The position numbers and the translations under genes are program-made. A stretch of 64,000 nt of DNA, from contig NZ_VOPH01000002.1 of NCBI RefSeq assembly GCF_009765275.1, forward strand, positions 310,001 to 374,000, in the 5' to 3' direction. A model generated the notes under the pieces. It saw only the letters and a list, made by a program, of their open reading frames with translations, was not told where the DNA came from and made no database searches. Source of the DNA: Chachezhania sediminis (GTDB lineage Bacteria > Pseudomonadota > Alphaproteobacteria > Rhodobacterales > Rhodobacteraceae). This document shows positions 1-64,000 of the stretch, one piece after another. The first letter of the stretch is position 1. Every line of letters starts with the position of its first letter.

Positions 1-1098
1 GACTTCAACTCCCATGTCGCGAAAGTGGTCGACCACCGCGCGTGGGTGGAGTCATATCTATCTGAAATAAAACGCATTTCTTCGGAAACTGGCCCCCGTG
101 TCCTGAACACGATCTTCTTCGGCGGCGGTACGCCGTCGCTGATGGAGCCTGAAACCGTCGCCGCCGTCATCGACGCCGCCCGCGCCGCCTGGCTGCCGGC
201 GAACGACATGGAAATCACCCTGGAAGCCAACCCCGGCTCGGTCGAAGCCGGCCGCTTCGCCGCCTTCCGCCAGGCCGGGGTCAACCGCGTGTCGCTGGGC
301 GTCCAGGCGCTCCACGATCCGGACCTGCGCCGACTGGGCCGGATCCATTCGGTGGCAGAGGCCCGAACGGCTTTCGACATCGCCCGAAACACCTTCGACC
401 GTGTCAGCTTCGACCTGATCTATGCCCGCCAGGACCAGTCCCGCGAAGACTGGCGCCGGGAACTGACCGAGGCCCTGTCGATGACGGCAGACCACCTGTC
501 GCTGTATCAACTGACGGTCGAGGACGGCACTGTCTTCGGCGCCCGCGCCGCCGCCGGACACTTGCGGGGCTTGCCAGACGAGGACCTTGGCGCCGACCTG
601 TACCAGATCACCCAGGACCTGTGCGAAGCCCGAGGCCTTCCCGCCTACGAAGTATCAAACCACGCGGTCCCCGGGTCCGAATCCCGTCACAACCTGATCT
701 ATTGGCACGCTGGTGACTGGGCGGGCATCGGCCCCGGCGCCCATGGCCGTCTGACAATCAACGGCCAGCGCTTTGCCACCGAAACGGCAAAAGCCCCGGC
801 GAAATGGCTGAAAGATGTCCATACGGGTTCAGGGTACTCCGACCAAACCACCATATCTGGTAATGATCAGGCCGATGAATACCTTATAATGGGCCTTCGC
901 CTTACAGAGGGCATCGAACCAGCCCGATACGCGCGGCTGTCCGGTCAGCACCTCTCGGCCCAGACAATCGCCCATCTGTCCGACCTTGGACTGATCGCAG
1001 AGACGTCGACGCCTGCAGGCCTGCGCCTTGCGGCGACGCGGTCCGGTCGTGCCGTCCTGAACGCCGTCATTGCAGAGCTTGCCGCAACGGCAGGCTGA
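1..1098 (+). CDS. hemW: HemW-like radical SAM protein (5' end outside window)
   Basis: Partial gene: the reading frame is open from base 1 and ends with TGA at 1096-1098. The first residues are DFNSH, which in the HemW family follow directly after the radical-SAM CxxxCxxC cluster motif, so that motif and the true start lie just upstream. Visible family features are the FFGGGTPSL and LEANPGS stretches (SAM binding), VSLGVQ, and the YEVSNHA block with the Asn/His typical of HemW. HemW is a heme chaperone related to HemN coproporphyrinogen oxidase and is often mis-annotated as such. It converges on parB, with a modular inverted-repeat element between them. Family assignment is strong; the heme-chaperone role is from family knowledge. 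Confidence 0.9.
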   Translation, partial: DFNSHVAKVVDHRAWVESYLSEIKRISSETGPRVLNTIFFGGGTPSLMEPETVAAVIDAARAAWLPANDMEITLEANPGSVEAGRFAAFRQAGVNRVSLGVQALHDPDLRRLGRIHSVAEARTAFDIARNTFDRVSFDLIYARQDQSREDWRRELTEALSMTADHLSLYQLTVEDGTVFGARAAAGHLRGLPDEDLGADLYQITQDLCEARGLPAYEVSNHAVPGSESRHNLIYWHAGDWAGIGPGAHGRLTINGQRFATETAKAPAKWLKDVHTGSGYSDQTTISGNDQADEYLIMGLRLTEGIEPARYARLSGQHLSAQTIAHLSDLGLIAETSTPAGLRLAATRSGRAVLNAVIAELAATAG

Positions 1099-1151
1099 CG
1101 CCGCGCCCGCGCGACCTGGATCAGGTTTCGAAACCCTGGCGCAACACCCTG

Positions 1152-1310
1152 CTTCTTTGATCTTCAAATACCTCGGGGGAATCGCCCGGCACGGGCGATG
1201 GGGGCAGCGCCCCCCGGCCTTCGGCTTCACCTCACGCGATCATCGGGGGCCCTGCCCCCGCCCGCTCCTGCGGAGCGGACTCCCCCGAGGGTATTTGAAG
1301 ACCAAAGAAG
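1152..1310. repeat. Modular inverted-repeat element, copy 1
   Basis: Two arms, 1152-1180 and 1281-1310, are nearly perfect reverse complements: CTTCTTTG..CTTCAAATACC..GGGGGA against TCCCCC..GGTATTTGAAG..CAAAGAAG. Between them lie GC-rich mini-hairpins (GGGGGCAGCGCCCCC near 1200; GGGGGCCCTGCCCCC near 1245). It occupies most of the 293-base gap between the convergent hemW and parB genes. Related elements are at 12057, 19426, 34110, 39382 and 55205. It may serve as a bidirectional 3' end for both genes. Confidence 0.8.
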
Positions 1311-1391
1311 TTCAGTTCAGCACATGGTACTGCCGTAGACTGCGTGATTTCCACGCGCCGTACCTATTCCCGCAAAACGCCTTGTGGAAGC

Positions 1392-2288
1392 TCAGCTTGC
1401 GCCAAGCTTGGCACAGAGCGTGTCCAGTTCATCAAGCGACCCATAGCGGATCACGATGTGACCGGATTCCTGTCCCGGCTTGTGATGCAGTTCGACCTTC
1501 ATGCCCAGATTGGCCGACAGGTCGCCTTCCAGCGCCGCGGTGTCGGCGTCCTTCTCGGGACGCGCCTTTGCCTTCACCGGAACGGCAACACTTCCCGCCG
1601 CCTTCTTTGCCAGAGCTTCGGCAGCGCGCACCGACAACCCCTGCTGCACGATCTGCCGTGCCAACCGCGACGGGTCTTCGGCGGTGACCAGCGTCCGGGC
1701 GTGGCCCGCCGACAATTGACCGTCCCGCACCATTTCCAGCACGTCCGGCGGCAGGTTCAGCAGACGCAGCAGATTGGCAATGTGGCTGCGGCTTTTGCCA
1801 AGGGCTTCGGCCAGCCGCTCTTGCGTGTGTCCGAAGGTGTCCATCAGCGACCGGTAGCCGGCCGCCTCCTCCACCGCATTCAGATCCGCGCGCTGGACGT
1901 TCTCGATGATCGCGACTTCAAGGACCTCGGCATCGTCGTAGTCGCGGATCAGAACCGGCACTTCGTGAAGCTGGGCACGCTGAGCAGCCCGCCAGCGACG
2001 TTCGCCAGCGACGATCTGGTACTTGCCGCCCTCGATCATGCGAACAATCAGCGGCTGCAGGATCCCCTTTTGGGACACCGAGGCGACCAGATCGGCCATA
2101 TCCTCGTCCCGGAAGGTGCGCCGCGGCTGGTTGGCATTCGCCTCGAGCTGTTCGATCGGAATCATCACGTCCGGACGCCGGGCCGTCTGCCGGCCTGCCC
2201 CATCCAGTTCGGGTGTCACATCCGCCATCAGGGCCGACAGTCCCCGGCCCAGTCCCCGCGGCTTCATGTTCTTGTCGTTCACGGCCAT
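1392..2288 (-). CDS. parB: Chromosome partitioning protein ParB
   Basis: ParB/Spo0J-family CTPase and DNA-binding protein that loads at parS sites and helps segregate the origin. The N-terminus has the basic RGLGRGLSAL start typical of chromosomal ParB; the CTP-binding GERRWRA box is at about residues 95-101; a helix-turn-helix (HTQERLAEALGKSRSHIANL) covers about 154-173; the last about 50 residues form the dimerisation domain. At 298 aa it has the normal length. It starts with ATG at 2288, 12 bases after the parA stop, so the two are co-transcribed. Two perfect parS sites lie 1.4 and 3.3 kb away in the same gene string. Confidence 0.97.
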   Translation of the reverse strand: MAVNDKNMKPRGLGRGLSALMADVTPELDGAGRQTARRPDVMIPIEQLEANANQPRRTFRDEDMADLVASVSQKGILQPLIVRMIEGGKYQIVAGERRWRAAQRAQLHEVPVLIRDYDDAEVLEVAIIENVQRADLNAVEEAAGYRSLMDTFGHTQERLAEALGKSRSHIANLLRLLNLPPDVLEMVRDGQLSAGHARTLVTAEDPSRLARQIVQQGLSVRAAEALAKKAAGSVAVPVKAKARPEKDADTAALEGDLSANLGMKVELHHKPGQESGHIVIRYGSLDELDTLCAKLGAS

Positions 2289-2300
2289 GCTCCTGTCGCC

Positions 2301-3107
2301 TCAGGCGGCCACGCTTTCGTGGTTCCGCACCAGTTCCGCCGCCAGCGCGCGATAAGCCCGCGCACCGGTCGAATTCGTGTCGTAGTTCAGCACCGGAATC
2401 GCATAGGACGGCGCTTCGGAAATCCTTACGTTCCGCGGAATCTTCGTTCGGAACACCAGGTCACCCAGGTTCGCACGCGCATCAGCCTCGACCTGCTGGG
2501 ACAAGTTGTTGCGTTTGTCATACATGGTCAACACAACACCTTCGACTCTCAGGTCGGGATTGGCCGAGGCGCGTACTTCGCGGATCGTCATCAGAAGCTG
2601 CGACAGACCTTCCAGCGCAAAGAATTCCGACTGCAGCGGCACCAGCACCGAATTCGCAGCCACCATCGCGTTCACCGTCAGAAGGTTCAACGACGGCGGG
2701 CAATCGATCAGGATGTAATCCAGCCCATAAGCCGCCATCGCGTCCTGCCGCAGCGCCTGTTTCAGAAGATAGGACCGGCGTTCGACTTTCGCCATCTCCA
2801 TGTCCGCAGAGCTTAGGTCGACATTTGCCGGAATGATGAAAAGCCCTTCGATTCCAGCACTTTGCACCATTTCCGACAGATTTCCGTCGCTCAGAAGCAG
2901 GTCATAGCTCGTCAATTCGCGCGCCTCGTCCACCACGCCGAGGCCGGTGGAGGCATTCCCCTGCGGATCCAGGTCCACCACAAGAACCTTCATCCCGATC
3001 TCGACCAGGGCCGCGGCCAGGTTAATCGCGGTCGTGGTTTTGCCCACCCCGCCCTTCTGGTTCGCAACCGCAATGATTCGGGGTTCGTTGCGTGAAAAGT
3101 CAGACAC
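2301..3107 (-). CDS. parA: Chromosome partitioning ATPase ParA
   Basis: ParA/Soj ATPase, partner of ParB. The deviant Walker A motif KGGVGKTT is at about residues 18-25 of the chosen start, followed by VVDLDPQGNAS (Walker A') and LIDCPPSLNLL (Walker B). I choose GTG at 3107 (VSDFSRNEP), because GGAG lies 8 bases upstream and because a longer frame to 3299 would run far back through rsmG and add a basic tail unlike the family. With this start the gene overlaps the rsmG stop by 8 bases (GTGTCTGA). Product 268 aa. Confidence 0.95.
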   Translation of the reverse strand: MSDFSRNEPRIIAVANQKGGVGKTTTAINLAAALVEIGMKVLVVDLDPQGNASTGLGVVDEARELTSYDLLLSDGNLSEMVQSAGIEGLFIIPANVDLSSADMEMAKVERRSYLLKQALRQDAMAAYGLDYILIDCPPSLNLLTVNAMVAANSVLVPLQSEFFALEGLSQLLMTIREVRASANPDLRVEGVVLTMYDKRNNLSQQVEADARANLGDLVFRTKIPRNVRISEAPSYAIPVLNYDTNSTGARAYRALAAELVRNHESVAA

Positions 3108-3711
3108 GCGACACTCCTTCGATGGACAGGATAACCGCTCCCGGCTGAGTACGACTTTTAATCGGGAGGGCCGAGAATTGCCATCTCTGCCGCGCCTCTG
3201 CCAACTCTTTTTCCCAGGTCTCGCCCTTCGGGAACAGCGCCGTTCCGCCTGGGGCCAAGTGCCGATCGGCGAATTCAAGCAGAAGGTCCAGGGATGCAAG
3301 GGCGCGTGCCGATATTACATCGGCACGCTGCGGCTCTGCCGCCTCGATACGGGCCGCGATGATTGTGGCATCGATGCCGGTCTCGCGGGAAACCGTCCGC
3401 AGAAAGGCGGCTTTTCGTTGATCGCTTTCGATCAGGGTGACTGCTGGCCCGTCAGGTTCCCCTGCCGCTAGAATCGCAATCACAAGACCGGGAAACCCGC
3501 CACCAGAGCCAAGATCCGCCCATGTCACCGCTCTGGGTGCAGCATCCCAGACTTGAACCGAATCCAATATGTGGCGGTTCCATAGATCTGGGATACTTGA
3601 TTTAGAGACAAGATTGATCTTCGGATTCCACTTCTCCAGCAGTGCAGCGTAGATCTCAAGCCGCTCCATTGTTTCACGTGAAACATTGTCCGGCAGACCG
3701 GGGCGCGTCAT
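3100..3711 (-). CDS. rsmG: 16S rRNA (guanine-N7) methyltransferase RsmG (GidB)
   Basis: SAM-dependent methyltransferase that modifies G527 of 16S rRNA. The family start [28 protein letters not shown] is followed by the glycine-rich SAM loop [13 protein letters not shown] near residues 65-77. At 203 aa it has the normal size. It overlaps mnmG by 4 bases (ATGA) and parA by 8 bases, so translation is probably coupled. A perfect 16-bp parS site encodes residues about 9-14 (NVSRET) on the minus strand, so this N-terminal peptide is constrained by the DNA site as well as by the protein. Confidence 0.96.
3670..3685. other. parS centromere site 1 (inside rsmG)
   Basis: TGTTTCACGTGAAACA, a perfect 16-bp palindrome and an exact match to the ParB binding consensus TGTTNCACGTGAAACA. 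It lies within the rsmG coding sequence about 1.4 kb upstream of parB and about 5.2 kb from the oriC candidate. Confidence 0.95.
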
Positions 3712-5585
3712 GCTCTTTTCGCCTGCCGGTCGCGACGAAGGCGTGCCAAAAGCAAGGCAAGCGCCGCTGGCGTCATCCCTTCCATACGCCCAGCCTGAGC
3801 CAGCGATTCTGGACGAATTCGGGACAACTTCTGCTTCAGTTCGTTGGAAAGACCTTCAATGGACGAATAATCGAAGCCCGCCGGTATGACGTGCGCCTCT
3901 TCACGCTTCAGCGTCGCCACATCCCGTTTTTGCCGTTCGATGTAGGACGCGTACAGCGCATCCCTCTCTACCTGTCGCCGGATCGGTTCCTCGACAGCAT
4001 CGAGTTCCGCCTTCAGCGGCATCACGTCCTCGAAAGTGACGTCCGGAAAAGCCAGAATTTCCAAACCTGTCCGGCGGTTTCCGTCTTCCTTGACCTTGAT
4101 TCCAACAGATCCGACCTGCTTCGGCGTATAGGTCTCTGCCGTCAGCAATTCCCGCGCGATGTCCAGCTTCTCCATCTTATCCAGAAACGCCCGGCGGCGT
4201 GCCTCGCTTACGCAGCCCAGGTCAAGCGCCAGGGGCGTCAGACGCTGATCGGCATTATCCGCCCGCAACGAGAGCCGAAATTCCGCCCGAGAAGTAAACA
4301 TGCGATAGGGTTCCGCCACACCGCGTGTGGTCAGATCGTCAATCATGACGCCGATGTAGCTGTCGGTTCTGCTGAACGTCACCGGGTCCCTGCCCCGAAC
4401 GGAAAGCGCGGCATTCAGACCGGCGACCATGCCCTGGGCCGCAGCTTCCTCATATCCGGTAGTTCCGTTGATCTGGCCCGCAAGATACAGTCCCGGGACA
4501 TCGCGAACCGCGAGTTGGGCGTTCAGCGCGCGGGGATCGACGTAGTCGTATTCAATCGCATAACCCGGTTGCAGGATCCTGACATTCTCCAACCCGACGA
4601 TGGAGCGCACATAGGCCTCCTGCACATCTTCGGGCAAGGACGTCGAGATGCCGTTCGGATAGACCGTAGGATCGTTCAGCCCTTCCGGTTCCAGGAACAC
4701 CTGGTGGGAACTCTTGTCGGCGAAGCGGACCACCTTGTCCTCGATCGACGGGCAATAGCGGGGACCGACGCCGTCGATATGGCCTCCGTACATTGCCGAC
4801 CGGGAGAGATTCTGTTCGATGATCTCGTGCGTGCGGGCATTCGTATGGGTGATTCCGCAGGAAATCTGCCGTGCCACTACCTTGTTGGAAAGAAAGGAGA
4901 AAAGAACCGGATCATCGTCACCGGGCTGGGTTTCCAGGCCATCCCAGTTGATCGTCCGGCCGTCCAGCCGGGGCGGAGTGCCCGTCTTCAGCCGTCCCAT
5001 TGGCAGGTCAAAGGAATCCATCCGCTCAGCCAGCGCCACAGAAGGCTTGTCGCCCATACGGCCGCCAGGTTTGCGCACATCACCAATGTGAATCACGCCG
5101 CGAAGAAATGTGCCCGTGGTCAGAACGACCGCACCAGAGGGGATCTCGGACCCGTCGGCAAGCAGGACTCCGGCCACCCGGGGGCCATCCATCAGGAAAT
5201 CGGTGACTTCGCCTTCAACGATCTCAAGATTCTCCTGCTTCTCAGTCTCTTCCAGCATTGCCGCTCGGTACAGCGCGCGGTCGGCCTGGGCCCGCGGGCC
5301 TTGAACGGCGGGACCTTTCCGCCGGTTCAAAAGGCGGAACTGGATCCCTGCCCTGTCCGCGACGCGGCCCATGACACCGTCCATGGCGTCGACTTCGCGC
5401 ACCAGGTGGCCCTTTCCAAGGCCGCCGATGGCTGGATTGCAGCTCATAACGCCAATTCCGTCACGTCGCAGCGTCACAAGAACGGTTCGCGCACCCACCC
5501 GGGCCGCGGCATGTGCGGCTTCGGCGCCGGCATGGCCACCACCGATTACAACGACATCAACAGGCGAATGTTTCACGTGAAACAC
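3708..5585 (-). CDS. mnmG: tRNA uridine-5-carboxymethylaminomethyl modification enzyme MnmG (GidA)
   Basis: FAD-binding subunit of the MnmE-MnmG complex that modifies the wobble uridine of certain tRNAs. The FAD loop [12 protein letters not shown] is near the N-terminus; [10 protein letters not shown] and the [12 protein letters not shown] stretch are family signatures. About 625 aa, normal. The frame begins with GTG at 5585 (MFHVKH), but the purine-rich ribosome site (GAGGAG) abuts that codon; the second GTG at 5576 ([10 protein letters not shown]) has 8-base spacing and looks the better start. A perfect parS palindrome spans both. The stop overlaps rsmG by 4 bases. Confidence 0.96.
5569..5584. 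other. parS centromere site 2 (at the mnmG start)
   Basis: Second perfect TGTTTCACGTGAAACA, 1.9 kb from the first. It covers the first five codons of mnmG (FHVKH), so it overlaps the translation initiation region. Confidence 0.95.
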
Positions 5586-5588
5586 TCC

Positions 5589-6875
5589 TCATTTCCCAAG
5601 ACAGAAGCTGGCGAAGATTTCATCCAGCAGGGTCTCCACATCTATGCGTCCGACAAGAGATTCAAGGGCACGAATCGCATGGCGGAGATCCTCGGCTGCC
5701 AGATCATACATGTCGGGGCCGATTTCCAGAAGCCCCTGCGCCGAGGAAAGACCTTCGACCGCACGCGACATGGCGGACCGATGCCGATCCCGCGTCGCCA
5801 GACCAGCGCTGACTGTCCGTCGGGACAGGGTCTCGCTGACAGAGGCGATCAGCCTGTCGACCCCCTGCCCCGTCAGGCCTGACACCGCGCCTTCGCCATC
5901 CGAAAGCAAATCCGCCTTCGGACGCACGACAATATCGCCGTCGCGCAAAAGTTCGGCCGGAACCTCATTCTTGGACATCAGGAACACCCGGAGGTCTGCC
6001 GAGGCGGCACGTTCCTTGGCCAGGGCCACTCCAATGGCTTCGATCTTGTCTTCGGCTTCCCGCAATCCCGCCGTGTCCAGCAAGGTTACCGGCAAACCGG
6101 CCAGATCCATACGGACCTCGATCACGTCGCGGGTCGTTCCCGCGATTTCCGACGTGATCGCCGCCGGGCGCCCCGCCAGAGCGTTTAGCAGCGTCGACTT
6201 CCCCGCATTGGGCGGACCGACAATTGCGACCTCGAATCCCGTGCGGATGCGTTCGGCTATGCGAACACCCTCGATCTCGTGGTTCAGGTCGTGTTTAACT
6301 GCCGTCAGTAGTGCTTGGACCTCCGGCGTCACATCTTCGGGAACGTCTTCATCGGCAAAGTCGATGGTCGCTTCGATCAAGGCCGCCGCCCGGATCAGCT
6401 GTTCCCGCCACCGGTCGGCCTTGCGCCCCAGCGCGCCGCCCAGGACGGCCTGGGCCTGTTTGCGCTGTGTCTCCGTCTCGGCGTCAATCAGATCGGCCAG
6501 GCCTTCGACCTGTGCCAGATCCATCCGGCCGTTTTCCAGCGCGCGGCGGGTAAACTCGCCAGGTTCGGCGATCCGCAGCCCGTCGAGATCGGCCAATCGT
6601 TCCAGAACGGCCGAAGTCGTCGCGATACTGCCATGGATCTGAAGCTCGGCGACATCTTCGCCGGTAAAACTGCCCGGACCCGGGAAGGTCAAAACGACAG
6701 CTTCGTCCAGGACATCCTTGTCCGCAGAAAAAAGGCGCCGGAGCGTCAGGCCGCGGCCTGCCAATCCGGCGCCGGTGATTTCTGACACTGCGGGAAATGC
6801 GGCCGGGCCGGAAATCCGGATCACCGCCACCCCTGCACGGCCCGGGGCGCTGGCCAGGGCGAAGATCGTGTCCAT
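5589..6875 (-). CDS. mnmE: tRNA modification GTPase MnmE (TrmE)
   Basis: Partner of MnmG in wobble-uridine modification. The N-terminal TrmE fold ([22 protein letters not shown]) is followed by a helical domain, an inserted G domain with the P-loop GPPNAGKS at about residues 220-227, a DTAGLRE motif (G3), and the C-terminal FCLGK whose Cys is conserved in the family. At 428 aa it is slightly short for the family but complete. It ends 3 bases before the mnmG start, with rho immediately upstream (22-base gap), so rho-mnmE-mnmG-rsmG-parA-parB reads as one transcription unit. Confidence 0.96.
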
Positions 6876-6897
6876 CGCCGGCCCTCCCCCGGTCTTG

Positions 6898-8169
6898 TCA
6901 GGCGTTCATCGAATCGAAGAATTCCCGGTTCGACTTGGTCTGCTTCAGTTTCGACAGCAGGAACTCGATCGCATCAGTCGTGCCCATCGGGTTCAGGATC
7001 CGGCGCAGGGCAAAAGTCCGCTGCAGGTCGGTCTTGTCGACCAGCAGATCTTCCTTCCGGGTGCCGGATTTCAGGATGTCGATGGCCGGGAACACGCGCT
7101 TGTCTGCGATCTTGCGATCCAGCACCAGTTCCGAGTTACCCGTACCCTTGAATTCCTCGAAGATAACTTCGTCCATCCGGCTGCCAGTGTCGATCAGCGC
7201 GGTCGCGATGATGGTCAGCGAACCGCCTTCTTCGATGTTCCGGGCGGCACCGAAGAAGCGTTTGGGCCGTTGCAGCGCGTTCGCGTCCACACCACCGGTC
7301 AGGACCTTGCCCGACGACGGCACCACAGTGTTGAACGCCCTACCAAGTCTTGTTATTGAGTCGAGAAGGATAACAACATCTCGTTTATGTTCGACTAGGC
7401 GCTTGGCCTTTTCGATCACCATTTCAGACACGGCGACGTGACGCGCGGCCGGCTCGTCGAAAGTCGACGACACGACTTCGCCCTTCACGGACCGCTGCAT
7501 GTCGGTGACTTCCTCGGGGCGTTCATCGATCAGCAGCACGATCAGATAGCACTCGGGGTGGTTCTTTTCGATCGAGTTGGCGATGTTCTGCAGGATCACC
7601 GTCTTACCGGTCCGCGGCGGGGCGACGATCAGCGACCGCTGGCCCTTGCCGATGGGCGCGACCAAGTCGATCACTCGGGCCGACTTGTCCTTTATGGTGG
7701 GATCCTCGATCTCCATCTTCAGGCGTTCGTCGGGGTAAAGCGGCGTCAGGTTGTCAAAGGCGATCTTGTGGCGCGCCTTCTCGGGGTCTTCGAAGTTGAT
7801 CTTGGTGACGTTCGTCAGCGCGAAATAGCGTTCGTTGTCGTCGGGCGCCTTGATCACGCCCTCGATCGTGTCGCCGGTGCGCAGGGAATAGGTGCGGATC
7901 ATGTCCGGAGAGACATAAATGTCGTCCGGACCCGGAAGATAGTTCGCCTCGGTGCTGCGCAGGAAGCCGAAACCGTCCTGCAGGACCTCCAGCACGCCAT
8001 CGCCCGAGATTTCCCAGCCCTCGTCCGCGCGTTCGCGGAGGATCTGGAACATCATCTCGCCCTTGCGCATGGTCGAGGCGTTTTCGATCTCCAGCTCTTC
8101 GGCCATGGACAGAAGGTCCTTGGCGGTCTGCGCCTTGAGATCGGAGAGGTTGAGGGATTCGAGTGTCAT
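6898..8169 (-). CDS. rho: Transcription termination factor Rho
   Basis: Hexameric RNA helicase that ends transcription. The N-terminal helical domain is followed by the cold-shock RNA-binding fold (DGFGFLRS at about 66-72), Walker A APPRTGKT at about 183-190, the [12 protein letters not shown] stretch, and the Walker B region [16 protein letters not shown]. At 423 aa this is a standard Rho without insertions. First gene of the rho-mnmE-mnmG-rsmG-parA-parB string. A 271-base leader containing two hairpins separates it from hemJ. Confidence 0.97.
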
Positions 8170-8346
8170 GGGAAAAATACGAGCCTTGCGAGCGCCCTTG
8201 TGGTCGGGGCTTCAACTGTTCTGGTTCTGGGAAGGCACGCTGTCCGGACGGACAGGTTGGCAGCGCATATAGGCAAAGCTGGACCGCGAGTCAAACCTTT
8301 CCCGCGCACGGGTTCCACGATGGTAGTCGCGGTTGGATGCAGGGAC

Positions 8347-8435
8347 GGTGTGTGGGGACCACACACCCTACGGTAAGGTTTCTGCCATCCGGATCAAAGT
8401 TCGATGCTGGGAAGGGTGCGTGGTCCCCACGCACC
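8347..8435. repeat. Pair of related perfect 9-bp hairpins between hemJ and rho
   Basis: Hairpin A: arms GGTGTGTGG (8347-8355) and CCACACACC (8359-8367) with a 3-base GGA loop. Hairpin B: arms GGTGCGTGG (8415-8423) and CCACGCACC (8427-8435) with a 3-base TCC loop. Both are perfect and nearly the same sequence, so they look like two copies of one small element. B ends 6 bases past the hemJ stop. There is no U-run, so a Rho-independent terminator is not shown. The remainder of the 8170-8440 gap contains nothing I recognise. Confidence 0.7.
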
Positions 8436-8440
8436 ACCCT

Positions 8441-8890
8441 TCAGAACCGCACGACCACCGAAATCACGATCACGGCCATCAGCAGCGTCGGCACTTCGTT
8501 CATCATCCGGTAACGCCGCCCTGTCAGCGTATTCCGCCCCGCGGCAAAGTCCTTGCGCCGCAGCGCCAGCCAGTGGTGGAACCAGGTCATGCCCAGCACG
8601 CCCGCGGCCTTGGTCCAGGGCCACACCGCCGACCAGTCCACGATCCCCGGCGTGAAGACCAGCATCAGACCAAAGACCCAGGTCGCTACCATCGACGGGT
8701 TCATGATCATCCGGAGAAGCTTCATCTCCATCGTGTCGAAGACCGGCCCCAGACCGTCGGTCTTCCCGGCCATTTCCACGTGATAGACGTAAAGCCTGGG
8801 CAGATAGAAGATACCGGCCATCCAGGCGATGACCGACATGATGTGGAAAGCCTTGGTCCAGGGATAGAGCCAGATCAGTATGTCTTGCAT
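8441..8890 (-). CDS. hemJ: Protoporphyrinogen IX oxidase HemJ
   Basis: Small integral-membrane heme-pathway enzyme (formerly UPF0093) that oxidises protoporphyrinogen IX. 149 aa with about four hydrophobic helices. The conserved N-terminal KAFHIMSVIAWMAGIFYLPRLYVYH segment carries the invariant His and Arg; a second conserved block is WFHHWLALRRKDFA. ATG at 8890. It is transcribed away from the oriC candidate toward rho. In Caulobacter the heme gene beside the origin is hemE; here it is hemJ, and no hemE is seen in this window. Confidence 0.93.
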   Translation of the reverse strand: MQDILIWLYPWTKAFHIMSVIAWMAGIFYLPRLYVYHVEMAGKTDGLGPVFDTMEMKLLRMIMNPSMVATWVFGLMLVFTPGIVDWSAVWPWTKAAGVLGMTWFHHWLALRRKDFAAGRNTLTGRRYRMMNEVPTLLMAVIVISVVVRF

Positions 8891-9295
8891 TGCGGTCGTG
8901 TCCCCCGGCCGGGTCCTCTTAATCTTAAAGAATTATAAAGAAAGGATGATGATTTTGTAGCAAGGCCCGGATCTGTGGATCCTTTGGCTGTCACCAGATC
9001 CATCCACAGGGGCGAACTTGTGAATTCGTTTCGTGTCGGATTTGTGTAGATCTTGTAACATCCTTTATTTTCAGCAACTTGCCCTGTTCAGAACCGGCCT
9101 GTTCCTGTGGAAAACGAAAGGACAAGATTCCCTGCCCCGCCTTGCCCCCGGTTTCGGGTTATCCTTATCCCGGGTGGGAAGATCACGGCAACCCGTCCCT
9201 GGAACCCGGTCTTGTCCTGCCTCTTGCGCTTGGGGCCGATTTTCCCGACAACCGATCCCTAGGTTTCACGTCGCTTTTCCCACCAGGTTGTCCAC
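8891..9295. other. Candidate chromosomal replication origin (oriC)
   Basis: A 405-base gene-free stretch between divergent hemJ and maf, the position of Cori in Caulobacter. DnaA-box-like 9-mers against TTATNCACA: TGTGGAAAA at 9106 (8/9), TTGTCCACA at 9288 (8/9), TGTGGATCC at 8974, CCATCCACA at 9000, TGTGAATTC at 9019 and TTATCCTTA at 9159 (each 7/9). An AT-rich tract at 8917-8963 (TTAATCTTAAAGAATTATAAAG and following) is a candidate unwinding element and holds a CtrA-like TTAA-N7-TAAA (8925-8939). parS sites are 3-6 kb away. All of this is by eye; no GC-skew was computed. Confidence 0.7.
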
Positions 9296-9892
9296 ATGCC
9301 GCCGCTCCTCCTCGCTTCCGGGTCCGAAATCCGCGCGCAGCTTCTGGCCAATGCCGGCGTCGAGGTTGAAGTCGTGCGTCCCCGCGTGGACGAGGAGATG
9401 CTGAAGTCGGCGCTCCTGGCCGAAGGATCCAGCCCGCGCGATCTGTCCGACGCCCTGGCCGAGGCGAAGGCCCGCAAGGTGGCGTCGCGACGACCCGAGG
9501 CTATGGTGATCGGCTGTGACCAGGTGCTTGAATTCCAAGGCGAAGTGCTGTCCAAACCAGAGACGGAGGAAGACGCGATCCGTCAGTTGCGCGCAATGCG
9601 GGGCCATGGGCACAAGCTCTGGTCTGCCGTGGTCGTCTATGAAGCCGCGGCGCCGGTCTGGCGCCATGTCGGCCGCGTGGACATGACCATGCGCGACCTG
9701 TCGGACGCCTATCTGGAGGACTACGTGACGCGGAACTGGGGAAGCATCCGGCACGCCGTTGGCGGCTACAAGCTGGAAGAGGAAGGAGCACGCTTGTTCT
9801 CGGGCGTGAGCGGCGATTACTTTACGGTCCTGGGGCTGCCGTTGATGGAGCTTCTGGGCTATCTGATGGTGCGAAAGGTTCTGGTGTCATGA
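9296..9892 (+). CDS. maf: Maf-family nucleoside triphosphate pyrophosphatase
   Basis: Maf/YhdE-type pyrophosphatase that hydrolyses non-canonical or canonical NTPs. LLASGSEIRAQLLANAGVE at the N-terminus matches the family ASxSxxR motif, and GCDQVLEFQGEVLSKPE carries the catalytic Asp. 198 aa, complete. An in-frame TAG at 9260 leaves ATG 9296 as the only plausible start, yet no ribosome site precedes it: a DnaA-box-like TTGTCCACA ends on the start codon's first base. This could be a leaderless or weakly translated start. It overlaps aroE by 4 bases. Confidence 0.9.
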   Translation: MPPLLLASGSEIRAQLLANAGVEVEVVRPRVDEEMLKSALLAEGSSPRDLSDALAEAKARKVASRRPEAMVIGCDQVLEFQGEVLSKPETEEDAIRQLRAMRGHGHKLWSAVVVYEAAAPVWRHVGRVDMTMRDLSDAYLEDYVTRNWGSIRHAVGGYKLEEEGARLFSGVSGDYFTVLGLPLMELLGYLMVRKVLVS

Positions 9893-10722
9893 CGGCAACG
9901 CGGATTCCCCTGGCCGGGGTGATCGGATCGCCGATCGCGCATTCGAAATCGCCACAGATCCATCGGCACTGGCTGAACGCCTACGGGCTGTCCGGCCACT
10001 ATATCCCCATGGACGTCGACCGCGACGATCTTCCGGAAGTTCTGCGCACCCTGCCCAAGATGGGTTTCGTCGGCGTCAACATCACCGTACCCCACAAGGA
10101 ACTGGTGATGGATATCGTTGACACGCTGACCGACCGGGCGATCCTGATCGGCGCGGTGAACACGCTGATCTTCCGTCCCGACGGCAAGATCATGGGCGAC
10201 AATACCGACGGCTACGGGTTCATGGAAAACCTGCGCCACGGCGCACCGAACTGGGACCCGAAATCGGGCCCCGTAGCAGTGCTGGGCGCCGGTGGTGCCG
10301 CGCGCGCCGTGGTCGCGGCCTTGTCGGATGCCGGGGTGCCGCAGATCCTGCTGGCGAACCGCACCCGCGTCCGGGCCGAGAAGCTGAAGGAAGAATTCGG
10401 CCAGCGCGTCCGGGTCACGGACTGGGTCCAGGCCGGCAATATCGTGGACGAGGCTGTCCTGGTCGTGAATACGACCTCTCTGGGCATGGTCGGCCAGCCG
10501 GAGCTTCGGATCCCGCTGGATGCCCTGGCGCCGGGCAAGATCGTTACGGACCTTGTCTATAACCCGTTGAAAACAAGACTTCTTTCGGCAGCCGAGGCGG
10601 CGGGGTGCACCGTCGTCGACGGCCTTGGCATGCTGCTGCATCAGGCGGTTCCGGGCTTCGAACGCTGGTTCGGCATAAGGCCAGAGGTCGACGCGGCGGC
10701 CCGCACGGCGGCGCTCAGATGA
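9889..10722 (+). CDS. aroE: Shikimate dehydrogenase AroE
   Basis: NADPH-dependent reduction of 3-dehydroshikimate to shikimate in aromatic amino acid synthesis. GSPIAHSKSP binds shikimate; NITVPHKE carries the catalytic Lys; DNTDGYGF holds the catalytic Asp; GAGGAARAV is the nucleotide loop, and a basic NRTRVRAEK motif follows it as in NADP-specific members. 277 aa. ATGA overlaps join it to maf upstream and coaE downstream. Confidence 0.96.
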   Translation: MTATRIPLAGVIGSPIAHSKSPQIHRHWLNAYGLSGHYIPMDVDRDDLPEVLRTLPKMGFVGVNITVPHKELVMDIVDTLTDRAILIGAVNTLIFRPDGKIMGDNTDGYGFMENLRHGAPNWDPKSGPVAVLGAGGAARAVVAALSDAGVPQILLANRTRVRAEKLKEEFGQRVRVTDWVQAGNIVDEAVLVVNTTSLGMVGQPELRIPLDALAPGKIVTDLVYNPLKTRLLSAAEAAGCTVVDGLGMLLHQAVPGFERWFGIRPEVDAAARTAALR

Positions 10723-11312
10723 GCTATGTCCTCGGCCTCACCGGCTCCATCGGGATGGGCAAGAGCACGACGGCGCAGATGTTCGCCGACGAAGGCTGTG
10801 CCGTCTGGGACGCGGACGCGGCGGTGCATCGCCTTTATGCCAAGGGCGGCGCCGCGGTCGAACCGATGCGCGCGGCCTTCCCGAATGCGATCTTCGACGA
10901 ACAGGTCAGCCGGCAGGCCCTGAAAGAGATCATCGAGGCGGATCCCGCGGCCCTGAAGGCGATCGAAGGCATCGTCCATCCGCTGGTCGGTGCCGACCGG
11001 GCCCAGTTCCGTGCCGAAACGACGGCCGACATCGTGGTCGTCGACGTCCCCCTGCTGTTCGAGACCGGCGGCGACCGTCATGTCGACGGCGTGGCGGTGG
11101 TCAGCGTGGATGCTGCGACCCAGAAGGCCCGTGTGCTGGCCCGTGGCACAATGACCGAAGCGCAATTTGAAAGCATCCGGGCCAAGCAGATGGCCGACGC
11201 GATCAAGCGCGACCGCGCCCACTGGGTCATTCCGACCCATACGCAGGAAGAAGCGCGCGAGAAGGTCAAAATGATCGTGGAAGAGATCCGGGAGAAGCTG
11301 CTTCATGCGTGA
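10719..11312 (+). CDS. coaE: Dephospho-CoA kinase CoaE
   Basis: Last step of coenzyme A synthesis. I start it at ATG 10719 (MSYVLGLTG), overlapping the aroE stop by 4 bases; the longer open frame from 10605 lies inside aroE. The P-loop GSIGMGKST is at about residues 9-17, DADAAVHRLY follows, and VVVDVPLLFETG is the family CoA-binding/lid region. 197 aa, normal. It overlaps dnaQ by 8 bases. Confidence 0.95.
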   Translation: MSYVLGLTGSIGMGKSTTAQMFADEGCAVWDADAAVHRLYAKGGAAVEPMRAAFPNAIFDEQVSRQALKEIIEADPAALKAIEGIVHPLVGADRAQFRAETTADIVVVDVPLLFETGGDRHVDGVAVVSVDAATQKARVLARGTMTEAQFESIRAKQMADAIKRDRAHWVIPTHTQEEAREKVKMIVEEIREKLLHA

Positions 11313-11991
11313 GATCGTCCTCGACACCGAAACCACGGGCTTCAAGCCGGAGGAAGGCCACAGGATCGTCGAAATCGGGGGTGTGGAACTCTACAACCAC
11401 CTGCCGACCGGCAAGACCTATCACCAGTACATCAACCCCGAACGCGACATGCCGGAAGAGGCTTACAACGTTCACGGCCTGTCGATCGACTTTCTGTCCG
11501 ACAAGCCCCGCTTTGCCGAAGTGGGTCAGGCCTTCCTGGACTTCGTGGGCGACGCCAAGCTGGTGATCCACAACGCGTCCTTCGACATGCACTTCCTGAA
11601 TGCGGAACTGCGCTGGATGGGCCTGTCGCTCTTGCCGATGGATCAGGCGATCGACACGCTGGCCATGGCGCGGGAACGCTACCCGGGGTCGCCCGCATCG
11701 CTCGACGCGCTCTGCCGCCGCTTCGGTATCGACAACTCGGCACGTACCTTCCACGGTGCGCTTCTGGACTCGGAAATCCTGGCCGAGGTCTATCTGGAAA
11801 TGATCGGCGGCCGGCAACCGGATTTCGCCCTGTCGACGGCGTCGACAAACGCTGGCGCCGGCCAGTCCGACTGGCGCCCCAAACCGCGGGATAAGGCGCT
11901 GCCGCCCCGGATCACGGCCGGGGAACGCGCCGCGCATGAAGCGTTCGTGGCCAAGATGGGTGACGCGGCGCTCTGGTCCAGAGTGCAGTAA
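11305..11991 (+). CDS. dnaQ: DNA polymerase III epsilon subunit (3'-5' proofreading exonuclease)
   Basis: DnaQ exonuclease. Three DEDDh motifs are visible: LDTETTG near residue 6, VIHNASFDMHF in the middle, and FHGALLDSEILAEVY near residue 150. 228 aa. The C-terminus is Pro/Lys/Arg rich (KPRDKALPPR) and would contact the alpha subunit. Last gene of maf-aroE-coaE-dnaQ; it converges on the Smr gene across an inverted-repeat element. Confidence 0.95.
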   Translation: MREIVLDTETTGFKPEEGHRIVEIGGVELYNHLPTGKTYHQYINPERDMPEEAYNVHGLSIDFLSDKPRFAEVGQAFLDFVGDAKLVIHNASFDMHFLNAELRWMGLSLLPMDQAIDTLAMARERYPGSPASLDALCRRFGIDNSARTFHGALLDSEILAEVYLEMIGGRQPDFALSTASTNAGAGQSDWRPKPRDKALPPRITAGERAAHEAFVAKMGDAALWSRVQ

Positions 11992-12056
11992 GAGGCCGGA
12001 GAAGCGTGCAGTACACGGAACCTTGCGGTGTCGCTACAGGCGTGACTGCCACCGTT

Positions 12057-12211
12057 GGGGGCTCTGCCCCCGCCGCCCGTTCCGGGCGACTCCCCCGCGG
12101 TATTTGAAGATCAAAGAAGTCAGGGGCGGTCGTCCCGGTTTTCGAAGGACGGCATATGCCGCCTTCTTCTCTTCACAAATATCTCCAGGGGTGTGGGGAC
12201 AGCGTCCCCAC
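12057..12211. repeat. Modular inverted-repeat element, copy 2
   Basis: Begins with a GGGGGC/GCCCCC hairpin (12057-12071), then the arm TCCCCCGCGGTATTTGAAG (12091-12109) continuing into ATCAAAGAAG. A spacer leads to the opposite arm CTTCTTCTCTTCACAAATA (12163-12181), and the element ends with the hairpin GTGGGGACAGCGTCCCCAC (to 12211). The two arms resemble different sub-families (AAGATCAAAGAAG versus CTTCTTCTCTTC), so this may be a hybrid. It lies between convergent dnaQ and the Smr gene. Confidence 0.8.
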
Positions 12212-12242
12212 TCCGTCGGTCATGCCAGAGGGTTGTGCCGGG

Positions 12243-12857
12243 TTACCGGGGCTTGCGGAGGTAGACGTAGAGCGCGCCCTCGCCGCCGTGGCGGACATGG
12301 GCGGCCGTGATCTGCAGAACGGCATGGTTCAGCGGCGGCATGGCCAGCCAGCGGGGGACGTGGTGGCGCAGGATGCCGTGGGGTTCGGGGATCGGGCCGG
12401 TGGCAGCGCCAGGGCGGCCCTTGCCGGTGATCACCAGGACAAGGCGGCGGCCCTGCCCTTGCGAGGACAGTATGAAGCGGGTCAGAGCCGGATGGGCGCG
12501 GGCCTGGGTCATGCCGTGCAGGTCGATCCTGGCCTCTGGTTCCAGCTTGCCACGGCGGAGGCGGGTAAAGGCCTTTCGGTCCATGTGAAGCGGCTGGTTC
12601 CGCAGCCGTTCTGCCAGCGGCGGCACAAGGTCGTGGCCCGGGGCCGGCCTGTCGGATGTCTTGCCTATGCGCAAGCTTGCCAGGCCGGGGCGTTCCGGCA
12701 CCGCCGTGTGGGTGCCGTTGATCCGGCCGTCCGGTTTGGGGTCCGGTTTCAGTTCGGCGCCGCTGTCCAGTTTCCGGCGGCCGATCGGATCGGCGCTGCG
12801 CGCGATCCGGCCCCAGAGCTCCAGCTCTTCCTCGGTCGGCCGACGTTTGCGGGACAC
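12243..12857 (-). CDS. Smr/MutS2-type endonuclease domain protein
   Basis: 204-aa protein with a C-terminal Smr domain: the IDLHGMTQARAH motif and the GKGRPGAATG and PHGILRHHVPRWL segments. The N-terminal half is charged and Pro-rich, probably disordered. Smr domains can nick nucleic acids; the substrate here is unknown. GTG at 12857 (VSRKRRPTEEE) shares one base with the mltA stop codon (TAGTG), so translation is probably coupled. The long open frame running on to 13703 is mltA read in the wrong frame. Confidence 0.88.
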   Translation of the reverse strand: MSRKRRPTEEELELWGRIARSADPIGRRKLDSGAELKPDPKPDGRINGTHTAVPERPGLASLRIGKTSDRPAPGHDLVPPLAERLRNQPLHMDRKAFTRLRRGKLEPEARIDLHGMTQARAHPALTRFILSSQGQGRRLVLVITGKGRPGAATGPIPEPHGILRHHVPRWLAMPPLNHAVLQITAAHVRHGGEGALYVYLRKPR

Positions 12858-13972
12858 TAGATGTCCCCGGGCAGCAGCGCATAGGCGCGCTGGATCGGCA
12901 TCAGTACAACCATCCGCCCGGTATCGCGCATCCGCCCGGCCATCCGGCCCGCCGCCGCGCCCGAGCCGGTAAAGATGTCTGCCCGCTGCGCCCCGCGGAT
13001 CACGGACCCGGTGTCCTGCGCCACCATCAGACGGCGCATCGGCACTGCGCCGTCGGCCTCCAGCCACACGGGGGCGCCCAGCGGCGTATAGGCGGGATCC
13101 ACGGCGATGGACCGCATTGGCGTCAGCGACCGGTTCATCGCGCCTAGGGGCCCCCGGCCGTCGGGCATGTCGTCCAGCTTGCGGAAGAAGACATAGGACG
13201 GATTGTGGAACAGCAGCTCCTGCCCCTCTTCCGGGTTCCGCCGGACCCAGTTTCCGATCACTTTGGCGCTGACCTGGTGGGGGGAATAGACGCCGCGGCG
13301 GACCAGTTCCTCGCCCACCGAACGATAGGGCTGGCCGTTGGCGCCGCCATAGCCGACCCGGATCGACCCGCCTTCGCGCAGGCGGATCCGGCCGGAGCCC
13401 TGGATCTGAAGGAAGAACAGCTCTACCGGGTCGTCGACCCAGGCGATTTCCAGTCCGCGGTTGTCCATGACGCCCGAGGTCAGGATTTCCCGCCGGGTCA
13501 GCCAGGGGCCGCCCCTGGCCTCTGGCGGCATGGCGTAGAGCGGATAGCGAAAACGCGCGTCGGGATGCCGGCTGCCGGTCAGTTCGGGTTCGTAATAGCC
13601 GGTGAACAGCGCAGGCTGGTTCCGGGTGATCTCGACCGGGCGGAAAAACAGCTGGAAGAAGCTTTTCGCCTCTTCCCGCCGCAGGCTTTGCGCGACGGCG
13701 CATATGTTGCGCCAGTCGGGTTCGGTCATGTCGGCGCAGGTTTCGGTAAAGACTTTCAGCGCGGCGGCGTGGTTGTCATCTTCCCAGCCGTCCAGATCAG
13801 AGAAGTCCAGGATCCGGTGCGTGACCTGAGGATCGCGGTGGTCGGCCCGCAAGGGCGGTGCGGTGGCGACAGAGGCGATGGCTGCGGCAAGGCCCAGCCC
13901 GGCCAGTCCCGCCCGGGCGCTACGTGCGCTGCGCCCGATCCATCCCCCGTTCTCGCACCTGTCCTCGATCAC
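12857..13972 (-). CDS. mltA: MltA-type membrane-bound lytic murein transglycosylase
   Basis: Peptidoglycan-cleaving enzyme. The N-terminal hydrophobic run (AGLAGLGLAAAIASVATAPPLRA) is a likely signal peptide without a lipobox Cys. FTGYYEPELTGS opens the MltA domain, FLQIQGSGRIRLREGG is in the middle, and the 3D domain at the C-terminus has VAQDTGSVIRGAQRADIFTG with its conserved Asp residues. 371 aa; GTG start at 13972. Middle gene of a Tim44-like / mltA / Smr operon. Confidence 0.92.
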   Translation of the reverse strand: MIEDRCENGGWIGRSARSARAGLAGLGLAAAIASVATAPPLRADHRDPQVTHRILDFSDLDGWEDDNHAAALKVFTETCADMTEPDWRNICAVAQSLRREEAKSFFQLFFRPVEITRNQPALFTGYYEPELTGSRHPDARFRYPLYAMPPEARGGPWLTRREILTSGVMDNRGLEIAWVDDPVELFFLQIQGSGRIRLREGGSIRVGYGGANGQPYRSVGEELVRRGVYSPHQVSAKVIGNWVRRNPEEGQELLFHNPSYVFFRKLDDMPDGRGPLGAMNRSLTPMRSIAVDPAYTPLGAPVWLEADGAVPMRRLMVAQDTGSVIRGAQRADIFTGSGAAAGRMAGRMRDTGRMVVLMPIQRAYALLPGDI

Positions 13973-14001
13973 CGGGTCGCGTCCCCCCCTGGCCCGTCCG
14001 A

Positions 14002-14658
14002 TCAGGCGTCCGTTGCCACCAGGATCCAGTTCGGATCGTCGGTGCCCATGGTCCGGGCAAAGGTCCAGACGTCCTTCTGGCGCTTCGACGCCGTCGGGCT
14101 GCCCTCGATCACGGTGCCGTCGCGGTCGCGGATGACCGAAGTCAGCTCGCCCACGAAGCGCATGGTGATTTCGGCCCGTCCGGTGTCGCGGGCGAAGTCG
14201 GCGTCGGCAATCGCGATCTCGCGCACGCCGATGAATTCGCTTTCGATGGTCAGGCCCTTGTCCTCGCGTTGGGCGACGACGTCGACGAAAGTGTCGAACA
14301 CGTCTTCGGCCAGGAAGGGCTGAATCTGGGCCAGCTCGCCCTTGTCGAAGCCTGTCACGATCATCTCGTAGGCGCCGCGGGCGCCCTGGACGAACTGGGT
14401 GACGGAAAAGCTGGGTTCCACCCGCTTCATCGCGGCCAGTGCCTCGGCCGCCTTGGAGCCGGCTTCGACATAATCCGTGATGTCGTGATCCGGGCCGCCC
14501 TCGATAACTTCGAAGTCGGGGCGTGGGCCGCGCTGCACGGGTTCGGCGACGCGTGGTTTTTCAAAACCCTCCCTTGTACCCAGCACGTTGCGAAGGCGCA
14601 GGATCAGGAAGATGGCAATGCCGGCCAGGATCAGAAGGTGAAGAAGGGGCGATTGCAT
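14002..14658 (-). CDS. Tim44-like domain protein
   Basis: 218-aa protein: one N-terminal membrane helix (LLHLLILAGIAIFLILRLR), a short linker, then a Tim44-like domain (GAYEMIVTGFDKGELAQIQPFLAEDVFDTF; FVGELTSVIRDRDG). In Rhodobacteraceae and other alphaproteobacteria this protein sits beside mltA and fxsA/secB and is thought to act at the inner membrane. ATG at 14658 is the first Met giving the membrane helix; the longer frame runs antisense through fxsA. It reads into mltA (29-base gap) and diverges from fxsA. Confidence 0.88.
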   Translation of the reverse strand: MQSPLLHLLILAGIAIFLILRLRNVLGTREGFEKPRVAEPVQRGPRPDFEVIEGGPDHDITDYVEAGSKAAEALAAMKRVEPSFSVTQFVQGARGAYEMIVTGFDKGELAQIQPFLAEDVFDTFVDVVAQREDKGLTIESEFIGVREIAIADADFARDTGRAEITMRFVGELTSVIRDRDGTVIEGSPTASKRQKDVWTFARTMGTDDPNWILVATDA

Positions 14659-14796
14659 GTGGTCCTCGTCTGGGCGTGAAGGTTCACGTCTCGGGCAACG
14701 GGACGTTGTGTGATGCCCCGCACCCATTATGTAGGGGAGGGGCGTGGTCAAGTCCACCGCCCGCACCAAAGCTGTAAGGGGCTGAAAGGAAGGTTC

Positions 14797-15312
14797 ATGT
14801 ATCTTTTTCTGGCATTCGTGCTGTTGCCGATCGTCGAGATCGGTCTGTTCATCAAGGTCGGGGGGCTGATCGGGCTGTGGCCGACGCTGGCGATCGTGGT
14901 GGGCTCGGCGATGCTGGGAAGCTGGTTGATGCGCACTCAGGGCCGCGTGGCCCTGGCCGAGGTACAGCGCGCCTTCAACGAAATGCGCGATCCCGGAACG
15001 CCCCTGGCCCATGGGGCCATGATCATCGTGGCCGGCATGCTGCTGATCACGCCGGGCCTTCTGACCGACACGATGGGCCTTCTGCTGCTGATCCCGGCCG
15101 TGCGGCTGTGGGTGATGCGGACGATCCGGGCCAGGATGAACGTGCAGGTCTATGGCATGAACGCCCAGGGCGGCGCGCGCTATGGCGGCCGGCCGGGGGA
15201 CGACATCATCGATGGCGACTATCGCGAAGTTGATCCGTCGCGAGGAGCGGATCGGCCCAAGACCGGACCTTCGGGTTGGGTGCGCGGGCCGGACGACACG
15301 CCCGGGTCGTAG
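14797..15312 (+). CDS. fxsA: FxsA family membrane protein
   Basis: 171-aa membrane protein. MYLFLAFVLLPIVEIGLFIKVGGLIGL and the following TLAIVVGSAMLGSWLMRTQG are the classic FxsA N-terminus; a further pair of helices (MIIVAGMLLITPGLLTDTMGLLLLIPAV) is followed by a hydrophilic tail rich in Gly, Asp and Arg. The E. coli homologue relieves F-plasmid exclusion of phage T7; the native role is unclear. Start at ATG 14797 with AAGGAAGG upstream. Confidence 0.92.
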   Translation: MYLFLAFVLLPIVEIGLFIKVGGLIGLWPTLAIVVGSAMLGSWLMRTQGRVALAEVQRAFNEMRDPGTPLAHGAMIIVAGMLLITPGLLTDTMGLLLLIPAVRLWVMRTIRARMNVQVYGMNAQGGARYGGRPGDDIIDGDYREVDPSRGADRPKTGPSGWVRGPDDTPGS

Positions 15313-15402
15313 CGGCAAGCAAAGCCTCATTGTCCTGACCGTGCCGGACTGATACTCAACGGCGCGAAGATTGAGTTATTTCCGGAAGTCGAGGAGGCCC
15401 CA

Positions 15403-15924
15403 ATGGCCGAGAACGGAGCCGATCAGACGGCACAGCCGGCGGAAGCCGCGCAGCAGCCGCCGCAAGTCCAGATGAACATCCTGAACCAGTTCGTTCGCGA
15501 CATGTCGTTCGAGAACGTGATGGCGCAGAAGGGTATTTCAGGCGAGGTCCAACCGGACATCAGCGTCCAGGTGAATCTGGACGCCCGCAAGCGCGCGGAC
15601 GATGTCTTCGAGGTGATCCTGAAGCTGAACATCGAATCGAAGTCGAAGGCCGGCGGCGAGGTCCTGTTCGTGATGGAACTGGACTATGCGGGCCTGTTCC
15701 GCATCTCCGGCGTGCCGGAAGAGCAGATGCACCCGTTCCTGCTGATCGAGTGTCCGCGGATGCTGTTCCCCTTCGTGCGCCGCATCGTGTCGGACGTGAC
15801 GCGCGACGGTGGCTATCCGCCGCTGAACCTGGATACGATCGACTTCGTCGCGATCTACCGTCAGGAACTGGCACGCCGCCAGGCAGCGGCCGCCGCGGCA
15901 GCACCGGCCCCCGCCGAGAACTGA
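15403..15924 (+). CDS. secB: Protein-export chaperone SecB
   Basis: Cytosolic chaperone that holds preproteins for SecA. QMNILNQFVRDMSFENVMAQ, the VNLDARKR strand and LLIECPRMLFPFVRRIVSDVTRDGGYPPLNLDTIDFVAIY are typical of the family. The C-terminus ends in Ala/Pro-rich residues. 173 aa; ATG 15403 has a strong GAGGAGG site 5 bases upstream. It sits within the alphaproteobacterial origin-side block (dnaQ to secB). Confidence 0.97.
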   Translation: MAENGADQTAQPAEAAQQPPQVQMNILNQFVRDMSFENVMAQKGISGEVQPDISVQVNLDARKRADDVFEVILKLNIESKSKAGGEVLFVMELDYAGLFRISGVPEEQMHPFLLIECPRMLFPFVRRIVSDVTRDGGYPPLNLDTIDFVAIYRQELARRQAAAAAAAPAPAEN

Positions 15925-15987
15925 TTGCCAGGGGCGCGCACAGGGCCCCGGCCGGCGAACAGCTGTGCCGCCTGCCCCGCGCGCACC

Positions 15988-16015
15988 GTCCGAAGGCGCC
16001 AGGGCGCCTTCGGAC
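15988..16015. terminator. Perfect 13-bp hairpin between convergent secB and hydrolase genes
   Basis: GTCCGAAGGCGCC (15988-16000), loop AG, GGCGCCTTCGGAC (16003-16015). No U-run on either side, so it may block exonucleases or aid Rho-dependent ending rather than act as a classic intrinsic terminator. The rest of 15925-16175 shows nothing recognisable. Confidence 0.45.
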
Positions 16016-16175
16016 CTGCCGCCTGCGACGCGCAGGCCCGCTGACAGACGGCGCGCCGGCCGGACTGGCCCGGCGACAGACCCTTGATTGACTGCATTGG
16101 ATGGGATGGCGCAGGGACCTGGCGGTCGGTGCTGTCGCGGACCGATGTCCCGAACGTTCGGGTCACGGCGTGAAA

Positions 16176-17300
16176 TCAGCGCAGCCCGGCGCCCGGGCTC
16201 TGTGGCACGGCGGGCAGCTTGACCGCTGCGGCCTGACCGGATTGCGCGACCGTGGCTTGGCCGAACCGGCCCGACAGCGTGACGTTGTTTTCGCCGAAGA
16301 CCCTGTCGACCCAGCCGGTTTCCGACAGCACCGCCAGAAGCGCCGGGGACGAGGCCGGCAGGAAATGCGACAGGCCCCTGGGGTCGTTGAATTCCGACAT
16401 GTCGACCAGAAGCACAGGCAGATCCGTCAGTTGTTCGATCCCGTCGACATTGCCCAGCCGGCCCTTCGCGCGGTCCCCGCGCATCCACCCCGACACGTCC
16501 AGCGCCCGGTCCCCGGTGTTGGAAAAGATGACCAGCGGGCTGGGCGGCGGCTGGAGCCTTGCCATCTGGGTGCGGAAGACCTCGATATCGAGGTCGGGAG
16601 AGATCAGGATCACGCCGGCCAGCGCCCTGGATGACCAGCCGGGCGTCTTGATATCGGCCTGGCGCAGCGCCTCCATCGACAGGTAGCTGCCCAGCGAATG
16701 GGCGATCAGCAGGACCGGCCGGCCGGTTTCGGACCGGATGATGCGCAAAAGCCGTTCCAGCCCGTCGCGTCCGAAGGCCATGCTGTCCTGGTCGTAGATA
16801 TAGCCCAGCGGCGACCCGCGACTGGGCCAGGAATAGGCGATGATCACGCCCGGGATCTTCAGGTCGCGCTGCATCTGGGCCACCCGAAAGGCCGAGGCCG
16901 GCTGGGTATCGTTGTAGCCGTGCACGAAGACGGTGACTGCCCGGCGGTCCGGCGGCAGCCTGTCCAGTTGCGCCTTCAGCCGTTTGCGAAAGACGGCCTC
17001 GGACGGCAGTATCTCGCGTTCTGCGGTGACGAATTCGCGGCGCGGATCGACCGGGGGACGGGGTTTGCGGAACTGGCCCGGAATGCGGTCCGGCGGTACG
17101 GACACGGTGACTTCCAGCAGCGACAGGTCCTGCGACCGCCCTGCCCCGAAGGTTCCGTCGTCCTCCTGCGCCCGGGAGGTGGCGACAAAGACCGTTTCGG
17201 GCGACCCGACCTCCAGCGCGGTCGGATCGACCGGGTCGATCACGCGTGGGGCGCAAGACGCGCACAGAAGCAGCGCAACCAGGACGAGTCGAGACAACAT
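16176..17300 (-). CDS. Alpha/beta-hydrolase lipoprotein (DUF900 type)
   Basis: 374 aa. Signal peptide with lipobox LLCASC near residue 16, so an envelope lipoprotein. Hydrolase elements: VFVHGYNDT (oxyanion strand), IAHSLGSYLSMEAL with the nucleophile Ser in a GxSxG-like AHSLGS, ISPDLDIEVF with a candidate acid, and LSHFLPASSPAL with a candidate His. This pattern fits the DUF900 family of esterase-like proteins; the substrate is unknown. It converges on secB. Confidence 0.85.
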   Translation of the reverse strand: MLSRLVLVALLLCASCAPRVIDPVDPTALEVGSPETVFVATSRAQEDDGTFGAGRSQDLSLLEVTVSVPPDRIPGQFRKPRPPVDPRREFVTAEREILPSEAVFRKRLKAQLDRLPPDRRAVTVFVHGYNDTQPASAFRVAQMQRDLKIPGVIIAYSWPSRGSPLGYIYDQDSMAFGRDGLERLLRIIRSETGRPVLLIAHSLGSYLSMEALRQADIKTPGWSSRALAGVILISPDLDIEVFRTQMARLQPPPSPLVIFSNTGDRALDVSGWMRGDRAKGRLGNVDGIEQLTDLPVLLVDMSEFNDPRGLSHFLPASSPALLAVLSETGWVDRVFGENNVTLSGRFGQATVAQSGQAAAVKLPAVPQSPGAGLR

Positions 17301-17428
17301 GGCATTCCGCGGGAAAAGGGTCCCTGCCGGAATAGCGCACCGGGCCCTGCTCGTGAACCCGAAGCGCTGCCTTTCGCAAGGTTCGGGCTGCCGCGGCCCG
17401 GTGCCGGACCGCAGTGCCCACTATTGCG

Positions 17429-18736
17429 TCACAGCATGTAGCGGCTGATATCCGTGGACCGGCTGAGCGCACCCAGATTGGCCTCGACGAAGGCGGCATC
17501 GACCGTCACCGCCTCGCCGCCGCGGTCTGGGGCGGAATAGGACAGCTCCTCGAAAACGCGTTCCAGGACGGTGTGCAGACGCCGGGCGCCGATGTTTTCC
17601 ACGGCGCGGTTCACCTCGGCCGCGATCCGCGCCAGGGCGGCGATGCCGTCGTCGGTGAAGGCGACGGTCACGCCCTCGGTCCCCATCAGCGCCGTGTACT
17701 GGCGAGTCAGGGCGTTGTCGGTTTCGGTCAGGATGCGGACGAAATCCTCTTCCGACAACGCCGACAGTTCCACCCGGATCGGCAGGCGGCCCTGCAGCTC
17801 CGGTAGAAGGTCCGACGGCTTGGCCACGTGGAACGCGCCCGAGGCGATGAACAGGATATGATCGGTCTTCACCGGCCCGTGCTTGGTCGACACGGTGGTG
17901 CCCTCGATCAGCGGCAGCAGGTCGCGCTGGACGCCTTCTTGGCTGACATCGGCCCCGCGGGCATCGGCCCGGGCACAGACCTTGTCGATCTCGTCGATGA
18001 AGACGATGCCGTTTTCCTGCACGCTTTCCAGCGCGGCCTTTGTGACGATCTCGTCGTCCAGCAGCTTGTCCGCTTCCTCGCCGATCAGCAGGTCATAGCT
18101 TTGCGCCACGGTCATGCGCTTGCGGACGGTGCGACCGCCAAAGGCCTTACCGAAGATGTCGCCCAGGTTCATCATGCCCATCTGGCCGCCCGGCTGCCCG
18201 GGAATGTCGAAGGCGGGGAACGGGGACGAGGTATCGGCCACGTCCAGCTCGATCTCGGTATCGTCCAGCTCTCCGGCGATCAGCTTCTTGCGGAAGGCAT
18301 CGCGGGTGGACGCACGCGCATCCGCACCGGCAATGGCCGTGATCACGCGCTCCTCGGCCGCCTTCTGGGCGTTGGTCTTCACTTCCTCGCGCATCGCCTC
18401 GCGGGTCTGCACGATGGCGGCATCGACCAGGTCGCGGATGATCTGTTCGACATCGCGCCCGACATAGCCGACCTCGGTGAACTTCGTGGCCTCGACCTTC
18501 AGGAATGGCGCCTTGGCCAGTTTGGCCAGGCGGCGCGAGATTTCGGTCTTGCCGACGCCGGTGGGCCCGATCATCAGGATGTTCTTCGGGAACACCTCGT
18601 CCTGCAGGTCGGCGGCCAGGTGCTTGCGCCGCCAGCGCGACCGCAGCGCAACGGCCACGGCGCGCTTGGCATCGGCCTGGCCAATGATGAAACGGTCGAG
18701 TTCCGATACGATTTCGCGGGGGGTCAGATCGGTCAT
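17429..18736 (-). CDS. hslU: HslU, ATPase subunit of the HslVU protease
   Basis: AAA+ unfoldase that feeds HslV. Walker A GPTGVGKT at residues 57-64; [15 protein letters not shown] pore segment; Walker [10 protein letters not shown]; sensor/arginine region at [14 protein letters not shown]; the C-terminus ends ISRYML, the tail that docks into HslV. 435 aa. ATG at 18736 overlaps the hslV stop (ATGA). The longer open frame to 19471 is hslV out of frame. Confidence 0.97.
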
Positions 18737-19296
18737 GCCTTGGCCTCGATGGTTTCGACGGTCAGGTTCGTGTTGGTGTAGACGCAGATGTCCGCGGCGA
18801 TGGCCATGGCGCGCCGGGCGATGTCCTCGGCCGTGCGGTCGGTGTCCATCAGCGCGCGCGCGGCAGCCAGCGCATAGTTCCCGCCGGATCCGATGGCGGC
18901 CACGCCCTGCTCCGGCTCCAGCACGTCGCCGGCACCGGTGACGACCAGAAGATCGGTTCCGTCGGTGACGATCAGCATGGCTTCCAGCTTCTGCAGGTAC
19001 TTGTCGGTGCGCCAGTCCTTGGCCAGCTCGACACAGGCCCGCGCCAGCTGCCCGGGTGCCGCTTCCAGCTTGCCCTCCAGCCGCTCGACCAGAGTGAAGG
19101 CATCGGCGGTGGATCCGGCAAAGCCCACCACCACATCGGCGCCGCCGGGCGTCAGGCGCCGCACCTTGCGGGCAGTGCCCTTCATCACGGTCTGCCCCAT
19201 GGAGACCTGCCCATCGCCCGCCACGGTGACGCGCCCATCCTTGCGGACGCCGATGATCGTGGTCCCGTGCCAGCCGGGGAAAGCATCGTTGCTCAT
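18733..19296 (-). CDS. hslV: HslV, proteolytic subunit of the HslVU protease
   Basis: Threonine protease of the proteasome-beta type. The precursor begins [11 protein letters not shown] and Thr12 of [10 protein letters not shown] would be the mature catalytic residue; other signatures are GDGQVSMG and [17 protein letters not shown]. 187 aa. ATG at 19296 has AGGAAAA just upstream. Forms an operon with hslU (4-base overlap). Confidence 0.96.
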
Positions 19297-19425
19297 GTTC
19301 TTTTCCTTTCCCGGGCCGGGCCCGGTCGTGGTCAGGGAGCACATATGTAACCCTTGGCGCCGGGGGACAAGAGGAGGGTGCCGCACCCCGGTTTCCGGAC
19401 CGGGCGCGCGTGTTCCGGTCGGTCT

Positions 19426-19525
19426 GCCTCCGGCGGGAGGTATTTGGAAAGAGAAGAAGCCGGGCGCGCATCCTTCCTTCTTCTCTTCACAAATACCTCC
19501 AGGGGTGTGGGGACAGCGTCCCCAC
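19426..19525. repeat. Modular inverted-repeat element, copy 3
   Basis: GCCTCCGGCGGGAGG hairpin end (19426-19440), arm GGTATTTGGAAAGAGAAGAAG, short spacer, opposite arm CTTCTTCTCTTCACAAATACCTCC, and a GTGGGGACAGCGTCCCCAC hairpin end (to 19525). It lies between the hslV start and the 3' end of the thioesterase gene. Confidence 0.8.
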
Positions 19526-19572
19526 TCCGACATTGGCATGATGTGCGGCGGCATGATGTGCGGCGCGGGACT

Positions 19573-20004
19573 TCAGGCCGTAACGGGAATGATCGTCCCC
19601 TGGCACACGGCGACCAGTTTCCGGGTCCCATCCGGGGCTTCGGCGAAAACGTCGGCCGCGACGGGCACGATGCGGCGGCCGGGCTTCAGGATGCGGCCTT
19701 CGGCGATCAGGTGGCCCTCGGCAGGGGATAGGAAGTTGATCTTGATCTCGACCGACAAGACATCGACCTCGGGCGGCAGGACCGACAGCGCGGCATAGCC
19801 GGCGGCGGTGTCGCCCAGGGCGAAGGTCAGGCCGCCATGGGCAAAGCCCTGCTGCTGGCGGAAGTCCGGGTGGACCGGCCCCGAGATCGTGATCCGGCCC
19901 CAGCCGACGGCGTCCAACGTCGCGCCAGCCGTCTGCATCATTGTCTGGCGGGCAAAGCTTTCGCGGATCTTCGCCTCTACGCCCGGCGCCATCTGGCCGT
20001 CCAT
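19573..20004 (-). CDS. PaaI-type hotdog-fold thioesterase
   Basis: 143-aa protein of the hotdog thioesterase superfamily. HPDFRQQQGFAHGGLTFALGDTAAGYAA contains the HGG motif and the acidic residue on the central helix; later strands EIKINFLSPAEG and CQGTIIPVTA complete the fold. It probably cleaves an acyl-CoA, substrate unknown. I take ATG 20004 because GGAAA lies 5 bases upstream; the frame could be extended to 20034. Follows trxA on the same strand, separated by a terminator. Confidence 0.85.
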   Translation of the reverse strand: MDGQMAPGVEAKIRESFARQTMMQTAGATLDAVGWGRITISGPVHPDFRQQQGFAHGGLTFALGDTAAGYAALSVLPPEVDVLSVEIKINFLSPAEGHLIAEGRILKPGRRIVPVAADVFAEAPDGTRKLVAVCQGTIIPVTA

Positions 20005-20069
20005 GCATTTTCCTTTCGTCATTGGCCGCGCCACGTTACCGGCGGGGATGGCGCGTGCAACCGGACAAA

Positions 20070-20101
20070 CAAAAAGCGCCCCGGGGGGAAACCCGAGGCG
20101 C
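20070..20101 (-). terminator. Intrinsic terminator of trxA
   Basis: On the minus strand, GCGCCTCGGG (20101-20092) pairs with CCCGGGGCGC (20085-20076), one mismatch, followed by TTTTTG. It lies 29 bases past the trxA stop. Confidence 0.85.
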
Positions 20102-20129
20102 CCGGCGTCGATCTTTCAGATCTCTTGGA

Positions 20130-20450
20130 TCAGATCGCGCTGTCGATCCAGCTTTGCAGTGCGGCCTTGGGGGCTGCACCGGCACGGTTCGACACGACCT
20201 GACCGTCCTTGAAGATGAAGAGCGCGGGAATGCCGCGCACGCCCAACTGGGCGGCGGTGTTCGGGTTCTGGTCGACATCGACCTTGGCCACCTTGATCTT
20301 GCCGCCATACTGGGTGGCCAGCTCTTCCAGAGCGGGGCCGATCTGGCGGCACGGGCCGCACCATTCCGCCCAGAAGTCGACGACGACGGGAACGTCGGAC
20401 TGGCGGACTTCGCTGTCAAATGTGGCGTCGGTTACGGCTACGGTGGACAT
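20130..20450 (-). CDS. trxA: Thioredoxin TrxA
   Basis: 106 aa. Active-site WCGPC at residues 30-34 within [14 protein letters not shown]; cis-Pro in [26 protein letters not shown]-terminus. Start ATG 20450 (MSTVAVTD) gives the family length. Placed 37 bases after addA, as commonly seen in alphaproteobacteria, so it may also be read from the addBA operon. Confidence 0.96.
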
Positions 20451-20487
20451 GGGCTGTCTCCAAATGTGAAATCTCGACCTCGGGAAC

Positions 20488-23400
20488 CTAGGAAGGGGAC
20501 GCGGCGCCGTCAAGATCTTGGGTCCGGGCCAGCGCGGCCCGCAGGGACTCGTGTGGCAAGACCATGTGAGTGGCGGTTCGGGTCCAGATCAGGCCGACCT
20601 CGATCGTGCGGTCGGGATAGATCCGTTCCAGGGCAACAAGATAGGCGCCCATCTGCCGCAGGATGCCTTCGGGGCAGGACAGGGGCGTTGCGGGCACCAC
20701 CGCATTCGATTTGAAATCCGCAAGGCGGATATGCGTGCGCGTCACGATCAGCCGGTCGATCACGCCGTGCAGTCTGCCGTTGCCCAAGGGCGACGTGATC
20801 GGCACCTCGGCCAGTGCATCGGGCGCGAAGAATGGCGCCAGTGCCGGGGCGGTCAGGGTCGTCGTGGCCTCGGCCAGCAGGTCCGGCAGGTCTGCCGGGT
20901 CGACTTCGGGCAGGATGCGCGGTGCCGAGTCGGCCCAGCGGTCGGGCCTCGCGGTCGGCAGATGTTCCAGCAGCAGGTGGATATGCGTGCCGCGCAGCTT
21001 GGCCGCGGCCTCGTCCAGCCCGGCCTCGCCCGGCAGCGCCTTGGCGCCGCCCAGATCGGAAGGTTTCAGGACCTGCGCCCCGGGCGCCGGGGGTGGGACG
21101 GGGTGGCGGAAGAGGTCGGGAAGGGCGGGCGGGGCCGCCTTGACCGCTGGCGCGGACTCCGGCACCGCGCCGTTCCAGTCGCCCGTGGCCAGCCGCAGGC
21201 CCGGGCCGCCGTCGCAGTCGAGTTCCGCTGCGCCTTCGGCCCTGAGCGCCGTTTCGACCCGTTCGTACCAGGTGGAGGCATCCTTCGACAGATCGCCGGA
21301 CGCCGCCACGACCAGCCAGCTTTCTGCCCGCGTCAGGGCGACGTAGAGAAGCCGCAGCCGCTCTGCCTCTTGCCGGGCCCGGTGGGCCTCGCGTGCCTCG
21401 CGCATGGCGGCGGGGGTTTCGGCGGATACCGTGCGCCACAGGGGCAGGGGGCCGTCCGGGGTTTCCACATGGGTGATGTCGGGATCGGGGGCGGCGCGTT
21501 GGAGGGCGGTGTCGGGCAGGATCACCACCGGGGCTTCCAGCCCCTTGGCGCCGTGGACGGTCATCACGCGGATCTGGTCGCCGACATTGCCCATCTGGCG
21601 CTTGATTTCCAGATCGTCGGTTTCCATCCAGGTCAGGAAACCGGTCAGGCTGGGGATTTCCGACCGTTCATAAGCCAGCGCCTGGGACAGGAGCGCATCG
21701 ATCCCGTCCTCTGCCTCTGGCCCCAGCCGGCCCAGCAGGCGGCGGCGGCCGTCATGGCGCGTCAGGATGCGGTCGATCAGGTCATAGGGGCGCAGGAAAT
21801 CGGCGTGGTCGCGCAGGTCGGTCAGGATCGCGACGGTCTGCGGATGCAGGTCAGCCCGGCGGCGCAGAACTTCCCACAGATAGGCGCCGTCGCGACCATG
21901 GGCGAGGGCATAGAGTTCCTGTTCCGACCAGCCGAACAGCGGCGATTTCAGGGCCGAGGCCAGCGACAGGTCGTCTTCGGGCGTGGCCAGGAAGGACAGG
22001 ACGGCAGCCAGGTCCTTGACCGCCAGTTCGGCGCCGACCTTCAGCCGGTCGGCACCGGCGATGGGCAGGTCCAGCTGCTTGCAGGCGCGGATGATCGCGG
22101 CGAACAGGTCTGATCGGCGGCGGACCAGGATCAGCACGTCGCCATAGCGCATCGGCCGGCGGTCGGAACCGTGGGGCAGGGTTTCGCCGCCTTCGACCTG
22201 TGCCTTGATCCAGTGTGCGATACGCTGGGCCAATACGGTCGCGTGATGGTCCTGTCCGGGGCGGTCGACGGGATCGGTCCAGTGGCCGTCCTCTTCCGCC
22301 TGGGCCTTGTCCACCACGGGCCACAGGTCGACGCGACCCGGCATGTCAGACCGGAACGCGCGGTGCTGGCTGTCCTTGGCGAAATCCGGGACTGCTTCGG
22401 GCGCGAAGACCCGGTCCACCAGTTGCAGGATCGCCGGGGCCGAGCGGAAGGAATATTCCAGCGTCAGGTCCTGCAGGCCCGGGCCCGCGGCCGTCAGGCG
22501 GTCCTTGAAGGTCCGGCGCATGGTGTCGAAGGCCGCGGCGTCTGCGCCCTGAAAGGAATAGATCGACTGTTTGCGGTCGCCGACGACGAAGAGTGTCCGC
22601 GGGCGATCCCGTTCGGCGCCCTGTCCGGCCATGAATTCCTGGGTCAGCGCCTCGATCACGTCCCACTGGGCGGGGCTGGTGTCCTGTGCCTCGTCCACCA
22701 GGATGTGTTCGATTCCGCCGTCAAGACGATAAAGCACCCAGGACGCGACCCCGGGATCGCGCAGCAGGCGCCGGGCGCGCCCGATCAGGTCGTCGAAGTC
22801 GAGCCAGCCGCGCAGTTCCTTCCGGCGGTCGTATTCCGGCAGGAAGGCGGCCGCGAACCGGTGCAGGGCTTCTGCCCTGGCGGCAGCGGCCAGGCCAAGG
22901 CGCTTGTTGAACGCGCCCTCCACCCGGGCCATGAAATCGTCCAGCTCGTCCATGGAGGAGGCAAGGCGCGCCTGCGTCGCCTTGGTCGGGAACCTGCCGA
23001 TCTTGGCGCCAAAGGGGGTTTTCGCCGTCGCGCCGAACAGGAACACCTTTTCCAGCACCGGCAGGTCGGCGACCCCGGGCACGCCCACCGACATCAGCGC
23101 CGCTGCCGCATCCACGTCGGTCTTGGAGCCTTCGACCAGCGCTTCGCGAAGCGCTTTCAAAAGCGCTTCCTCGCCGCCGGTGAAGGTCTCTGCCGCAAGG
23201 TCGGCCATTGTGTAGCCGTCGGGCAGGTCCAGGGCACGCAGCAAGTCCGCACGCGTTGGCGCCGGATCCATCCTGTCCCGGGCAGATGTGATCGACCGTG
23301 CCAGCGCGGCAAAGTCGCTGTCCGACAGATAGGCCGCCACACCGTCGACCAGATCGACCAGCGGACCCGACGCCATGTCTTCCACGATCTCGGCCCGCAG

Positions 23401-23871
23401 CATGTCCGCCGCGCGGTCCTCCATCTCGGCGAACTGGGGGCTGACGCCGGCCTCCAGCGGAAAACGGCGCAGAAGGGCGGCGCAGAAGGCGTGAATGGTC
23501 TGGATCTTCAGCCCGCCCGGCGTCTCGATCGCGCGGGCAAAAAGCGTGCGCGCCCGGGCCAGGTCGCCCGCCGTGGGCGTCGCGGTCTCCCACGCGCCCA
23601 GTTCCTCCAGCGTGGCGGCCAGCGTCGCGTCGTCCAGCATCGCCCATTCGCCCAGGCGGCGGAACAGGCGGTTCTGCATCTCGGCCGCGGCGGCCTTGGT
23701 ATATGTCAGGCACAGGATCTTCTGCGGGTCGGTGCCCTGCAGCAGGATCCGCGCCACCCGGTCGGTCAGCACCCGCGTCTTGCCCGATCCTGCGTTGGCG
23801 GAAAGCCATGTGGACGACTGCGGCTGCGCCGCCTGTACCTGCCGTTCGCTGGCGGCGTTGCGCGCGATCAT
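20488..23871 (-). CDS. addA: AddA, helicase-nuclease subunit of the AddAB recombination complex
   Basis: UvrD-type ATP-dependent helicase plus C-terminal RecB-like nuclease for processing double-strand breaks. Walker [10 protein letters not shown] at about 24-32; [14 protein letters not shown] motif Ia; [16 protein letters not shown] motif [19 protein letters not shown] motif [23 protein letters not shown] motif [19 protein letters not shown] motif VI. The nuclease site is GVIDRLIV...[10 protein letters not shown] at 23871 overlaps addB by 4 bases; 1127 aa. Confidence 0.95.
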
Positions 23872-26789
23872 CCCACGTCCTCCGGATTGGACGGCGCCGT
23901 CACGTCCCATTCGCCGAAACGCGACAGGTGGTCGTAATCGCTGACATCCGTGTCCTTTCGCATCGCCCGCCGCGCGGCAAAGCCCTGTGACAGATCAAGG
24001 TAGGCCGCCATCAGCTTGCCCAGATCCGCCCAGACTTCGGCCGGGGGCATATCGGCCAGCGGCGCCTCGACAGTCTTGGCCTGTGTCCCCACGCCTAGAT
24101 AGCTGGCGCCTGCCACCGGAGTTGGCGGAAAATCTTCGAACGCACCTCTTTCCGCCATCGCGGCCTCGATCAGAAGTTGCTTGTCGAACCCCTTTTGTTC
24201 GGCCTCGGTCGGCACGTGCCCGGTCTTGTAATCATAGAGGACGATGCGCCCGTCATCCGTCCGGTCCAGCCGGTCGGCGCGGCCGGTCAGGGAAACCCCG
24301 TGGGGCGCGATCTCGTCTTCCGCCTTCACCTCGAATCCGGTGGGTATGCCGCGTTTCTGCCGCTCCTTCTCGCCCGCGATGAAGTCGTTCGTGATGCGGG
24401 CCAGCTTGGCCCGCCACAGCCGGCGGGCGGCGGGCCAGGGCAGGTCGGCCAGTTCCCGGTCGGCGCATTCCAACAGGCGTTCCGGCGTCAGGTCATCCGG
24501 ACCGGCATCCTTGATGAAGCGTTCAAAGACCTTGTGGATCAGCGTGCCCCGGTCGGCTGCGTCCGCCTCCTGCATAAGCGGGTCGAGCGGCTGAAGACCC
24601 AGCACCTTCCTGGCATAGATGGCATAGGGGTCGCGGATCAGGGTCCGGATTTCCGTCACGCGGTAGTGCCTTGGCCGGGCGTCCAGTGGTGGGCGCGGGG
24701 CAGGGCGGGGCGCGGCGGGTGTGGGCAGGGGGCGTTCCAGCTCCTCGGCCAGTTCCAGCCAGTACTTCCCGCGTTTCTGCATTTCGGCCAGCAGCGCCGG
24801 GCCTTCGGTGTCGCGCAGTCCGCCCAGCAGGTTCGTCAGCCGGTTCAGCCAGCGGGACGGCACGGTATCGGCATCTTCGGACCGGACCGCGCGGGTCAGC
24901 CAGACCTCGGCCGCGCCGATGGCCTGCTGAAAATCGTGCGCAGCCAGACCGATCCGGCGTTCCGGCAGCAAAAGGCCCGCATCCTTGCGCATCTGGCGGT
25001 TCAGCCAGGGGTCGGGCGCCGGCGCCTCGGGCCAGGAGCCTTCGTTCAGCCCGCCAAGGATCAGCAGGTCGGCGCCCATCACCCGCGCCTCCAGCGTGCC
25101 CCAGATCATGATGCCGGGATGGGCGGCGTCGCGGTCGCGGACCTCTTCCCCCGACAGGAGCGCGCCCAGCAGATCGGCGAATTCCGTGGCGGTCAGGTCA
25201 CCGCCCGCCGGAGCCTCGGCCTGCAGCAGGTCCAGCACGGAACGGGCCTTGATCCCGGCATTGCGTTCCCACAGCCCGCCAGAGCCTTCGGCCGGCCCGC
25301 CGGCCACCCGTTCGGCCACCGATAGCAACCGTTCCGTCCAGCCTTCCAGCGTATCCTCGGCCCGGTCGTCCAGCCCGCACAGGGTGTCGGTCAGCCATTC
25401 CACCCAGATCCCCCGCCGGTCGGCCTGTTTCTCGGCCCAGCGAACCAGTGCTGCGGCGTCCGGAAAGGCGGGGCCGTATCGGCGCAGGTGCAGTTCCAGA
25501 TCGCGGGTAAGCAGCAGGTGGATGCCGCGGCCTTCGCCCGAATGGGTCAGCGGATGCTTCAGCAGGGCGATCAGCGCCGCGCCGGTCATCGGCCGCACGA
25601 AAAGGGATGCCACCTGCCGCAGGAACCGCCCCGGGGGCGACAGTTGCAGCGGCATGCCCGCGCTGTCGTCTGGCGTGATTTCCCACCGGGCCAGCGCAGC
25701 GGCGACCTGGCGGGTCAGCATCCGGTCCGGCGTGATCAGGGCGGCGCGGATGCCGTCCTCGGCCGCCTGGCGCAGGCGCATGGCGATGGCCAGCGCCTCG
25801 GCCCGGGGGCTGGGGGCTTCCAGAAGGGTCACGTCCTTCAGACCGTCCGTAAGGCCTTGCAAGGCGGGGCCTTCGGTCAGCCAGGCATGGGTCACAGGCG
25901 CGGGGCGCAGGGCCAGCGAGACCAGGCGGTTCCGCGCGGGCGAGGGCGGGGACGTATCGGACCACGGGTGGATGTCGGCGGGACCGATGCCCAGCCCGTC
26001 CATCAGGCGGCGAAAGCGGTATTGTGGATGATCCTCGGCGGTCAGGGCATCGTCCATGCCGTCCCAGACCTGTGCTGGCTGGTCGAAATCATAGCCCGGC
26101 AGGATCAGCGCGCCCTGCGGCAGGCGGGCGACCGCCTCCATCAGCATCAGCGTCGTACCGCGCGACCCGGTCGATCCTGCCACGATCACCGGATGCTGCG
26201 GCGGGTTCGCATGCCACGCGGCGATCCGGCGTTCGACGGCCAGCCGCTGGCGGCCGGCGGCGTCCATTGTCCCGTCGGTGGTGGCCAGGAAACCGCGCGC
26301 GATCGCGATAAATTTCAGGGCGCGGGCCCAGTGGCCGGACATGTCCGATACGTCCAGCCCCGCGATGGTGTCGGCCGATACGCCTTCGCCCTGCATCTCG
26401 TCCATCAGCGCGGCCAGGCTGGTGGCCAGGTCGAACAGGGCGGCCCGGGCGGCCAGGCGGGGTTCGCGGTCCAGCAGGGCGCGGATCAGCTGAACCAGTT
26501 CCAGCCTGCGGCGCAGCGACGGGACTGCCGGCGGCAGGTCGGCCAGGTCCCACGAAAGCCCCGGATCGGTAACCAGCGACAGCCGCGGCAGCAGGCGGGC
26601 AGGACCTGCGTCGAAGATCGCGCGGATGCGGCGGGCCATGCGACGGGTGTTGACCATCAGTTCGACCCGCGCCCAGTCTTCCGGCGCGTCGGCGCCAAGT
26701 CGTGCGGTCAGGCCCGCGACGATCTCGGCCGGGACATCGACGCCAAGGGGCAGGGCGAAGGCGCGGGGTGTGGGCGAAGGTTCAAACAT
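23868..26789 (-). CDS. addB: AddB, second subunit of the AddAB complex (alphaproteobacterial type)
   Basis: 973 aa from ATG 26789 (MFEPSPTP), overlapping the murU stop by 8 bases. N-terminal helicase-like fold with VIVAGSTGSRGTTLMLMEA, and a C-terminal RecB-type nuclease site: GTLIHKVFERF, LTGRADRLDRT and IVLYDYKTGH with the catalytic D-x-K. I count only two cysteines in the whole chain, so the four-Cys iron-sulfur staple of Bacillus AddB is absent, which fits the alphaproteobacterial family. Confidence 0.92.
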   Translation of the reverse strand: MFEPSPTPRAFALPLGVDVPAEIVAGLTARLGADAPEDWARVELMVNTRRMARRIRAIFDAGPARLLPRLSLVTDPGLSWDLADLPPAVPSLRRRLELVQLIRALLDREPRLAARAALFDLATSLAALMDEMQGEGVSADTIAGLDVSDMSGHWARALKFIAIARGFLATTDGTMDAAGRQRLAVERRIAAWHANPPQHPVIVAGSTGSRGTTLMLMEAVARLPQGALILPGYDFDQPAQVWDGMDDALTAEDHPQYRFRRLMDGLGIGPADIHPWSDTSPPSPARNRLVSLALRPAPVTHAWLTEGPALQGLTDGLKDVTLLEAPSPRAEALAIAMRLRQAAEDGIRAALITPDRMLTRQVAAALARWEITPDDSAGMPLQLSPPGRFLRQVASLFVRPMTGAALIALLKHPLTHSGEGRGIHLLLTRDLELHLRRYGPAFPDAAALVRWAEKQADRRGIWVEWLTDTLCGLDDRAEDTLEGWTERLLSVAERVAGGPAEGSGGLWERNAGIKARSVLDLLQAEAPAGGDLTATEFADLLGALLSGEEVRDRDAAHPGIMIWGTLEARVMGADLLILGGLNEGSWPEAPAPDPWLNRQMRKDAGLLLPERRIGLAAHDFQQAIGAAEVWLTRAVRSEDADTVPSRWLNRLTNLLGGLRDTEGPALLAEMQKRGKYWLELAEELERPLPTPAAPRPAPRPPLDARPRHYRVTEIRTLIRDPYAIYARKVLGLQPLDPLMQEADAADRGTLIHKVFERFIKDAGPDDLTPERLLECADRELADLPWPAARRLWRAKLARITNDFIAGEKERQKRGIPTGFEVKAEDEIAPHGVSLTGRADRLDRTDDGRIVLYDYKTGHVPTEAEQKGFDKQLLIEAAMAERGAFEDFPPTPVAGASYLGVGTQAKTVEAPLADMPPAEVWADLGKLMAAYLDLSQGFAARRAMRKDTDVSDYDHLSRFGEWDVTAPSNPEDVG

Positions 26790-27459
26790 CGCCCTGCAGC
26801 ATCCGTTCGGCAAGGGCGATGCCCTCGGGGTGGCCGACATCGCACCAGTGGCCGGGATAGTCCAGGCCGTACATGCGACCGTCCGCCAGCATCCGGTCCC
26901 ACAGCCGGTTGAGAGAGAAGACCTTGTCCGGAATGGCGTCTAGGCCCCCGGTTTTCAGGATCTGCACGCCGCCATAGATCCCGCCGGGGCCGCGCGCGAT
27001 GCGGCCGTCCGCGTCGAGCAGGAAGTCGCCCTTGCCCTTGTGGCCGACGGCACGGTCCCGCGGGATCACGATGGCCAGGGCATCCATCTTCTCGGGGTCC
27101 CAGGCTTCGGCCAGCATCGTCACCGGGTTCGGACCCGCCCAGACGGCATCGGAATTGGTCGTGATCACGGTCTTGGCGCCCAGAAGCGGCAGGGCAAGTC
27201 GCAGCCCGCCGCCGGTGTCCAGCACCTCGGGCTGCTCGTCCGAGATCAGGATGTCCCGACCCGCCAGATAGGCCGCGATCTGGTCGCCCTTGTAGTGCGT
27301 GTTCACCACGATCCGCGGGGCACCAGCGACCAGGTCCAGCGCGTGGTCCAGCAGGGGCCGGCCGGAGACGTGGATCAGCGGTTTGGGGCAGTCCTGTGTC
27401 AGGGCCCCCATCCGCGTGCCGAAGCCGGCAGCGAAAAGCATGGCGGGCGGAAGGGTCAC
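26782..27459 (-). CDS. murU: N-acetylmuramate alpha-1-phosphate uridylyltransferase-like nucleotidyltransferase
   Basis: 225 aa. MLFAAGFGTRMGALT is the nucleotidyltransferase signature with the Lys partner in CPKPLIHVSGRPLLDH; VNTHYKGDQIAAYL, TTNSDAVW and GLDYPGHWCDVGHPEGI complete the family. Next to an AmgK-type kinase this is the MurU step of anabolic cell-wall recycling (MurNAc to UDP-MurNAc). Coupled by a 4-base overlap to amgK and 8 bases to addB. Confidence 0.9.
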   Translation of the reverse strand: MTLPPAMLFAAGFGTRMGALTQDCPKPLIHVSGRPLLDHALDLVAGAPRIVVNTHYKGDQIAAYLAGRDILISDEQPEVLDTGGGLRLALPLLGAKTVITTNSDAVWAGPNPVTMLAEAWDPEKMDALAIVIPRDRAVGHKGKGDFLLDADGRIARGPGGIYGGVQILKTGGLDAIPDKVFSLNRLWDRMLADGRMYGLDYPGHWCDVGHPEGIALAERMLQGDV

Positions 27460-28484
27460 CGGCCCCTCAGCTTGTCGAGCGCGGCGGGGTCGGGCGCGGG
27501 CAGGGAATCGCGGACGAGGTCGGAAATCGGGGCCAGTGCGGTGTGGTCCAGATCGCGCATCGCGTGGTCCCAGACGCGGGGGATCAGGTCGACATAGCGA
27601 GGCTTGCCGTAATCCGTGGCCAGCCGCGCGAAGACGCCGATGATACGCAGGTTGCGCTGGGTGCCGATCAAGGCATAGCCGGTTCGGAAGGCATGATCGT
27701 CGGTGCCCGTCGCCTCGATATACCGGGCGATCATGCGGTGTTCGATCACGGGCGACACGTCGCGGCGGGCGTCCTGCAACAGCGAGACAAGGTCATAGGA
27801 CGGATGGCAGGTCATCGCGTCCTGGAAATCCAGAAGGCCCACCCGTTCCAGCCCGTCGCGGTCCGGCAGCCACAGCAAGTTTTCGGCGTGGTAATCCCGC
27901 AGCGCCAGCACCGGCGGGGTGCGGGTGGTCTGGTGCAGCAGATCCTCGAACCGTTCGGTGAAGCGGGCGGTCAGGGCCGGGTCGTCCTCGCCGGTCACGG
28001 CGGTGCGGTACTTGGTGAAGGCCAGTGCCGCCAGTTCCGCCATCAGGCCGGGGGAATAGTCCGGCGCCTCTGGCAGGTCGCAGTTGTGAAGGCGGACCAG
28101 GACGTCGACGGCGGCCTCGTATAGCTGGTGCTCCATCTCTGGCTGACGTTCCAGAACGCGGGCAAAGAGGGCATCGCCCAGGTCTTCCAGCAGCAGAAGG
28201 CCGGTCGTCGCATCTTCGGCCAGGATCTTCGGCGCGGCCAGGCCGCAGGCGGTCAGATGGCGGGCGATGGTGACGAAGGGGCGGACGTCCTCGTCCTTTT
28301 CCGGGGGCGCGTCCATCAGCACGGCGCGGGTGCCGTCGGCTGCGGTCAGCCGGTCGTAACGGCGGTTCGAGGCATCGCCAGCCAGCGGCGCGATGGCCGC
28401 GTCGCCCCAGCCGGCATCGGCCAGGAAGCTGCGGATCGCGGCGGTGCGGTCAGCGTTGGACTTGGGCGGGGATGAGGTCTGCAA
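27456..28484 (-). CDS. amgK: AmgK-like aminosugar kinase
   Basis: 342 aa, aminoglycoside-phosphotransferase fold. LAGDASNRRYDRL is the nucleotide loop, LLLLEDLGDALF the hinge, LRDYHAENLLWLP the catalytic loop (HxxN) and LLDFQDAMTCHPSYDL the metal-binding Asp. In Pseudomonas AmgK phosphorylates MurNAc/GlcNAc at the anomeric carbon and feeds MurU, and the same pair is here. The N-terminus overlaps tsaE by 35 bases, so the true start could be slightly downstream. Confidence 0.9.
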   Translation of the reverse strand: MQTSSPPKSNADRTAAIRSFLADAGWGDAAIAPLAGDASNRRYDRLTAADGTRAVLMDAPPEKDEDVRPFVTIARHLTACGLAAPKILAEDATTGLLLLEDLGDALFARVLERQPEMEHQLYEAAVDVLVRLHNCDLPEAPDYSPGLMAELAALAFTKYRTAVTGEDDPALTARFTERFEDLLHQTTRTPPVLALRDYHAENLLWLPDRDGLERVGLLDFQDAMTCHPSYDLVSLLQDARRDVSPVIEHRMIARYIEATGTDDHAFRTGYALIGTQRNLRIIGVFARLATDYGKPRYVDLIPRVWDHAMRDLDHTALAPISDLVRDSLPAPDPAALDKLRGR

Positions 28485-29007
28485 GCTTGGTCGTCCATTT
28501 CGGGTCGCGCCAGGACAGGCGCAGGTGGCGGGGGGCGTCGTCGGCCTCGGGGCTTATGGGCCGGCCGGGGATCAGAGACAATGCCAGCGCAGCGGCCGGC
28601 GCCAGGTCGCCCAGCCGGTCGGGCCATTCGATCACGGTCACGGCGGTTTCGAAAGCGTCGGCCAGGCCCAGTTCCTGGACCTCGGATGTGTCGGTCAGGC
28701 GATAGAGGTCGGCATGCCAGATCTCGTCCTCAGGCGGGCCATAGGTCTGGACCAGCGTGAAGGTGGGCGAGGGGACGTCCTCGGAAGGGCTGCCAAGTCG
28801 CGCGCGGATCAGGGCGCGGGTGAAATGGGTCTTGCCGGCACCGATGGGGCCGGTCAGCAGCAGGCAGTCGCCGGGGGCAAGGCAGGCGGCCAGGCCTTCG
28901 GCAAACGTGGCGGTTGCGGTTTCGTCCGCAAGGGTCAGGTCACGGGTCTCGCCCGGCGGATCGGACGGGGCGCAACGGTCGGACGGGTCTGCGGCAGAGG
29001 GGCTCAT
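28450..29007 (-). CDS. tsaE: tRNA threonylcarbamoyladenosine synthesis ATPase TsaE
   Basis: 185 aa. Walker A LLTGPIGAGKTHFTRALI; DVPSPTFTLVQTY and IWHADLYRL are TsaE signatures; VIEWPDRLGDLAP follows. It drives t6A37 tRNA modification with TsaB and TsaD (not in this window). Start ATG 29007 (MSPSAADPS); the longer frame to 29133 is GC-rich non-family sequence. First of the tsaE-amgK-murU-addB-addA-trxA string; the PAS gene upstream ends 168 bases before it. Confidence 0.93.
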   Translation of the reverse strand: MSPSAADPSDRCAPSDPPGETRDLTLADETATATFAEGLAACLAPGDCLLLTGPIGAGKTHFTRALIRARLGSPSEDVPSPTFTLVQTYGPPEDEIWHADLYRLTDTSEVQELGLADAFETAVTVIEWPDRLGDLAPAAALALSLIPGRPISPEADDAPRHLRLSWRDPKWTTKLADLIPAQVQR

Positions 29008-29175
29008 GGCCTGCAGGATGGCGTCCGGGCGGCAGGGCTGCAAGGGCGATCGTGTGGACGTCGCGCCCGGTTTCCGCCCCCGGATCGCGCGCGCCGTTCC
29101 GCCCGCCGGCCCGCCGGTGGTTGCGTGCCGCAACCGCCTCGCCTCGGGCGATTCTTTGGGCCTGTGGACCGGGGG

Positions 29176-31023
29176 TCAGGGTTGCGGATCGGGCGGCGTT
29201 TCCGGCAAGCCGCCGGGGCGTTCGCGGCCGCGGGGCCGCGGCGAGGTGCTGCCCGGGACCTTCCCAGACTTGGCCGGGTGTGCGGCGGCGGGTCCCGGGT
29301 GGGCCGCCAGCATGGCGGAATGGATCGCGGGGGCCATGGTCAGGTCGGCATCGCCGCGGCTGCGGTTCGTCCGGACGAACCGCACCAGCGTGGCGCCGCC
29401 ATGGATCGGGTAGACGCCGCACCACAGGGGCTCACCCGACCGCAGGTGGGCTGTGGCAGACCATTCCGAACGGTTTTCCCGCAAGGTGACGAAATCGCGG
29501 ACATCGCCCCAGGCCGGGGTCGCCTTGCTGTGATCCTGCCAGACGCGGATTGCATCGACGATGGTGGTCTGGGCGAAGCTGCTTTCGGGATCCACCCCCC
29601 ACAGCCGGCAATAGGCGGGGTTGGAAAAGGCCAGCATCCCGTCGGCGGTGAACACGGCCACGCCGTCTTCCAGCGAGTCGATGACCGACTGGCCCAGTTC
29701 CAGGTCCGACCGGAAGCGGCGTGTCAGCGTGACCTCGGCGGTGATATCCTCGAACAGGAAGGCCACGGCGCCGTCGGGATGTGGCCGTCCGCTGACCGAG
29801 AAGACCGACCCGGACGGCAAGCTCCAGGTTTCCTGGTAGCGGCCGTTGGCGGCGGCGGCCATCAGTTCGGACAGCTGTTGGCGCCAGGTGGAATAATCCT
29901 TGGGCTCCGGCATGACATTGCGGTCGCGCAACCGGTCGAAGAACGAAAACAGGTCCGGCCGTGCCGACAGGAATTCCGCCGGCAGCGCCGTCAGGTCGAT
30001 CAGGGCGGGGTTGAACAGTGCCAGCCGCTGGTTCCGGTCGAAGATCGCCAGCCCGATGGACAGCTGCGCAAAGGTCTTGGCCAGGGTCTGAACGAAATTG
30101 CGCTGGGCGTATTCGGCGTTCACCACGGCGTTGATGTCATTGGCAAAGAACAAGGACCCCTCGCCGGCGACGACGCGGCTGATCTCGAACCAGAGCTTGG
30201 TATCGGTGCCCTTCGCTTCCAGCGCGTGCCGGACGGGCCGTCCGTCCGGGGTGCGGTCCAGCTTGGGCGGGAACAGCGGTCGGCTGCCGTCGTCGCAATC
30301 GCCGAAGACGCGGCGGCAGAGGGCCAGATAGGCCTCGTTCGACCAGACCACCGCGCCGTGCTTGTCGACCTGCCAGACCGGATAGGGCGCCTTTTCCGCG
30401 GCAAGACAGGCGGCGGTGACGCCACCCAGCGCTTCCAACAGCCCGGTGGCGCGTTTCGGGCCCACGACCCGGATCAGGATCCGGTGTGCCCAGCGGGCGA
30501 GGAACGTCGCGTCTTCGCCCGGCTGGGCACCGACCGACCGAAGACCGGGCGACCGCCGGTCCGCCGGTCCGCCAGTCCGCAGCCGGCGATCGCGGATTTC
30601 GACCCGGACCGCACCGTCCAGCCATTCATAGACGATTTCGCCCGGATCGTTCTGGACCCGGGCGATGCTGTGCAGCCGCCCGGCCTTTTCCACCATGCTT
30701 AAGGATTTGGGGACGCCGTTGAACCGGACGGTCAGGATCGATGCCAGGTCGGCCCAGATCACTTCGCCTTCGTCGGCCGACAGCATTTCCCGCATCGGGC
30801 CGGAGGCCCCGATCAGGTGACTGCCGTCAAAGAGAAACACCGACCCCTGCGCCCCGTCCGGTGCGGCAAGCGCCGAAGGCAGGGCCGCAACCCTGCGTCC
30901 CGGGCGCCGCAGCCGTTCGATCATGCAGCGGCCCGACGGCACCAGCCACGCAACCGCGGCCACGGCGCCCAGGGTGCAGGCCGCCGTCGTGATAATCAGT
31001 TCCGCGATCGCAATGGTATGCAT
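29176..31023 (-). CDS. Membrane-anchored multi-PAS protein without a kinase domain
   Basis: 615 aa. One N-terminal membrane helix (about 5-30), then PAS-like segments around 55-150 and 215-310, and two clearer ones: FVQTLAKTFAQLSIGLAIFDRNQRLALFN (about 335-363) and ELGQSVIDSLEDGVAVFTADGMLAFSNPAYCRLWG (about 465-500). After the last PAS strand there is no HisKA His-box and no HATPase N/G boxes; the chain ends in a Pro/Arg/Gly-rich tail. Such architecture next to tsaE recalls DivL, the PAS-rich regulator of CckA, but that identity is inference. A perfect CtrA-type box precedes it. Could instead be an orphan sensor. Confidence 0.8.
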   Translation of the reverse strand: MHTIAIAELIITTAACTLGAVAAVAWLVPSGRCMIERLRRPGRRVAALPSALAAPDGAQGSVFLFDGSHLIGASGPMREMLSADEGEVIWADLASILTVRFNGVPKSLSMVEKAGRLHSIARVQNDPGEIVYEWLDGAVRVEIRDRRLRTGGPADRRSPGLRSVGAQPGEDATFLARWAHRILIRVVGPKRATGLLEALGGVTAACLAAEKAPYPVWQVDKHGAVVWSNEAYLALCRRVFGDCDDGSRPLFPPKLDRTPDGRPVRHALEAKGTDTKLWFEISRVVAGEGSLFFANDINAVVNAEYAQRNFVQTLAKTFAQLSIGLAIFDRNQRLALFNPALIDLTALPAEFLSARPDLFSFFDRLRDRNVMPEPKDYSTWRQQLSELMAAAANGRYQETWSLPSGSVFSVSGRPHPDGAVAFLFEDITAEVTLTRRFRSDLELGQSVIDSLEDGVAVFTADGMLAFSNPAYCRLWGVDPESSFAQTTIVDAIRVWQDHSKATPAWGDVRDFVTLRENRSEWSATAHLRSGEPLWCGVYPIHGGATLVRFVRTNRSRGDADLTMAPAIHSAMLAAHPGPAAAHPAKSGKVPGSTSPRPRGRERPGGLPETPPDPQP

Positions 31024-31075
31024 CTGATCACCAGTCCTAGCCGTCGCTACGCCTTTTCAGACTGGCGCGCCGTAG

Positions 31076-31091
31076 TTAAGCCATGGTTAAC
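31076..31091 (-). promoter_or_regulatory. Candidate CtrA binding site
   Basis: TTAAGCCATGGTTAAC: a perfect TTAA-N7-TTAA(C) full site; on the minus strand it also contains TTAACCAT, a known CtrA half-site motif. It lies 53-68 bases upstream of the PAS-protein start, in the 100-base gap after regB. Seen by eye only. Confidence 0.6.
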
Positions 31092-31123
31092 GTCTGAAAT
31101 GACGGTACGTCAGAGCTGTGTAT

Positions 31124-32518
31124 TCACACCTCGATGGGCAAGTTTCGACCGGTCGGCACCTGGTTGCCTTCGGCCCGGGCGTCGATGGTACGACGGGGCC
31201 AGACGACCTCGACAATCGCACCGATCCGGTCGTCCGGGCTTTCGCCTGGCTGATAGGGGTCGGACCCGTTGGCGAAGGTCAATTCCGCCCCGGACCGTTC
31301 CAGCAGCGTCTTTGCAATGAAAAGGCCCAGCCCCATACCTTCGTATTCGGGCCGTTTGGTCGTGTCACGCTCGGTCCGTCGGCGGCGCATGAAGGGATCG
31401 CCGATCCGTCCGATCAGGTGCGGGGGATAGCCTTCGCCATCGTCCAGGATCCGGACCGAAATCGCTTCGGCCGACCAGGTGCTTTCGACCCAGACCCGCG
31501 CCGACGCGAAATCGACGGCGTTCTGGATCAGGTTCCGCAGGCCGTGAATGACCTCGGGTTTGCGCAGGACCGAAGGCTGGGGGCCGCCGGCGCCTTCGGG
31601 ATCGTTCCGGATCTCGACCAGCTTGCCGCGGTGCATGTGCGGCTCGGCCGCCTCGGCCAGGACGGCGCTCAGCGGGGCCTGCCGCAGGTGCAGGTCGTCC
31701 TTCCCGGCACGGCCCATATCCCGCAGGATGTCGCGGCAGCGGTCGGCCTGTTCGCGGATCAGGGCCGCATCCTCGCGCAGGTCGGGCCAGTCTGCCAGCT
31801 CCTCGATCAGCTCGGACGAGGTCAGCTTGATCGTGGCCAGCGGCGTGCCCAGTTCGTGGGCCGCGGCGGCGACCACGCCGCCCAGATCGGTCAGCTTCTG
31901 TTCGCGTGCCAGTGCCATCTGGGTCGCGGCCAGCGCGTCGGCCATGGAATGCATCTCGGACGAGACGCGGCGGGAATAGACGCCAAGGAAGACAATGGCG
32001 ATCAGGATCGCCGCCCAGTTGCCGAAGACGAAGAGGTCCGGCACCCGCAGGACAAAGCCCTGTGCCGTGCGAAGGGGAATGTGGTACTGCGCCAGCAGCG
32101 TGACCAGGATGATCGCCGTGCCGCCCACGATCAGCGTGGGCCGCAACCCCATCACGCTGGCGGAAATGGTGACCGGTCCCAGCACCAGCAGGGTGAAGGG
32201 GTTGTTCAGCCCCCCCGTCAGGTACAGCAGGAAGGACAGCTGCAGCAGGTCGAACATGACCATCAGAAAGTTTTCGGATTCCGACAGGCGCTTGTTTTCC
32301 GGGAAAACGAACATTGCGATCAGGTTGCCGATGGCGGAAATGCCCACCGCCAGGTAGCACAGGCCGAATTCCAGCCAGAGGTCGAACATGTACTGGGCGA
32401 CAGTCAGCGCGGTGACCTGGCCCGCGATGGCGACCCAGCGAAGCAGGATCAGGGTACGCAGGCGGATCCAGTTGCTGCGGGCCTCTTCTGAAAGAAGACC
32501 CATCTTTATGTCGGGCAT
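31124..32518 (-). CDS. regB: Redox-sensing histidine kinase RegB (PrrB)
   Basis: 464 aa. Six membrane helices in the first 185 residues, with the ubiquinone-sensing GGLNNPF loop at about 102-108. The H-box AAAAHELGTPLATIKL has the phosphorylated His221; Cys261 in DRCRDILRDMG is the redox-switch Cys of RegB. N and G boxes: GLRNLIQNAVDF, ILDDGEGYPP and EGMGLGLFIAKTLLE. It phosphorylates RegA under low oxygen to control respiration, photosynthesis, nitrogen and carbon fixation in relatives. Divergent from senC-regA as in Rhodobacter. Confidence 0.96.
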   Translation of the reverse strand: MPDIKMGLLSEEARSNWIRLRTLILLRWVAIAGQVTALTVAQYMFDLWLEFGLCYLAVGISAIGNLIAMFVFPENKRLSESENFLMVMFDLLQLSFLLYLTGGLNNPFTLLVLGPVTISASVMGLRPTLIVGGTAIILVTLLAQYHIPLRTAQGFVLRVPDLFVFGNWAAILIAIVFLGVYSRRVSSEMHSMADALAATQMALAREQKLTDLGGVVAAAAHELGTPLATIKLTSSELIEELADWPDLREDAALIREQADRCRDILRDMGRAGKDDLHLRQAPLSAVLAEAAEPHMHRGKLVEIRNDPEGAGGPQPSVLRKPEVIHGLRNLIQNAVDFASARVWVESTWSAEAISVRILDDGEGYPPHLIGRIGDPFMRRRRTERDTTKRPEYEGMGLGLFIAKTLLERSGAELTFANGSDPYQPGESPDDRIGAIVEVVWPRRTIDARAEGNQVPTGRNLPIEV

Positions 32519-32632
32519 TGTGATCGGGCGTCCGGTTGCATCGGCTCCGGACAGTGATAGGTCTCCCGCAGGTCCGGATCAACCGCCGCTTTGACAGGAT
32601 GTCGCAGGACCGGCCGAAAAGGAGCACGCCCC

Positions 32633-33253
32633 ATGACCCGCCTCTATGCCATCCTTGCCGCCGTCGTCGTGGTGCTGTTCGTCGGAGGGATCTGGGCCCT
32701 CACCGCCTGGCCGCGGGAGGACGACCGGTTTGCCATGTGCCGCAACAGCGCGGTGGCCGGTGGCGGCGCGCTGGGCGGCCCGTTCGAGCTGGTGAACGCC
32801 AAGGGCGAGACGGTGACCGACGCGGAAGTGATCACCGAACCCTCGCTGGTCTATTTCGGCTATACGTTCTGCCCCGATGTCTGTCCGCTGGACACCGCCC
32901 GCAACGCAGAAGCCGTGGACGTGCTGGCGGATCGGGGCATGTCGGTGACGCCGGTCTTCATCTCGGTCGATCCGAAACGGGACACGCCCGAGGTGGTTGG
33001 CAACTTCGCCGAGGCGCTTCACGAGAAGATGATCGGCCTGACCGGCAGCCCGGAACAGGTCGCGGCAGCGTCCAAGGCCTATCGCACCTACTACAAGGCC
33101 CATGACGACGAAGGCGACGATTACTACCTGGTCGACCATTCGACCTTCACCTACCTGGTGCTGCCAGATGTCGGCTACGTCGACTTCTTCCGCCGGGACA
33201 TGTCGCCGGAAGCCATGGCCGACGCGGTGGGCTGCTTCGTCGATCGGATGTGA
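32633..33253 (+). CDS. senC: SCO1/SenC-type copper chaperone (PrrC)
   Basis: 206 aa. N-terminal membrane anchor (LYAILAAVVVVLFVGGIWAL) and a periplasmic thioredoxin-like domain with the copper-binding TFCPDVCP (Cys80, Cys84) and the partner His in YYLVDHSTFTYLV. Needed for the CuA centre of cytochrome oxidase and linked to RegB signalling in Rhodobacter. Start ATG 32633 has AAAAGGAG 9 bases upstream. Reads toward regA. Confidence 0.94.
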   Translation: MTRLYAILAAVVVVLFVGGIWALTAWPREDDRFAMCRNSAVAGGGALGGPFELVNAKGETVTDAEVITEPSLVYFGYTFCPDVCPLDTARNAEAVDVLADRGMSVTPVFISVDPKRDTPEVVGNFAEALHEKMIGLTGSPEQVAAASKAYRTYYKAHDDEGDDYYLVDHSTFTYLVLPDVGYVDFFRRDMSPEAMADAVGCFVDRM

Positions 33254-33429
33254 GAGCCGTCCGGCGCACGGGGGTGGACCGGCGCTTCAGCCGGCCGCGC
33301 CCTCCCTGGCGGCGGATCGACCCGGCCGGGCGGGGCAAATGACCTGATTTGCAGCAAGACTTTCCTGCAACACAGGCTGGAGCGTGATGTTTGACCTTTC
33401 CGTGCCGCGGCGCCATAGTCCCGCCGAAA

Positions 33430-33443
33430 TGCGGCATTGACGC
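33430..33443 (+). promoter_or_regulatory. Possible RegA/PrrA binding site before regA
   Basis: TGCGGC-ATT-GACGC fits the published half-site pair YGCGRC and GNCGC with a 3-base spacer. It ends about 20 bases before the regA start. The motif is loose, so this may be chance. The rest of the 210-base gap 33254-33463 shows nothing else clear. Confidence 0.3.
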
Positions 33444-33463
33444 GCAGGCAGAGGACCCCAGCC

Positions 33464-34018
33464 ATGGCAGAGACCGCCCGTACCGACATCGGCCCGGACA
33501 AATCGCTTCTCCTCGTGGACGACGACGAACCGTTCCTGCGTCGGCTGGCCAAGGCCATGGAAAAACGCGGCTTCGAGATCGAGATGGCAGCCTCGGTCGC
33601 GGCCGGCAAGGCCATCGCCACGGCGCGGCCCCCGGCCTATGCCGTCGTCGACCTGCGGCTGGAAGACGGCAACGGGCTCGACGTGGTGGAAGTGCTGCGC
33701 GAACGCCGCCCCGATTCCCGCGTGGTCGTGCTGACCGGTTATGGCGCCATCGCCACGGCGGTCGCCGCCGTCAAGATCGGCGCCACCGACTACCTGTCGA
33801 AACCCGCGGATGCCACCGACATCTGCGATGCGCTGCTGACCCGCCCGGACGAGTTGCCGCCCCCGCCGGAAAACCCTATGAGCGCCGACCGCGTCCGCTG
33901 GGAACATATCCAGCGGGTCTACGAGCTCTGCGACCGCAATGTTTCGGAAACGGCGCGCCGCTTGAACATGCACCGCCGCACGCTGCAGCGGATCCTGGCC
34001 AAGCGCAGCCCGCGCTGA
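33464..34018 (+). CDS. regA: Redox response regulator RegA (PrrA)
   Basis: 184 aa. Receiver domain with acidic pocket LVDDDEPF, phospho-acceptor Asp63 in VVDLRLEDGNGL, LTGYGAIATAV and the Lys in DYLSKPAD. A Pro-rich linker (DELPPPPENP) leads to a Fis-type helix-turn-helix, NVSETARRLNMHRRTLQRIL, nearly invariant among RegA proteins. Start ATG 33464 (MAETART) with GAGG upstream. Partner of RegB. Confidence 0.96.
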   Translation: MAETARTDIGPDKSLLLVDDDEPFLRRLAKAMEKRGFEIEMAASVAAGKAIATARPPAYAVVDLRLEDGNGLDVVEVLRERRPDSRVVVLTGYGAIATAVAAVKIGATDYLSKPADATDICDALLTRPDELPPPPENPMSADRVRWEHIQRVYELCDRNVSETARRLNMHRRTLQRILAKRSPR

Positions 34019-34109
34019 ATGCCGGTGACGGCGGGGTGAACCCCCGCCCTACGCGGCCTTGATATTCACGATGAATGCCGGGCGTCGCGTTCGGGTCTCC
34101 CGTCGGACC

Positions 34110-34209
34110 GCCTCCGGCGGGAGTATTTGCGAAGAGAAGAAGCATGGCGCACGCCTGTTTCTTCTTCTCTTTTCAAATACCTCCAGGGGTGTGGGGACAG
34201 CGTCCCCAC
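34110..34209. repeat. Modular inverted-repeat element, copy 4
   Basis: GCCTCCGGCGGGAG end, arm GAGTATTTGCGAAGAGAAG, spacer, arm CTTCTTCTCTTTTCAAATA then CCTCC, and the GTGGGGACAGCGTCCCCAC hairpin end. Same plan as copy 3. Between convergent regA and sufE. Confidence 0.85.
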
Positions 34210-34223
34210 GCGACGGGGATCGT

Positions 34224-34631
34224 TCAGGCGGCGGCAGCCACCGAGCGGATCCGTTCGATCATGGCATTCAGGCCGTTCGAACGTTGGGACGAGAGGTTCG
34301 ATTCCAGGTCGAGGCGCGCCAGTTCGGCCTTGGCATCGAGGCCGGGGACCTCTGCCACCGGCAGATCGTTGTAGAGCGCGCGGAGGACGGCGATCAGTCC
34401 GCGGACGATCATCGCGTCGCTTTCGCCGTCGAATTGGAAGCGCCCGTTCTCGATCTGGGGATGCAGCCACACCTGGCTGGCGCAGCCATGGACCTTGGTC
34501 GCCTCGACCTTCAGGGCCGGGTCCAGTGGGTCCATCGCCTTGCCCTGTTCGATGACATAGCGATAGCGGTCTTCCCAGTCCTCCAGGAATTCGAAATCTT
34601 CGACGATGGCTTCGAATGCCGGGCTGGCCAT
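34224..34631 (-). CDS. sufE: Cysteine desulfuration protein SufE
   Basis: 135 aa. Accepts persulfide sulfur from SufS for Fe-S cluster assembly. EDFEFLEDWEDRYRYVIEQGK is the family N-terminus; the active Cys50 sits in KVHGCASQVWL; ALYNDLPVAEV follows. ATG 34631 (MASPAFEAI) is chosen over the longer frame to 34694, whose extra residues do not fit the family. No other suf genes are in the window. Confidence 0.95.
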   Translation of the reverse strand: MASPAFEAIVEDFEFLEDWEDRYRYVIEQGKAMDPLDPALKVEATKVHGCASQVWLHPQIENGRFQFDGESDAMIVRGLIAVLRALYNDLPVAEVPGLDAKAELARLDLESNLSSQRSNGLNAMIERIRSVAAAA

Positions 34632-34770
34632 GGGAACTCCGTGCGCTTTGGGATGCGGTGCGGCACAGATAGGGCGGAATGACGCCGGCGTCACCCCCGG
34701 CAGGCGCCGGAAATGGCCGCATCGTGGCGCACGCCCGGCACCCTGGGGGCGCCGGACGACGTTCTCGCCG

Positions 34771-37700
34771 TTACTCCGCCGGAACTGCTTCGGCGGTGAA
34801 GCCCAGCGGGACTTTCAGATGCGGCAGCATCTCTTTCGGGCAGAGCTGCAGGAACAGGCCCTTCTCGACCTCCCAGTGCTGCAGGATCGAGGCAGCACGG
34901 CGGCTGCCGGTTTCCGCCGCATGGCGTTGGATCAGTTCTTCCAGCTGCGCTTCCCAGTGCGGGTCCGTGACCCGGCCCATGACCAGCGTGTCCGGGTTGA
35001 CCAGACGGCGCACCTCGCCATCGGGGTCGTAGATATAGGCCATGCCGCCCGTCATCCCTGCCCCGAAATTGGCGCCGATCCGCCCCAGGATCACGGCCAC
35101 GCCCCCGGTCATGTATTCGCACCCGTTCGTGCCGCAGCCTTCGACCACGACCTTCGCACCCGAGTTCCGCACCGCAAAGCGTTCGCCCGCACGGCCGGCA
35201 GCAAAGAGGAAGCCGTCGGTCGCCCCGTAAAGAACCGTGTTGCCGATGATCGTGTTCTCGTCCGCAATCAGCGGGCTGACCTGCGGCGGACGCACGATGA
35301 TCGTGCCGCCAGACAGGCCCTTGCCGACATAGTCGTTGGCATCGCCCGACACCTCGATCCGCAGGCCGGGTGCCGCGAAGGCGCCCAGGGACTGGCCGGC
35401 AGAGCCCTGCAGCTTGACTGTCAGGTGGTCCGGCTGCAGTCCGTTGTTGCGCATGCCGAAGCGGCGCACCAGTTCGGACGAGGTCCGCGTGCCCACCGTG
35501 CGGTGCGTGTTCTGCACCGCATAGTAAAGCTGCATCTTCTCGCGGTCTTCCAGGAACCGGCTGGCATCCTTGACGATCTGGGCGTCCAGCGTGTCGGGCA
35601 CCGGATTCCGCGGCTTGTCGCGGTTGTAGACGATCTTGGACGCGCCATCGACCGTGATCAGCAGCGGGTTCAGGTCCAGGTCATCGAGATGCGCGGCCCC
35701 GCGCGACACCTGCGCCAAGAGGTCCGCCCGGCCGATCACCTCGTCCAGCGACCGCGCGCCGATCTCGGCCAGCAGTTCCCGGACTTCCTGCGCGTAGAAG
35801 GTGATCAGGTTCACCACCTTGTCTGCATTGCCGGTGAACTTCTCTCGCAGGCGCGGGTCCTGGGTGCAGACGCCCACCGGACAGGTGTTCGACTGGCACT
35901 GGCGCACCATGATGCAGCCCATCGCGATCAGCGCGGCGGTGCCGATGCCGAATTCCTCGGCCCCCATCATCGCCGCCATGACGATGTCGCGCCCCGTGCG
36001 AAGACCGCCATCGGTCCGCAGCGTGACCCGGTCGCGAAGCTTGTTCATCGCCAGGACCTGGTGCGCCTCGGTCAGGCCCATTTCCCAGGGCAGGCCCGCA
36101 TGCTTGATCGACGTCGCGGGCGAGGCGCCGGTGCCGCCATTGTGGCCCGAAATCAGGATCACGTCGGCCTTGGCCTTGGCCACGCCGGCGGCGATGGTGC
36201 CCACGCCCGAAGACGCCACCAATTTCACCGTCACCTTGGCGCGCGGGTTGATCTGTTTCAGGTCATAGATCAGCTGCGCCAGGTCCTCGATCGAGTAGAT
36301 GTCGTGGTGCGGCGGGGGGCTGATCAGCGTCACGCCCTTGGTCGAGTGCCGCAGCCGGGCGATCAGGTCGGTGACCTTCATGCCCGGAAGCTGGCCGCCC
36401 TCGCCGGGCTTGGCGCCCTGAGCCACCTTGATCTCAAGCTCTTCGCAGTGGTTCAGGTACTCGGCGGTCACGCCGAACCGGCCCGATGCCACCTGCTTGA
36501 TCTTGGCCGACGGGTTGTCGCCGTTGGCCTCCGGAACGAAATGCGCCGGATCTTCGCCGCCCTCGCCGGAATCCGACTTGGCTCCGATCCGGTTCATGGC
36601 GACGTTCAGCGTCTTGTGCGCCTCTGGGCTCAGCGCACCCAGGGACATGCCCGGCGTCACGAAGCGCTTGCGGATCGAGGTGATCGATTCCACCTCTTCC
36701 AGCGGGACCGGGCGGCCCAGCGGCTTGATGTCCAGCAGGTCGCGCAGATGGATCGGCGGGTTGTCACGCAGAAGCTTGGAATAGGTCTTCCAGATCTCGA
36801 AGGATCCGCGCGACACGGCCGATTGCAGCAAGTGCATGGTCGTCGCTTCCCAGGCGTGCTTTTCGCCGCTGGCCCGCGCCTTGTAGAATCCGCCGATGGG
36901 CATGATGTCGGTGCCCGACGTCCAGCCGCGCTTGTGGATCTCTTCCGCCTTGTGCTGGATACCCGTCACGCCGATGCCGGAAATCCGGCTGGTCATGCCC
37001 GGGAAAAATTCCGCGACCATGGCGCGGCTAAGACCCACGGCTTCGAAGTTCAGCCCGCCGCGATAGGACGAGATGACGGAGATCCCCATCTTCGACATGA
37101 TCTTCAAGAGACCCTGGTCGATGGCCTCGCGGTAGCGGGATACAGCCTCGGTCAGGGGGCCGTCCAGCAGGCCGCGGCGAATGCGTTCGGCGATGGAATC
37201 CTCGGCCAGGTAGGGGTTCACGATGGTGGCGCCGCAGCCGATCAGCACCGCGAAGTAATGCGGATCGATGCATTCGGCGGCGCGGACGTTCAGCGAACAG
37301 AAGGTCCGAAGCCCGTTCCGCGTCAGGTGCGAGTGCACGGCGCTGGTGGCCAGGATCATCGGCATGGCGATCTTGCCGTCGCCCGACTTGTGATCGGTCA
37401 GGACAAGGTGACCTGCGCCCGAACGCACGGCATCCTCGGCCTCGGCCCGGATCCGGTCAAGCCCCTTGCGGAGAGCACCCGTTCCGGCCTCGAAGGTGCA
37501 GTCGATCTCGACCAGGGGCGCGTTGAACTGTTCGACCAGCCTGTCCCACTGGGCGTTGCCCACGAAGGGGCTCTCCAGAACGATGATCTCGGTCTGGCTG
37601 CTGTCTTCGTCCAGCACGTTCTTCAGGTTGCCGAACCGCGTCTTCAGGCTCATCACCCGGAATTCGCGCAGGCTGTCGATCGGCGGGTTGGTCACCTGGC

Positions 37701-39309
37701 TGAAGTTCTGCCGGAAGAAGTGGCTGAGCGGACGGTACTGCTTGGACAGGACCGCGGGCGGCGTGTCGTCTCCCATCGATGCCAGGGCTTCCTTCGCGTC
37801 CTCGACCATGGGCGACAGGATCTGCTCCAGGTCTTCCATGGTATAGCCGGCCGCGATCTGCCGCTTGCGCAGCTCCTCGCCTTCGAACAGCGGCGTTTCC
37901 ACGGCCTTGGCCAGTTCGGCGTCGGCATCGTTGATCTTGCCGACCCAGTCGCCGAAGGGCTGCGCCGCCGCCAGCTTGTCCTTGATGTCGGCATCGTGGA
38001 ACAGCGTGCCCGTGGCCATATCGACGGCGATCATCTGGCCAGGGCCAAGCGCGCCCTTCTCGACGACCGATGCTTCTTCCGGCGGGACCATCCCGGCCTC
38101 GGAGCCGGCGATCAGCAGGCCGTCGCCCGTCACGACATAGCGCATCGGACGCAGACCGTTCCGGTCAAGCCCGGCGCAGACCCACCGTCCGTCGGTCATG
38201 GCAAGGGCCGCGGGACCGTCCCAGGGCTCCATGACCGAGTTGCAGTAGGAATACATGTCCCGCCAGGCGTCCGACAGTTCGACCGCCTGCTTGGACCAGC
38301 TTTCCGGGACCAGCATCGTCTTGGCCATGGGCGCGGACCGGCCGGCGCGCACCAGGACCTCGAACACGGCATCGAGTGCCGCGGAATCGGACGATCCCTG
38401 CGGGATGATCGGCTTGATCTCCTCGGCGAGGTCCCCGAACGTGGCAGAGGCCATGCGGATCTCGTGGCTCTTCATCCAGTTGACGTTGCCCTTCAGCGTG
38501 TTGATCTCGCCGTTATGGGCCAGCATGCGGAAGGGCTGCGCCAACCACCATTGCGGGAAGGTGTTGGTCGAATAGCGTTGGTGATAGATCGCGAAGGCGC
38601 TTTCGAACCGCGGATCCATCAGGTCGGGATAGAAGACGGCAACCTGTTCGGCCAGCATCATGCCCTTGTAGATGATCGACCGGCAGGACAGCGAGGCGAG
38701 GTAGAGGCTGGAAATGCCTTCCGCCTGCGCCGCCTTCTCGATCCGGCGGCGGATGACATAGAGCTCGCGCTCGAAGGTTTCCTCGTCCACGCCCTTGGCG
38801 TTCGAAATCAGGATCTGCTCCATCTCTGGCCGGGTGGCATTGGCCTTCTCGCCCAGGCAGGTGATGTCGACGGGAACGTGGCGCCAGCCATAGATATAGT
38901 AGCCCATCCGCAGGACTTCGCGCTCCACGATGGTCCGGCAGGATTCCTGTGCGCCGAAATCGGTGCGCGGCAGGAAGACCTGGCCTACGGCGAACAGCTC
39001 GTCCATACGCGGCTCGTGCCCGGTGCGCTTGATCTGGTCATAGAAGAAGGCCACCGGCAACTGGACGTGGATGCCCGCGCCATCGCCGGTCTTGCCGTCA
39101 GCATCGACCGCGCCGCGGTGCCAGATCGCCTTCAGCGCCTCGATGCCGGACTCGACCACCTTGCGGCTTTTCTGACCGTCGATGGAGACCACAAGACCGA
39201 CGCCGCAGGACGAATGCTCGTCTTCTGGGGAATACATGCCGTATTCCGCCATCCACTTGCGCTTCTCTTCCTCGGCCCGGACCCAGGCTTCGTTATATTC
39301 CACCATCAT
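34771..39309 (-). CDS. gltB: Glutamate synthase large subunit GltB
   Basis: 1512 aa. Class-II glutamine amidotransferase domain whose mature N-terminal Cys is Cys35 in EHSSCGVGLV after a propeptide; central and FMN-binding synthase domains (GVGTIAAGVAKAKADVILIS, GHNGGTGASP); 3Fe-4S ligands in CIMVRQCQSNTCPVGVC; C-terminal GXGXG beta-helix domain. Converts glutamine plus 2-oxoglutarate to two glutamates with GltD. ATGATG start with GGAGG upstream. Two GFA-type genes separate it from gltD on the same strand. Confidence 0.97.
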   Translation of the reverse strand: MMVEYNEAWVRAEEEKRKWMAEYGMYSPEDEHSSCGVGLVVSIDGQKSRKVVESGIEALKAIWHRGAVDADGKTGDGAGIHVQLPVAFFYDQIKRTGHEPRMDELFAVGQVFLPRTDFGAQESCRTIVEREVLRMGYYIYGWRHVPVDITCLGEKANATRPEMEQILISNAKGVDEETFERELYVIRRRIEKAAQAEGISSLYLASLSCRSIIYKGMMLAEQVAVFYPDLMDPRFESAFAIYHQRYSTNTFPQWWLAQPFRMLAHNGEINTLKGNVNWMKSHEIRMASATFGDLAEEIKPIIPQGSSDSAALDAVFEVLVRAGRSAPMAKTMLVPESWSKQAVELSDAWRDMYSYCNSVMEPWDGPAALAMTDGRWVCAGLDRNGLRPMRYVVTGDGLLIAGSEAGMVPPEEASVVEKGALGPGQMIAVDMATGTLFHDADIKDKLAAAQPFGDWVGKINDADAELAKAVETPLFEGEELRKRQIAAGYTMEDLEQILSPMVEDAKEALASMGDDTPPAVLSKQYRPLSHFFRQNFSQVTNPPIDSLREFRVMSLKTRFGNLKNVLDEDSSQTEIIVLESPFVGNAQWDRLVEQFNAPLVEIDCTFEAGTGALRKGLDRIRAEAEDAVRSGAGHLVLTDHKSGDGKIAMPMILATSAVHSHLTRNGLRTFCSLNVRAAECIDPHYFAVLIGCGATIVNPYLAEDSIAERIRRGLLDGPLTEAVSRYREAIDQGLLKIMSKMGISVISSYRGGLNFEAVGLSRAMVAEFFPGMTSRISGIGVTGIQHKAEEIHKRGWTSGTDIMPIGGFYKARASGEKHAWEATTMHLLQSAVSRGSFEIWKTYSKLLRDNPPIHLRDLLDIKPLGRPVPLEEVESITSIRKRFVTPGMSLGALSPEAHKTLNVAMNRIGAKSDSGEGGEDPAHFVPEANGDNPSAKIKQVASGRFGVTAEYLNHCEELEIKVAQGAKPGEGGQLPGMKVTDLIARLRHSTKGVTLISPPPHHDIYSIEDLAQLIYDLKQINPRAKVTVKLVASSGVGTIAAGVAKAKADVILISGHNGGTGASPATSIKHAGLPWEMGLTEAHQVLAMNKLRDRVTLRTDGGLRTGRDIVMAAMMGAEEFGIGTAALIAMGCIMVRQCQSNTCPVGVCTQDPRLREKFTGNADKVVNLITFYAQEVRELLAEIGARSLDEVIGRADLLAQVSRGAAHLDDLDLNPLLITVDGASKIVYNRDKPRNPVPDTLDAQIVKDASRFLEDREKMQLYYAVQNTHRTVGTRTSSELVRRFGMRNNGLQPDHLTVKLQGSAGQSLGAFAAPGLRIEVSGDANDYVGKGLSGGTIIVRPPQVSPLIADENTIIGNTVLYGATDGFLFAAGRAGERFAVRNSGAKVVVEGCGTNGCEYMTGGVAVILGRIGANFGAGMTGGMAYIYDPDGEVRRLVNPDTLVMGRVTDPHWEAQLEELIQRHAAETGSRRAASILQHWEVEKGLFLQLCPKEMLPHLKVPLGFTAEAVPAE

Positions 39310-39381
39310 CGACCTCCTTCGCTGGCTGGCCGCACCCGCAGTGCGACGTGGCCCGCTCGCTCAAACCTGTCCTCCGGGGAC

Positions 39382-39499
39382 GGGGGCGCCGCCCCCGCCC
39401 GGGCCTTCCGGCCCGGACTCCCCCGGAGGTATTTTCAAAGAGAAGAAGCACCGGACGCGCGCCCCCTTCTTCTCTTTCCAAATACCTCCCGCCGGAGGC
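39382..39499. repeat. Modular inverted-repeat element, copy 5
   Basis: GGGGGC/GCCCCC hairpin (39382-39396), CCGGGCC/GGCCCGG hairpin, arm GGAGGTATTTTCAAAGAGAAG, spacer, arm CTTCTTCTCTTTCCAAATA then CCTCC, and a CGCCGGAGGC end. Between the gltB start and the 3' end of the downstream-numbered GFA gene. Confidence 0.85.
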
Positions 39500-39525
39500 A
39501 TCCGACGCTGCGGCGCTGGCCGCGG

Positions 39526-39966
39526 TCAGTTGCCTTCAGGCGCGATCCCGAAGGCCGCCATCACCTGGGCCTCGGTCATCTTCTTCGTGTCGCCGGCAAA
39601 GGCGTGGCCCGAGGGCTTCGAGTCTATGTAGATCTCGGTCGTCAGCGTCAGGCCTTCGAGGCTGTCGAGAGAGCCGCCGGCCATGCTCAGGAAGCCGGCC
39701 GCGGGGCCGTCGCCGACGGTCCGGTAAAACAGGCTGGACCCGCAGGTGCCGCAGAAGCCGCGTTCCGCCCAGTCCGAGGACCTGTAGGTGCGTATGTTCT
39801 CTGCGCCTTCCCAGGTGACGCTGTCGGGGGGCGTGTCGAAGCCGAACTCCACCCCGCCCGAGAACTTGCGGCACATTCCGCAATGGCAGGCATCGTAATG
39901 GTCCGGCGCCTGCACCAGCGTGTAGCGGACCGCGCCGCAAAGGCATCCGCCCGTAGTGCAGATCAT
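39526..39966 (-). CDS. GFA/CENP-V family zinc protein (second of pair)
   Basis: 146 aa. Zn-binding cysteines in GGCLCGAVRY, CHCGMCRKFSG and GFCGTCGSSLFYR match the glutathione-dependent formaldehyde-activating (GFA) / CENP-V fold. Substrate unknown; GFA activity is disputed for many members. ATG 39966 overlaps the neighbouring paralogue by 4 bases. Same strand as gltD and gltB. Confidence 0.88.
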   Translation of the reverse strand: MICTTGGCLCGAVRYTLVQAPDHYDACHCGMCRKFSGGVEFGFDTPPDSVTWEGAENIRTYRSSDWAERGFCGTCGSSLFYRTVGDGPAAGFLSMAGGSLDSLEGLTLTTEIYIDSKPSGHAFAGDTKKMTEAQVMAAFGIAPEGN

Positions 39967-40409
39967 GACGGCGACTCCTCGTAGGAAAAGCGGCGGCGGG
40001 CCTCTTCCGCGGTCATGCGGGTGTGCTCGCCGGCGATGGCAAAGCTGTCCGGGGCCATGTCGACATAGATCTCGCCCCGAAGGTCGAAGCCCGAAGTATC
40101 GTCGAAAAGGCCGATCGGCACCTCGTAGTTGCCCTTGTGCGGACCTTCCGCCGTCACCCGATACCAGAGATGGCCGCCGCAGCGGTCGCACCAGGCGCGT
40201 TCGGCCCAAGACGAGGACTGGTAGCGGCGGATCAGGCTTTCGCCGGTCCAGGTGATGTCTGCCTCGGGGACCGAGACGGCAACGAAGGCCGTGCCCGTCC
40301 AGTGCTGGCACATCCCGCAATGGCAGGCACCGTAGTCACGGCGCACGCCGCGAGCGGCGAAACTCACCGCCCCGCACAGGCATTGCCCCGATCTGTCGAT
40401 GCCGCTCAT
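39963..40409 (-). CDS. GFA/CENP-V family zinc protein (first of pair)
   Basis: 148 aa, a diverged paralogue of its neighbour: GQCLCGAVSF, CHCGMCQHWTG and AWCDRCGGHLWYR carry the same Cys pattern, and the C-terminal IAGEHTRMTAEEA resembles FAGDTKKMTEAQV next door. Probably a tandem duplication. ATG 40409 lies 17 bases past the gltD stop, so it is in the gltD transcription unit. Confidence 0.88.
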   Translation of the reverse strand: MSGIDRSGQCLCGAVSFAARGVRRDYGACHCGMCQHWTGTAFVAVSVPEADITWTGESLIRRYQSSSWAERAWCDRCGGHLWYRVTAEGPHKGNYEVPIGLFDDTSGFDLRGEIYVDMAPDSFAIAGEHTRMTAEEARRRFSYEESPS

Positions 40410-40426
40410 CGCGCCCCGTGCTCCGC

Positions 40427-41860
40427 TTACTCGGCCGCGACCGCGGCCCTGGCGTCCAGGTCCTTCAGCAGGGCCGCCGCGCAATCGCGCCCGTCGCGGA
40501 TCGCCCAGACGACCAGAGAGGCGCCGCGGACGATGTCGCCCACTGCGTAGACCCCAGGCAGCGCCGTGCGCCCGGACGTGAATTCCGCCTTAACCGTGCC
40601 CCAGCGGGTCACTTCCAGCGCGGGTTCGTCCCAGAGCGCCGGCAGGTCCTCGGGCTCGAAGCCCAGGGCCTTGATCACCAGCTCGGCCGGTTCGACATAG
40701 TCGGCGCCTTCCATCGGCACCGGCGACTGCCGGCCGGTCGCGTCCGGCGGCCCGAGGCGCATCTTCTGCACCATCACGCCCGACACCGCATCGCCGGCAA
40801 AGCCCTTGGGCGCCGACAGCCATTCGAAGATCACGCCTTCTTCCTCGGCGTTCTGCACCTCGCGCTGCGAGCCCGGCATGTTGGCCCGGTCGCGGCGATA
40901 GAGGCATTTCACGCTGACCGCGCCCTGGCGGATCGAGGTGCGGACACAGTCCATGGCTGTGTCGCCGCCGCCGATGACGACGACGCGCTTGCCCTTGGCA
41001 TTCAGAGTGCCGTCCTCGTATTCCGGGACGGTGTCGCCGAAGGACACGCGGTTCGAGGCGGTCAGGAAATCGATGGCGCGGACGATGCCGGCGGCCCCCG
41101 ATCCCGGCCCTTCCAGATCGCGCGATTTGTAGACGCCGGTCGCGACGATCACGGCGTCATGTTTGGCGCGGATATCGGCAAAGGTCATGTCCTTGCCCAC
41201 GTCGCAATTCATAACGAAGGTCACGCCGCCCTGTTCCAGCTGGTCCATGCGCCGCATCACGACGTCCTTTTCCAGCTTGAAGCCGGGGATGCCGTAGGTC
41301 AGCAGACCGCCGCCGCGGTCGTAACGGTCATAGACCGTGACCTGCAGACCGGCACGGCGCAGCATGTCGGCCGCCGCCAGCCCGCCGGGGCCCGCGCCGA
41401 TGATGCCCACGCTTTCGGGGCGTTCCTGGGCCGGGGACGGCGGCTTGACCCAGCCTTCTTCCCAGGCGGTGTCGGTGATGTACTTTTCCACCGCGCCGAT
41501 GGTGACGGTGCCATGGCCCGACTGTTCGATGACGCAGGAGCCTTCGCACAGGCGGTCCTGCGGGCAGATGCGGCCGCAGATCTCCGGGAAGGTGTTGGTC
41601 GCCTGCGAGACCTTGTAGGCCTCTTCCAGCCGGCCGGTCGCGGTCAGGCGCAGCCAGTCGGGGATGTTGTTCTGCAGCGGGCAGTGGTTCTGGCAATAGG
41701 GCACGCCGCATTGCGAACAGCGCGACGACTGTTCCTTCGCCTTGGCATCGGCGAATTCGGCATAGATCTCAAGGAAATCGCCGCGGCGCGCCTCGGCTGC
41801 CCGCTTTTCGGGCATGTCGCGGGTCACGTCGACGAATTTCAGCATCGGCTCCTTGGCCAC
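40427..41860 (-). CDS. gltD: Glutamate synthase small subunit GltD
   Basis: 477 aa. Two N-terminal 4Fe-4S Cys clusters (CSQCGVPYCQNHCP; CGRICPQDRLCEGSC), FAD loop GAGPGGLAAADML and NADPH loop GGGDTAMDC. Supplies electrons to GltB. I use GTG 41860 (VAKEPMLKFV), which has a GGAGGA site 7 bases upstream, rather than the longer frame to 41941. First gene of gltD-gfa-gfa-(gap)-gltB. Confidence 0.96.
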   Translation of the reverse strand: MAKEPMLKFVDVTRDMPEKRAAEARRGDFLEIYAEFADAKAKEQSSRCSQCGVPYCQNHCPLQNNIPDWLRLTATGRLEEAYKVSQATNTFPEICGRICPQDRLCEGSCVIEQSGHGTVTIGAVEKYITDTAWEEGWVKPPSPAQERPESVGIIGAGPGGLAAADMLRRAGLQVTVYDRYDRGGGLLTYGIPGFKLEKDVVMRRMDQLEQGGVTFVMNCDVGKDMTFADIRAKHDAVIVATGVYKSRDLEGPGSGAAGIVRAIDFLTASNRVSFGDTVPEYEDGTLNAKGKRVVVIGGGDTAMDCVRTSIRQGAVSVKCLYRRDRANMPGSQREVQNAEEEGVIFEWLSAPKGFAGDAVSGVMVQKMRLGPPDATGRQSPVPMEGADYVEPAELVIKALGFEPEDLPALWDEPALEVTRWGTVKAEFTSGRTALPGVYAVGDIVRGASLVVWAIRDGRDCAAALLKDLDARAAVAAE

Positions 41861-42170
41861 GGCATTCCTCCTTATCGGCCGTCTGGCGCCGGTCCGATCC
41901 TGAATTGATCGCGTACCGGCCCTAACCTGGCCCTCAGTCATCCCCGGCGCAAAGGCCCTGTGATTTCCCGGTCTATTAGACGCATTCCGACGATATGAAA
42001 AGTCAGTACTTATGACCTAAATAGCGAAAAATACTCGCCTGGCGCCGCCGCTGATCGAAAAAGGTTGAAAATTAGGTTTCAAACCGGACCCAACAGCAAG
42101 CTTTCCTTTTTCTGGCAAGCGCCTATACCTCGACCGCGAGGGAGATTGCACGAACGAGGTCCGGTCGTCT
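41861..42170. other. 310-base divergent promoter region between gltD and uppP
   Basis: No gene. The middle (about 41980-42090) is much more AT-rich than the surroundings (runs such as ATGAAAAGTCAGTACTTATG and GAAAATTAGG). Promoters for gltD (minus) and uppP (plus) must lie here, but I can see no convincing -35/-10, NtrC or sigma-54 site. Confidence 0.5.
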
Positions 42171-42986
42171 ATGTCGTTGTTTCAACTGATACTTGTCGCA
42201 GTCATCCAGGGCATTACCGAGTTTCTTCCGATCTCGTCCTCTGGTCACCTGATTCTGTTGCCCGGCCTGACCGGGATGGAAGATCAAGGACAGGTGATCG
42301 ACGTCGCGGTCCATGTGGGGACGCTTTTCGCGGTTGTGCTGTATTTCTGGGCAGACGTGAAAGTTGCGCTGATCGGGACCGGGCGCATGCTGACCGGCCG
42401 TCTGGACACGCCGGGCGCGCGGCTGGCACTGCAACTGGTCGTGGCTACGATTCCGGTGATCGTCGCGGGCTTCATCCTCCATGAAACCGGGCTGTCGGAC
42501 GCGATGCGGTCGGTCAAGACCATCGCCTGGACGACGCTGGTCTTCGGCGTGGTGCTGTACGTCGCCGACCAGTGGGGGGCGACCGACAAGGGTGCCGGGG
42601 ACTGGACCGTGGGCCGGGCCCTGATCGTCGGGCTGTTGCAGGCGGTGGCTCTGATCCCCGGGACCTCGCGGTCGGGGATCACCATGACCGGCGGCCGGAT
42701 GCTGGGCTTCAACCGGCACGAGGCGGCGCGCTTTGCCATGCTGATGTCGATCCCGACGATCATGGCGTCTGGTCTGCTGCTGGGGATGGACGTCGTGAAG
42801 GACGCCGACGTCTCCATGGCCAAGGACGCGGCCATCGCGGCGGTCTTTGCCTTCATCTCGGCCCTGCTGGCGCTGTGGGGGATGATGAAGATGCTCGAAA
42901 AGATCAGCTTCACGCCTTACGTCATCTATCGCCTGGTCCTGGGCGCCTTCCTGCTGGTCTACGTCTACGTGTTCCACGCGGCATGA
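42171..42986 (+). CDS. uppP: Undecaprenyl-diphosphatase UppP (BacA)
   Basis: 271 aa, about eight membrane helices. GITEFLPISSSGHLIL and ALIPGTSRSGITMTGGRMLG are the two conserved catalytic motifs. It recycles undecaprenyl diphosphate for peptidoglycan and polysaccharide synthesis and can confer bacitracin tolerance. Coupled to the next gene by an ATGA overlap. Confidence 0.96.
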   Translation: MSLFQLILVAVIQGITEFLPISSSGHLILLPGLTGMEDQGQVIDVAVHVGTLFAVVLYFWADVKVALIGTGRMLTGRLDTPGARLALQLVVATIPVIVAGFILHETGLSDAMRSVKTIAWTTLVFGVVLYVADQWGATDKGAGDWTVGRALIVGLLQAVALIPGTSRSGITMTGGRMLGFNRHEAARFAMLMSIPTIMASGLLLGMDVVKDADVSMAKDAAIAAVFAFISALLALWGMMKMLEKISFTPYVIYRLVLGAFLLVYVYVFHAA

Positions 42987-43531
42987 CAGGACGGGTGACC
43001 ATCCGAGCGGCCCTTGCTCTGGCGGCGCTGCTGATCGGCGGCGCCCCGGCCCTGGGGCAAAGCATCGGGCGGCCTGTCCGGCCGCTGCTGCCGATCGTGA
43101 AGGTTGAAAACGAACCCGTCATGCGCGGAATCGATGCGCTGATCTTGTCGTTCCGCATCATGGGCCCGGCCATGCCGCCCCCGGTCGACGGAGAGCAGCC
43201 CAAGCCCAACTTCGCCTTCGTCGCCGGCGAGGGCTATATCGTGGGCGGTCACCCGACAGAGAAAAGCGTGGCCATCTTTCCCGAGCCGCTGCGCGAAGTG
43301 ATGATGGCCCAGGACGCGGGTGCGCAGACCTGCGTGCTGCGGGAACTCAAACTGGACGATGGGACCACCGGCGTACTGACGGTGTCGGACCTGGATCCGG
43401 CGCGGCTGGATCTGACCTATGCCTGTTTCACCGGGGCGCTGTGGTGGCACACCTATGGAAACCTGGGCGGTTTCCAGGGCCTCGACTGGCGCGAGGCACT
43501 GGGCACGATCTACAAGCATATTTCCGGCTAG
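42983..43531 (+). CDS. Secreted protein of unknown function
   Basis: 182 aa, start at ATG 42983 overlapping uppP by 4 bases. Signal peptide (AALALAALLIGGAPALGQ). The remainder is soluble and has two cysteines (TCVLREL; TYACFTG), perhaps a disulfide, and an aromatic stretch ALWWHTYGNLGGFQ near the C-terminus. I do not recognise the family. The coupling to uppP suggests an envelope role. Confidence 0.8.
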   Translation: MTGRVTIRAALALAALLIGGAPALGQSIGRPVRPLLPIVKVENEPVMRGIDALILSFRIMGPAMPPPVDGEQPKPNFAFVAGEGYIVGGHPTEKSVAIFPEPLREVMMAQDAGAQTCVLRELKLDDGTTGVLTVSDLDPARLDLTYACFTGALWWHTYGNLGGFQGLDWREALGTIYKHISG

Positions 43532-43573
43532 GGGCGGACCCCGGCCCGAAGGCGGGGATCGGAAAGTGGGGGA

Positions 43574-44566
43574 TCAGACCCCGTCGGTCCGCATGCGCTT
43601 GGCGCTTTGCTGGATATCGTTGAACTGGCCGGCGGGGCGATAGACCCACATGTATTCTGGCAGCACTGCGTCCATCGCCGTGGGTTCGATGCCCAGATCG
43701 GCAAAGCCCCTGGCCCCTTCGGCCACGACATTGTCCGATTTCAGCATCCGCAGCTGATCGCGGGTCAGGACGCCATTCGACACGATGCCGAAGGTCGCCT
43801 TTTGCAGCATGTCGAAGCCCCAGGCCATCATCTGGGCCAGGACCATCGGCAGCGGCAACCGCGGACGGTTGCGGCGGATGGTTTCGATTACCTTGCCGAA
43901 CAGATCGTACATCGACAGCGTTTCCGGCCCGCCCAGCTCATAGACGCCGGGCGCCACGTCACTGGTCACCGCCTTTTCCACCGCCGCGGCGACATCGTCG
44001 ACATAGACCGGCTGAAGCATGGTGCCGGAGGCCACGATCGGCACGATCGGCGCGCAGGTTGCCAGCCTGGCGAATCGGTTCATCAACCCGTCTTCCGATC
44101 CGAAGATCACCGAAGGTCGCAGGATCACGGCGCCGGGCATCGACACCAGCACGCCGTCCTCGCCTTCCGCCTTGGTGCGGGCATAGTGGCTGTGGCTTTC
44201 CGCATCCGCGCCGATGGCGGAGACATGGACCATCTTGGTAATTCCGGCCTCGGCCGCCAGACGGGCGATGCGCGCGGCGCCTTCGGACTGGACGGCGTCA
44301 AAGGTCTGGGCGCCGGATTCGTTCAGGATACCCACGCAGGACACAACCGCATCGGCGCCATGCATGACAGAGGCGACGGATGCGTCGTCACGGATATTGC
44401 ACAACACCGGTTCGACCTGGCCAACGACACCATAGGGACGGACGAAGATCGCCTCGTTCGGGTGGCGGCAGGCCACCCGGACACGCCAGCCGGCCTTGGC
44501 CATGCGTCGTGCGACGTAGCGGCCGACAAAGCCCGACCCGCCGTAGATCGTCACCATCTTGGACAT
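43574..44566 (-). CDS. NDUFA9-like NAD(P)-binding protein (extended SDR)
   Basis: 330 aa. Rossmann loop YGGSGFVGRYVARRM at the N-terminus; HYARTKAEGED resembles the catalytic YxxxK; VYELGGPETLSMYDLFGKV and the C-terminal region fit the complex-I NDUFA9 type of alphaproteobacteria, thought to assist NADH dehydrogenase or quinone metabolism. ATG 44566 (MSKMVTIYG). The extension to 44629 is not supported. Confidence 0.87.
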   Translation of the reverse strand: MSKMVTIYGGSGFVGRYVARRMAKAGWRVRVACRHPNEAIFVRPYGVVGQVEPVLCNIRDDASVASVMHGADAVVSCVGILNESGAQTFDAVQSEGAARIARLAAEAGITKMVHVSAIGADAESHSHYARTKAEGEDGVLVSMPGAVILRPSVIFGSEDGLMNRFARLATCAPIVPIVASGTMLQPVYVDDVAAAVEKAVTSDVAPGVYELGGPETLSMYDLFGKVIETIRRNRPRLPLPMVLAQMMAWGFDMLQKATFGIVSNGVLTRDQLRMLKSDNVVAEGARGFADLGIEPTAMDAVLPEYMWVYRPAGQFNDIQQSAKRMRTDGV

Positions 44567-44734
44567 CGCGCGCTCCCTTGTGGCTTGAAGCTCAGACTTC
44601 GGCTTAGCTGGCCGAACGCCATGGAACAAGACGCAAAAACGCCGCGACAGGCCGGGCGGCAGTTTGCGACGGGCCGGATTTCAGGACTTTTCACGGCCCG
44701 CGAAAAAACTTCGCGAAAGGGTGTGAAAATCCGG

Positions 44735-44763
44735 TTGACGCCCCCCGCAACGACGCGTAAATC
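44735..44763 (+). promoter_or_regulatory. Possible promoter of tRNA-Leu
   Basis: TTGACG (44735-44740), 17-base spacer, TAAATC (44758-44763), ending 17 bases before the tRNA 5' end. The -35 is good, the -10 only 3/6 to TATAAT. Confidence 0.45.
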
Positions 44764-44780
44764 CCCGCCTCACACCACCT

Positions 44781-44867
44781 GCCCAGGTGGCGGAATTGGT
44801 AGACGCGCTGGTTTCAGGTACCAGTGGCTTAACGGCCGTGGAGGTTCGAGTCCTCTCCTGGGCACCA
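44781..44867 (+). tRNA. tRNA-Leu (anticodon CAG)
   Basis: 87 bases including an encoded CCA. Acceptor arms GCCCAGG and CCTGGGC pair; D-arm GCGGAATTGGTAGACGC; anticodon loop TTCAGGT with CAG at 44815-44817; a long variable arm (TGGCTTAACGGCCG) and T-loop GGTTCGAGTCC mark a class II tRNA. Closely matches the E. coli tRNA-Leu(CAG) plan. Confidence 0.97.
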
Positions 44868-44907
44868 AGTCTTCTTCGACGTTGTCATTGAAGATCTGGT
44901 TCGGGAC

Positions 44908-44943
44908 GGGCCGGCGGAAACGCCGGCCCTCCCCCGGTTTTTT
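44908..44943 (+). terminator. Intrinsic terminator after tRNA-Leu
   Basis: GGGCCGGCG (44908-44916), GAAA tetraloop, CGCCGGCCC (44921-44929), then a T6 run at 44938-44943. It lies 40 bases past the tRNA. Confidence 0.85.
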
Positions 44944-45960
44944 CTATACAATGCGCCCCCATGTCCCTCTGGATCTCCCTCTCGACAGATGTCTGCGGGC
45001 AGACAGAGACGTGTGCGATCCTTTGACTGGATTGCACTGTTTCCTGGGTCTTGAACTTGGATACCAGTAAACGATCCCGGACCTTGTGAATGACGTGGCC
45101 CGGCATGGGGCAGCCGCTCTCCTTTGGGTGGTTGGGTCCTGACCGGTATTCGGACAGCCCGGAGCACCGGAGAAGGGTCCCGGAAGCTGGCCGCGCGCCT
45201 CTTGCGGGACAGCGCCGGCGGATCGGCGCCGGTCTCCTGTTCGGGACTTGAAAAATGCGGACGGAAACGCCAGCAAGGCGGCGGCGACGCGCGTGCCACG
45301 CGAGGTCCGAGTCGCCAGCCATGTTTCCCGGGACCGTGGAACACGTCCTGGTTGCTGTCAGGAAATGAAATGTCAGGCGCTGCAGTCCGCCAATGCTGCA
45401 AGTGCACAATCGCCTGCACCTTGAGCCTGCCTGGAATCGCCGATATCGAACTTTTTCCTCCGTGCGTGCCGGGGATTCGTCAAAAAATGCGATTATAACA
45501 GGCATATTTGCTCTGATCGCCTGATTGATTCGCTTTGCGGTTCAGATTTTTGCTCAAAAGTTGTGCGAAAGGCGGGAACCCGCTGGTCTACTTATCGGGC
45601 TTTATGAACATTTTCTGAATGTACTCGCCCGCAATTGGTGCATTCCGTCAATTAAGAACAACCTAAGGATTATCTCCAGGCAGGCAGACCCTTGCAGCCA
45701 TGACCAGGAAAGTGATTGATTGACAAGGGTTTGCTTGAAATTTTCGTAGAGTGCCTGACAGTCCGGCGTCGGCGCGGGAAACCGCACAAATTTCTGACAG
45801 GTTCCAAAAGGTTTGCGCAAGGCAGGATCTCCGGCACTTTGCAGGCGCAGCGTCATGCGTTAACAAAGCGTAAATCATGGGTTCCGCCTCGGCTACGTCG
45901 ACAGCAAGGACCGATGAACCTGCTTAAACAGATATTCGAGTGATTTTAGGGATCGTAACA
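44944..45960. other. About 1 kb without a recognisable gene, before the EPS island
   Basis: Open frames here are short, lack ribosome sites and match nothing I know. It contains a perfect 16-bp palindrome TGTCTGCGGGCAGACA (44990-45005) and a CtrA-like TTAA-N7-TAAA (45860-45874). The right half is more AT-rich than the rest of the window. Likely a long leader or promoter region for the ExoY-like gene, or decayed sequence. Confidence 0.5.
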
Positions 45961-46650
45961 ATGTCAGCTGCACATACCGCCGATTTCGACAAGATCTCAA
46001 ACCAAGCTGTCCAGTCCGCAGTTTCTGAAAGTGAACGGGCATTTTACCCGCGGTTTGGTAAACGAGTCATGGACATCGTCTTGGCTCTGGCTCTTCTTCC
46101 TGTTCTTCTCCCGGTCATCCTGGTGCTTTGGGTCCTTGTGCGGCGCGACGGCGGTGCCGGATTCTTCGGCCATCGCCGCATCGGACAAAACGGCCGGGTG
46201 TTCCGTTGCTGGAAAATCCGCACGATGGAAGTCGATGCCGAAACCAAGCTGATCCGTTACCTGGCCGAAAATCCGGATGCAGCGCTGGAATGGGAGCGGG
46301 ACCGCAAGCTTGAAAACGATCCGCGTATCACGAGCGTGGGGCGCTTCCTGCGCAAGACCAGCCTGGACGAGCTGCCCCAGATCTGGAATGTGCTGAAAGG
46401 CGACATGAGCTTTGTCGGCCCGCGTCCGATTGTGCGCTCGGAAATGAACAAGTACGGCGTCTACCGCGATGCCTACAAGACCATGAGACCTGGGATCACC
46501 GGCCTGTGGCAGGTGTCCGGCCGCAACGACATCAGCTATGATGAGCGGGTCGAACTGGACCTGCAGTACATGAAGACAGTGTCTCTGCGGAAGGACTTGG
46601 AACTGGTCGTGAAGACCGGCACCGCCGTCCTGGGCCGTACAGGAAAGTAA
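45961..46650 (+). CDS. ExoY-family undecaprenyl-phosphate sugar phosphotransferase
   Basis: 229 aa. One membrane helix (MDIVLALALLPVLLPVILVL) followed by the catalytic domain: GHRRIGQNGRVFRCWKIRTM, SVGRFLRKTSLDELPQIWNV, GDMSFVGPRP and MRPGITGLWQVSGRNDISYD are the full set of bacterial sugar-transferase motifs. It would load the first sugar onto undecaprenyl phosphate to start an exopolysaccharide. ATG 45961 has AGGG upstream; a GTG at 45940 would add 7 residues. A hairpin terminator follows. Confidence 0.93.
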   Translation: MSAAHTADFDKISNQAVQSAVSESERAFYPRFGKRVMDIVLALALLPVLLPVILVLWVLVRRDGGAGFFGHRRIGQNGRVFRCWKIRTMEVDAETKLIRYLAENPDAALEWERDRKLENDPRITSVGRFLRKTSLDELPQIWNVLKGDMSFVGPRPIVRSEMNKYGVYRDAYKTMRPGITGLWQVSGRNDISYDERVELDLQYMKTVSLRKDLELVVKTGTAVLGRTGK

Positions 46651-46671
46651 GTTTTGCCTCTCGGACATGCG

Positions 46672-46707
46672 AAGGGCCGTGCCGGACAGTTGTCGGCGCG
46701 GCCCTTT
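46672..46707 (+). terminator. Terminator-like hairpin after the ExoY-like gene
   Basis: AAGGGCCG-t-GCCG (46672-46684) pairs with CGGC-g-CGGCCCTT (46694-46706), then a short T run. 21 bases past the stop codon. Confidence 0.65.
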
Positions 46708-46777
46708 CCGTTACGGCGTTGCAGGCACGCTCAGCGGTGCTTCGGTCGGCTCCGCGATGCAATCCGCGACCTGCCGC

Positions 46778-47524
46778 CTAGGCAGTGATGTACTGAACCG
46801 ATCCGTCGCCGACCCAGGCCGCCGACAGACGCCCGGTGGCATAGGCACCTGAATCCGTCGGAATGCAGCCATTTTCCACCTCCAGCGTCTCCTGGATCAC
46901 GTGACCATGCACGACCCAGATGCCGTCGGTGCGCAGCGTTGTGCCGAATTCAGGGTGTCCCCACAGCAGCGTTTCTTCGGGCTGCAGTTGCATTGGTAGT
47001 TCAGGATCCGCCGCTGCATGAACCACCGCAACATTTCCAGTTTGCCAAATCAGGGGAAGGTTGCGAAGCCAGTCCGGGATCTCTCCCATCTGCTCGACAA
47101 GCGCGTCCCGGGCGGCATACCAGTCTTCTTCGGTGGCATCGCTGCCGGTCGGCGGGGCCACCCGGTAGCTGGAACAGGTCTGAAGCCCGCCATGACGCAT
47201 CCACCAGGCGCCATGTTCAGCCGGATCGTCCAGGAACATCAGCAGCATCTCTTCGTGGTTTCCCCGCAGGAACACCGCCGAATCGTCTTCCTTGCTCAGG
47301 GAATGCAGCCGTCTGTGGACCATCGCGCTGTCTTCGCCGCGGTCGGCATAGTCGCCGACGAAGACCTTTCGGCCCGGCAGACCGGACTCTTGGATCCTTT
47401 CCAGCAGTGCGGCCAGCTTGAAGTCGCAGCCATGGATGTCTCCAATGGCAAAAAACGGCTCACCTGGGTTGATTGGAGCGTCGAATGTGGGCTTGTTGCC
47501 ACGCCGGCCGAAAAGAAATCGCAT
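46778..47524 (-). CDS. Calcineurin-like metallophosphoesterase
   Basis: 248 aa. Metal-binding motifs AIGDIHGCDFKL, VGDYADRGEDS, FLRGNHEEML, VVHAAADP and WVVHGHVIQE form a complete Ser/Thr phosphatase-type active site similar to bacterial PrpA/ApaH-like enzymes. The target is unknown. It is on the opposite strand inside the polysaccharide island, divergent from the YjbH gene (133-base gap). Confidence 0.9.
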   Translation of the reverse strand: MRFLFGRRGNKPTFDAPINPGEPFFAIGDIHGCDFKLAALLERIQESGLPGRKVFVGDYADRGEDSAMVHRRLHSLSKEDDSAVFLRGNHEEMLLMFLDDPAEHGAWWMRHGGLQTCSSYRVAPPTGSDATEEDWYAARDALVEQMGEIPDWLRNLPLIWQTGNVAVVHAAADPELPMQLQPEETLLWGHPEFGTTLRTDGIWVVHGHVIQETLEVENGCIPTDSGAYATGRLSAAWVGDGSVQYITA

Positions 47525-47657
47525 GAGCAGGAAATAGAAGGTTTGACTGGCATTTCCAAGACAGCAAAACCGGAGTCTGAAAAACGACGACGCCTATGCC
47601 GCAGTTCTTCCACTGCCAGGGAAACGCTATACAGGCCTACGGGCCGCTTGCGGCAGG

Positions 47658-49835
47658 GTGCCAGACATTCGGGGGAATGAATTGCAAGCCAATCGACGAC
47701 ATCGGCTGAGGACGTGCGCCGTGATGGCGGCAGTCGCGATGTCATCGGCCTTGCCGGACACCGGTGCCGCGGACCCCGTCACCTGGGCACGGCCGACGCT
47801 TAGCTTCATGGGCGTTCCGGGCGTGATCGACATGCCGTCGGCGCACCAGATGGAAGAAGGCGACCTTAGCTTCGCGTTCAACTCCATCGGCAGCGACATC
47901 CAGCGGATCACCCTGGCGTTCCAGTTCACGCCGCGGTTCTCGGGCGTGTTCCGCTATGGTCGGATCTATAACTTCTTCGATAACGATGCCGGCTTCTATG
48001 ACCGCAGCTTCGACTTGCGCTACATGCTGGCGGAAGAGGGCCAGTTTGCACCGGCCGTCACCGTAGGGCTGCAGGATATCGGCGGCACGGGTATCTATGC
48101 CTCGGAATACCTGGTCGCGGCCAAGACCTTCGGCCGGTTGCGCGCAACCGCGGGGATGGGCTGGGGTCGTCTGGGGTCCTACGACGGGTTCTCCAACCCG
48201 CTCGGAGTTTTCGGAAACTACTTCAAGACACGCCCTGGCCAAACCGGCGGCATCAACCAGACCGGCCGTCTGGACGCCGGCAGTTGGTTCCGTGGTGACG
48301 CGGCCGTGTTCGGTGGCCTTGAGTACCGTTACTCAAACAAGCTGAGCTTCTCGGCCGAATACTCGTCTGACGCATATAGCCAGGAGCAGTCGCGGATCGA
48401 TTTCAAGCACCGGTCGCCGCTCAACTTCGCGGTTAACTACAGGCTGAGCGACGATTTCGACGTCCGCGCGGCCTATCTTTACGGCAGCGAAGTCGGAATC
48501 CAGCTGAGTTATGTCTTCAATGCCAAGCGGCCGCTGAAATACGAAGGCGGACTGGACAATGCGCCGGTTCCGGTGCGGGTCCGGCCGGCCGGATCTGCCC
48601 GGGATCTGGGCTGGACGTTGCAGCCCGAGGCCCGTTCTACCTATGAAAAGGCGATCGACGCTGCACTGACCGCCGAAGGCTTTACCTTCGAGGCCCTGAA
48701 GCTGGAGCCGCACGTTGCCTATCTGCGTTTCCGCATGGGCTCGACCTTCTATACCGCACAGGCGGTCGGACGGATCTCCCGGATCATGACCCAGGTCCTG
48801 CCGGATTCGATCGACAAGTTCGTCATCGTGCCGGTCTCTTTCTGGGGCCAGCCTGCCTCGCAGGTGGTGATCAACCGCAGCGACATAGAAGAGCTGGAGT
48901 TCGCACCGGACGGCGCGTGGGAAACCTTTGCCCGGGCCCAGATCAGGGACATCTTCCAATCGGATGTCGACCTGCAGTTCCCGACCAACACCTTCCCAAG
49001 CTTCGACTGGGGCGTGTCCCCTTACCTGTCGATGGCCTTCTTCGACCCCGACAATCCGCTCAGGGTCGACTTCGGGATCCAGGCCAGTGCGCGCTATGAA
49101 CCCTCGGAAGGCGTTGTCCTGTTCGGCCAGCTTCAGGCCAAGCTGCTGGGCAACCAGAGCGACCTGCCGCCCTCGAACTCGGAAATCCAGCACGTCCGGT
49201 CCGACTACAATCTCTATGCCCAGCAGGGCGAGGTCGCGATGACCGAGCTGACTGCGGCCAAGTACTTCCGACCGGGTGAAAACATCTATGGCCGCGTGAC
49301 CGGCGGCTATCTGGAACCGATGTATGCCGGTATCTCGGGCGAGGTGCTATGGAAGCCCGTGGACAGCCGCGTCGCCTTCGGGGCGGAACTGAACTATGTC
49401 CAGCAGCGGGACTACAACCAGCGCTTCGGCCTTCTGGACTACAAGGTCGCCACCGGGTTCCTGTCGGCCTATCTCGAGGGGACAAAGGGCTTTTATTACG
49501 AACTGGACGTGGGCCGCTATCTGGCGGGGGACTGGGGCGCGACGCTGTCGATCGACCGGGTCTTCGACAACGGCATCCGGGTCGGCGCCTTCGCGACGTT
49601 GACGGACGTACCTTTCGACCAGTTCGGCGAAGGCTCGTTCGACAAGGGCATCGTCGTGGATATTCCCTTTGCCACGATTTTCGGCCGGTCCAGCGACCAG
49701 ACACTGAACCGTACCATTCGCCCGGTTCTGCGGGACGGCGGTGCGCAGCTGGATGTGTCCGGGCGCCTCTTCGAGTCGGTCCGCAAATTCCACCAGCCTG
49801 GACTTGAACGCGATTGGGGGCGGTTCTGGAGATGA
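47658..49835 (+). CDS. yjbH: YjbH-family outer-membrane beta-barrel protein
   Basis: 725 aa. LSFMGVPGVIDMPSAHQMEEG and DLSFAFNSIGSDIQRITLAF, then repeated amphipathic strands ending in aromatic residues and a C-terminal ...GRFWR, fit the YjbH/GfcD exopolysaccharide family. Signal region RTCAVMAAVAMSSALPDTGA. The GTG start at 47658 is uncertain; ATG 47724 just before the hydrophobic run is an alternative. ATGA overlap with the next gene mirrors the yjbEFGH operon of E. coli. Confidence 0.88.
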   Translation: MPDIRGNELQANRRHRLRTCAVMAAVAMSSALPDTGAADPVTWARPTLSFMGVPGVIDMPSAHQMEEGDLSFAFNSIGSDIQRITLAFQFTPRFSGVFRYGRIYNFFDNDAGFYDRSFDLRYMLAEEGQFAPAVTVGLQDIGGTGIYASEYLVAAKTFGRLRATAGMGWGRLGSYDGFSNPLGVFGNYFKTRPGQTGGINQTGRLDAGSWFRGDAAVFGGLEYRYSNKLSFSAEYSSDAYSQEQSRIDFKHRSPLNFAVNYRLSDDFDVRAAYLYGSEVGIQLSYVFNAKRPLKYEGGLDNAPVPVRVRPAGSARDLGWTLQPEARSTYEKAIDAALTAEGFTFEALKLEPHVAYLRFRMGSTFYTAQAVGRISRIMTQVLPDSIDKFVIVPVSFWGQPASQVVINRSDIEELEFAPDGAWETFARAQIRDIFQSDVDLQFPTNTFPSFDWGVSPYLSMAFFDPDNPLRVDFGIQASARYEPSEGVVLFGQLQAKLLGNQSDLPPSNSEIQHVRSDYNLYAQQGEVAMTELTAAKYFRPGENIYGRVTGGYLEPMYAGISGEVLWKPVDSRVAFGAELNYVQQRDYNQRFGLLDYKVATGFLSAYLEGTKGFYYELDVGRYLAGDWGATLSIDRVFDNGIRVGAFATLTDVPFDQFGEGSFDKGIVVDIPFATIFGRSSDQTLNRTIRPVLRDGGAQLDVSGRLFESVRKFHQPGLERDWGRFWR

Positions 49836-50497
49836 TACGCGCAGGTATCCGGAGCATAATCATTGCGGCCAGCCTTGCCGCGGCGCTGGCGGGGTGCGAC
49901 GTAATCGAGGGCGACGGCATTGTCGGGCAGACGCTGACAAGCTATCGCGCCTCGCGCCAGAACAAGGGCCTGGATCTTCGCAAGTCGATCACGCCAGCAG
50001 CGGTCGAGGCGACGGGCGAGCCGGTGATCTTTGTCGAGGTGCCCAACCGCGAAGCCCAGGCCTTCCTGGGGCTTCGGGGGCGGAACGGCCCGAACGATAC
50101 CTGGCTGACCAACGACAATATCTCGATCAGCTACAATGACGGCGTCATCGTCGCGACGCGGGGGCTGGGCTCGGATGTGATGACCGTCGACGTGTCCGAG
50201 GTTCTGCCGGCCATCCGGGGACGGCGATCCGAGGCGATGCGCGTCAACCGCTATCTGAACGGCGAAGGGCACATCGTGCCCGAGGTCTATTTCTGCGACT
50301 ATGCCCGGACGCCTGGTGTCGTGGCCGACACTGCGCTGGGGCCCAGGTCCTCGACCAAGATTGTCGAAGTCTGCCAGGGCCGGGAAAGAACCTTCGAGAA
50401 TATCTACTGGTACGCACCGGGCGGCAAGCCGCTGATGAGCCGGCAATGGATCAGCGAAACGAACCAGTACGCGCTGACCGAATTTCTGAACAACTGA
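49832..50497 (+). CDS. yjbF: YjbF/GfcB-family lipoprotein
   Basis: 221 aa, start at ATG 49832 overlapping the yjbH stop and preceded by GGAG. Lipobox ALAGC near residue 20. The body (GLGSDVMTVDVSEVLPAIRG; YWYAPGGKPLMSRQWIS) matches the YjbF family that works with YjbH in exopolysaccharide secretion. Here the order is H then F, the reverse of E. coli. Confidence 0.87.
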   Translation: MIRAGIRSIIIAASLAAALAGCDVIEGDGIVGQTLTSYRASRQNKGLDLRKSITPAAVEATGEPVIFVEVPNREAQAFLGLRGRNGPNDTWLTNDNISISYNDGVIVATRGLGSDVMTVDVSEVLPAIRGRRSEAMRVNRYLNGEGHIVPEVYFCDYARTPGVVADTALGPRSSTKIVEVCQGRERTFENIYWYAPGGKPLMSRQWISETNQYALTEFLNN

Positions 50498-51063
50498 ACC
50501 TGACAGGCGCAGGCCGGCAGGTGGTGCCGTTAACATTTTTCGAATTTCGGAAACTTCGGATGCCGGCCCGTCCATGCCGACGTCGACGCGCGCCTATCGA
50601 ACCCCTGCCGGCCATGGTGATTCGTCCGATCCGCGGGGTGCGCACCGGTTTCGGGGCATCGATTCGCTGAAATGTCTGCCCGACCGGCCGAAATTGTTGC
50701 TAATGGGATACCATTCCCGAAAGATCGACGGAACTTCGGCCCGTTTCGCTTTCCCTGTATCAATCGGGCCTGCGTGCGGGGGAATCCAGGCGGGAAACAC
50801 GGGATATCGGTCAACTATTGGGCATAGCGGGTCCTGGTGATCGAATCTTGAAGATTTCATGAACAAAGTCGCGCGGATATCCGCGCATGCAAGGCAGTTT
50901 TTCCGGTTTGGCGCCATGCCGTACTTGTCCGTTAAAGCCATTGATAATAAAACGATTTCATAGCCAGATACTATTTTCACACATAGCATGCTGCACGTGC
51001 AAAGGCCTTGCTTGAAGATCGTGGATATATTAACGTTTGGTTAGTTCATTTTGGAGGCTCGAC
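50498..51063. other. 566-base gap upstream of the small Gly-rich protein
   Basis: No gene recognised. It holds a perfect 16-bp palindrome GCGCGGATATCCGCGC (50871-50886), a TGCACGTGCA palindrome (50992-51001) and a CtrA-like TTAA-N7-TTAG (51030-51044) just before the next start. The last 130 bases are markedly AT-rich for this genome, as expected of a strong promoter or leader. Confidence 0.55.
51030..51044 (+). promoter_or_regulatory. Possible CtrA site before the small Gly-rich protein
   Basis: TTAACGTTTGGTTAG fits TTAA-N7-TTAA with one mismatch; ends 20 bases before the ATG. Confidence 0.4.
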
Positions 51064-51270
51064 ATGAAGAAATCCATCATTGCAGGCGTTCTGGCGAGCG
51101 CTCTGGCACTTTCCGGTACCGTTGCTTCGGCTCAGGGCACTGGTGGCGCAACGCTGCTGGGCGGCGGGGCAGGTGGCCTGTCCACCGGCGCGATCGCAGG
51201 CATCATTGCAACCACGATTGTCGTGGGTGTCGCTGTTGGTGACTCGAGCAGCAGCAACAGCACCAACTAA
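51064..51270 (+). CDS. Small secreted Gly/Ser-rich protein, YjbE/GfcA-like
   Basis: 68 aa. MKKSIIAGVLASALALSGTVASA is a clear signal peptide; the mature part is Gly-rich (GGATLLGGGAGGLSTG), then a hydrophobic helix (AIAGIIATTIVVGVAVG) and a Ser/Asn tail. ATG 51064 has TTTGGAGG upstream. Size, composition and place beside YjbF/H genes and an export lipoprotein recall YjbE of the yjbEFGH operon, but the sequence match is only compositional. Followed by a strong terminator, so it can be a separate abundant transcript. Confidence 0.75.
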   Translation: MKKSIIAGVLASALALSGTVASAQGTGGATLLGGGAGGLSTGAIAGIIATTIVVGVAVGDSSSSNSTN

Positions 51271-51300
51271 CTCGGTACGCTGAGACACAATACTGAAGAG

Positions 51301-51329
51301 GGCGGGCCTGCATCAGGTTCGCCTTTTTT
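51301..51329 (+). terminator. Strong intrinsic terminator after the small Gly-rich gene
   Basis: GGCGGGCCTG (51301-51310), CAT loop, CAGGTTCGCC (51314-51323) with two G-U pairs, then T6 (51324-51329). Confidence 0.9.
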
Positions 51330-51417
51330 GTTGCGGCGTCTTCCCGGAGCATGGAGGCGCGCATCGAATCCGATTATGGTTTTAGCAAATCGAACGACGG
51401 GAATGCTGAGGCGTGGC

Positions 51418-52791
51418 ATGAAGAAAATGGAACTCCGAGCCTTGCTGGCGTGCGCACTGGTTTTTCTGGGTGGATGTGACATCGTCTATTTCTCGCCCAA
51501 GGTTAACCCGCTTTCGACGAACGGTTCCAAGGTTCGGGTGGTGGCGATGACGCCAGAGAGCGTGATGCTCGCGAACCAGTCCACCTACAGCCCGAAGGAA
51601 CTGCCTTCGGTCTTCTTTGCGACCGCAGGGGGTGCCCAAGCCGCGCGCGCGGCCGAGCGTCTGCCGGACAGCGTGGTGGATGAACGCAACCGGCCGGCCT
51701 TCCTCGCGACCCGTCTCCCGCCGCCGGTAAAACAACACCCCTATACGATCGGCGTCGGCGACGTGCTGGTGTTGGCGACGCCGCAGGGCGGAAACACAGT
51801 GGAACAGCTTACGGGCCTTCTGGCAGCGCAGAATGCCAGGCAGGGCTATACCGTGCAGGACGACGGATCGATCGCGATTCCGAACGTCGGTCGCGTACAG
51901 CTGGCCGGCCTGACACTGGAACAGGCCGAATCCGAGCTTTTCCGACGCCTTGTCGACAATCAGATCGACCCGACGTTCAGCCTGGAAATCTCGGAATTCA
52001 AATCCAAGAAGGCAGCGATCGGTGGCGCCGTGGCCCACCCAACGGTTGCACCGATTACTTTGACGCCGCTTTACCTGGATGCAGCGCTGGCCGCGGCCGG
52101 CGGGATCACTGTGTCCGACCTCGACTATGCATCGATCAGGATCTACAGGGACGGTCAGTTGTACCAGATCCCCCTGAGCGAACTCTATTCGAACAGGGGC
52201 ATGCAGAAGATCCAGCTGATCGACGGGGACAGCGTTTTCGTCGATACCGAGTACGAGCTGGACAAGGCGCAGACCTATTTCGACCAGCAGATCCGCCTGG
52301 CTGTCACACGTCAGAACCTTCGAACCGCGGCCCTCGATGAAATGCGCCATGCGGTCGAGATCGTGCGAAGCAACCAGCAGGATGCCCGGGGCAATTTCGA
52401 AAAGCGCGACAGTTACGGGGCGGTCGACCGCGACTATGTCTACCTGACAGGCGAAGTCGGTAAGCAGTCGCGGTACGCGCTGCCCTTCAACCGCAAGGCC
52501 TTCCTTGCGGATGCCCTGTACGATTCCGGCGACGGCGTTCCGACGCGGACCGCCAACGTCAAGCAGATCTATGTGCTGCGGGGGTCACCGGATCCGCGGG
52601 AATTCGGTGCCGTCACCGCGTGGCAGCTGAACGGGCGGGATGCGTCGAACTTCGTGCTGACCACGCGGTTCGAACTGCGCCCGAATGACGTGATCTTCGT
52701 CGCCGAACAGCCGGTCACGAAGTGGAGCCGCGTGATCACCCAGATCACCCCGTCGCTCATCACCTCGACTGCGGCTGGCGTGGCCGACTGA
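51418..52791 (+). CDS. Wza-like polysaccharide export lipoprotein
   Basis: 457 aa. Lipobox FLGGC near residue 20 (MKKMELRALLACALVFLGGC). HPYTIGVGDVLVLATPQ opens the polysaccharide-export (PES) domain, followed by TVQDDGSIAIPNVGRVQLAGLTLEQAE and at least one SLBB-type region (TLTPLYLDAALAAAGGI; IQLIDGDSVFVD), with a second unit near DRDYVYLTGEVG. Outer-membrane channel component for capsule or EPS. ATG 51418 has GAGG upstream. Terminated by a shared bidirectional hairpin with icd. Confidence 0.9.
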   Translation: MKKMELRALLACALVFLGGCDIVYFSPKVNPLSTNGSKVRVVAMTPESVMLANQSTYSPKELPSVFFATAGGAQAARAAERLPDSVVDERNRPAFLATRLPPPVKQHPYTIGVGDVLVLATPQGGNTVEQLTGLLAAQNARQGYTVQDDGSIAIPNVGRVQLAGLTLEQAESELFRRLVDNQIDPTFSLEISEFKSKKAAIGGAVAHPTVAPITLTPLYLDAALAAAGGITVSDLDYASIRIYRDGQLYQIPLSELYSNRGMQKIQLIDGDSVFVDTEYELDKAQTYFDQQIRLAVTRQNLRTAALDEMRHAVEIVRSNQQDARGNFEKRDSYGAVDRDYVYLTGEVGKQSRYALPFNRKAFLADALYDSGDGVPTRTANVKQIYVLRGSPDPREFGAVTAWQLNGRDASNFVLTTRFELRPNDVIFVAEQPVTKWSRVITQITPSLITSTAAGVAD

Positions 52792-52837
52792 TAGGGGGCT
52801 GTCCTGGCCCCGCGCCGGGACATCGACCGACACGAAA

Positions 52838-52868
52838 AAACCCGCCGCTGGCATCCAGCGGCGGGTTT
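52838..52868. terminator. Bidirectional terminator between the Wza-like gene and icd
   Basis: AAACCCGCCGCTGG (52838-52851), CAT loop, CCAGCGGCGGGTTT (52855-52868), with A-rich and T-rich flanks on either side. Confidence 0.9.
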
Positions 52869-52915
52869 CCTTTTGTCCCGGGGGGGGCGGCGCCCTCAGG
52901 CGCCGATTGTCAGGC

Positions 52916-55120
52916 TCAGCCGATGATCGCGTTCAGCGAGGCAGACGGGCGCATGACCGCCGCGGTCCTTTCCGGATCCGAGTGATAATAGCCACCCAGG
53001 TCCACCGGCTTGCCCTGCACGGCGGCCAGTTCGGCCAGGATGTCCGCTTCCTTCTCGGCCAGCGCGGACGCGACGGGGGCGAAGTGGGCTGCCAGGTCCG
53101 CGTCGCTGGTCTGCGCGGCCAGGGCCTCGGCCCAGTAACGCGCAAACCAGTAGTGGCTGTCGCGGTTGTCGGGCTCGCCCACCTTGCGGCTGGGGCTGCG
53201 GTCGTTGTCCAGGATGCCTTGCGTCGCCACGTCGACGGCCTCGCCCAGCACGCGGGCCTTCTCGTTCCCCTTGGCGTCGGCAAGGAACTTGAAGCTCTCG
53301 CCCAGGGCACAGAATTCGCCCAGGGAGTCCCAGCGCAGGTGGTTTTCCTCGACCAGCTGCTGCACGTGCTTCGGCGCGGACCCGCCGGCTCCGGTCTCGA
53401 ACAGGCCGCCGCCGTTCATCAGCTTAACGATCGACAGCATCTTGGCCGAAGTCGCCAGTTCCAGGATCGGGAACAGGTCGGTCAGATAGTCGCGCAGCAC
53501 GTTGCCGGTGATGGCGATGGTGTTCTCGCCCTTGGTGATCGTCTCCAGCGACGCGATGGTGGCTTCGCGCGGCGCCATGATCTCGAACTTGTCGGCGACG
53601 CCCCTGGCTTCCAGGATCGGTTTCACCTGCTCGATCAGCTGAGCGTCGTGGGCGCGGGCCGCGTCCAGCCAGAAGATCGCGCGGTAACCGGTGGCCGCCT
53701 GACGGTCGATGGCCAGGTTCACCCAGTCCTCGATCGGCGCCTTGCGGGCCGAAGACGACCGCCAGATGTCGCCGGCTTCCACGCCTTGCGAATGCAGCAC
53801 GGTGCCGTCGTCCAGGATCATCTTCACGGTGCCCGCTTCCGGGATCTCGAAGGTGGTCGGGTGCGAACCGTATTCCTCCGCCTTCTGCGCCATCAGGCCG
53901 ATGTTCTGGACCGTACCGGCGGTGGCCGGGTTCAGCTTGCCGTTGGCCTTGAAGAATTCGATCGTCGCGTCATAGACAGGGGCATAGCAGTTGTCCGGGA
54001 TCACGCAGTTGGTGTCGTGCTCCTTGCCGTCCGGACCCCAGCCCTTGCCGCCGGCGCGGATCAGCGCCGGCATCGAGGCGTCGATGATCACGTCCGACGG
54101 GACATGCAGGTTGGTGATGCCCTTGTCGGAATTCACCATGTACATCGGCGGCTGCGCGGCCATCACGGCGTCGATTTCGGCCTTGATCTCGGGCTTGTCG
54201 GCGACGCGGGCCAGCAGGTCGCCCAGGCCGGAATTCGGGTTCACGCCGGCGGCCTTCAGTTCCGCGCCGTACTTGTCGAAAACCGGCTTCAGGAAGGCCT
54301 TCACGGCATGGCCGAAGATGATCGGGTCCGAAACCTTCATCATCGTGGCCTTCATGTGAAGCGAGAACAGCGTGCCCTCTTCCTTGGTCTTGGCGATTTC
54401 GTCCAGCAGGAAGGCATCCAGCTTGGCCGCGCTCATGAAGGTCGCGTCGACGACGGTGCCGGCCGGGTACTTGATGCCGTCCTTCAGGACCGTCTCGCCA
54501 CTTGCGGTTTCCAGCACGATCTTGGCGGTCGCGGCCTTGTCCAGCGTGGCCGAAACCTCGTTCGAGAAGAAGTCGCCGCCGTCCATCGCCGCCACGCGGG
54601 TCTTCGACGCCGAGGTCCACTCGCCCATGCGGTGCGGGTTGGCCTGGGCGAATTTCTTGACGGCGATGGCGGCCCGGCGGTCCGAGTTGCCTTCGCGCAG
54701 GACCGGGTTCACGGCCGATCCCTTGATCGCGTCATACTTGGCGCGGACGGCTTTTTCCTCGTCGGTCGCGGGCTCTTCCGGGTAATCCGGAAGAGCATAG
54801 CCCTGGGCCTGCAGCTCCTTGACCGCGGCCACCAGCTGCGGGACCGAGGCCGAGATGTTCGGCAGCTTGATCACGTTGGCTTGCGGAGTCTTCACCAGTT
54901 CGCCCAGCTCAGCCAGGTCGTCCGACTGGCGCTGCGCTTCGGTCAGCGCTTCCGGGAAGGTAGCGATGATGCGGCCGGCCAGCGAGATGTCCTTGGTGCC
55001 GATGGTCACGCCGGCGGCGGACGCAAAGGACCGGATCACCGGCAGGAGCGAGGCCGAGGCCAGCTCGGGCGCTTCGTCGACCTTGGTGTAGATAATGTCG
55101 GGGATGTTCGAATCAGCCAT
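52916..55120 (-). CDS. icd: Monomeric NADP-dependent isocitrate dehydrogenase
   Basis: 734 aa, the large monomeric type (about 740 aa), not the 400-aa dimer. [15 protein letters not shown]-like N-terminus, [52 protein letters not shown] and the C-terminal [21 protein letters not shown] are monomeric-IDH signatures. TCA cycle, gives NADPH. ATG 55120 (MADSNIPDI); the extension to 55369 is intergenic repeat. Confidence 0.96.
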
Positions 55121-55204
55121 GTTTTCCACGCCTCTGGTAAGTCCGTGGTGGCATATCCCGATGTGAGTCAATCGTCTACCGCGCGGATCCCCGCAGGCGG
55201 CAGT

Positions 55205-55323
55205 GGGGGGCGCTGCCCCCCGTCCGCCCGTCCCGGGCGGCCCCCCCCGGAAGTATTTGTGAAGAGAAGAAGCCTGGCACGAGGCCCTTGTTTCTTCTCT
55301 TTCCAAATACTCCCGCCGGAGGC
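55205..55323. repeat. Modular inverted-repeat element, copy 6
   Basis: GGGGGGC/GCCCCCC hairpin, CGCCCG/CGGGCG hairpin, arm AAGTATTTGTGAAGAGAAG, spacer, arm TTCTTCTCTTTCCAAATAC then TCC, and a CGCCGGAGGC end. Between the icd start and the glpK 3' end. Same plan as copy 5. Confidence 0.85.
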
Positions 55324-55399
55324 GGCGCGCCGCGGCGGCCGGGCCCGGGTTCCGAAACCGGGTGCCCATGGGGCGCGTTTCACCCAGCGGCCCCCGATC

Positions 55400-56896
55400 T
55401 CACTCCGCCTGGGGCGGCACCGATTGCGCGGCCGCGACAGCCTTCTGCCAGCGGGCATAGCGCGCATCGCGCAGGGCAGCGTCGGTTTCCGGCACGAACT
55501 GGCGGTCCAGCCGCCAGCGGGCGGCGAAACCGTCCATGTCGGGCCAGAGACCGGCCTGGTGAGCGGCCAGCCAGGCGGCGCCAAGCGCCGTGGTTTCCGG
55601 GATGGTGGGCCGATCGACCGGGGCGCCCAGGATGTCGGCAAGGCCCTGCATCGCCTGGTTGGACACCGCCATGCCACCGTCGACCCGCAGCACGGTTTCG
55701 CCGGCACCCAGCCAGTCGGCCTGCATCGCCTGCCACAGGTCGCGGGTCTGGAAGCCCACCGCGTCCAGTGCGGCGCGGGCGAATTCGGCCGGGCCGGAAT
55801 TGCGGGTCAGCCCGAAGATGGCACCGCGGCAGTCCGGGTCCCAGTAGGGGGCGCCAAGGCCGGTAAAGGCGGGGACGATGATCAGGTCCTGGCCCGGGTC
55901 CGCCTTGCGCGCCAGGGGGCCTATCTCGGGTGCGGCCGAGATCAGGCCCAGCCCGTCCCGCAGCCACTGGACCACGGCGCCCGCGATGAAGATCGAGCCT
56001 TCGAGCGCATAGGTCCGCTGACCGTTCAGCTGATAGGCGATGGTGGTCAGCAGCCGGTTCTTCGACGCGACCGGTTCCGTCCCGGTGTTCAGGAGAGCGA
56101 AGCAGCCCGTGCCATAGGTCGATTTCATCATGCCCGGCTGGAAACAGGCCTGGCCCAGGGTTGCGGCCTGCTGATCCCCGGCAGAGCCGCGGATCGCGAT
56201 TGGCCCGCCGAACAGCCGGTCTTCGGTCGTGCCGAACTCGGTCGCGCAGTCGCGGATTTCCGGCAGCATCGCCAAGGGGATTTCCAGAAGGTCGCAGATA
56301 TCGGCGCTCCAAGCGCCTGTGCGTATATCGCACAACATGGTGCGGGCCGCGTTGGTCGCGTCGGTCGCGTGCACCTTGCCGCCCGTCAATCGCCAGATCA
56401 GCCAGGTCTCGATCGTGCCGAAGAGGATCTCTCCCTTCGCGGCGCGCGCCCGCGTCCCGGGATAGGTGTCGAGGATCCACTTGATCTTCGTGGCCGAAAA
56501 ATAGGGATCCAGCAGCAGGCCCGTGACCTCGGTTACCATGGGTTCGTGGCCGCCGTCGCGCAGCGCCTCGCACAGGCGGGCGGTGCGGCGGTCCTGCCAG
56601 ACGATGGCATTGTGGACCGGCTTGCCCGTGTCCTTTTCCCAGACCACCACGGTTTCGCGCTGGTTGGTGATGCCGATGCCGGCGATCATGTCGGCGGTGG
56701 CCATGCGGGCCATCGCCGCGCGGGTGACCTGGACCGTGGCCTGCCAGATCTCTTCCGCGTCGTGTTCGACCCAGCCGGAATGCGGATAGTGCTGCGTCAG
56801 TTCTTCCTGCGCGCTGTCCTGCAACTGCATATCGGCGTCGAACAGAAGGGCACGGGTCGACGTGGTGCCCTGGTCGATGGCCAGAACATGGCTCAT
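55400..56896 (-). CDS. glpK: Glycerol kinase GlpK
   Basis: 498 aa. FGGY-kinase: [15 protein letters not shown] near the N-terminus, [40 protein letters not shown] and [15 protein letters not shown] are characteristic. Phosphorylates glycerol to glycerol-3-phosphate. ATG 56896, 30 bases past the glpD stop, so glpD-glpK form an operon. Confidence 0.96.
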
Positions 56897-56926
56897 GGGA
56901 TCCTCCGCTTGTCTTTCCGGGGCAGG

Positions 56927-58498
56927 TTAGCCCGCGCTGCGTGCCTTCATCCAGCTTCGAAGCAGCGCCACCTTGTCGGGGCCAAGGCGCAGGCCCAGCT
57001 TCGACCGCCGCCACAATACGTCTTCGACCGTACGGGCATATTCGCGGTCCATCAGCCAGGCGACCTCGCGCCCGGTCAGGGTGGCGCCGAAATCCTGGCC
57101 CAGGTCGCCGGGGGACTGGGCCTCGCCCAGGATGGCGTGCGCCTCGGTCCCGTAGGCGCGGAACAGGCGGCGGGCCCAGCCTGCATCCAGGAAGGGATAG
57201 GCCGACTGCAAGGTCGCGATTTGGTCTGCCACGTCGCCCACCGGGAAATCGCCGCCCGGCAGGGCCGCGCCGGCGGTCCAGGCGGTGCCGGTGTGGTCGA
57301 GGACGCCGGCGATCTTGTCCAGCGCATGTTCCGCCAGCCGCCGGTAGGTCGTGATCTTGCCGCCGAAGACATGCAGCACCGCCGCGCCCCCGGTGCGTTC
57401 CAGGTTCAGCACGTAATCCCGCGTCGCCGCCGTGGCCGATCGCGCGCCGTCGTCGTAAAGTGGCCGGACCCCGGAATAACGCCAGACGATATCCGCCTCG
57501 GTCACCGGGACCTTGAAGTAGTCGGACACGAAGCGGCACAGATATGCCTCTTCCTCCGGCGTGCATTCGGGGCGGATGTCTGGGTCGGTGTGGTCGGCAT
57601 CGGTGGTGCCGATCAGGGTGAAATCGTCTTCGTAGGGAATGGCGAAGACGATCCGCCCGTCGGGGCCTTGCAGGAAATAGGCACGGTCGTGGTCGAAAAG
57701 CCTGCGCGTCACGATATGGCTGCCGCGCACCAGCCGGACCTTGGCCGGGCTGTTCGACCGCACGATGCCGGTGGCGACGTCGCCCACCCAGGGGCCGGCG
57801 GCATTGACCAGCACGCGGGCGACGCGGGTTTCTTCCTTGCCCTGGGCATTGCGGACCCGCAACCGCCAGAGCCCGGCGCGCGGTTCGGCGGACAGGACCG
57901 TCGTCCGGGGCAGGATCGTTGCGCCGCGGGCTTCGGCATCGCGGGCGTTCAGGACGACCAGGCGGGAATCCTGGACCCAGCAATCGGAATATTCGAAGGC
58001 CGCGTGAAAGCCGGGCTTCAGGGCTTGGCCTGCCGGATCGTTGTCCAGGTCCAGCTTTTTCGTACCGGGCAGGATCTGGCGCCCGCCCAGGCGGTCATAA
58101 GCGGCAAGGCCCGCCCGAATCATCCACGCGGGACGCCGGCCCTTCAGCCAGGGCAGGGTGCGGGACAGGACCTTGGCGGCGGGCGTGTCGGCGGGGAAGC
58201 GCATGTCCGGCGACAAGGGCAGGACGAAGCGCATCGGCCAGCTGATATGGGGCATGGCGCGCAGCAGTACCTCGCGCTCGGCCAGTGCCTCTTTGACCAG
58301 ACGGAACTCGAAATATTCCAGATAGCGCAGGCCGCCGTGGAACAGCTTGGTCGAGGCCGAGGAGGTGGCCGATGCCAGGTCGCCCTTTTCCGCCAGAACG
58401 ACGGACAGGCCGCGACCCGCCGCATCGCGGGCGATGCCGCAGCCGTTGATGCCGCCGCCGATCACGAACAGATCGCTGATGCCGCCGTCGTCGCTCAC
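56927..58498 (-). CDS. glpD: Glycerol-3-phosphate dehydrogenase GlpD
   Basis: 523 aa. FAD loop VIGGGINGCGIARDAAGRG; SSASTKLFHGGLRYLEYFEF; NAAGPWVGD; VRGSHIVTRRLF; IPYEDDFTLIGTTD; and VFGGKITTYRRLAE are GlpD motifs. Membrane-associated, passes electrons to quinone. GTG 58498 (VSDDGGISD) with GGAAGA upstream; the longer frame to 58732 crosses the divergent promoter. Divergent from an ABC binding-protein gene. Confidence 0.95.
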   Translation of the reverse strand: MSDDGGISDLFVIGGGINGCGIARDAAGRGLSVVLAEKGDLASATSSASTKLFHGGLRYLEYFEFRLVKEALAEREVLLRAMPHISWPMRFVLPLSPDMRFPADTPAAKVLSRTLPWLKGRRPAWMIRAGLAAYDRLGGRQILPGTKKLDLDNDPAGQALKPGFHAAFEYSDCWVQDSRLVVLNARDAEARGATILPRTTVLSAEPRAGLWRLRVRNAQGKEETRVARVLVNAAGPWVGDVATGIVRSNSPAKVRLVRGSHIVTRRLFDHDRAYFLQGPDGRIVFAIPYEDDFTLIGTTDADHTDPDIRPECTPEEEAYLCRFVSDYFKVPVTEADIVWRYSGVRPLYDDGARSATAATRDYVLNLERTGGAAVLHVFGGKITTYRRLAEHALDKIAGVLDHTGTAWTAGAALPGGDFPVGDVADQIATLQSAYPFLDAGWARRLFRAYGTEAHAILGEAQSPGDLGQDFGATLTGREVAWLMDREYARTVEDVLWRRSKLGLRLGPDKVALLRSWMKARSAG

Positions 58499-58751
58499 GC
58501 TGTCTTCCCGTTTCCAATGGCGCCGAAAACGCCCCGTCGTTGCAGGACGCCGCCCTGCGAGTCCATGACAAATCAGGAATATGTGACAGAACGACCTTTG
58601 GGCCAGCCCTGATTGCGACCTTTCGGGGCGATGCCTGCCCGGGCGCGTCTTCCGCGCCATGAAAGCACTTGTATCGCACCGAAACTCCGCCAAGACTGTC
58701 GCCCGACGAATGCCCGAAGGGCTGAATTGCAAACGTCACGGGAGCAATCAG

Positions 58752-60233
58752 ATGAAACATTTTGCCAGACTCGCGATGGTCAGCGCCATCGCCTTGGCCG
58801 CCGGCGCAGGCGCCGCTGCCGCCAAGGATGACGTTGTCATCGCCATGCAGCTGGAACCGCCGCACCTGGATCCGACCAGTGCCGCCGCGCAGGCCATCGA
58901 CTCGGTCCTTTATACCAACGTCTTCGAAGGCCTGACCCGCTTCATGGGCGACGGATCGGTCGTGCCGGGCCTGGCGGAAAGCTGGGACATTTCCGAAGAC
59001 GGCAAGACCTACACCTTCCACCTGCGGGACGGCGTGCATTTCCACGACGGCACGATCATGGACGCCGAGGATGTGAAGTTCTCGCTGGATCGTGCGCGCG
59101 CGGATGACAGCACCAATGCCCAGAAGGCGCTGTTTTCGGGCATCGAAAGCGTCGAGGTCGTCGACCCGCTGACCGTCAAGGTCACGCTGGCCGAACCGCA
59201 GGGCAGCCTGCTGTTCAACCTGGCCTGGGGCGACGCGGTGATCGTGGCACCCGAAACCATCGGCGACATCAAGGAACACCCGGTCGGGACCGGAGCCTAT
59301 ACCTTCAAGGAATGGGTGAAGGGCGACAAGATCGTGCTGGACCGCAACCCGGACTACTGGGGCGAACAGCCGGCCATCGCCGAGGCCACGTTCAAGTTCA
59401 TCTCGGACCCGACGGCCGCCTTTGCCGCCGTGATGGCGGAAGACGTGGATGCCTTTGCCGGCTTCCCGGCGCCGGAAAACCTGCCACAGTTCGAAGCCGA
59501 CCCGCGCTTCCAGGTGCTGGTCGGGTCGACCGAGGGCGAGACGATCCTTGCGATGAACAACAAGGAAGCGCCCTTCGACAACAAGCTGGTGCGCGAGGCC
59601 GTGGCCCACGCCATCAACCGGCAGGAAATCATCGACGGCGCGATGTACGGCTATGGCACGCCCATCGGCACCCATTTCGCGCCGCATAACCCGGCCTATG
59701 TCGATCTGACCGGCCTGTCGGACTATGATCCCGAAAAGTCGAAGGCCCTGCTGGCCGAGGCCGGCTTCCCCGACGGGTTCGAGACGACGCTGTACCTGCC
59801 GCCCCCGTCCTATGCCCGCCGCGGTGGCGAGATCATCGCCAACCAGCTGGCCCAGGTCGGCATCAAGGCCAATATCGAGAATGTCGAATGGGCCCAGTGG
59901 CTGGAATCGGTCTTCAAGGGCAAGAATTTCGGCCTGACCATCGTTTCGCATACCGAACCGATGGACATCGGCATCTATGCGCGGCCGGACTACTACTTCC
60001 AATACGACAATCCGGCCTTCCAGGAACTGATGGCCAAGCTGAACGCAACCACCGACCCGGACCAGCGGACGGCAATGTTGCAGGAGGCGCAGAAGATCAT
60101 CGCCGAGGATTATGTGAACGGTTACCTGTTCCAGCTGGCCATGCTGAGCGTCGCCAAGGAAGGCCTGACCGGCATGTGGACCAATGCGCCCACCGCGGCC
60201 ACCGACCTGACCGGGCTGAGCTGGCAGGACTGA
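58752..60233 (+). CDS. ABC importer substrate-binding protein (peptide/opine family 5)
   Basis: 493 aa. Signal peptide MKHFARLAMVSAIALAAGAG... with AxA cleavage near residue 24. The SBP_bac_5 signatures LAESWDISEDGKTYTFHLRDGVHFHDG and DVKFSLDRARAD are clear; GTGAYTFKEWVKGDKI and YDPEKSKALLAEAGFPDGFE follow. Binds a peptide or similar solute. Start ATG 58752 with GGGAG. The matching permeases start 2 kb downstream beyond two unrelated genes. Confidence 0.93.
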   Translation: MKHFARLAMVSAIALAAGAGAAAAKDDVVIAMQLEPPHLDPTSAAAQAIDSVLYTNVFEGLTRFMGDGSVVPGLAESWDISEDGKTYTFHLRDGVHFHDGTIMDAEDVKFSLDRARADDSTNAQKALFSGIESVEVVDPLTVKVTLAEPQGSLLFNLAWGDAVIVAPETIGDIKEHPVGTGAYTFKEWVKGDKIVLDRNPDYWGEQPAIAEATFKFISDPTAAFAAVMAEDVDAFAGFPAPENLPQFEADPRFQVLVGSTEGETILAMNNKEAPFDNKLVREAVAHAINRQEIIDGAMYGYGTPIGTHFAPHNPAYVDLTGLSDYDPEKSKALLAEAGFPDGFETTLYLPPPSYARRGGEIIANQLAQVGIKANIENVEWAQWLESVFKGKNFGLTIVSHTEPMDIGIYARPDYYFQYDNPAFQELMAKLNATTDPDQRTAMLQEAQKIIAEDYVNGYLFQLAMLSVAKEGLTGMWTNAPTAATDLTGLSWQD

Positions 60234-60257
60234 TCCCTTCGATTGCCTGAATGTCGG

Positions 60258-60290
60258 AAGGCCCGTCGCGCATGTCGCGGCGGGCCTTTC
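60258..60290 (+). terminator. Terminator-like hairpin after the binding-protein gene
   Basis: AAGGCCCG-t-CGCG (60258-60270) pairs with CGCG-g-CGGGCCTT (60276-60288), CATGT loop, then TTTC. It would cut this gene off from the next. Confidence 0.7.
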
Positions 60291-60378
60291 CATGTCGGAC
60301 CATCCGGAAGAAGCGGGCTTGTTACCCGCCGCGCCCTGTGATGCAGTTGCCGCATCAATCCAAGGACACTTCAGCCCG

Positions 60379-61509
60379 ATGGCCGCTACCGAAAAACCCG
60401 CACCTCTTTGGGCAGACTGGCCCGTTCTTCTGATCTGGGCCGGGTTCGCCCTGATGTCGACCGTCGGCACCGGGCTGAAGCCGGAATATATCGGCAGCAC
60501 AGGCGCACTGATCGTCCTTGGGGTGCTGTTCGCGGTCATGCTGACGGCGGTCTTCCGCGTGGTGCATCACGCCGAATGCCTGGCAGAGATCTTCGGCGAA
60601 CCCTTCGGCACGCTGATCCTGACCCTGGCGGTCATCGGGATCGAGGTGGCGCTGATCACTGCGGTCATGCTGACCGGCGACAACACACCGACGCTGGCGC
60701 GGGACACGATGTTTTCGGTCCTGATGATCGTGATGAACGGGCTGGTCGGGCTGTCGCTGTTGCTGGGCGGGCTGAAACACCGGTTGCAGATCTTCAACCT
60801 GTCCGGGGCCAATGCCTATCTTGTCGTGCTGCTGCCGGTCGCAATCACCAGCCTTGTGCTGCCAAGCGTCACCACCTCGGCCCCCGGCGGCGGACTGTCG
60901 AGCCTGCAGACCGTCTTCCAGATCGTGATCTCCATCGCGCTTTACGGGGTCTTCCTGCTGTACCAGACGGTCCAGAACCCGATGGTGTTCCAGCAGCCGC
61001 TGATCGATGGAGAGGCCCCACCGGCCCATTTCGGCCACAAGATGTATCCGCGCAGCGCGGGCTTTCATGTCGCGGGCCTGCTGTTGACGTTGATCCCCAT
61101 GGTGCTGATGTCGAAGAAACTGGCCGTCTATGTCGATTTCGGCATCGCCCAGGTCGGCGCGCCGGTGGCGCTGGGCGGCTTCATCGTCGCGATCATGATC
61201 CTGACACCCGAAGGGCTGGCCGCCCTGGACGCGGCCAGGAACAACCAGTTGCAGCGCGCCGTGAACATCTGCCTGGGCTCGGCGCTGGCGACGATCGGGC
61301 TGACGGTGCCGGCGGTGTTGCTGGCCGCCTGGTTCGTCGACCTGCCGATCGAACTGGGGCTAAGCCCGGTCGGTATCGTGACGCTGGTGCTGACGCTGGC
61401 GATCAGCATCGTCACCTTCGTCGGCACCCGGACCAATGCGCTGCAGGGCGTCGTCCACCTGGCGGTGTTTCTGGCCTACGTGTTCCTGATCTTCGACGGG
61501 GATTTCTGA
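60379..61509 (+). CDS. chaA: ChaA-type calcium/cation:proton antiporter
   Basis: 376 aa, about 11 membrane helices. VIGIEVALITAVMLTGDNTPTLARDTMFSVLMIVMNGLVG carries the acidic first alpha-repeat, and the second repeat is around MILTPEGLAALDAARNNQLQRAVNICLGSALATIGLTVP. This matches the y4hA/ChaA branch of the CaCA exchanger family. ATG 60379; the weak AAGGA site is 12 bases upstream, so a downstream start is possible. Confidence 0.85.
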   Translation: MAATEKPAPLWADWPVLLIWAGFALMSTVGTGLKPEYIGSTGALIVLGVLFAVMLTAVFRVVHHAECLAEIFGEPFGTLILTLAVIGIEVALITAVMLTGDNTPTLARDTMFSVLMIVMNGLVGLSLLLGGLKHRLQIFNLSGANAYLVVLLPVAITSLVLPSVTTSAPGGGLSSLQTVFQIVISIALYGVFLLYQTVQNPMVFQQPLIDGEAPPAHFGHKMYPRSAGFHVAGLLLTLIPMVLMSKKLAVYVDFGIAQVGAPVALGGFIVAIMILTPEGLAALDAARNNQLQRAVNICLGSALATIGLTVPAVLLAAWFVDLPIELGLSPVGIVTLVLTLAISIVTFVGTRTNALQGVVHLAVFLAYVFLIFDGDF

Positions 61510-61604
61510 ACGCGGCATCAAGATTGCCGTTGGGGCAACCGATAGCTTAACGGAACTCTTCAGTCGCCAAGTTGTTCCCCATAGTAACCGATGGGAGAGC
61601 AAAA

Positions 61605-61949
61605 ATGGATTGCGACGACTTCTGGGACATAGAAGAAGCGCTTTGGAAAGGCGGTTCCGGGCGATTCAAAGACCGTCTGGCCAAGGGTGCGGTGATGGTC
61701 TTTCCGGCACCCCTTGGCATCCTGTCCGGCGAGGCGCTGCACAATGCCATCGCCAAGAACGCCTCGTGGCGGACCGTGAAATTCAAGAACCAGTCCGTCG
61801 CCCATGACGGCGAGACCTGCGTGCTTGCCTACAAGGCGGAAGGCAAGCTGGACGGGTTGCCGGCCTATCGCGCCCTGTGTTCCAGCACCTACGTCAGCGA
61901 TGGCCCGAAATGGAACCTTCTTTCGCACCACCAGACGCCGGTCTTCTGA
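61605..61949 (+). CDS. Small NTF2-like (DUF4440/SnoaL-type) protein
   Basis: 114 aa. MDCDDFWDIEEALWKGGSGRFKDRLAKGAVMVFPAP and GILSGEALHNAIA fit the cone-shaped NTF2-like fold of DUF4440 proteins; LLSHHQTPVF is the usual C-terminal strand. Function unknown. ATG 61605 has GGGAGAG 5 bases upstream. Soluble, no signal peptide. Confidence 0.78.
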   Translation: MDCDDFWDIEEALWKGGSGRFKDRLAKGAVMVFPAPLGILSGEALHNAIAKNASWRTVKFKNQSVAHDGETCVLAYKAEGKLDGLPAYRALCSSTYVSDGPKWNLLSHHQTPVF

Positions 61950-62259
61950 CGCGCTACGATAAGATACGGCCACATGGCGCCGGACGGCGGGCCTGGAGGG
62001 TAATCCGCTTCCAGAACCCGACCGCCTGGTCGGGCGGATGCCGCCCTGTCCCGAAAGCATCGCAACGGACCGGATCCCGACGCCAGATTTCAACCTGAGC
62101 GAAATCGACCTGACGTCTACGACAGCCTGACGGTGCAACCCACCCGGACACGGACGATGCGGCGACCATCCGGGCGCGGCCCCCTGTCGCCGGGCGTTGC
62201 GGGTCATCGGTGTTCGAAGCCTCTGGAACTCCCCCGCGGCCGACCATAACGTGGCCGCG
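61950..62259. other. 310-base gap before the ABC permease pair
   Basis: No gene. GC-rich with several weak inverted repeats (for example CCGACCGCCTGGTCGG near 62018) but no convincing promoter or terminator. Its length suggests that the permeases have their own promoter. Confidence 0.4.
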
Positions 62260-63207
62260 ATGTTGAGATATGTCCTGAAACGCCTGCTGTCGCTGATCGT
62301 CACCCTTGCGGTCGCCAGCATGGTCATCTTCGCCGTGATCGAGGTCGCCCCCGGCGATCCCGCATCCTTCATGCTGGGCGTCAATGCCCAGCCCGACACC
62401 GTGGCCGCCCTGCGGACAGAGCTTGGTCTGGATCAGCCCAAGGCCGAACGCTATCTCAGCTGGATCGGCAACATGCTGACCGGGGATTTCGGCACCTCCT
62501 ACACCTATCGCAGTTCCGTGGCGCAGATCATCGGCGACCGGCTGTGGGTGTCGGTGCCGCTGGCCCTTTATGCGCTGATCCTGTCGACGGTGATCGCCTT
62601 CCCGGCCGGCATCTATGCCGCCGCGCGCCGGGGCAAGGCGGGCGACGCGGCCGTCATGGGCGGCACCCAGCTGGGCGTGGCGGTGCCGAACTTCTGGTTC
62701 GCGATGATGCTGGTCCTGATCTTCGCCATCAACCTGCGCTGGTTCGGCGCCGGCGGCTTCCCCGGCTGGTCAAAGGGGGTCTTCCCCGCGATCAAGGCGC
62801 TGACCCTTCCGGCCATCGCCCTGGCCCTGCCGCAGGCCGCGATCCTGACCCGGGTCATGCGGTCGTCGCTGATCGATGTCCTGGGCGAGGATTTCATGCG
62901 CACCGCCCGCGCCAAGGGCCTGACCCGCAGCCAGGCCATCTGGCGCCATGGCGTCCGAAACGCGCTGATCCCGGTCCTGACGATCCTTGGTCTGCAGGTG
63001 TCCTTCCTGATTGCCGGCGCCATCGTGATCGAACAGGTCTTCTATCTTCCCGGTCTGGGCCGGCTGATCTTCCAGTCGATCAATGCCCGTGACCTGATCG
63101 TCGTCGAATCCGTGGTGATGCTGCTGGTCTTTGCCGTGGTCCTGATCAACTTCCTGGTCGACATCGCCTATTCCATCGTCGACCCGAGGCTGAGGCAACG
63201 GACATGA
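62260..63207 (+). CDS. ABC importer permease, DppB/OppB type
   Basis: 315 aa, six membrane helices. VIEVAPGDPASFMLG and FGTSYTYRSSVAQII are DppB-type; the EAA loop is ARAKGLTRSQAIWRHGVRNAL; the C-terminus IAYSIVDPRLRQRT is typical. Start ATG 62260 (MLRYVLKRLLSL); the frame can be extended to 62197 but the extra residues are not family-like. 4-base overlap with the next permease. Confidence 0.93.
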   Translation: MLRYVLKRLLSLIVTLAVASMVIFAVIEVAPGDPASFMLGVNAQPDTVAALRTELGLDQPKAERYLSWIGNMLTGDFGTSYTYRSSVAQIIGDRLWVSVPLALYALILSTVIAFPAGIYAAARRGKAGDAAVMGGTQLGVAVPNFWFAMMLVLIFAINLRWFGAGGFPGWSKGVFPAIKALTLPAIALALPQAAILTRVMRSSLIDVLGEDFMRTARAKGLTRSQAIWRHGVRNALIPVLTILGLQVSFLIAGAIVIEQVFYLPGLGRLIFQSINARDLIVVESVVMLLVFAVVLINFLVDIAYSIVDPRLRQRT

Positions 63208-64000
63208 GCCGCGCAAATGTGAACCTGATCCTGGGCACGCTTCTGGTGGCCGCCCTGGGCGGCTTGGCGCTTCTGGCGCTGGTCTGGACGCCCTATGACG
63301 TGAACGTCATGAACATCGCCGGCAAGCTGAAGCCGCCGTCGGCGGAACACTGGCTGGGCACCGACCAGCTGGGCCGGGACATCCTGTCGATGATCATGGT
63401 GGGGGCCGGAACATCCATCACCGTGGCCGCGCTGGCCGTGGCGGTGGGGCTGGTCTTCGGCATCCCGCTGGGCCTGCTGGCCGCCGCGCACAAGGGCGGG
63501 CTGATCGACGAAACGATCATGCGCCTGAACGACGTGGTCTTTGCCTTCCCCTTCCTGTGCCTGGCGATCCTGATCACCGCGGTGCTGGGCGCATCGGCCG
63601 GCAACGCCGTGCTGGCCTTCGGCATCTTCAACATCCCCGTCTTCGCCCGGGTTACCCGCGGCGGCGCCCTGTCGCTGTGGGAACGTGAATTCATCATGTC
63701 TGCACAGGTGTCGGGCAAGGGCGTGGCGCGCATCTCGGCCGAACATATCCTGCCCAACGTGCTGAACCTGCTGATCGTGCAAGGCACCATCCAGTTCGCG
63801 CTTGGCATCCAGGTCGAGGCCGCGCTGTCCTTCATCGGCCTTGGCGTCCAGCCGCCCACGCCGTCGCTGGGCCGGATGCTGGCCGATGCCCAGACGCTGG
63901 TCACGCTGGCGCCGCACATGGCGATCTTCCCGGGCATGGCGATCATCCTGATCGTCCTGGGCCTGAACCTGATGGGCGACGGCCTGCGCGATCTTCTGGA
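63204..64000 (+). CDS. ABC importer permease, DppC/OppC type (3' end outside window)
   Basis: Partial; starts ATG 63204 overlapping the previous stop and stays open to the window edge (265 codons). LGTDQLGRDILSMIMVGAGTSI is the DppC signature, EAA loop SAQVSGKGVARISAEHILPNVL, and LSFIGLGVQPPTPSLGRMLADA follows. Pairs with the DppB-type permease; the ATPases would lie beyond the window. Confidence 0.93.
   Translation, partial: MSRANVNLILGTLLVAALGGLALLALVWTPYDVNVMNIAGKLKPPSAEHWLGTDQLGRDILSMIMVGAGTSITVAALAVAVGLVFGIPLGLLAAAHKGGLIDETIMRLNDVVFAFPFLCLAILITAVLGASAGNAVLAFGIFNIPVFARVTRGGALSLWEREFIMSAQVSGKGVARISAEHILPNVLNLLIVQGTIQFALGIQVEAALSFIGLGVQPPTPSLGRMLADAQTLVTLAPHMAIFPGMAIILIVLGLNLMGDGLRDLL

Follow-up and report, generated by a model that had tools for sequence, protein, structure and literature searches.

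Sequence comparison supported the assignment of P0001, a protein encoded in the 64-kb stretch of DNA that was analysed here (the window), as the product of a Rhodobacterales divL gene of the short type. A link to DivL had previously been proposed in a sequence-only reading from architecture and context. It was now supported by a reciprocal best match with a DivL of the tyrosine type, by the match of the locus to the R. capsulatus divL gene (rcc00042) through published primers, and by the conservation of a CtrA box in front of the gene. The features of the window on which the argument was built were as follows.

29176 to 31023, minus strand: divL, predicted short (kinase-less) form, encoding P0001; open reading frame of 615 aa with an ATG start.
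Within 29176 to 31023, minus strand: layout of P0001, with an N-terminal membrane helix, PAS repeats and a proline/arginine-rich C-terminal tail.
31076 to 31091, strand given as ".": predicted CtrA box TTAAGCCATGGTTAAC, which is TTAACCATGGCTTAAC in the divL direction; exact TTAA-N7-TTAA(C).
31024 to 31123, minus strand: regB-divL intergenic stretch of 100 bases, presumed to hold the divL promoter.
31124 to 32518, minus strand: regB, redox sensor kinase, upstream of divL; open reading frame of 464 aa, named from reading of the translation.
28450 to 29007, minus strand: tsaE, downstream of divL; P-loop GPIGAGKTHF in the translation, named from reading of the translation.

Pfam matched P0001 to PAS_7 (71.9 bits, over two stretches), PAS_8, PAS_4 and PAS, all above their cut-offs, and found neither HisKA nor HATPase up to E = 1. 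Hydropathy windows above 1.6 began at residues 3-11 only. Together, Pfam and hydropathy bore out the initial description of a membrane helix followed by PAS segments with no HisKA or HATPase, and the PAS_7 search that had been suggested for the PAS region gave a positive answer. NCBIfam returned four weak matches to P0001, all of them far from the curated cut-off, and a PDB search extended to E = 1 gave no sequence relative. An AlphaFold model built from a three-row alignment was of low confidence (mean pLDDT 47.8, pTM 0.25); the order of its strands and helices weakly suggested a helix at the N terminus followed by at most four PAS-like units.

In the direction of the gene the box was TTAA-CCATGGC-TTAA-C, and it was located 53-68 bases upstream of the divL ATG, as initially described for a full CtrA consensus. 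It was the single occurrence of TTAA-N7-TTAA in the 64-kb window, where 0.01 would be expected by chance. Genome-wide, the pattern occurred at 19 sites versus 15 for the reversed control pattern. Since this count was barely above the control, the lone site was weak evidence and was not taken as proof, and the weight was therefore placed on conservation. A consensus scan of the regB-divL gap of the window revealed no terminator-like and no sigma-70-like site. One could suppose that P0001 was an unrelated PAS sensor preceded by a chance CtrA-like site, given that PAS domains are common, that four genes of this genome matched PAS_7 and that exact sites were nearly as numerous as control ones. However, both the box and the gene order were conserved and the best match was reciprocal (see below), so that this explanation was ruled out and retained next to no probability.

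Conservation was assessed in a survey of 136 genomes of the family, 127 with a match and 9 without. A 57-residue match in G030 was left out, and 126 loci, one per genome, were analysed. With the box search interval set from the end of regB, exact TTAA-N7-TTAA was present upstream in 103 of the 126 loci; the remaining spacers between 0 and 15 each occurred in 0-3 of them. A set of 118 short loci was then defined by leaving out L163 (a hybrid kinase judged to be a paralogue), L032, which lacked upstream sequence, and the six HisKA-bearing loci. In this set the box was exact in 103 loci, had one mismatch in 12 and was neither in 3; the 12 were only partly meaningful because one-mismatch sites were common at other spacers (10-34 of 126 loci). 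The short form was tested with Pfam in six long-tailed loci (L028, L035, L037, L038, L061 and L142). For the other 112 it meant at most 96 residues of open frame past the match, a definition that could miss a domain lying beyond a frameshift; a few of these frames were broken. Two Rhodobacteraceae loci with exact boxes (L001 and L002) and the primer-matched genome G250 stood outside these counts; L003 was a weak actinobacterial match (E 4e-4). As to loss of the box in relatives, an outcome named beforehand as refuting, the box was exact in 103 of the 118 short relatives and not exact in 15. The consensus of 102 aligned boxes extended to TTAAC-N5-[AG]-TTAACC[AT]TT; the box of the window continued with C-TACG, a poorer fit to the extended form.

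The identity of the gene was approached through its long homologues. The first homologue search covered 61 genomes and matched P0001 in 53, with one match only in its own genome. Outside the family, 18 of 24 genomes had a match; a weak one in G059 was left out, and 18 loci from 17 genomes (two from G040) were fetched. Pfam was run on seven of these 18 loci, and six had both HisKA and HATPase. The seventh, L046 (G040:C13), had neither: it encoded a second, kinase-less PAS homologue of 569 aa beside the Tyr-type long DivL of that genome. For six long homologues, the NCBIfam matches listed were all to general histidine kinase models. It has been reported that replacement of the phospho-histidine by tyrosine is a mark of DivL (PMC4211667). 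At this site, 13 of the 18 other-family loci had Tyr and one had Cys, with no motif match in four, and the Tyr motif of the long homologues was SY[EQ]LR[TNSA]PL (Ser-Tyr-X-Leu-Arg at the phospho-His site). When the PAS part of L045, the sole long homologue run back, was searched against the genome of the window, P0001 was the best match with 120 bits and the next place had 19.5 bits. L045 and P0001 were thus reciprocal best matches, at 26% identity, and best matches to unrelated sensors, the other outcome named as refuting, did not occur.

Additional evidence came from the primer table of PMC9143464, which gives qPCR primers for the divL gene of R. capsulatus (rcc00042). The forward primer had 0 mismatches in one of 394 genomes (G250), and the reverse primer matched with 1 mismatch about 80 nt further. 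Both primers fell inside the G250 orthologue of P0001 (41% identity, E 8e-113), and the gene order in G250 was regA, sco / regB, divL, tsaE, with the exact box TTAACGGCACATTAA. Two gel-shift probe primers from the same table had at least 7 mismatches at the G250 locus; therefore G250 may be a close relative rather than R. capsulatus itself. The window shared with this locus the regB-divL-tsaE order and the exact box, and P0001 differed from the primer-matched orthologue by its own tail of roughly 65 residues past the conserved part.

It has previously been reported that a Rhodobacterales cluster without DivK had a DivL with no kinase domain, and that the same cluster had CtrA sites before cckA and divL, in theory allowing feedback (Brilli 2010, PMC2877005). 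The proteins rcc00042 and D. shibae Dshi_3433 have been listed with PAS domains only (PMC6473078). The D. shibae assignment was not uniform in the literature, as PMC6473078 also gave the name DivL to the kinase Dshi_3346 and in one passage equated it with the Rhodobacter gene. Two divL paralogues have been described in several Rhodobacterales (PMC8116508). The short and long DivL and the loss of DivK have been mapped, with degenerate long forms noted (PMC9430884). According to these descriptions (PMC2877005, PMC6473078, PMC4046655 and PMC9430884), P0001 would share with the short DivL of R. capsulatus and D. shibae the kinase-less PAS protein, the CckA-ChpT-CtrA pathway and the promoter CtrA site; the site has been reported for D. 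shibae, and the likeness to Dshi_3433 is one of description. In comparison to the long DivL pseudo-kinase of the Caulobacter type (PMC4211667), the PAS half was orthologous, but P0001 had no DHp and CA domains and no Tyr at the His site. It was not classified with that type because it lacked HisKA and HATPase, and since the DHp and CA domains were absent, it had no reader of DivK~P. Of the 18 loci of other families, 4 shared with the window a tsaE match near divL, but regB was upstream in 0 of 18, and the exact box was found in 1 of 18.

As an explanation of the whole, we considered it very probable that the short divL is activated by CtrA~P and that its product stimulates the CckA-ChpT-CtrA route in a positive feedback loop. 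Phosphorylated CtrA would activate divL by binding the TTAA-N7-TTAA box in the regB-divL gap. The DivL protein would be tethered in the membrane by one helix, its PAS domains would sense a cue, and it would boost the kinase activity of CckA, from which phosphate would pass via ChpT to CtrA and close the loop. Both the activation of divL by CtrA and the stimulation of CckA by DivL are inferred for this organism from relatives. The short DivL would be expected to be free of DivK control, since in Caulobacter DivK~P is read by the pseudo-kinase half, which has been lost here.

CtrA is able to repress as well as activate, and the box followed the regB stop at a short distance (median 20 bases, 98 loci). 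Therefore, one could propose that the CtrA site repressed divL, or mainly shielded it from regB read-through, and that the loop was negative. We judged this very unlikely, because the level of divL has been reported to drop in D. shibae ctrA, cckA and chpT mutants (PMC4046655) and in R. capsulatus ctrA knockouts (PMC6363796). A divL1, possibly another paralogue, was likewise lower when ctrA or cckA was mutated in P. inhibens (PMC12363192). These reports favoured activation of divL by CtrA.

The gene order around divL was also well conserved. In 119 of the 126 family loci a regB match preceded divL on its own strand, and a same-strand tsaE match was present in 114 of 126, in agreement with the position beside tsaE pointed out by the sequence-only reading. 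Some of the misses of regB or tsaE were contig or fetch edges, and the regB match of L163 may be its own kinase domain. The tsaE start of the window was likely near 29007 rather than at the longest-ORF start 29133. Beyond regB were sco/senC-like and regA-like genes on the opposite strand, and past tsaE an aminoglycoside-phosphotransferase-like gene, all named from reading of translations. Literature searches pairing DivL with regB or with tsaE gave no title or abstract treating this neighbourhood. Terminator-like sites after regB were found in 8 of 113 loci, versus 1 of 119 for a control segment within divL. As such sites were few and the gap of the window had none, transcription of regB may run on into divL.

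This arrangement raised the question of whether a short DivL that had lost the pseudo-kinase half acted on a partner other than CckA, for example as a PAS sensor tied to RegB/RegA redox control. The near-constant regB neighbour and the scarcity of terminator-like sites between the two genes would fit such a role, and there is no established way for PAS domains alone to act on CckA. Moreover, it has been reported that RegA activates the CtrA regulon of R. capsulatus and that FnrL may bind next to divL (PMC7232146). On the other hand, the same paper named chpT as the sole CtrA phosphorelay gene regulated by RegA. Studies of R. capsulatus put DivL above CckA and CtrA~P in the pathway (PMC6363796, PMC9143464), with DivL promoting CtrA phosphorylation via CckA (PMC9143464, citing Westbye 2018), and the conserved CtrA box linked divL to the CtrA pathway. 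Thus, a partner other than CckA was unlikely, and the CckA route was preferred.

The genome of the window encoded CtrA (435.9 bits, cut-off 350) and ChpT (95.5 bits, cut-off 22.9). The best CckA-like match had 513.9 bits versus a Brucella-based cut-off of 1000, which no control genome passed either. Sites with one mismatch preceded the ORF starts of ctrA and cckA by 48-68 bases. Apart from the divL box there were 18 exact sites, some of them inside ORFs, and flanking proteins were scanned for nine (10 proteins). These included FliG, an autoinducer-binding LuxR protein, a receiver-SpoIIE protein and a single receiver domain of 120 residues. Exact boxes preceded the genes of the FliG-like protein (L174), the receiver-SpoIIE protein (L178) and the LuxR-type autoinducer regulator (L182). 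The remaining flanking proteins were two transferases, a dehydrogenase, an aminotransferase, a DUF4864 protein and a metallopeptidase-like protein, for which we know of no CtrA link.

On contig C23 of the same genome, the 120-aa protein P0002 (L181:1788-2150) was encoded about 185 bases downstream of an exact CtrA box. By reading, it had D51, Glu-Ser in place of the response-regulator Asp pair and apparently Arg for the strand-5 Lys. By these motifs P0002 would be Osp-like, close to the described Osp, a CtrA-activated inhibitor of CckA (PMC9430884). The P0002 gene was separate from divL, and the expected sign of its action on CckA would be opposite to that of DivL.

In six family loci (L062, L156, L158, L160, L161 and L162), Pfam still recognised HisKA but no HATPase. 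They had a similar context, with regB upstream in five and tsaE downstream in 6/6, and none of the six had the exact box; L062 had a one-mismatch site, and only about 310 bases were available upstream of L162. At the phospho-site three of them had His, and the remaining three were read by eye as Tyr, Gln and Thr; the Tyr mark was thus not fixed in these early-branching forms. A Fisher test of the exact box in short (103 with, 15 without) versus HisKA-bearing loci (0/6) gave p = 1e-5, which ignores shared ancestry and is descriptive only. A tree was built from this single gene by a quick method, with PAS segments of 139 of the 144 loci, and had many weak forks. In it, 116 short forms made up one branch (SH-aLRT 99) and the six HisKA-bearing forms were outside it. 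Loci without the exact box were mostly scattered within the short branch, apart from one small group of three. The gain of the box and the loss of the kinase remnant thus appeared to map to about the same branch, a single event that cannot show cause. It is conceivable, though doubtful, that Rhodobacteraceae lost the DivK-reading pseudo-kinase half and gained the CtrA box, exchanging control by DivK~P for transcriptional positive feedback; still less surely, regB read-through may have offered a redox route into the CtrA phosphorelay.

The kinase-less DivL, the predicted CtrA-divL feedback, the lower divL in ctrA mutants and the stimulation of CckA are already in print in the papers cited above, and the present finding is a correct rediscovery in a new genome. 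The additions are modest: a dense count of conservation, the appearance of the box with the loss of the kinase remnant, the conserved regB-divL adjacency and a boxed Osp-like protein. A reading of raw sequence picked out a genuine CtrA-circuit gene, and the count turned a published prediction for the Rhodobacterales cluster into a dense comparative result. The near-constant regB neighbour suggests a possible way in which RegA affects the CtrA regulon; PMC7232146, which reports this effect, nevertheless points to chpT. If the timing is right, divL would be a case in which the loss of a protein-level input coincided with the gain of a promoter-level input.
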